Shown here piece by piece: positions 1-21,695 of a DNA stretch of 21,695 nt; the first letter of the stretch is position 1; each line of letters opens with the position of its first letter. The stretch is from a virus. A program made the translations under genes and the position numbers. The stretch lies in the IMG/VR virus record IMGVR_UViG_3300029286_003179, positions 1 to 21,695 of that record; one strand, written 5' to 3'. The notes below the pieces were generated by a model. The model saw only the letters and a list, made by a program, of their open reading frames with translations, was not told the DNA's origin and did no database searches.

Positions 1-3000
1 TAATTGATTCCAAACCTTTCTGCTTGCTATATCATCTGATTTTATATCTAAAATGTCTTTTATTTTTTCGCAATCCCTAACATTGACAACACGTAAATTC
101 TTCATAGACTTTACATAATCCGCAGAACTATTGCAAGACCTAACATCATAAAAAAGTCTATATTTTAAATCGTTGTAATACCCTGATGTTTTATCAAAAT
201 ATGTATTTACTATGTCGTTATTAATTAACTGTCTACAAATTGGCGAACCCCACCAATTGTCAAATTCCGCTCTTCCTACATAACTATTATCAAAATTTTT
301 CATAATATTATATAACGTCGAGCAACTTTCTTCACTAATGCCGTCCTTCAATAGTTTAACAAAAACCCCGCCTTCTTCTGCAACTGAAAAATGACTATCA
401 ATTGCATTGGTAGCTGTTTGTATTCTGTTATTTATTTCTTTTGAAGCCTCGCTTTCTACATCTTCTGCTATACCCAATAAAACTTCTTCCATTTGGGCAT
501 ATTCAGGGTTTCCAAAGCTATTTAAAAATGTTTCTATCTTTAATTGAGTTAAATTATTTACAAATATGTTCCATATAGGTATATTCCCACTTTTGTCTAC
601 AATTGATGTTTTGTAGAATTCTTTATAAATAGGTTGATTGTATAAAGCTCTTGCATCGCTAAATACATTGTATACCTGATTTTTAAAACAATAATCCTCT
701 AAATCTTTAAAATCTATATACCTCGCAGCATCTGTTAATGCAAGGTTTGAAAAAACAAATCCTTTAACAGATGTATTTCCATCTAACACAACAAACTGGT
801 TTTCTGAATAATTTATATATTTTGTAATGCCGAAGCTTGATTTTGTTTCGTATATTTTAATATTGGGTAGACCTATGCCTTTTCCAAAAACAACAATATC
901 GTTTCCGTTAGTGTCCTCTATGGTGTCTGTTCCGTCACCTTTGTTAATCAAATAAATATCGTCTTCATTACCACCTTTTAGAGTATCATTACCTTTACCT
1001 CCAACAATAAAGTCATCTTTACCGCTTCCTGTTATGGTGTCGCTACCATCACCACCGTATATATAGTCGCCATAGCCGAGGAGGCTTCCGCTTGTTAAGG
1101 CAGTACCTCTTGAGTTTCCAAGAATGATATCGCCAATATAGCCAGCATCTGCCTTGAAGCTGTGCTTGCTTGTTACTGTATAATTTGGCACAGTATTTTT
1201 ATAATCATTTAAGGTATCACCTTTTTGTGTGGTTAAGTGAAAGCCTTGACTATCGTATGCAAGATATGAGGCAATGCCGTGTCTAACCAAGCCATCACCT
1301 AAAATATCGCTTAAAAATGGTGCGGCATCTGTATGTTTAATGGTATTATCAATGTTTTTCCACTTGTTGCTGTTCCAACTGTTTTGAATGATTGAATCAC
1401 TTTCATTCACATGGTTTTCAATCTTTTGCACGTCAATACCATGAAAAGGCACGCTGTTAATGTTTAGATATTTGCATTTTTCCTCTGGTGATGCATCAAG
1501 CCAATAAATCTCTGGTTCAATATTTTCATTTATATGTGCATCAAATAAACTGCCATATTGAATATCAAACACCCCTGCCGACAACAATTGGCTTGTAATG
1601 GATGGAGCACTAAATGTTTTAGCCTCAATGTCATTTTTCAACGCAACATAAGAAGCCAAAGTTCCACCAAAGGAATGTCCTGTTGTAGAGAGCTGATAAT
1701 CTGTATATCCCGATAGAGTAGCTAACGAACTATAAAAGTTATTAGCCAACTCAAGCTGTTTAGTAAGCCTTCTTTGCCAATCATATGGGAAGGTGTCACT
1801 TTGGGTGCTAAATAACATCTCGTCATTCCAATTATAATTTGCAATATCCTCAGTGCTGTGATAGGCTACGACTATTTTCTTGGTATTAACATTCGCAAAT
1901 GCCGCACCTAAAAAGCCATTGGTTGAAAGCTGATTGTCTACCCTTAGTAAAATCCAATCAGAAACGGTGCTGTTATAAAAATCCCCCCAAGTTTTGCTGT
2001 TTGCGGTATCCCAAATTGGCTTTGTGTAATCGCCTTGTGTTGATAGTATGTTGTTTGATAAATATGTATTTGAAATGTTATTGCTTAGGGGGTTTTTAAC
2101 AAGTTGGCTAAAGGCTATCTGTGGTAACCCCAAAGCATCAATTTCTGCTTGTGCAGCTTGATTAATCAAACTAAATTTTATCATTGTGAACCTTTGGGAT
2201 GGGTCAGAACCTATAAAATCGCCTTCATTAAAAACACATTCAGCTATTATTACAAACTGGTTTGTGCTTATTTCTGCAATGCCACGAACTGAATTTTGCA
2301 TTACATTACCAACAAGTTTTTCTGTCCATTCTAATTTTCCATTTGAATCAATCTTTATAAGCATTATATTGGAACTTGACCACATTCCCCATTCTTCATT
2401 ATAATCATTATGCAAATTACCATAAATAATAATACCACCATCTTTTGTTGCAACTACTGAGTAACTCCAATCAAAATATTTATTACTTTTCTTTAGTTCA
2501 GAATTTAGTAAAAATACATCATAAGTATATATTAATGATCCTGTTGATGTACTCCTTTTACATAACAACCTACTTTTAATATTATAACTAAAAAAACTGT
2601 TACTGTTATCAATACTTTTACTAATTATATATTCATCGTTTAGTGTCCATATTATAGATTCATTATGTTTCTTTTGTGTATAATATTTCCTTGTATACTT
2701 ATAAAAATCTGATGAATCATTCATTTCATCTTGGGAATAACTTAGTATTTGGTCTCCTATACTCGTTGTAAAACTTATCCCCATATATTTATTATTCGGA
2801 GCGGGTCCATAAGAATAATTATTTCCTTCTTGGCCATGTGACAAATGTTGACCCTCAGCATCATAAGTTTGTTGGAAAGAAAAATCATAATCACCTTGTC
2901 TAAAATAATTAAAATTACGGTAACGCCCGTCGCCATGAACAATAAAACCACCGTCACCATTTGACCTTATACAATTATAATTTCCAAGTTCACCAGTTGA

Positions 3001-3201
3001 TGAAGGGGACAACGAATCATAGTAAACTACCATATTCGGGTCGCCAAAAAAATCGGATCTTAGATTCAAACCCTTAACCCAATCGATTTTAATATTTTCA
3101 TGTTGAGTGGATGCCTGTGCCTTTTTCTCAAATTCAGGCAAAAAATTAATCATCCCAACCAATATTACCACTAACAATACCATACTAACAAACTTTTTCA
3201 T
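1..3201 (-). CDS. Secreted lipase-like protein with RTX calcium-binding repeats (C-terminus beyond window)
   Basis: The frame is open from ATG 3199-3201 to the window edge: 1,067 residues, no stop. A GGGAG ribosome site lies about 12 nt upstream. Residues 1-30 form a Sec signal peptide (MKK, hydrophobic core, AQA). The N-terminal third carries repeats of the DGGFIVHG/DGGIIIYG type (near residues 83 and 254), as in propeller-like extracellular domains. An alpha/beta-hydrolase core follows: nucleophile elbow GHSFGG with Ser510, and probable partners Asp602 (VNESD) and His641 (RHGIASYL), as in class-3 lipases. Residues 708-750 carry RTX nonapeptides (GGDGSDTIT, GSGKDDFIV, GGKGNDTLK), then a segment like the haemolysin-type calcium-binding related domain (GDGTDTIEDTNGNDIVVF). 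Residues from about 800 onward are unrecognised. Probably an exported, calcium-stabilised ester hydrolase. The upstream acidic membrane-protein gene is 21 bp away, so the two are probably cotranscribed. Substrate unknown; triad partners are inferred from motifs. Confidence 0.85.
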   Translation of the reverse strand, partial: MKKFVSMVLLVVILVGMINFLPEFEKKAQASTQHENIKIDWVKGLNLRSDFFGDPNMVVYYDSLSPSSTGELGNYNCIRSNGDGGFIVHGDGRYRNFNYFRQGDYDFSFQQTYDAEGQHLSHGQEGNNYSYGPAPNNKYMGISFTTSIGDQILSYSQDEMNDSSDFYKYTRKYYTQKKHNESIIWTLNDEYIISKSIDNSNSFFSYNIKSRLLCKRSTSTGSLIYTYDVFLLNSELKKSNKYFDWSYSVVATKDGGIIIYGNLHNDYNEEWGMWSSSNIMLIKIDSNGKLEWTEKLVGNVMQNSVRGIAEISTNQFVIIAECVFNEGDFIGSDPSQRFTMIKFSLINQAAQAEIDALGLPQIAFSQLVKNPLSNNISNTYLSNNILSTQGDYTKPIWDTANSKTWGDFYNSTVSDWILLRVDNQLSTNGFLGAAFANVNTKKIVVAYHSTEDIANYNWNDEMLFSTQSDTFPYDWQRRLTKQLELANNFYSSLATLSGYTDYQLSTTGHSFGGTLASYVALKNDIEAKTFSAPSITSQLLSAGVFDIQYGSLFDAHINENIEPEIYWLDASPEEKCKYLNINSVPFHGIDVQKIENHVNESDSIIQNSWNSNKWKNIDNTIKHTDAAPFLSDILGDGLVRHGIASYLAYDSQGFHLTTQKGDTLNDYKNTVPNYTVTSKHSFKADAGYIGDIILGNSRGTALTSGSLLGYGDYIYGGDGSDTITGSGKDDFIVGGKGNDTLKGGNEDDIYLINKGDGTDTIEDTNGNDIVVFGKGIGLPNIKIYETKSSFGITKYINYSENQFVVLDGNTSVKGFVFSNLALTDAARYIDFKDLEDYCFKNQVYNVFSDARALYNQPIYKEFYKTSIVDKSGNIPIWNIFVNNLTQLKIETFLNSFGNPEYAQMEEVLLGIAEDVESEASKEINNRIQTATNAIDSHFSVAEEGGVFVKLLKDGISEESCSTLYNIMKNFDNSYVGRAEFDNWWGSPICRQLINNDIVNTYFDKTSGYYNDLKYRLFYDVRSCNSSADYVKSMKNLRVVNVRDCEKIKDILDIKSDDIASRKVWNQL

Positions 3202-3222
3202 ACTTAAAACATCTCCCTCAAA

Positions 3223-3492
3223 TTAATTAAACAAAATAAATCCAACCGCCAGAATCCCCAACATAAAAACCAATATCGGCAACAAACACCCACTGCCTGC
3301 CGCACCACTATACCCCCTATCAGTTCGCCTTTGCTCCTCTTCATTCTTTTGGTTCATATCATATGCCGCCATAAATTCTTCGCTATCTTCACTTGGGTCA
3401 TTATTGCAAGAAGCAAAAAAGTCGTTGTTATCGCTACTTGAACCTGAATCACTGTTGTCGCTAACTCCACCAAAGAAATCGTCATCTGACAT
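3223..3492 (-). CDS. Small acidic protein with C-terminal membrane anchor
   Basis: 89 residues from ATG 3490-3492, chosen because AAAGGAG sits 8 nt upstream; an in-frame ATG 51 nt further upstream has no such site. The N-terminal two thirds is rich in Asp, Ser, Asn and Glu (MSDDDFFGGVSDNSDSG...) and looks disordered. A Gly-rich linker with one Cys (AAGSGCLLP) leads into a single hydrophobic segment (LPILVFMLGILAVGFILF) ending at the C-terminus, so it is probably tail-anchored. No family recognised. Its stop lies 21 bp before the start of the large lipase-like gene, suggesting one transcript and perhaps a role in export or anchoring of that protein (inference). Confidence 0.7.
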   Translation of the reverse strand: MSDDDFFGGVSDNSDSGSSSDNNDFFASCNNDPSEDSEEFMAAYDMNQKNEEEQRRTDRGYSGAAGSGCLLPILVFMLGILAVGFILFN

Positions 3493-3562
3493 TTTTTCAT
3501 TCTCCTTTGTTACACCGAAACATATAATAGTCAAATTATGCATCCAATATATACCCTAAAAT

Positions 3563-3591
3563 ATACTATCATATATAATACGATTTAACAA
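3563..3591 (-). promoter_or_regulatory. Candidate promoter for the acidic protein/lipase pair
   Basis: Read on the minus strand: -35 TTGTTA, 17-nt spacer, -10 TAGTAT preceded by TGA (extended -10). It lies about 70 bp upstream of the ATG at 3492. Both hexamers deviate from consensus, so this is only plausible. Confidence 0.4.
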
Positions 3592-3693
3592 TAACGAAGA
3601 AAAATATAGCAATTCATACAAAATCCAATGCACTTATTATAGATATTACTGTCATTTTTGCTCATATTATATTTTGCCGATAACAGATAAAAT

Positions 3694-3733
3694 CGCCAAC
3701 CACAGCAGCCCAATTCAGCTACCACAGTTGGCG
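3694..3733 (-). terminator. Inverted repeat, possible terminator downstream of recombinase remnant
   Basis: CGCCAAC (3694-3700) pairs perfectly with GTTGGCG (3727-3733) across a 26-nt loop. On the minus strand the stem is followed by ATTTTATC, a weak U-tract. It would stop transcription leaving the recombinase remnant at 3878-4804. The rest of 3493-3877 holds no convincing gene; it contains the candidate promoter above and, at 3790-3865, a short minus frame (GIVDKVVV) faintly like another recombinase C-terminus. Confidence 0.4.
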
Positions 3734-3877
3734 GTCATATTATATCAATATTTAGTTTATCTTTATTGCCTTAGCCTTAACACCACTTTAAAACCAAAAC
3801 TTACCCTGTGCAATCACCACAACCTTATCCACTATCCCACCATTGATTATTTTGCAAATGTCATTTACTAACACCTC

Positions 3878-4804
3878 TCATCCAACCTCCATCTCATCCC
3901 TAAATCTGAATACCACACCGCCCTCAACTTCAACCATCGCAATATCAACCATGGCGTTCCAAAGCCCCTCGTCAAATTCGGTTATCACACCTTCTTGCAA
4001 AGCCAATACCTGCATAAAAGCTGTTATGCTTTCACTTTTTGCAGTGCGTTCCAATTTCTTATCGTTTATCTTTTCAAGATTTGCCTTGGCAGTTTCGTAT
4101 CGTTCCACCAAAGCAGAATACCTCTTATTATATTCCTCTTGGTCAATAGCATTACAAGAATTTTCTTCCACACATTTGCGCAGTAATTCGAAAACCAAAT
4201 CACTTTCACTCTGTAACTTGGCAATCTCCCCATCAAACTCTGTGGTATCGGTCAAAGTTTGAATTATCGTTTCATAATTCTTTATTATTTCAGTCTTATT
4301 TTCCACCAGTCCATTAAAAGCCTCAACAAATGCTTGTTTTAAGGTATCCTCATAAATATGAGGTGTACTGCACTTTTCATCATTTTTGAATTTATGATTA
4401 CACTGCCAAATTGACCTACGGTATTTGCTGGTAGAATGCCACACCTTGCTACCGTAGTAGCTACCACATTCACCACAAACAATCTTACTTGAAAATGGGC
4501 TGCCACCAGTATTATAGCCTTTAGCAGATTTTCTCTTTTTTAGTTCGTGTTGTGCAAGGTCGAATACCTCTGGCGAAACAATTCCATGATGGCTATTTTT
4601 GATCTTATATTTTGGAAGTTCACCTTTGTTCAGACTTTGCTTCTTAGTTAGAAAATCTTCTGTAAACCCTTTTTGAAGCATAGCATCGCCTTTATATTTC
4701 TCATTCTTTAAAATACTGAGTACCGTGGAGGACTGCCACTTTTCTTTACCAGATGGTGTAAGAATGCCACTCTCTAGGGGGTTGCATTTTGCAAGATGGG
4801 GTTA
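3878..4804 (-). pseudogene. Truncated large serine recombinase (3' half only)
   Basis: The open part corresponds to the C-terminal half of the intact recombinase at 10684-12264: end of the recombinase domain (ILTPSGKEKW, SILKNEKYKGDA), zinc beta-ribbon with CGECG, then the coiled-coil region and terminal strand (VFRFRDEMEVG). The catalytic serine domain is absent. Similarity to the intact copy stops abruptly near 4768, and the frame closes upstream at 4802-4804, so no start-proximal part remains. A near-identical block (about 4484-4570 versus 11288-11385, two differences noticed) sits among regions of lower identity, which suggests duplication or gene conversion. An internal ATG at 4681 gives a 267-aa frame, but that is a remnant and not a functional recombinase. 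Confidence 0.85.
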
Positions 4805-4842
4805 CACTTTATTGGCTCCGTTATCTTGGACTGCTTTAATTA
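4774..4842 (-). other. Possible remnant of a SHOCT-like ORF tail
   Basis: A minus-strand frame ending at TAG 4774-4776 reads ...EPIKCNPILQNATP. At DNA level 4791-4813 resembles 13552-13574, which encodes KKYNPIL at the end of the 53-aa ORF upstream of the intact recombinases. This suggests that an internal deletion fused that ORF's tail to the middle of the recombinase. The match is short (about 20 of 23 bases), so it is tentative. Confidence 0.3.
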
Positions 4843-4864
4843 ATTTGCAATAAATACCTCTTGC

Positions 4865-5746
4865 TTATTCAAACAACATAGTTCCATAATATTTAACTAA
4901 ACCATCAATCACTTTGAGGTTACCTTTAATTTTTACTTCGGTCGGAATTGCATCCGATCCAACGATCAATGTTGCATTGTTATTTATATAGATATCTCCA
5001 TTTACAAATATCTTTCCCAACATTATTGTATCAGAAGTGATGTTCAATCCGCTATAATTTCCAGATGATATGATCTTTGCAGGTGGATGGCTTTTTATTG
5101 GTTTTAGCTCAGGAGTTGGTGTTGGCGTTGGCATCGGTGTTGGTATAGCCAAATCTTTTTTCACATCTTTATTTTTCATATACAAATAGGTGTTATATAT
5201 AAGAATTGCTCCATCAATGCGTGTCATAGGGAAAAAGGCATCTTTTTGAACTAAATTATTATACAACCCATATTTTCCAGCTACGGTCAAATACGCAACA
5301 GGATATCCAGCTAACATATCTTCACCCTCTGTACAGCCTGCAAGAACAGTTAAAATTTTCATTGCCTGCACGATTAATATATCATCATCAGGTGCAAACT
5401 TATTATCACCTACTCCATTGATTGCGTTTTTGCTTACTCCGGCCTGTATATATTTACTTGCCCAGTGATTTGACCCTACATCATCAAATGTAGCATATTC
5501 AGTCAGGTTATAACCAAAAAACCTGCATATCATTGCAGTAAATTCAGCTCTTGTTATAGTAGCGTAGGGTTTAAAAGTGCCATCCTCATAACCATAAATA
5601 ATTTTATTACTCGTTACATAATCCAACACATCCCACTGAACCCCTTTAGGATCAAAATCAGCAAATTGACTTATTGCAAAAATATGCGTCGTGACTAAAG
5701 TCATTAGTACACAAAAAGCCACAACCACGTTTACTACTTTTTTCAT
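4865..5746 (-). CDS. S-layer homology domain protein with polymer-forming-like C-terminus
   Basis: 293 residues from ATG 5744-5746, which has AGGAGG 7 nt upstream; a longer frame to 5767 would include that ribosome site. The signal peptide is MKKVVNVVVAFCVLMTLVTT. Three SLH repeats follow: about 28-75 (FADFDPKGVQWD...YGYEDGTFKPYATITRAEF), 85-135 (FDDVGSNHWASKYIQ...KFAPDDDI) and 145-190 (AGKYGLYNN...FPMTRIDGAILIY). A Pro-Thr linker (PTPMPTPTPTPE) leads to about 70 residues of short beta-strand repeats (SGNYSGLNITSDTIMLGKIFVNGD) like bactofilin/polymer-forming domains. SLH domains bind pyruvylated secondary cell-wall polymer, so the protein should sit in the cell envelope. Its role in the island is unknown. 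It probably has its own promoter in 5747-5900, but I see no strong hexamers there. Confidence 0.85.
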   Translation of the reverse strand: MKKVVNVVVAFCVLMTLVTTHIFAISQFADFDPKGVQWDVLDYVTSNKIIYGYEDGTFKPYATITRAEFTAMICRFFGYNLTEYATFDDVGSNHWASKYIQAGVSKNAINGVGDNKFAPDDDILIVQAMKILTVLAGCTEGEDMLAGYPVAYLTVAGKYGLYNNLVQKDAFFPMTRIDGAILIYNTYLYMKNKDVKKDLAIPTPMPTPTPTPELKPIKSHPPAKIISSGNYSGLNITSDTIMLGKIFVNGDIYINNNATLIVGSDAIPTEVKIKGNLKVIDGLVKYYGTMLFE

Positions 5747-5900
5747 TTCAAGTCCTCCTAATTTCAATTTATATTAAGTATGGTTATAACTGCATTTGGT
5801 CATTCCCCATGTCATACCCTTGATTACAGGCTACAAAAGATAAGATGCACAGAAGCAATTAACTTCTCTAGTTTTTTAACTATCAAACAGATAATGAAGT

Positions 5901-6146
5901 TTACTTTGGTAAATACTCTTCCTTCAAAGTATAGTAGCCATCGCCTATAGATATAAAAGGTGTAGTAGATTTTGATCTATTAATTTTAGCAGATAGCGAA
6001 GCATTTGTCCTTTTTGGTATATGTTCTTCTGTAAATACACCTGTGTAACCATCTATTGCTTTTGCTGTAATATCGACATAGTGCATAGGTATTTTGTTTT
6101 TCATTAGTATTTCAAAGTAACAATAAATCTTTTCTCCCTTTTTCAT
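5901..6146 (-). CDS. Stand-alone HARE-HTH-like winged-helix protein
   Basis: 81 residues; GAGGAGA lies 8 nt before ATG 6144-6146. The whole protein fits the HARE-HTH/RNA-polymerase-delta winged-helix pattern: opening helix (YFEILMKNK), the signature PMHYVDITAKAI, a middle PKRTNASLSAKINR helix, and the closing wing TPFISIGDGYYTLKEEY, equivalent to the family's FvrvGrGxYxL. In bacteria such domains are usually fused to restriction enzymes or polymerase subunits and are proposed to read DNA, including modified DNA. Here it stands alone. It may be a small transcriptional or modification-sensing regulator (inference). Family assignment is by motif only. Confidence 0.6.
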   Translation of the reverse strand: MKKGEKIYCYFEILMKNKIPMHYVDITAKAIDGYTGVFTEEHIPKRTNASLSAKINRSKSTTPFISIGDGYYTLKEEYLPK

Positions 6147-6256
6147 AATAAATATCTCCTCTCATGCAAACTTTGTTTTTACAAAAAATTATTCATTACT
6201 ATACTTAAATTCTACAATTTATCCATCACAAATCATCTTCTTAGTAAAATCCCTAA

Positions 6257-6391
6257 TTATAAATCGTTAAATATGCCTAAGCTATAAATAAACAAACAAA
6301 AAGAAAGAGGTAAGATAGGTATTACTAAAATGGATATAATCATTATAAATAAGCCCCAAATCATTTTAACTATAAGTCTTAAAGTACTCAA
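6257..6391 (-). CDS. Small hydrophobic membrane peptide, TTG start
   Basis: 44 residues beginning at TTG 6389-6391, chosen because AAGGAGG lies 6 nt upstream. The sequence is MSTLRLIVKMIWGL then a long hydrophobic run (FIMIISILVIPILPLSF), CLFIYSLGIFNDL. It would span the membrane once or as a hairpin broken by two prolines. No family recognised. It could be a small membrane toxin, a regulator or simply a small membrane protein. Support rests on the ribosome site and coherent hydrophobic composition. Confidence 0.5.
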   Translation of the reverse strand: MSTLRLIVKMIWGLFIMIISILVIPILPLSFCLFIYSLGIFNDL

Positions 6392-6487
6392 GTAATACCT
6401 CCTTATGAATTACAATATTACAAAAAAGCTAAAAGCAATTCATTTTTTAAATCTATTATTATGTACCTCGTAAATAGAATAACAAAT

Positions 6488-6889
6488 TCACAACCATTGT
6501 TTCCTGCTTGTGATGCCCCTTAAAATAGCTGCAAAAATTTCACATTCAATAATTAGATTCCCACACTTATCTTTAATTATAACTTCATTCAAGTTTTGAG
6601 TTAAATCATTTGGGTCGTCATCCCATTTCAAAAAGTAAATATCACACATACCATCTTTTTTTAACAAATGTATTTGTGCAATATCATTTTTTAAAGTAAA
6701 TCTACTAAAAGTATATTTTTGTTGGTAATCTTCAAATCCAAAAGGATGATATAATTTATCAGCATTTTCAGATAACATAATATTGAATTTATTATCTTTA
6801 ATATCAAAACTCAAAATATTTTTACTATAAACCTCAACAAAGTCAGAGTTCTCAAACACAAATAGAATTTTAAAATATAAACAATTCAC
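6488..6889 (-). CDS. Unrecognised 133-aa protein
   Basis: Starts at GTG 6887-6889 with GGAGG 6 nt upstream. No signal peptide or obvious membrane segment; composition suggests a beta-rich cytosolic protein (IKDNKFNIMLS, YTFSRFTLKND, IHLLKKDGMCDIYFLKWDDD). The WDDDPNDLTQN stretch and the terminal GNLIIECEIFAAIL are its most distinctive parts. No known family identified. It lies 64 bp downstream of the overlapping pair 7414-7917/6954-7424 in the same orientation and could be part of that transcript. Confidence 0.6.
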   Translation of the reverse strand: MNCLYFKILFVFENSDFVEVYSKNILSFDIKDNKFNIMLSENADKLYHPFGFEDYQQKYTFSRFTLKNDIAQIHLLKKDGMCDIYFLKWDDDPNDLTQNLNEVIIKDKCGNLIIECEIFAAILRGITSRKQWL

Positions 6890-6953
6890 AATTTACCTCC
6901 ACAGCTTAACCCTCCGCCTAGTTTAATGGATTTTTAGCGTCAATAAATCCAAA

Positions 6954-7424
6954 TCAACTACTTATCATATTTATTATCGTGATGATATTTTCGTCCTCAA
7001 TTATTTCCAATTTATTTGAAAGATCTAATGTTACCCTTGTCTCAAATGAAGTTTCGAACGTAATAATGTATGGTGGGAAATAATAAATAGGAATATAGTC
7101 ATGATCAATAAGAATAGTTGCCCCATTATTAATGATTTTAATGGTTTTATCTAATATAGTTTTTTCAAGTGAATCTATAAGTTTCTCCAACCCAACATGA
7201 TGGTTACACTGCTCAACAAATTTTTTTTTGTAAAATATATACTCCGTTTGCCTTTCATGCTTTTCAAGCTTTGAAAAACTCAGTGCAGACTCTATTAAAT
7301 AGTCAGCAGATTTGTGAAAATACGAACACAACTTTTTAAATTCATCCCATTCTTGCTTGCATATTCTACCTTGCCTCTCCTCACTTTCTTTAATCCTTAT
7401 TGAAATATGCTGTTTATTCTGCAT
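6954..7424 (-). CDS. Unrecognised 156-aa protein, overlaps upstream gene
   Basis: ATG 7422-7424 has GGAGGG 8 nt upstream, and the start overlaps the end of the preceding gene by 11 bp, so translation is probably coupled. The N-terminal half is charged and helical (ISIRIKESEERQGRICKQEWDEFKKLCSYF). Residues 40-95 continue helical with two Cys/His-containing stretches (CSYFH, CNHHVG) that could bind metal but do not form a clear finger. The C-terminal half is hydrophobic beta (YIPIYYFPPYIITFETSFETRVTLDL). No family recognised. Confidence 0.65.
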   Translation of the reverse strand: MQNKQHISIRIKESEERQGRICKQEWDEFKKLCSYFHKSADYLIESALSFSKLEKHERQTEYIFYKKKFVEQCNHHVGLEKLIDSLEKTILDKTIKIINNGATILIDHDYIPIYYFPPYIITFETSFETRVTLDLSNKLEIIEDENIITIINMISS

Positions 7425-7917
7425 CTCTTACACCCTCCAAAATATATAATTCAGCACAGTCCATATCATCATTAAACTCATTTTCCCTTTGGATATAATG
7501 AATTTTATAATTTTGGGGAAGCGTTAGTGTTATGTTTTTATCTGGTTTTTCATTCGCTGGTTTTCCTCTATTTATATCCTTTTTAGAAATTTTGATTTTA
7601 TTTGCAATAAAATCATATTCAACAATTGTACCTCTGCTGGCGAAAAGTGTGAATCCGATCATATTAAAATAGATATTGCATATTAATTTTTTTCCCCTAA
7701 TCAACTTTTCGATGCTTATTTTTTCCTCAGCTTTATTTTGTTCTATCAACTGTTTCCTAACATAAGGAATGAATTTTTCTTTAGTGTCAAATGATGTTTT
7801 TAATGCTTTAGTTATAATTTCAGTCTTATTGACATTCACAACAATCCCTGCATTTATATATATATTTAGTTTTTCATTATTTTCATTTGATTTGTTTTTG
7901 TATCTTCTTATATTCAT
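7414..7917 (-). CDS. Unrecognised 167-aa protein, first gene of a coupled pair
   Basis: ATG 7915-7917 has GAGGAAG 8 nt upstream. The N-terminus is Lys/Asn-rich (MNIRRYKNKSNENNEKLN), followed by alternating beta and helix (GIVVNVNKTEIITKALKTSF, FIPYVRKQLIEQNKAEEK) and a beta-rich core (ICNIYFNMIGFTLFASRGTIVEYDF). It ends LYILEGVRDAE, overlapping the next start. No known domain identified. An extended -10 promoter lies just upstream. Confidence 0.65.
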   Translation of the reverse strand: MNIRRYKNKSNENNEKLNIYINAGIVVNVNKTEIITKALKTSFDTKEKFIPYVRKQLIEQNKAEEKISIEKLIRGKKLICNIYFNMIGFTLFASRGTIVEYDFIANKIKISKKDINRGKPANEKPDKNITLTLPQNYKIHYIQRENEFNDDMDCAELYILEGVRDAE

Positions 7918-7943
7918 AGATGAATCTTCCTCTCAATAAATTT

Positions 7944-7952
7944 ATTATAACA
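7944..7952 (-). promoter_or_regulatory. Extended -10 promoter for the 7414-7917 gene
   Basis: Minus strand TGTTATAAT, a perfect -10 with the extended TG, lies about 27 bp before the ATG at 7917. No good -35 is visible at 16-18 nt (TTTATT is the best), as is common when TGn is present. Confidence 0.55.
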
Positions 7953-8006
7953 CTTTAATTTAGCTTAATAAAGCCCTTAACCAAAAATGTTTTCTGGGAC
8001 AAATCT

Positions 8007-8040
8007 AAAAAAAAATATGCTCCATAATGAAGACAGAGCA
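8007..8040 (-). terminator. Intrinsic terminator of the UDG-HEPN gene
   Basis: On the minus strand TGCTCTG pairs with TGGAGCA (two G-U pairs), followed by TATTTTTTTTT. It begins 9 bp after the stop codon at 8050. Confidence 0.6.
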
Positions 8041-8049
8041 ATTTTTATA

Positions 8050-9180
8050 TTAATATGATTTCAACATATCGACTGTATTATCCATTAAGGCTGTTAAAAA
8101 CAGATTAGCATCCTCAGTTACATATAAAGTATTTACAAAAGCATATATCCCAGGAAGTAATTCAGACTGTTCACTCTTAATAAATCCGCCATTGTGAACA
8201 ATGCAATTTCTAATTTTACTAAGCTTCTCTATTTCATTTTTAAGTGTTTGAGTTTCAAAAGCCTTTTCAAAGTTTTTGTATTTCGCATATTCAACAAGAC
8301 CGTTTTTCCATCCATGTTCTAACTCACTCATAACATCGCTGAGCGAAGGGGTCTTTCCTGATGCAGAATCCCTGAATTTTTTCAAAATTGTATATTCTTT
8401 GCTATCAACAAAGCTATCAGTTAAAAACACTCGAATTTGATTTTCAATAAATGTATGTGCAAGTACTACTTGCATATATCTTTTCATGTTTGGGATAACA
8501 AGTTTTTCATGCCATACAGCTTCTATATCCATACTTTTATCATCTATTCCACTAATTAATTTTTTGTATGCTTGCAACTCAAAATTCATGTGTACATTGT
8601 AGCCAATTTGATTATCAATATTGTACACATATTGTCCAGTAATATAGTTTTCTTGACTGTCATTCTTCATAAAATTTATATAAGGTTTTAACCCAAAGCG
8701 GATGGGTTCAAATTCGCATTCCGCTCCTGTTTTTGGAAAGTCTACATATATAGTATTAACAGTAGCTACTTCACTAATGGCATGTTGCACTTTATCCTTT
8801 ATAGCATCCCCAAATACGATAATCAATTTAAGATTCTTTAAAGCTTTTATCTCATTTTTCAAATATTTTTTTGCACATAAACTATTTAAATCAGATAAAT
8901 CTTTAGTACTGAAGCATTTATAGTAATGTGTCCAATAAATATTACCATCGCAAAATTCCATTATATAATTCTCATTCAAATATTTATCTCCAAAAAGAGC
9001 AATACATAGCTTTCGAAAAAAACGAACCGATGTAAGTGGCTTATACATGGCTTGAATGGACGGAGCGGCAGTAATAATCATAACCTCTTGATTTTTAAGA
9101 GAAAAGAAAAAGGGTTTGTACTCTCCAGAATGGCAATGCTTACAACTTCGAAGTGCTTCCATTATCTCTTTTTTATTCAT
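8050..9180 (-). CDS. Uracil-DNA-glycosylase-like domain fused to HEPN-like RNase domain
   Basis: 376 residues; ATG 9178-9180 with GAGGAG 8 nt upstream. The N-terminal half follows the family-4 UDG layout: C13-x2-C16, strand plus loop VMIITAAPS (34-41, where the family has GEAPG), PLTSVRFFRKL, IYWTHYYKC (C89), a fourth Cys at C102 (LCAKKYL), then LKLIIVFGDAI. The four cysteines match the Fe-S ligand pattern. The catalytic motif A acid and the HPSP motif are not evident (DFPKTGAE instead), so it may bind DNA without excising uracil. The C-terminal half (about 190-376) is helical and contains R324-NCIV-H329, the R-x4-6-H signature of HEPN ribonucleases, followed by NGG. The combination suggests a sensor-effector protein, perhaps in phage defence (inference). 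It has its own promoter and terminator, so is a single-gene unit. Domain calls rest on motifs; the alternative is a non-catalytic DUF. Confidence 0.7.
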   Translation of the reverse strand: MNKKEIMEALRSCKHCHSGEYKPFFFSLKNQEVMIITAAPSIQAMYKPLTSVRFFRKLCIALFGDKYLNENYIMEFCDGNIYWTHYYKCFSTKDLSDLNSLCAKKYLKNEIKALKNLKLIIVFGDAIKDKVQHAISEVATVNTIYVDFPKTGAECEFEPIRFGLKPYINFMKNDSQENYITGQYVYNIDNQIGYNVHMNFELQAYKKLISGIDDKSMDIEAVWHEKLVIPNMKRYMQVVLAHTFIENQIRVFLTDSFVDSKEYTILKKFRDSASGKTPSLSDVMSELEHGWKNGLVEYAKYKNFEKAFETQTLKNEIEKLSKIRNCIVHNGGFIKSEQSELLPGIYAFVNTLYVTEDANLFLTALMDNTVDMLKSY

Positions 9181-9214
9181 ATCTCAAACTCCTCGTATAA
9201 TATTCGATTTAATA

Positions 9215-9244
9215 ATTATATCATATTTTGGTTTATTTTGTCTA
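9215..9244 (-). promoter_or_regulatory. Promoter of the UDG-HEPN gene
   Basis: Minus strand: -35 TAGACA (9239-9244), 18-nt spacer, -10 TATAAT (9215-9220) preceded by TGA, an extended -10. A short leader of about 30 nt is implied. The -35 overlaps the terminal stop of the recombinase remnant 9242-9532, so the promoter arose at or against the fossil's end. Confidence 0.6.
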
Positions 9245-9532
9245 TCGACAAGCTACCGTAATTTTAATTAAATGTTTTTTTAGATTGCAAAACCTTAAGA
9301 TTGACATTACGCCATCCTTAAATTCAAATATTATCTCACTGCCAAAATTAACCGTAATTATATCAATAATTGAATTTCAAACTCCTTCATAAAACTTAGT
9401 AAATAGTGTATCATTCTCTTCCAGTGTCCGAATAAATGCAAATATAACATCACCTTTATTAGTCTACTCCAATCGTTTATCATCAATTTCAGAAAGCCTA
9501 TTTTTATCCGTTTTATATCCATAATGTCTTTA
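9242..9532 (-). pseudogene. Serine recombinase C-terminal remnant with in-frame stops
   Basis: One minus frame reads HYGYKTDKNRLSEIDDKRLE, stop, TNKGDVIFAFIRTLEENDTLFTKFYEGV, stop, NSIIDIITVNFGSEIIFEFKDG. It aligns along its length with the end of the intact recombinase at 10684-12264 (INDKKLERT..., ITAFMQTLALQEG, FDDELWNGIVEKVSV, FEFKDG). The second stop replaces the conserved Trp of the LWN motif (TGG to TGA), the first replaces the residue after LE, and a further stop bounds the frame at 9530-9532. No N-terminal part is present. This explains most of the otherwise empty 9181-9560 stretch. Confidence 0.8.
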
Positions 9533-9563
9533 TTGTAAACAAGCGAGAAACTTGTCAGAATAA

Positions 9564-9591
9564 TTGTTTTTTTATTGTTTTGTGATATAAT
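9564..9591 (+). promoter_or_regulatory. Promoter of the small peptide/DUF4230 unit
   Basis: Extended -10 TGATATAAT (9583-9591), identical to the extended -10 of the divergent UDG-HEPN gene. A weak -35 TTGTTT (9564-9569) lies 16 nt upstream. A leader of about 80 nt precedes the first ribosome site. Confidence 0.55.
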
Positions 9592-9676
9592 GTAAGAAAA
9601 TTAAACTATAAAATACATTCGCGGAATTTACAAAGGCTATTGTGATACTAAATCTAATTCTTAGGAGGTGTGCGCA

Positions 9677-9766
9677 ATGAAAAAAGTGGTTGCTATAGTG
9701 GCTATAATTGTTGCATCTATTTTACTGCTTATAATAGGCAGAGCAATTATCATTACAATTTTTTAA
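9677..9766 (+). CDS. 29-aa single-span membrane peptide
   Basis: ATG 9677 with AGGAGG 8 nt upstream; TAA at 9764-9766. The peptide is MKKVVAIVAIIVASILLL followed by IIGRAIIITIF: a basic N-terminus and one long hydrophobic helix interrupted by an Arg. It lies 29 bp before the DUF4230 gene and shares its promoter. No family recognised; it could be a membrane partner of the DUF4230 protein or a leader peptide. The strong ribosome site is the main support. Confidence 0.55.
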   Translation: MKKVVAIVAIIVASILLLIIGRAIIITIF

Positions 9767-9795
9767 AATAATTTCTATGAGGGGGAATTTATATC

Positions 9796-10368
9796 ATGAA
9801 AACAAAAATAGTAAAAGCAATATTATTTAGCTTAATAGCAATATCATTGGTGATGTTATACTTTCGTGTATTACCGTTTGTACATATCGGAAAAGCAACC
9901 ATTAACACCGAATATCTCAATTCATTATTGTCTAAATCAAGTGAATTAACCGCTGCAAAATTGACTATCACAGGAATGTCGGAATTCAAAGACAAGGGAA
10001 TTACATTTTTGAATAAAGCTGATTTCACAATGGTATACAAAGCGACAGTTAGAGCAGGAATCAATATTGATGAAGTTAAAATCGAATCAAACAATGTGGA
10101 TAAAATTTATATCTCTATCCCCAAGGCTCAGATTCAAGAAGCAAAAGTTGATCCTTCTTCCATTAAGTATTTTAATGAAAAAATCGCTTTATTCAATTTG
10201 AACGAAAAAGAAGATTCTAACAAAGCAATAGAGTTAGCCGAAGAGGCTGCAAAGAAGGAGGCTGCCAAAACCGGAATACTCGAATTGGCAGATAACCAAT
10301 CTGCAACCCTTATAAAAGGTATATTGGCAAATGCAATTCCTGACGGTTACGAAATTGAAATAAAATAG
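9796..10368 (+). CDS. DUF4230 domain-containing membrane-anchored protein
   Basis: 190 residues; ATG 9796 preceded by GAGGGGGAA. An N-terminal signal anchor (KAILFSLIAISLVMLYF) is followed by the DUF4230 pattern: a SELTAAKLTITGMSEF strand, a VYKATVRAGINIDEVKIE segment, IYISIPKAQIQEAKVDPSS, then a helical region with EDSNKAIELAEEAAKKEAAKTGIL and a terminal ATLIKGILANAIPDGYEIEI. Function of the family is unknown; the protein should face outside the membrane. It is the only long plus-strand gene in the window and is bracketed by recombinase remnants on both sides. Confidence 0.8.
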   Translation: MKTKIVKAILFSLIAISLVMLYFRVLPFVHIGKATINTEYLNSLLSKSSELTAAKLTITGMSEFKDKGITFLNKADFTMVYKATVRAGINIDEVKIESNNVDKIYISIPKAQIQEAKVDPSSIKYFNEKIALFNLNEKEDSNKAIELAEEAAKKEAAKTGILELADNQSATLIKGILANAIPDGYEIEIK

Positions 10369-10393
10369 AATTGAAAAGCTTAATCAATTTTAG

Positions 10394-10510
10394 AGAAAGA
10401 CATTTTATGAAGAACTATGGAATGCTGCTGTTGAGCGTGTTGTAGCAAGCGAAGACAGACTAACATTCGGGTTCGAAAAACGGAATCGTAAAGCAGTCTC
10501 GGAAGCATGA
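10394..10510 (+). pseudogene. Serine recombinase C-terminal remnant, plus strand
   Basis: The plus frame reads TFYEELWNAAVERVVASED then RLTFGFEKRNRKAVSEA and stop (TGA 10508-10510). It matches the last ~35 residues of large serine recombinases (compare FDDELWNGIVEKVSVYDNRWVFEFKDG at the end of the intact copy), including the conserved LWN. An in-frame TAG at 10391 closes it upstream and no catalytic part exists. Its orientation is opposite to every other recombinase in the window. Confidence 0.65.
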
Positions 10511-10544
10511 CTACAATCCAGAAAACCCCTTAATCTCAAGGGCT

Positions 10545-10575
10545 GAGGTTCGGTCTCAATTTGATACCGAACCTC
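10545..10575. repeat. Perfect 10-bp inverted repeat
   Basis: GAGGTTCGGT (10545-10554) and ACCGAACCTC (10566-10575) with an 11-nt loop. No T-tract follows on either strand, so it is not a classic terminator. It lies between the end of the plus-strand recombinase remnant and the end of the recombinase pair, where an attachment site or protein-binding site would be plausible. Confidence 0.6.
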
Positions 10576-10631
10576 TAACCCAATGGCATCCTTTTCACTG
10601 TGTTAACCCAACCAATTTCAACAATTGTATA

Positions 10632-10671
10632 AAAGCCCATAGATTAGAGATAAAACTAATACACAGGCTTT
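10632..10671. terminator. Bidirectional hairpin terminator
   Basis: AAAGCCCATAGATTAG (10632-10647) pairs with CTAATACACAGGCTTT (10656-10671) over 16 positions with one mismatch and a few G-U pairs; 8-nt loop. ACTTTTTTA follows on plus and CTTTTATAC on minus, so it can end both the DUF4230 transcript and the recombinase transcript. Confidence 0.7.
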
Positions 10672-10683
10672 ACTTTTTTAATA

Positions 10684-12264
10684 TTAAATAATCCAATCTA
10701 ACTGCAACCCATCCTTAAACTCAAATACCCATCTATTATCATAAACACTTACTTTTTCAACAATACCGTTCCAAAGTTCATCGTCAAATTCCATAACCAA
10801 CCCTTCTTGCAAAGCCAATGTCTGCATAAAAGCTGTTATACTTTTACACTTTGCTGTGCGTTCCAATTTCTTATCGTTTATCTGTGCAAGTTTGGTTTTG
10901 GCAAATTCATATCGTTCCGCCAAAGCACTGTACTTCTTATTATATTCTGCTTGATCAATAGGTGTATGAGCATTTTCCTCAACGCATTTGCGAAGTAGTT
11001 CGAAAGCCACATCACTTTCACTCTGCAACTTGGCAATCTCCCTATCAAGTGCAGTGGTGTCAGTCAATGTCTGTATAACAGTTTCATAGTCTTGTAAGAT
11101 TTCCGCCTTATTTTCCACCAGCCCATTAAAAGCATCAATAAATGCTTTCTTCAAAGTTTCCTCGTAAATATGAGGCGTACCGCACTTTTCATCATTCTTG
11201 AACTTGTGATTGCATTGCCAAATTGTCCTTCGGTATTTGCTGGTGCTGTGCCACACCTTGCTTCCATAGTAGCTACCACATTCGCCACAAACAATCTTAC
11301 TTGAAAATGGGCTACCACCAGTATTATAGCCTTTAGAAGATTTTCTCTTTTTTAGTTCGTGTTGTGCAAGGTCGAATACCTCTGGTGAAACAATACCAGG
11401 ATGGCTATTTTCAACATAATATTGTGGTATTTCGCCCTCATTTACCTTTTTCTTTTTGGTAAGAAAATCAACTGTAAAAGTCTTTTGTAACATAGCATCG
11501 CCCTTATATTTCTCATTCTTTAAAATACTAAGTACCGTTGATGACTGCCACTTTTCTTTACCAGATGGCGTTAGAATGCAACTATCTGTCAAATACTTTG
11601 CAATACCTGATGGCGTTTTGCCCTCAAGAAATAGCTTATAAATCAATCTAACTGTTTTTGCTTCGCTTTCCACAATTTTAGGAAAGCCATCTTCACCTTT
11701 TTCGTAACCGAGAAACTGTCCATATGGCAGGCTAACCTTGCCATCTGAAAAGCGTTTACGTTGACCCCATGTAACATTTTCAGAAATACTGCGACTTTCC
11801 TCCTGAGCGAGCGAGCTCATTATTGTAATAAGCAGTTCGCCTTTGCTGTCGAGCGTTAAAATATTTTCCTTTTCAAAATATACCTCCACTCCCTTTTCCT
11901 TAAGCTGACGGACAGTAGTAAGAGTATCAACGGTGTTCCGTGCAAAACGACTAACCGATTTTGTAATGATAAGGTCAATCTTACCATCTAAGCTATCTGC
12001 AATCATTCTATTAAAGCCATCACGTTTTTTGGTACTGGTTGCTGAAATCCCCTCGTCCGAATACACCTCAACCATCTGCCATATTGGGTTTTCTTCAATC
12101 TGCCTTGTATAGTAATCAACCTGTGCCTCGTACGAAGTTAATTGTTCCTCATTATCTGTAGAAACTCTCGCATAGGCAGCAACTCGTTTCTTTGCATAAT
12201 TTATACTGAGTACATTTGTAAAACGATTTTCAACCGCCGGTATCATAGTAACTTGTCTTGCCAT
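10684..12264 (-). CDS. Large serine recombinase (second of tandem pair)
   Basis: 526 residues from ATG 12262-12264, which overlaps the upstream recombinase's TGA as TGATG; AAGGAAG lies upstream. A GTG at 12274-12276 would add four residues. The resolvase domain begins KRVAAYARVSTDNEEQLTSY with catalytic Ser35, and continues with DLIITKSVSRFARN and EKENILTLDSKGELL. The recombinase domain (FLGYEKGEDGFPKIVESEAKTVRLIYKLF), zinc beta-ribbon (C326-GE-C329 ... WQCNHKFKNDEKC) and a C-terminal coiled coil ending ELWNGIVEKVSV follow, giving the usual length of the phage/transposon integrase family. It catalyses site-specific integration or excision through a 5' phosphoserine link. Translation is coupled to the upstream partner, suggesting that both act together. 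Confidence 0.93.
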   Translation of the reverse strand: MARQVTMIPAVENRFTNVLSINYAKKRVAAYARVSTDNEEQLTSYEAQVDYYTRQIEENPIWQMVEVYSDEGISATSTKKRDGFNRMIADSLDGKIDLIITKSVSRFARNTVDTLTTVRQLKEKGVEVYFEKENILTLDSKGELLITIMSSLAQEESRSISENVTWGQRKRFSDGKVSLPYGQFLGYEKGEDGFPKIVESEAKTVRLIYKLFLEGKTPSGIAKYLTDSCILTPSGKEKWQSSTVLSILKNEKYKGDAMLQKTFTVDFLTKKKKVNEGEIPQYYVENSHPGIVSPEVFDLAQHELKKRKSSKGYNTGGSPFSSKIVCGECGSYYGSKVWHSTSKYRRTIWQCNHKFKNDEKCGTPHIYEETLKKAFIDAFNGLVENKAEILQDYETVIQTLTDTTALDREIAKLQSESDVAFELLRKCVEENAHTPIDQAEYNKKYSALAERYEFAKTKLAQINDKKLERTAKCKSITAFMQTLALQEGLVMEFDDELWNGIVEKVSVYDNRWVFEFKDGLQLDWII

Positions 12265-13469
12265 CAGTATTTCCACTTCCTTTCCGTTTCTGTGGAATCT
12301 GCAAATATAAATTTTAGCCTGTTATCCGAATAGGCAATAATTTGCTTGATTTCCTTCTTAAACTCTGCGATCAACATTTCTAACACACCCTCTGGTATTT
12401 GTTTCGAGGGACATGACTCCTTTCCGAGGCGGTTAAATGTAGAGCAAATCCAGACAGTCTTTGCATATTTAGTACCGGCATTATTAATCTTTCTGCGGTA
12501 ATTCTTGCCACATTCGCTACATAGAATTTTACTTGTAAAAGCATATGATTTAACATTAGATGTCCCTGTGCTATATGACTTTGCCCTGTTCGCAAGCTCT
12601 AACTGTACTTGTTCAAATGTGTCACGATCGATAATAGCTTTGTGACTATCTTTCACATAATACATAGGCAGTTGACCCGTATTTGTGCGTTTTTGCTTTT
12701 CAATATGGTTAGAACTGAACACCTTCTGCAAAAGCATATCACCAACATATTTTTCATTGCGTAGAATACGGTTAACTGCATTTTCGCGCCAATCACAACC
12801 ATTTTTTGTTTTGTAACCAGCAGTATTAAGCTTTTTAATTATAGCATTTTTACCATTCCCACTGAGGTATTCGTTAAAAATCTTTTGTACAACCTCAGCT
12901 TCCTCTGGTACTATTTCAAGTGTCCCATCTTTTAATTCGTAGCCAAAAATAGTAAAGCTATGTGCACGCCCTTCTTTAAACTTATTCCTAATTCGCCACT
13001 TACAGTTTTCACTGACAGATAGGCTTTCTTCCTGTGCAAAAGAAGCGAGGATGGTAAGCATCACCTCACCATCCCCACTTATGCTGTGGATATTCTCTTT
13101 TTCAAAATAGACATCAATATTTAGTTCTTTAAGCTCCCTTACCGTTTGGAGCATAGTTACAGTATTTCGTGCCAACCTTGATATGGATTTTGTAATTATC
13201 ATATCAATCCTACCATTCTTGCAATCAGCAAGTAACCTTTGAAACTCTGCCCTGTTATCCTTTGTGCCTGATAAGGCTTCATCAGCATAAACACCAACAT
13301 ACTCCCAGCCACGGTGATTTTGAATAAAATCACTGTAATAACTTACCTGTGCTGATAGTGAGTGGAGCATTGCCTCCTTGCCACTTGATACTCTTGCATA
13401 GGCAGCAACTCGCTTTTTAGTTGGCAACTTCGGTGCTGAAGGCTCAATTTTTCGTACAATTCGTTGCAT
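12264..13469 (-). CDS. Large serine recombinase (first of tandem pair)
   Basis: 401 residues from ATG 13467-13469, with AAGGAG 8 nt upstream; the GTG two codons earlier is too close to that site. Catalytic domain: RVAAYARVSSGKEAMLHSL with Ser28, MIITKSISRLARNTV, and EKENIHSISGDGEVML. It then has a recombinase domain (FGYELKDGTLEIVPEEAEVVQKIFNEYL) and a zinc beta-ribbon (ILCSECGKNYRRK...VWICSTFNRLGKESC). After the ribbon only about 50 residues remain, so it lacks the long coiled-coil region of its partner. Its stop overlaps the partner's start by one base. Paired serine recombinases of unequal length recall SCCmec Ccr pairs in arrangement, though homology to them is not claimed. Confidence 0.92.
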   Translation of the reverse strand: MQRIVRKIEPSAPKLPTKKRVAAYARVSSGKEAMLHSLSAQVSYYSDFIQNHRGWEYVGVYADEALSGTKDNRAEFQRLLADCKNGRIDMIITKSISRLARNTVTMLQTVRELKELNIDVYFEKENIHSISGDGEVMLTILASFAQEESLSVSENCKWRIRNKFKEGRAHSFTIFGYELKDGTLEIVPEEAEVVQKIFNEYLSGNGKNAIIKKLNTAGYKTKNGCDWRENAVNRILRNEKYVGDMLLQKVFSSNHIEKQKRTNTGQLPMYYVKDSHKAIIDRDTFEQVQLELANRAKSYSTGTSNVKSYAFTSKILCSECGKNYRRKINNAGTKYAKTVWICSTFNRLGKESCPSKQIPEGVLEMLIAEFKKEIKQIIAYSDNRLKFIFADSTETERKWKY

Positions 13470-13535
13470 AAGCACCTCTCCTTCCAGCTCCTATGTTACC
13501 ATACACACCTTATATAGCAAGGGTTACAGGCATTA

Positions 13536-13697
13536 TTATGCTGATAAACTACCCAAGATTGGGTTATACTTTTTGGTCAGTTTTGTATCAATTTCTTTGT
13601 ACTCTTGCTTTGTAATTAAACCCTGTTTCAACATTGATTTTGCAATACAAATTGATACTCTATAATTTTTTTCACGCTCAAATTGCTCCTTAGTCAT
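13536..13697 (-). CDS. 53-aa SHOCT-like protein upstream of recombinases
   Basis: Runs from ATG 13695-13697 (GGAGG 9 nt upstream) to TAA 13536-13538. It reads MTKEQFEREKNYRVSICIA then KSMLKQGLITKQEYKEIDT and ends KKYNPILGSLSA. The MLKQGLITKQEYKEI helix-turn-helix-like segment matches the SHOCT (short C-terminal) pattern often seen in small clostridial ORFs next to recombinases. It is soluble and charged. It lies 66 bp before the first recombinase and probably shares its transcript, so it could be an accessory or directionality factor (inference). Confidence 0.7.
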   Translation of the reverse strand: MTKEQFEREKNYRVSICIAKSMLKQGLITKQEYKEIDTKLTKKYNPILGSLSA

Positions 13698-13721
13698 TTT
13701 TTCCATCCTCCAATTTTAAGC

Positions 13722-13757
13722 AAAACAAAAGAGCCAAGAAACTTAATTCCCGGCTCT
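13722..13757 (-). terminator. Intrinsic terminator after the toxin-antitoxin operon
   Basis: Minus strand AGAGCCGGGAA pairs with TTCTTGGCTCT (two G-U pairs) and is followed by TTTGTTTTG. It separates the toxin gene (ends 13778) from the SHOCT/recombinase genes, implying that the latter have their own promoter or depend on read-through. Confidence 0.75.
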
Positions 13758-13777
13758 GCATAAGGTATATTTATTAT

Positions 13778-14092
13778 TTAAATTTGTCTTTCGTAATCAC
13801 TTGCTCCATAAAGTATTCTTATAATATGTACTGTTTCAGTTAGTTCATCAACCTTGTAAATCACAATATAATTATTTACAACCAGTTTTCTGTAGCCTTT
13901 TAATTTAAGTGATTCATCATTACAAAACGGTGAGGAAATAGGAAAAACTTGCAAGTCCCGGATTTTGCTTTCTATTTTACCCATCAAATTATTTGCAGCA
14001 TTCGGTGCCGATAATGTTTTTGCAATATACGCATATATTTGTTCTAAATCAAGATATGCTGTATTGGCAAGAATCAATTTATATTTGCCCAT
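13778..14092 (-). CDS. RelE/ParE-family toxin
   Basis: 104 residues: MGKYKLILANTAYLDLEQIYAYIAK, the typical strand-helix start of the RelE/ParE fold, then NNLMGKIESKIRDLQVFP, and the closing YRKLVVNNYIVIYKVDE and VHIIRILYGASDY strands with the conserved R-I-L-Y-G end. RelE members cleave ribosome-bound mRNA and ParE members poison gyrase; the sequence alone does not decide. It overlaps the antitoxin gene by 14 bp, typical of coupled toxin-antitoxin pairs. It is inside the prophage arm, so it probably stabilises the element. Confidence 0.88.
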   Translation of the reverse strand: MGKYKLILANTAYLDLEQIYAYIAKTLSAPNAANNLMGKIESKIRDLQVFPISSPFCNDESLKLKGYRKLVVNNYIVIYKVDELTETVHIIRILYGASDYERQI

Positions 14093-14342
14093 ACTTTTTC
14101 CTCAGCTGGGCAAAAGCAATATCTGCATCAACAACATTTCCATTTTTAATATCATTTTCTCCTACAGCCAATTTAGAATATATATCAGTCATTATCATTT
14201 GTTTTTCGTAGGTTTCTATACTCATTACAACCAAATCTCCATATCCATTTTTCGTAATAAAAATAGGTTCATTTAAAGAATGGCAAGCCTCTGAAATTTC
14301 AGTTGTATTTCTTAAATCTGTTATCGGTCTTATTTGTGGCAT
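14079..14342 (-). CDS. Phd/YefM-family antitoxin
   Basis: 87 residues; ATG 14340-14342 with GGGGAG 8 nt upstream. The N-terminal DNA-binding domain is of the Phd/YefM type (PQIRPITDLRNTTEISEACHSLNEPIFITKNGYGDLVVMSIETYEKQ in pieces: DLRN, EPIFITKNG, LVVMS). The C-terminal tail (DIAFAQLRKKYGQ) would bind and neutralise the toxin. Operator repeats flank the -10 of its promoter, fitting autoregulation. Confidence 0.88.
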   Translation of the reverse strand: MPQIRPITDLRNTTEISEACHSLNEPIFITKNGYGDLVVMSIETYEKQMIMTDIYSKLAVGENDIKNGNVVDADIAFAQLRKKYGQI

Positions 14343-14360
14343 AAAAACATCTCCCCATAC

Positions 14361-14396
14361 TTATTATGTCATAATTGTATCATTATTATGTCGTAA
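14361..14396. repeat. Two direct operator repeats flanking the -10 element
   Basis: TTATTATGTCATAA (14361-14374) and TTATTATGTCGTAA (14383-14396) differ at one base and are 22 bp apart start to start, two helical turns. One fills most of the spacer and the other lies just downstream of the -10, as expected for antitoxin autoregulation (inference). Confidence 0.7.
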
Positions 14397-14798
14397 TGTC
14401 AATTTAAAATTCACAAAACAGCTATGCCCACAAAATTTACGATCTTTATTTCCATAGCTTTCGAATTCTTTTCCACACCTAGCACAGATGATAGTATAAT
14501 AAGCTTTTCGGTTAATCTTACTTTCATTGGCTTTCCACCATTTACGGCGACACTGCTCAGAGCAAAACTTTTTCGGATTGCCTCTCAATCCATGTTTTAA
14601 TTGCTTCCCACATTGCTTACATACGATACATTTTTCTTTGACTTTATTAGTGTATTTAGTCATTACAGTGCCAAGGTTATTGCGTCTGCAATAGGATTTT
14701 ATTGTGTTTTCAAAAATACCAAGCTCTGAAGCTATTTTTGAATAGCTCAAACCCTTATCTCGCATTTGATGTATCTTTTCTTTTTGTTCATCAGTCAT
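14364..14798 (-). CDS. HTH protein with two CxxC zinc-finger motifs
   Basis: 144 residues from ATG 14796-14798, where GGAGG lies 8 nt upstream; the longer frame to 14915 runs through a hairpin. Residues 1-42 are a helix-turn-helix (DKGLSYSKIASELGIFENTI), resembling transposase/sigma-type HTHs. Two treble-clef/FCS-like zinc motifs follow: CIVCKQCGKQL...KFCSEQCRRKWW and CARCGKEF...KFCGHSCFVNF. It is probably a DNA-binding regulator. Its last codons lie inside the toxin-antitoxin operator, so transcription through it would cross that operator. Similar proteins occur beside recombinases in clostridial elements. Confidence 0.7.
   Translation of the reverse strand: MTDEQKEKIHQMRDKGLSYSKIASELGIFENTIKSYCRRNNLGTVMTKYTNKVKEKCIVCKQCGKQLKHGLRGNPKKFCSEQCRRKWWKANESKINRKAYYTIICARCGKEFESYGNKDRKFCGHSCFVNFKLTLRHNNDTIMT
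14374..14402 (-). promoter_or_regulatory. Consensus promoter of the toxin-antitoxin operon
   Basis: Minus strand: -35 TTGACA (14397-14402, perfect), 17-nt spacer, -10 TACAAT (14374-14379) with extended TGA. It overlaps the last bases of the HTH/zinc-finger gene region. Confidence 0.8.
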
Positions 14799-14884
14799 GA
14801 AATTTACCTCCATAGAAAAAGGAGCGATTCCGAAGAACTTCCCCCACAATAATTTATTATTCGTCCCAATAAGGACAGATAGAA

Positions 14885-14923
14885 AATGAAGATTGCAAAA
14901 TGGTGCTTTTTGCAATCTTCATT
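14885..14923. repeat. Perfect 16-bp hairpin
   Basis: AATGAAGATTGCAAAA (14885-14900) and TTTTGCAATCTTCATT (14908-14923), 7-nt loop. It shares the TTGCAA core with the repeats at 14977-15036. On the minus strand ATTTTCTATC follows, a poor terminator tail; on plus AGTCATTGG follows. Confidence 0.75.
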
Positions 14924-14976
14924 AGTCATTGGCAATATTTGATTTATCCCATAAATACTGGGTTTTTAGATAATCT

Positions 14977-15036
14977 AAATGAACATTGCAAGGGGTGTCC
15001 CTCATTTGCAATGTTGCAATGTTGCAATGTTCATTT
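14977..15036. repeat. Perfect 15-bp inverted repeat around tandem octamers
   Basis: AAATGAACATTGCAA (14977-14991) and TTGCAATGTTCATTT (15022-15036). The 30-bp interior contains two further copies of the TTGCAATG octamer. Confidence 0.75.
15006..15029. repeat. Three tandem TTGCAATG octamers
   Basis: Perfect head-to-tail copies at 15006, 15014 and 15022, with an inverted copy in the left arm at 14984-14991. Possibly an array of protein-binding sites; nothing in the sequence identifies the ligand. Confidence 0.75.
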
Positions 15037-15068
15037 TAGGGGTATTATACAGTGAAACACCTAAAATG
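15032..15068. repeat. Competing 9-bp inverted repeat
   Basis: CATTTTAGG (15032-15040) pairs with CCTAAAATG (15060-15068). The left arm overlaps the right arm of the 14977-15036 repeat, so the two hairpins are mutually exclusive. A TATAAT (minus, 15044-15049) lies in the loop. Confidence 0.6.
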
Positions 15069-15076
15069 CGCATACA

Positions 15077-15745
15077 TTATTTTAGCTTTTCTGCCACCTT
15101 TTGAATTAACAGCCCTGTATATTCACCATTTACCGACTTGCCATTTACAGCATTTTGCACCCAGTAATCAGGAGTATTAACAATACCTCTTGCAACAAGC
15201 ACATCAACTGCATCAGCAAGTGGCATAAGTTGTGGTTTGGTCATCTCATTTATTCTCTGTTGCACAGCCCATCTGAAATCATCAACTGTTTTATTGTATT
15301 CAGCAAAATATGAAACAGGGTCAGTGTGGTTTGTTTCATGCCATTTGTCTGAAACCTCAGCATGTGACATAAGGTTGTCTTTGGTTACAGTAGTACATCC
15401 CACCTGCTCAATAAAAATATCAGCAAAAAGTTTAACAGCTGTATCCCAAACAACATTGAATTTATCCTCATCATATTCTTTTGGTCGACACAACTCAACC
15501 CCAATCATACTTAAATTTGCGGTTCTTCCAGCGTGCCACGAAACCTCATTGTAAGGAATAAGCTGAATTACCTCGTTCCAATCAACCACTGCTTGAACTG
15601 ATGAGCCTCTGTTTTTAGCATTCCAATAGTCAAAATGGTTCTGTGCCGTGCCTCCTGGGTTGCCTGTTTCATGCACAACAACGCCCTTGGGCTTTAGTTT
15701 TGTGCCTGGGCGGTTAAATTTAATAAGTTTTACTGTATAATTCAT
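15077..15745 (-). CDS. Phage N-acetylmuramoyl-L-alanine amidase (endolysin)
   Basis: 222 residues of the Amidase_2 zinc hydrolase family: GVVVHETGN with His25, YNEVSWHAG (70-72), SMIGVELC (Glu84 region), SHAEVSDKW (His128) and NHTDP with Asp142, giving the usual His-His-Asp metal set. It cuts the bond between N-acetylmuramic acid and L-alanine in peptidoglycan, releasing phage at lysis. The C-terminal 50 residues (LADAVDVLVARGIVNTPDYW) form a small helical domain found in clostridial phage lysins. It starts directly after the holin's stop codon. No signal peptide, so it relies on the holin. Confidence 0.92.
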   Translation of the reverse strand: MNYTVKLIKFNRPGTKLKPKGVVVHETGNPGGTAQNHFDYWNAKNRGSSVQAVVDWNEVIQLIPYNEVSWHAGRTANLSMIGVELCRPKEYDEDKFNVVWDTAVKLFADIFIEQVGCTTVTKDNLMSHAEVSDKWHETNHTDPVSYFAEYNKTVDDFRWAVQQRINEMTKPQLMPLADAVDVLVARGIVNTPDYWVQNAVNGKSVNGEYTGLLIQKVAEKLK

Positions 15746-16177
15746 TTACTCATCATCTCCCATCTTATCTCTTAATTGTTTTAGCGCATCTCGTATAACC
15801 CGAGGCAAAGGAAGCTCCATAGATCCCCAATTTTCTAATATGCTTGTTGCTTCAATTACAATATAAAAACCGATTGTTGCGCCACGCAGTACTAAGCCTG
15901 TGTTCATTAGTCTATCAAGTAAGCAGGCGACTGCAACTATTATGTAAATTCCAATTTTACGAACAATGCCTTTATAACCTATGTCAGATAACAACTTTTT
16001 GTTATACCCTGCCGATAGTACCCCTGTTACGAAGTCTATTACTGTAAGTGTGATAAGTATTTCTAAAAGCAAATCCCAACCACCTAAAAAATATACAGCT
16101 ACCGAGCCGATAGCTGCACCTGCACACTTTAATGCTAAAATTATTGTTTTTAAATTATCCATTGTTAAATTCACCAT
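15746..16177 (-). CDS. Phage holin (holin_4/toxin-secretion type)
   Basis: 143 residues from ATG 16175-16177; the GAAGGA site abuts that ATG, so ATG 16160-16162, preceded by GGTGA, may be the true start. Hydrophobic segments: IGSVAVYFLGGWDLLLEILITLTVIDFVTGVLS, IGIYIIVAVACLL and GATIGFYIVIEATSIL. The ITLTVIDFVTGVL pattern and the charged helical tail (RVIRDALKQLRDKMGDDE) are characteristic of phage holin_4_1 family proteins. It permeabilises the membrane so that the amidase reaches the wall. Confidence 0.9.
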   Translation of the reverse strand: MVNLTMDNLKTIILALKCAGAAIGSVAVYFLGGWDLLLEILITLTVIDFVTGVLSAGYNKKLLSDIGYKGIVRKIGIYIIVAVACLLDRLMNTGLVLRGATIGFYIVIEATSILENWGSMELPLPRVIRDALKQLRDKMGDDE

Positions 16178-16198
16178 TCCTTCATATAATATAATTTT

Positions 16199-17539
16199 TC
16201 ACCATGTAATTGTATATGTAACCTTCATTGTTTGAGAACTCGTCTTTGCCACAGGGGTAGCGAGGTTATTAACCGTAAATAATATTGGTGCAAATAAGTT
16301 AGCCCCAAGCCTTGCTGCCCCTATATTTGATATAAAAGCCATCAGTATTCCACTTTTTTCAGGATACAACGCACATACACTGTCCATCTGATAAGTTAAG
16401 CCATTGCCACCCAATAAATACCACTTATATAGGTTAACGCCGTCATATAACGCAACACTTGTGGGGTTTGAATTGTACCAAAACATAATAAACTGGTTAT
16501 TAAACTGTTGAATACGTTGAACGCTTCCGCTTGGCACAGTATAATCTTCTACATACGCTCCTGTTGAAGCATTATACTTTCGGATAATATTTGTTGTGCC
16601 TGAGTATATAAACAAATAGCCATTTACTATGCCAAAGCGTGGATTTGTATCAAGTGTTTTGCTACCCGTCAAGGTTATAGATGTTAACTCCACAAAGGCT
16701 TCACTATAAGTTTTTAGATAGGCCGCCTTGGTAGAATTGTTATACAAAACACCATAAATCGTGCCATTTATAACGCACAGCCACAGGTATTCATTTGTTA
16801 GTAATGTTTTGCTATATGAGTTTGTGGCAGCACTTGTTAACATTTGCGGCGTTTGCAAGAAGCCTAAAGCTCCGCTGTTTGGTGTTTCAAATATCCTAAG
16901 TAGCATTGTACCGTTGTAACCATCTTGAAAATATATCTTTTTAGCATCTATTGAAAATCCCGCCATATAAATTTTATTAGTATTTGTAAATCCATAGTAA
17001 TCAGTGCCACTATACATCGCTAATTGTGTATTTGTAATGGAATCTATCGGAAAACTTGAATACTCGCTTAAGGCTTGATATGTACTGGTATTGCCATAAC
17101 CATAGTTGCCACCTCTATCAGTTGTTAGACAAATACTGTTAATAGTTCCAATGGCTTGGTTTGTCGCAAAATCCCATACCCTCTTATAACCACTAGTAAT
17201 ACTTCCACTTTCGACAGAATTGTAATTCCCTCTGGTACTATCTGCCCCTGCATACGCAGTTCCTGCATGACCGACACAATTACCCCCTGTAATAAAAGTG
17301 GTATCAACACTTTCTGTTTGTGGCGTATCAAAAAGTATTACACCTTTTCCAAAAACAGATGGCGAGTAATCTCTAGTAACACTACCAATATAGCTTGAAA
17401 TAGGTGGGAACGAGAAATTTCCTAACACCTGCTCCATAAAGTTTTTGTATGCGTTTGTTATAATATTTGTTTCTTCAACTTCATATATTTCTTTGCCCTG
17501 TTCAAATAATTGTATTTTCGTAGCACCCTTTAAACTCAT
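16199..17539 (-). CDS. Phage tail-tip or receptor-binding-like protein
   Basis: 446 residues; ATG 17537-17539 with GGGGAG 7 nt upstream. The N-terminal part (KGATKIQLFEQGKEIYEVEETNIITNAYKNFM) resembles phage proteins that attach to the tail tip. The remainder is Tyr/Asn/Thr/Ser-rich beta sequence with propeller-like strands (YLWLCVINGTIYGVLYNNSTKAAYLKTYSE, NGYLFIYSGTTNIIRKYNASTG in pieces), ending MKVTYTITW. No catalytic motif seen. Position between tail-hub genes and the holin supports a receptor-binding or appendage role (inference). Confidence 0.6.
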   Translation of the reverse strand: MSLKGATKIQLFEQGKEIYEVEETNIITNAYKNFMEQVLGNFSFPPISSYIGSVTRDYSPSVFGKGVILFDTPQTESVDTTFITGGNCVGHAGTAYAGADSTRGNYNSVESGSITSGYKRVWDFATNQAIGTINSICLTTDRGGNYGYGNTSTYQALSEYSSFPIDSITNTQLAMYSGTDYYGFTNTNKIYMAGFSIDAKKIYFQDGYNGTMLLRIFETPNSGALGFLQTPQMLTSAATNSYSKTLLTNEYLWLCVINGTIYGVLYNNSTKAAYLKTYSEAFVELTSITLTGSKTLDTNPRFGIVNGYLFIYSGTTNIIRKYNASTGAYVEDYTVPSGSVQRIQQFNNQFIMFWYNSNPTSVALYDGVNLYKWYLLGGNGLTYQMDSVCALYPEKSGILMAFISNIGAARLGANLFAPILFTVNNLATPVAKTSSQTMKVTYTITW

Positions 17540-17559
17540 TAAATTGCTCCCCTTTCCTG

Positions 17560-17841
17560 TTATTTCGGCACAGCAGTTACTGTTCCAGTAATAGCCTTTA
17601 TACCAATGTTTAAATTAAGCACTAATGATTTTGGAACATATACATCGTTTACTCCTTCATCAGTATAGTTTGATGTTATGGCTGATAATTCTTCAAATAA
17701 TGTAGGTATGGTTACATTTAAGTTATTAAGGCTAATTGCTGTTGGCACATAATTATCTGATAAAATAATCATTCTAAAATATGGGCTGTTCTGTTGCCCT
17801 ATATTTAATCCGAGTACAAATCCTCTTTCAAAATCGTTCAT
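17560..17841 (-). CDS. Small prophage tail-associated protein
   Basis: 93 residues from ATG 17839-17841, with GGTGG upstream; the GTG at 17848-17850 is less likely. MNDFERGFVLGLNIGQQ then beta-rich PYFRMIILSDNYVPTAISLNNLNVTIPT. No family recognised. It lies between the tail-hub-like gene and the tail-tip gene, 15 bp after the former, and is probably a structural tail component. Confidence 0.65.
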   Translation of the reverse strand: MNDFERGFVLGLNIGQQNSPYFRMIILSDNYVPTAISLNNLNVTIPTLFEELSAITSNYTDEGVNDVYVPKSLVLNLNIGIKAITGTVTAVPK

Positions 17842-17856
17842 ACAAACCACCTACCC

Positions 17857-19227
17857 TTACTTCGGATTGTTGAAATATGAAACATTAAAGCTTTCACCTG
17901 TTGTAGTATTGGTCATTGTAGTTATCATACCATTTGTGTCTTTTGCAAATGTATAATCATTTACACTGCCATCTGCATAAGTTGTGGTCATACCATTTTC
18001 ATATAACTTTAGGTCTGTTAACACCTTTGTTTCGGTGCTTCCTGATGGGTTACTTTTAATCATATTTTTAATTAACGTTTCCTGATTGTTTGCGATTTGT
18101 ACCAGCCTTTTAAAGAAATCCACACCTTGTGCCGATTTAGACCAGGTTATACCTCCCATACCATTTGGAAATAGTTGTTTCATTTCTACATTTTTGGTAA
18201 GCCGTTTACCGTCAAAATCAGATAAACTTATTCGTTCAACTATGTAATTGCGAACTCCACCTCCTGGTTTTACTATTCCAAGTAGTGGGATATTCATCGT
18301 CTGCATTTGCCCCACCTGATAATCAAGTACATTAAATGTATCAAACTTTAGCGTTTTCGGCTTTGCCTTGCGTTTATCCAGTATCTTTTGGCAATACGCT
18401 TCTGCCTCAGCCTGTGTTGTAATACTTGGGTTATCAACAGTGCAACCATACACACCACTTCCACCGTCAAGGCTCGCCATATGTGCAATTTCTGCATCAT
18501 CTTGTTTAAATACAGAAGTTTCTTCCCCAATATCACCTTTGAAAAATACCTTATTTGCATAGTTTTGTAGGCTGGTTGATACCTCAGGGTTACGGAAATC
18601 TACAATCATTTGGTAATCTGTATCTATATCATACATATCTAACCCATTAAAGCTGTAATATTCCTCATCAAAATACAGAACTTTAAGCTGATTTATATAC
18701 CAATTAGCATTACTATCCTGTGCCAATTTATCAAATATATCACCAATGGACATACAAATAAATTCTTGTGTATCATCATAATGCTTGCCTTCAATAACGC
18801 CAATTTCTAAGAATTGAACTCCTTCTACAACTAAATATGTAGTAATTAGGTGCTGAATTATCTGCTTTGCAGTTATATATTCAGCACCAACTGGAATATC
18901 GTATGTTTCTGTAACCGTTCTGCGATATGGTATAAATCTATATCCATTAGAAGAAAGTTGAACTTCTAATTTATCACTATTAGGGGACATTTGCTTAATA
19001 CTTGGTTTACTATCTATATGCCCTTCAAAAAGCATAATAGGTGTGCCATTACTTCCTATTAAATCTACCCTTATAATTTCTCCCTCTTCTGGCACACCAT
19101 CTGTTATTTTCATATTATATAATGTAACGGAACATGTTTTATAATGGCTTGAATCCATATCAATTTTTAAGCTTTTTGGTTTGCAATACTGTGTTTTATC
19201 AATTCCACCAAGGTATATTTTAACCAT
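17857..19227 (-). CDS. Phage tail/baseplate hub-like protein
   Basis: 456 residues; ATG 19225-19227 overlaps the tape-measure stop by 8 bp (ATGGTTAA) and follows AAGGGG. The N-terminal strand-rich region (MVKIYLGGIDKTQYCKPKSLKIDM, VTLYNMKIT, GEIIRVDLIG, MLFEGHIDSKPSIKQM) and middle (YANKVFFKGDIGEE, AEAYCQKILDKR, PLLGIVKPGG, YIVERISLSDFDGKRLTKNVEM) match the hub fold of tail proteins that follow the tape measure. The C-terminal 80 residues are repetitive Thr/Asn-rich beta (ENGMTTTYADGSVNDYTFAKDTNG). Acts at the tail tip; no Dit-like gene separates it from the tape measure. Confidence 0.75.
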   Translation of the reverse strand: MVKIYLGGIDKTQYCKPKSLKIDMDSSHYKTCSVTLYNMKITDGVPEEGEIIRVDLIGSNGTPIMLFEGHIDSKPSIKQMSPNSDKLEVQLSSNGYRFIPYRRTVTETYDIPVGAEYITAKQIIQHLITTYLVVEGVQFLEIGVIEGKHYDDTQEFICMSIGDIFDKLAQDSNANWYINQLKVLYFDEEYYSFNGLDMYDIDTDYQMIVDFRNPEVSTSLQNYANKVFFKGDIGEETSVFKQDDAEIAHMASLDGGSGVYGCTVDNPSITTQAEAEAYCQKILDKRKAKPKTLKFDTFNVLDYQVGQMQTMNIPLLGIVKPGGGVRNYIVERISLSDFDGKRLTKNVEMKQLFPNGMGGITWSKSAQGVDFFKRLVQIANNQETLIKNMIKSNPSGSTETKVLTDLKLYENGMTTTYADGSVNDYTFAKDTNGMITTMTNTTTGESFNVSYFNNPK

Positions 19228-21695
19228 TCACAAGCACCCCTTTTCGGCTAAGTGCCTCAACAATTCTATCCACAAGTGAATCTATATCATTTTCATCCCT
19301 AATTTCATTACCGTGGATATCAACTTTTACAGTTTGATTAACAGTTTGGCGAGTAATTACAGGGTCGTTAGATAATTGCATTGATGCAACATTACCTGCA
19401 TTCCACCTTTGGTCTGCCCAAAGGGAATTAAGCTGCTGTATCTGCTCTGGTGTTGATTTAGCAAGAGCTTTAGCCTCGTTATAGCCAGACACACCTTTTT
19501 TAATAAGTTCCTGCAAAAATGCAGAATCAAGACCATTATTTTGCAGGGTAGAAATATTACCTTGCCAGCTTATCATTACATCTCGGTTAATGCTCATATT
19601 CTTTATTAACCTTGCAAGACTTATTGTTTTACGCTCAAAGCGGTCAAATAGACCAACAAATTGTTGCGTTGTATCTGTTGCCTGTTTTAATTTTTCCATA
19701 TATGATGAAACTGCATCACGCACATTTTTTATTGCATCTGCCATTTTATTATTCTTATCAGCAAAACTATTCCCAATATCAACTGGTGCAATATTACTGC
19801 TTGAAAAAGCTGGCTTATATGTATTTTCTGGTTTATATGTACTGTTTCCAAACTTATCGTTATACTGTTTACGAATATTATATGCATCCTCTATTTCCTT
19901 ATTAGCCTCATTTACAATACGCTGATTTTCCTTAACAATAGGGTTGTAATCAGATGATGAGCTATAAAAAACAGGCACACCATTAGGTGTATAACTCATT
20001 TCACGGCTTTTGCTATTCTCACCGTCAATCTTTTTTTGTGCATCAAGGAGTCTGCTTGCTGCCGCCTCTGCTTTTTTCTCTGATGCTTTTACTAATATTA
20101 ACTGCTTATATGCACTTATTGCATCATAAACTACCGAAACCTGTTTTGATAGTGCACCTGTTTCATTGTTTATTTCAAGGGCTAAATTAGGTATAACTTG
20201 ATTAAGTTGAGTTACTATCTGTTGCATACGTTGTTTTTCCGCAACCGACTTTCGTGTGTTATTCGATAGTGCTTCAAGCTCTGGAATTAAACGTTCAACT
20301 AAATATACCTGCCCAAGCTGTGCATTAGCAAGGTCATCAACCTGTTTTCGATTTTGCTCCGCCTGCTGTGCTTGCTTTGTATATTCTGCACTTAAAGCGT
20401 TCTGTGCCTGTTTGTTTTGCCATATTGCCGCAGTAAGAGCAATTACAACACCAATGCCAAGTGCAATCCAACCAGCAGGCCCCATTACAGCAAGTGCTGC
20501 TTCACCAAAGGTGTATAACCCTAATTGCCACATTTGAAATGCAAGTGCAGCCGTTTTTATAAATCCAATTACAGTAGTAATTGCAAATTGAACTGTTGCA
20601 AATACACCAGGTAATGCACCAAGTCCTATTACCATATACCCAAGACTTGTTAACATCGGGCCAATTACTGCTGCAAACATTACAATACCTATTATGCCAC
20701 CCTTTGTTGCATCGGGTAGTGCTACAAAGCTATCAATTAGTGCCTTTAGCCTTTCAGCACCTGCCTTTATCATTGGCATTGATGCTTTTACTGCTTCAAC
20801 AAACGAAATGCCAAGTGGTTCTATTGCATTTTGAATTTGATGCTTTAACTTCTCAAACTGTGACCCTGATGTTGCAACATCTGCTGCCGCAAGCGAAAGA
20901 CTATCACTGTTATCGTTTAGAGCCTTAAATAACTCTCCCAGTTCAAAACGGTTCTCCCTAATTGCCCTCATCATATCATTTGCCGAGCGAGCACCAAAAA
21001 TATCAATGGCTGTTTTCATTGCCTCTGCATCGTTTGGTGCGTTCTTTATGTTTTGTACTGCACCAGCAAAGCCCCCTCCAATATCCTTAACCCCAGCCTT
21101 GGACATATTAACCGCTGCCCTACGCATTGATGTTAGAACCAATTCAGCATTAACACCTTCTTTTTCAAACTTACCAATTAAAGCCGCCGCCTCACCAAAA
21201 TTAATACCCATTGACCTAAGTGGAGCACCGAAAACAACGAGTTGTTCCATCAACTGCTGGGAACTAACCCCTGTAAGCTGGGTTACCTTATATAATTTAT
21301 CTAAAGTTTTAGTCTGCTCAGTAACAGGGATACTCCAGTCACCGAATACACGGGTGGATGTTCTGATTATTTCGTTTAAATCACCGCCAGTTAATTTTGC
21401 AAAGCGTAACTCTGACTTTGCGAGGTCTTGTAGGGCTGTGCCTGTGAGGTTTGTACGCTGATAAAGCTGTGCTAAAGCAGAGCTTACAACATCTGCACCA
21501 GAACCTACTGATGCATAGACCGACTTAAAATCACTTTTTAGTTGTTCGAACTGCTGACCCTGTGCTCCAGTTTTACCACGAATAGTATTATATGATTGCT
21601 GGTACATCTCACCAGTTTTATATATTCCTGTCCCAGCCGCTACAATCGGTGCAGTAACAGCCGCCGTAGCACCAATGCCAACATTTTTAATCTTA
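19220..21695 (-). CDS. Phage tail tape measure protein (5' end beyond window)
   Basis: The frame is open to the window edge: 824 codons visible, including 29 upstream of the first internal ATG at 21607 (KIKNVGIGATAAVTAPIVAAGTGIY). TP901-type tape-measure core: TSTRVFGDWSIPVTEQTKTLDKLYKVTQLTGVSSQQLMEQL, MGINFGEAAALIGKFEKEGV, AMKTAIDIFGARSANDMMRAI. Hydrophobic stretches (IIGIVMFAAVIGPML, PAGWIALGIGVVIALTAAIW) in the middle are typical membrane-insertion segments. Coiled-coil regions follow, then a C-terminus DSLVDRIVEALSRKGVLV. Sets tail length and enters the host membrane during DNA ejection. Confidence 0.93.
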   Translation of the reverse strand, partial: KIKNVGIGATAAVTAPIVAAGTGIYKTGEMYQQSYNTIRGKTGAQGQQFEQLKSDFKSVYASVGSGADVVSSALAQLYQRTNLTGTALQDLAKSELRFAKLTGGDLNEIIRTSTRVFGDWSIPVTEQTKTLDKLYKVTQLTGVSSQQLMEQLVVFGAPLRSMGINFGEAAALIGKFEKEGVNAELVLTSMRRAAVNMSKAGVKDIGGGFAGAVQNIKNAPNDAEAMKTAIDIFGARSANDMMRAIRENRFELGELFKALNDNSDSLSLAAADVATSGSQFEKLKHQIQNAIEPLGISFVEAVKASMPMIKAGAERLKALIDSFVALPDATKGGIIGIVMFAAVIGPMLTSLGYMVIGLGALPGVFATVQFAITTVIGFIKTAALAFQMWQLGLYTFGEAALAVMGPAGWIALGIGVVIALTAAIWQNKQAQNALSAEYTKQAQQAEQNRKQVDDLANAQLGQVYLVERLIPELEALSNNTRKSVAEKQRMQQIVTQLNQVIPNLALEINNETGALSKQVSVVYDAISAYKQLILVKASEKKAEAAASRLLDAQKKIDGENSKSREMSYTPNGVPVFYSSSSDYNPIVKENQRIVNEANKEIEDAYNIRKQYNDKFGNSTYKPENTYKPAFSSSNIAPVDIGNSFADKNNKMADAIKNVRDAVSSYMEKLKQATDTTQQFVGLFDRFERKTISLARLIKNMSINRDVMISWQGNISTLQNNGLDSAFLQELIKKGVSGYNEAKALAKSTPEQIQQLNSLWADQRWNAGNVASMQLSNDPVITRQTVNQTVKVDIHGNEIRDENDIDSLVDRIVEALSRKGVLVNG

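Follow-up and report, generated by a model that had tools for sequence, protein, structure and literature searches.

A terminator-like hairpin and a second, repeat-armed hairpin between the lysis and integration modules of a phage

The window analysed here, the whole of a 21.7-kb IMG/VR virus record, encodes on its minus strand, in this order, a tape measure, tail proteins, a holin (PF05105), an amidase (PF01510) and, beyond a gap, an HTH protein, a Phd/ParE-like pair and two large serine recombinases. The gap between the amidase and HTH genes is rich in repeats and holds two strong stems, termed H1 and H2 (Table 1). Every repeat that a preliminary description had claimed for it, namely a 16-bp hairpin, a 15-bp inverted repeat, three tandem units and a 9-bp hairpin, is present in the sequence, and the TTGCAA core does recur in both orientations, as six words in an inverted arrangement. 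The further claim that the 9-bp hairpin competes with H2 survives only in part, as the two stems do overlap, but by just 5 nt (15032-15036) at the base of H2. At its upstream end the conserved cassette reaches further than first described, taking in a promoter-like box (15044-15072). Elsewhere in the window an open reading frame (3878-4681) resembles the C-terminal part of a large serine recombinase and is similar to the recombinase encoded at 10684-12276; it lies about 6 kb past that gene, close to an S-layer-homology protein, and is possibly the remnant of another element.

Table 1. Positions of the hairpins, repeats and neighbouring genes in the window
Feature	Position	Strand	Remarks
Amidase gene (N-acetylmuramoyl-L-alanine amidase, endolysin), upstream	15077-15745	-	Pfam Amidase_2, 8e-17
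Promoter-like segment	15044-15072	-	perfect TATAAT at 15044-15049, 17-nt spacer, poor -35 TGCGCA (3/6)
Alternative weak hairpin, CATTTTAGG...CCTAAAATG	15032-15040/15060-15068	-	9 bp, -11.2 kcal/mol; spans promoter-like box
H2	14977-14991/15022-15036	-	perfect 15-bp inverted repeat, 30-nt loop; encloses octamers
Three tandem TTGCAATG units	15006-15029		CATTGCAA on minus strand; outermost unit within H2 arm
Inverted CATTGCAA copy	14984-14991		one copy; able to pair with any of the three units
H1-H2 spacer	14924-14976	-	28% GC
H1	14885-14900/14908-14923	-	perfect 16-bp stem, 7-nt loop; then TTTTCTATCT on minus strand
Second terminator-like hairpin	14815-14845	-	UUCG loop, TTTTT tail; about -8 kcal/mol
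Gene for HTH + zinc-finger-like protein (phrog_2308), downstream	14364-14795	-	followed by Phd/ParE-like pair, then two large serine recombinases

The folding of the gap goes well beyond that of shuffled sequence. Its longest perfect arm is 16 bp, as against 10 bp in 60 dinucleotide shuffles, and 0 of 300 shuffles of either strand reach its fold z-scores (minus strand -5.1, plus strand -3.8); for the 161-nt cassette the z-score is -7.3. The H1 stem-loop has a folding energy of about -17.1 to -18.5 kcal/mol, and H2 is predicted to form, as RNA, a three-way junction (-25.4 kcal/mol), its inner octamers being paired to one another. The arms of H1 and H2 share the word AATGAA(G/C)ATTGCAA, with a single base pair differing between them (G-C to C-G), and this difference has changed on both sides, as would be expected if pairing were kept. 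Allowing at most one mismatch, TGAASATTGCAA occurs five times in the window (0.63 expected), and the spacer words CCAGTA and GGGATA can pair with sequence 3' of H1. The second terminator-like hairpin stands directly before the ribosome-binding site of the HTH gene and is similar to a hairpin in L012. Small open reading frames across H2 were rejected by eye, having no ribosome-binding site and no clear coding bias.

The cassette is known as two distinct sequences only, that of the window and that of L006. Whereas L003 is nearly the same phage as the window (99.7%), L004/L006, from a 49.8-kb record (G001), represents a distinct phage that has kept the cassette. The late half of this phage is 87% identical to the window and the gap 94%, with 69 consecutive columns around H2 invariant and the copy number of TTGCAATG the same; the H1 stem is likewise identical, two bases of its loop having changed, and the linker varies too. 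Identity between the two collapses inside the gap at about 14865, and past this break the HTH proteins are only 49% identical and the recombinase genes about 71%. Two further relatives do not carry the cassette. In L007 (88% amidase identity) the amidase stop and the HTH start are separated by 36 nt, a short gap in which no terminator was found, and in L008 (86% amidase identity) the amidase is followed by an excisionase-like gene and a tyrosine-integrase-like gene. As an insert the cassette is therefore optional, and it travels with the late side of the phage and not with the HTH/recombinase side. In L006 (6660-7070) the 3' end of the amidase gene is also partly duplicated, after the hairpins, together with a promoter-like TTTTAGGTGTTTCACTGTATAATA segment, and the second copy leads to a small zinc-ribbon-like reading frame.

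No copy of the cassette was found outside this lineage. Two CATTGCAA words occur in 62 IMG/VR stretches, mostly with no inverted copy nearby, and none of those outside this lineage has the hairpin architecture; the octamer pair alone is not special. A threefold TTGCAANN did not occur in 291 genomes of the class to which G004 belongs, and neither did a control pattern. A looser hairpin pattern gave only two partial matches in viral contigs (L199 and L200), both without full arms, and phage and plasmid records held nothing relevant. The ATTGCAACATTGCAA words at the 3' end of a RepA-like AAA ATPase gene in L099 and L164 were set aside, as related genes carry arrays of other words, which points to iterons in general. 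Also rejected was the idea that the octamer word turns up elsewhere in the form of an encoded CNIATLQ tail: this had no match in phage records, and weak matches only, in unrelated plasmids.

The position of the cassette is one at which a terminator-like hairpin is usual. In 54 non-redundant sequences (53 relatives and the window) the 260 nt upstream of the HTH gene were scanned for hairpins with an energy of -9 kcal/mol or lower and a T tract behind them, and such a hairpin was present in 47 of them, compared with 23 of 108 gaps in which mononucleotides had been shuffled, a lenient control. It is thus near-universal in this slot among phages with this HTH protein, and classical terminators are seen in L013, L038, L048, L055 and L068 among the relatives inspected. 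The best scorer in the window is H1, followed by TTTCTATCT, and a consensus scan also scores H1 as a minus-strand terminator. H1 possesses the stable stem-loop of an intrinsic terminator (16 bp, 7-nt loop) and, right after the stem, a uridine-rich tail, TTTTCTATCT, which is interrupted but accepted by two scans. The base of the stem, AATGAA/TTCATT, is not GC-rich, only 4 of the 16 pairs being G-C. A GC-rich base is typical of intrinsic terminators but not obligatory in AT-rich genomes; because it is lacking here we call H1 terminator-like, not a proven terminator. The functions first proposed for the gap are thus supported in part. Best supported among them is that of a terminator or a structured RNA placed between the lysis gene and the module that follows, on the basis that terminator-like hairpins are usual at this slot among relatives and that the stems are conserved while the loops vary.

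We consider it slightly more likely than not (roughly 0.55) that the cassette stops transcription of the late operon at H1, with H2 as a structured segment ahead of it that bears three slipped octamers in its 5' arm; for H1 itself the simplest reading is that it would terminate the lysis operon. The sequences, the folds, their conservation and the usual place of such hairpins among relatives are observed, whereas we infer transcription of the cassette, termination by H1, and an origin of H2 via duplication and slippage. A transcript that comes through the amidase gene, or begins at the TATAAT box behind it, would fold H2 and then H1 on the minus strand. H1, ending in UUUUCUAU, would serve as an AT-rich intrinsic terminator and so would separate transcription of the lysis genes from the HTH/toxin-antitoxin/recombinase module. 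H2, the sequence of which is nearly that of H1, is probably a duplicate whose 5' arm has grown, presumably by slippage, to three 8-nt units, such that the single 3' arm could pair in more than one register. That the cassette goes together with the late genes of the phage counts in favour of the terminator, while against it stand the small number of G-C pairs in H1, its interrupted U tract, and the close relatives L007 and L008, which do without the cassette. As H2 has no U tract, termination explains neither this hairpin nor its 69-nt invariance. With the intrinsic (Rho-independent) terminators that end phage lysis operons the cassette shares the slot that follows the endolysin gene and precedes the next module, a strong stem and the U-rich tail of H1, and most relatives have a terminator-like hairpin there; it differs from them in its AT-rich stem, its interrupted U tract and the presence of a second hairpin of almost identical sequence, one arm of which carries the octamer three times. 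The cassette is mostly ordinary in kind, a probable terminator in the expected slot, but it is unusual in detail, with its probably duplicated hairpin, triplicated octamer arm and invariant 69-nt block. Should it prove to be a terminator and nothing more, it would illustrate how phages insulate the lysis operon from the integration module, in an odd variant with a repeated arm.

The cassette could also be a free-standing small RNA gene of about 155 nt, a reading we regard as doubtful; its transcript would start from the TATAAT box at the foot of H2 and pass through the three-way junction and a linker to H1 as terminator. A distance of 7-8 nt separates the TATAAT box from the foot of H2, with which the predicted start coincides; the stretch TTTTAGG...TATAATA is identical in three contexts, the window and both L006 copies, which suggests function; H2 is 100% conserved between the window and L006; and the strong fold of the cassette and its absence, as an optional insert, from L007 and L008 would suit such a gene. 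Its -35 box is poor in the window, however, and the consensus scan scored no promoter at this segment, the -35 being too weak; a better one (TGGACA, 17-nt spacer) is present in one of the two L006 copies, that leading to the zinc-ribbon-like frame. Rfam gave no match in the gap, and a covariance model returned no convincing relative outside the two phages, its matches there being weak single hairpins consistent with chance or with ordinary terminators. In the covariation check advised in the preliminary description, RNAalifold adds an outer stem around H1 and finds in it one compensatory (double-sided) and one consistent (one-sided) change and none that breaks a pair, yet shuffled controls score as high in half of the cases, and with only two distinct cassette sequences this covariation counts for next to nothing. 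Phages are known to carry small RNAs in such inserts between operons (PMC4104026; PMC7067206). Like the prophage RNAs at moron sites, AgvB and AsxR of O157 prophages (PMC4104026) and the BTP1 ncRNAs (PMC7067206), the cassette is a short non-coding insert between operons with a candidate promoter, a structured body and a terminator; unlike them, it is not at a PR' moron site, has no sequence relation to them that we could find, and is known from sequence alone. A true stand-alone RNA would be a new phage small RNA. It seems unlikely that the cassette represents an undescribed family of such RNAs, of about 155 nt with its own promoter and terminator, in which a three-way junction formed by the three slipped octamers would offer a single 3' arm several 5' partners.

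The repeats might instead act at the level of DNA, as an array of sites for a protein that recognises the repeated (C/G)ATTGCAA word in either orientation, whether as operator, recombination accessory site or iteron origin. The six inverted TTGCAA words would fit this, as would the fact that base identity, beyond mere pairing, is kept between H1 and H2 and between phages, but overall such an array is improbable. The HTH protein and the recombinases have diverged (49% and about 71%) while the cassette has remained 94% identical, and L007 has related HTH and recombinase genes and no cassette, so the proposal that the HTH protein or the recombinases bind here is disfavoured; the word neither recurs beside the G001 repressor gene nor is inherited together with the HTH protein. 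Operators and iterons should match the other control words of the phage, and TTGCAATG matches neither GAACAAG, the iteron word that in G001 surrounds a 13%-GC core on the VapE side, nor the GGAC/GTCC words repeated beside the G001 repressor gene; on these sequence grounds a replication origin or repressor operator is unlikely. The cassette does resemble the iteron origins of phage-inducible chromosomal islands (PMC6092414) in its short tandem words with inverted copies. It has, in contrast to these, no adjoining replication initiator gene, its neighbours being the amidase and HTH genes, and no two sets of words flanking a strongly AT-rich core, the spacer between H1 and H2 having 28% GC against 13% in the array that G001 carries, with its different word, behind VapE. 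More improbable still is a short palindromic insertion of the MITE or REPIN kind, with the outer 19-nt imperfect repeats (14883-14901/15019-15037) as its borders. The arms of these repeats are 89% complementary, the cassette is absent from the same place in L007 and L008, and L006 has undergone local rearrangement with its duplicated amidase tail, but dispersed copies are lacking: none occurs elsewhere in the window or in G001, none in phage and plasmid records, and the exact hairpin has 0 matches in 84,980 species genomes, a set outside which the host genome of the window lies. Nor was a target-site duplication seen.

Arrays of a tandem word with an inverted copy are themselves enriched in the loci examined (1.0 Mb), with 23 against 0-3 in shuffles, a count inflated by the choice of some loci for their tandem octamer pattern, and most of those inspected lie beside or downstream of replication genes, a point that speaks for a DNA-level role of the cassette repeats. 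The nearest look-alike of the window array is in L014 (IMG/VR 3300002219_000621, 4634-4690), where three tandem GGTTGCAA units and an inverted TTGCAACC lie between the HTH region and a serine recombinase gene. It shares with the window array the three tandem 8-nt units, the TTGCAA core, the one inverted copy and the HTH-recombinase setting, and differs in its word, in standing after rather than before the HTH gene, and in having no H1 partner. Other tandem 7-9-nt words with an inverted copy are found in L071 (1073-1200), L015 (648-982), L086 (2571-2687), L079 (1643-1779), L075 (2303-2425), L160 (10734-10830) and L168 (1463-1515), near or just behind DUF927, VapE, DUF3987, Prim-Pol/AAA_25 or RepA-like genes, and the word differs each time; from their sequence and setting, such arrays by replication genes are candidate replication origins. 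In G001 (L194, 9960-10170), behind the VapE gene (7559-9976), the 13%-GC stretch has GAACAAG at 9965, 10040 and 10048 on one side of it and inverted CTTGTTC at 10144 and 10152 on the other, which resembles an origin although the prophage is of full size; this layout has been described for phage-inducible chromosomal islands, and is stated there to be shared by no other known replicon (PMC6092414). The same record (L194, 4750-7614) encodes a DNA polymerase I-like protein (PF00476) with an apparent intein-like insert in the middle of the product (CLTGDHEV...VWVTGNSG), recognised by eye.
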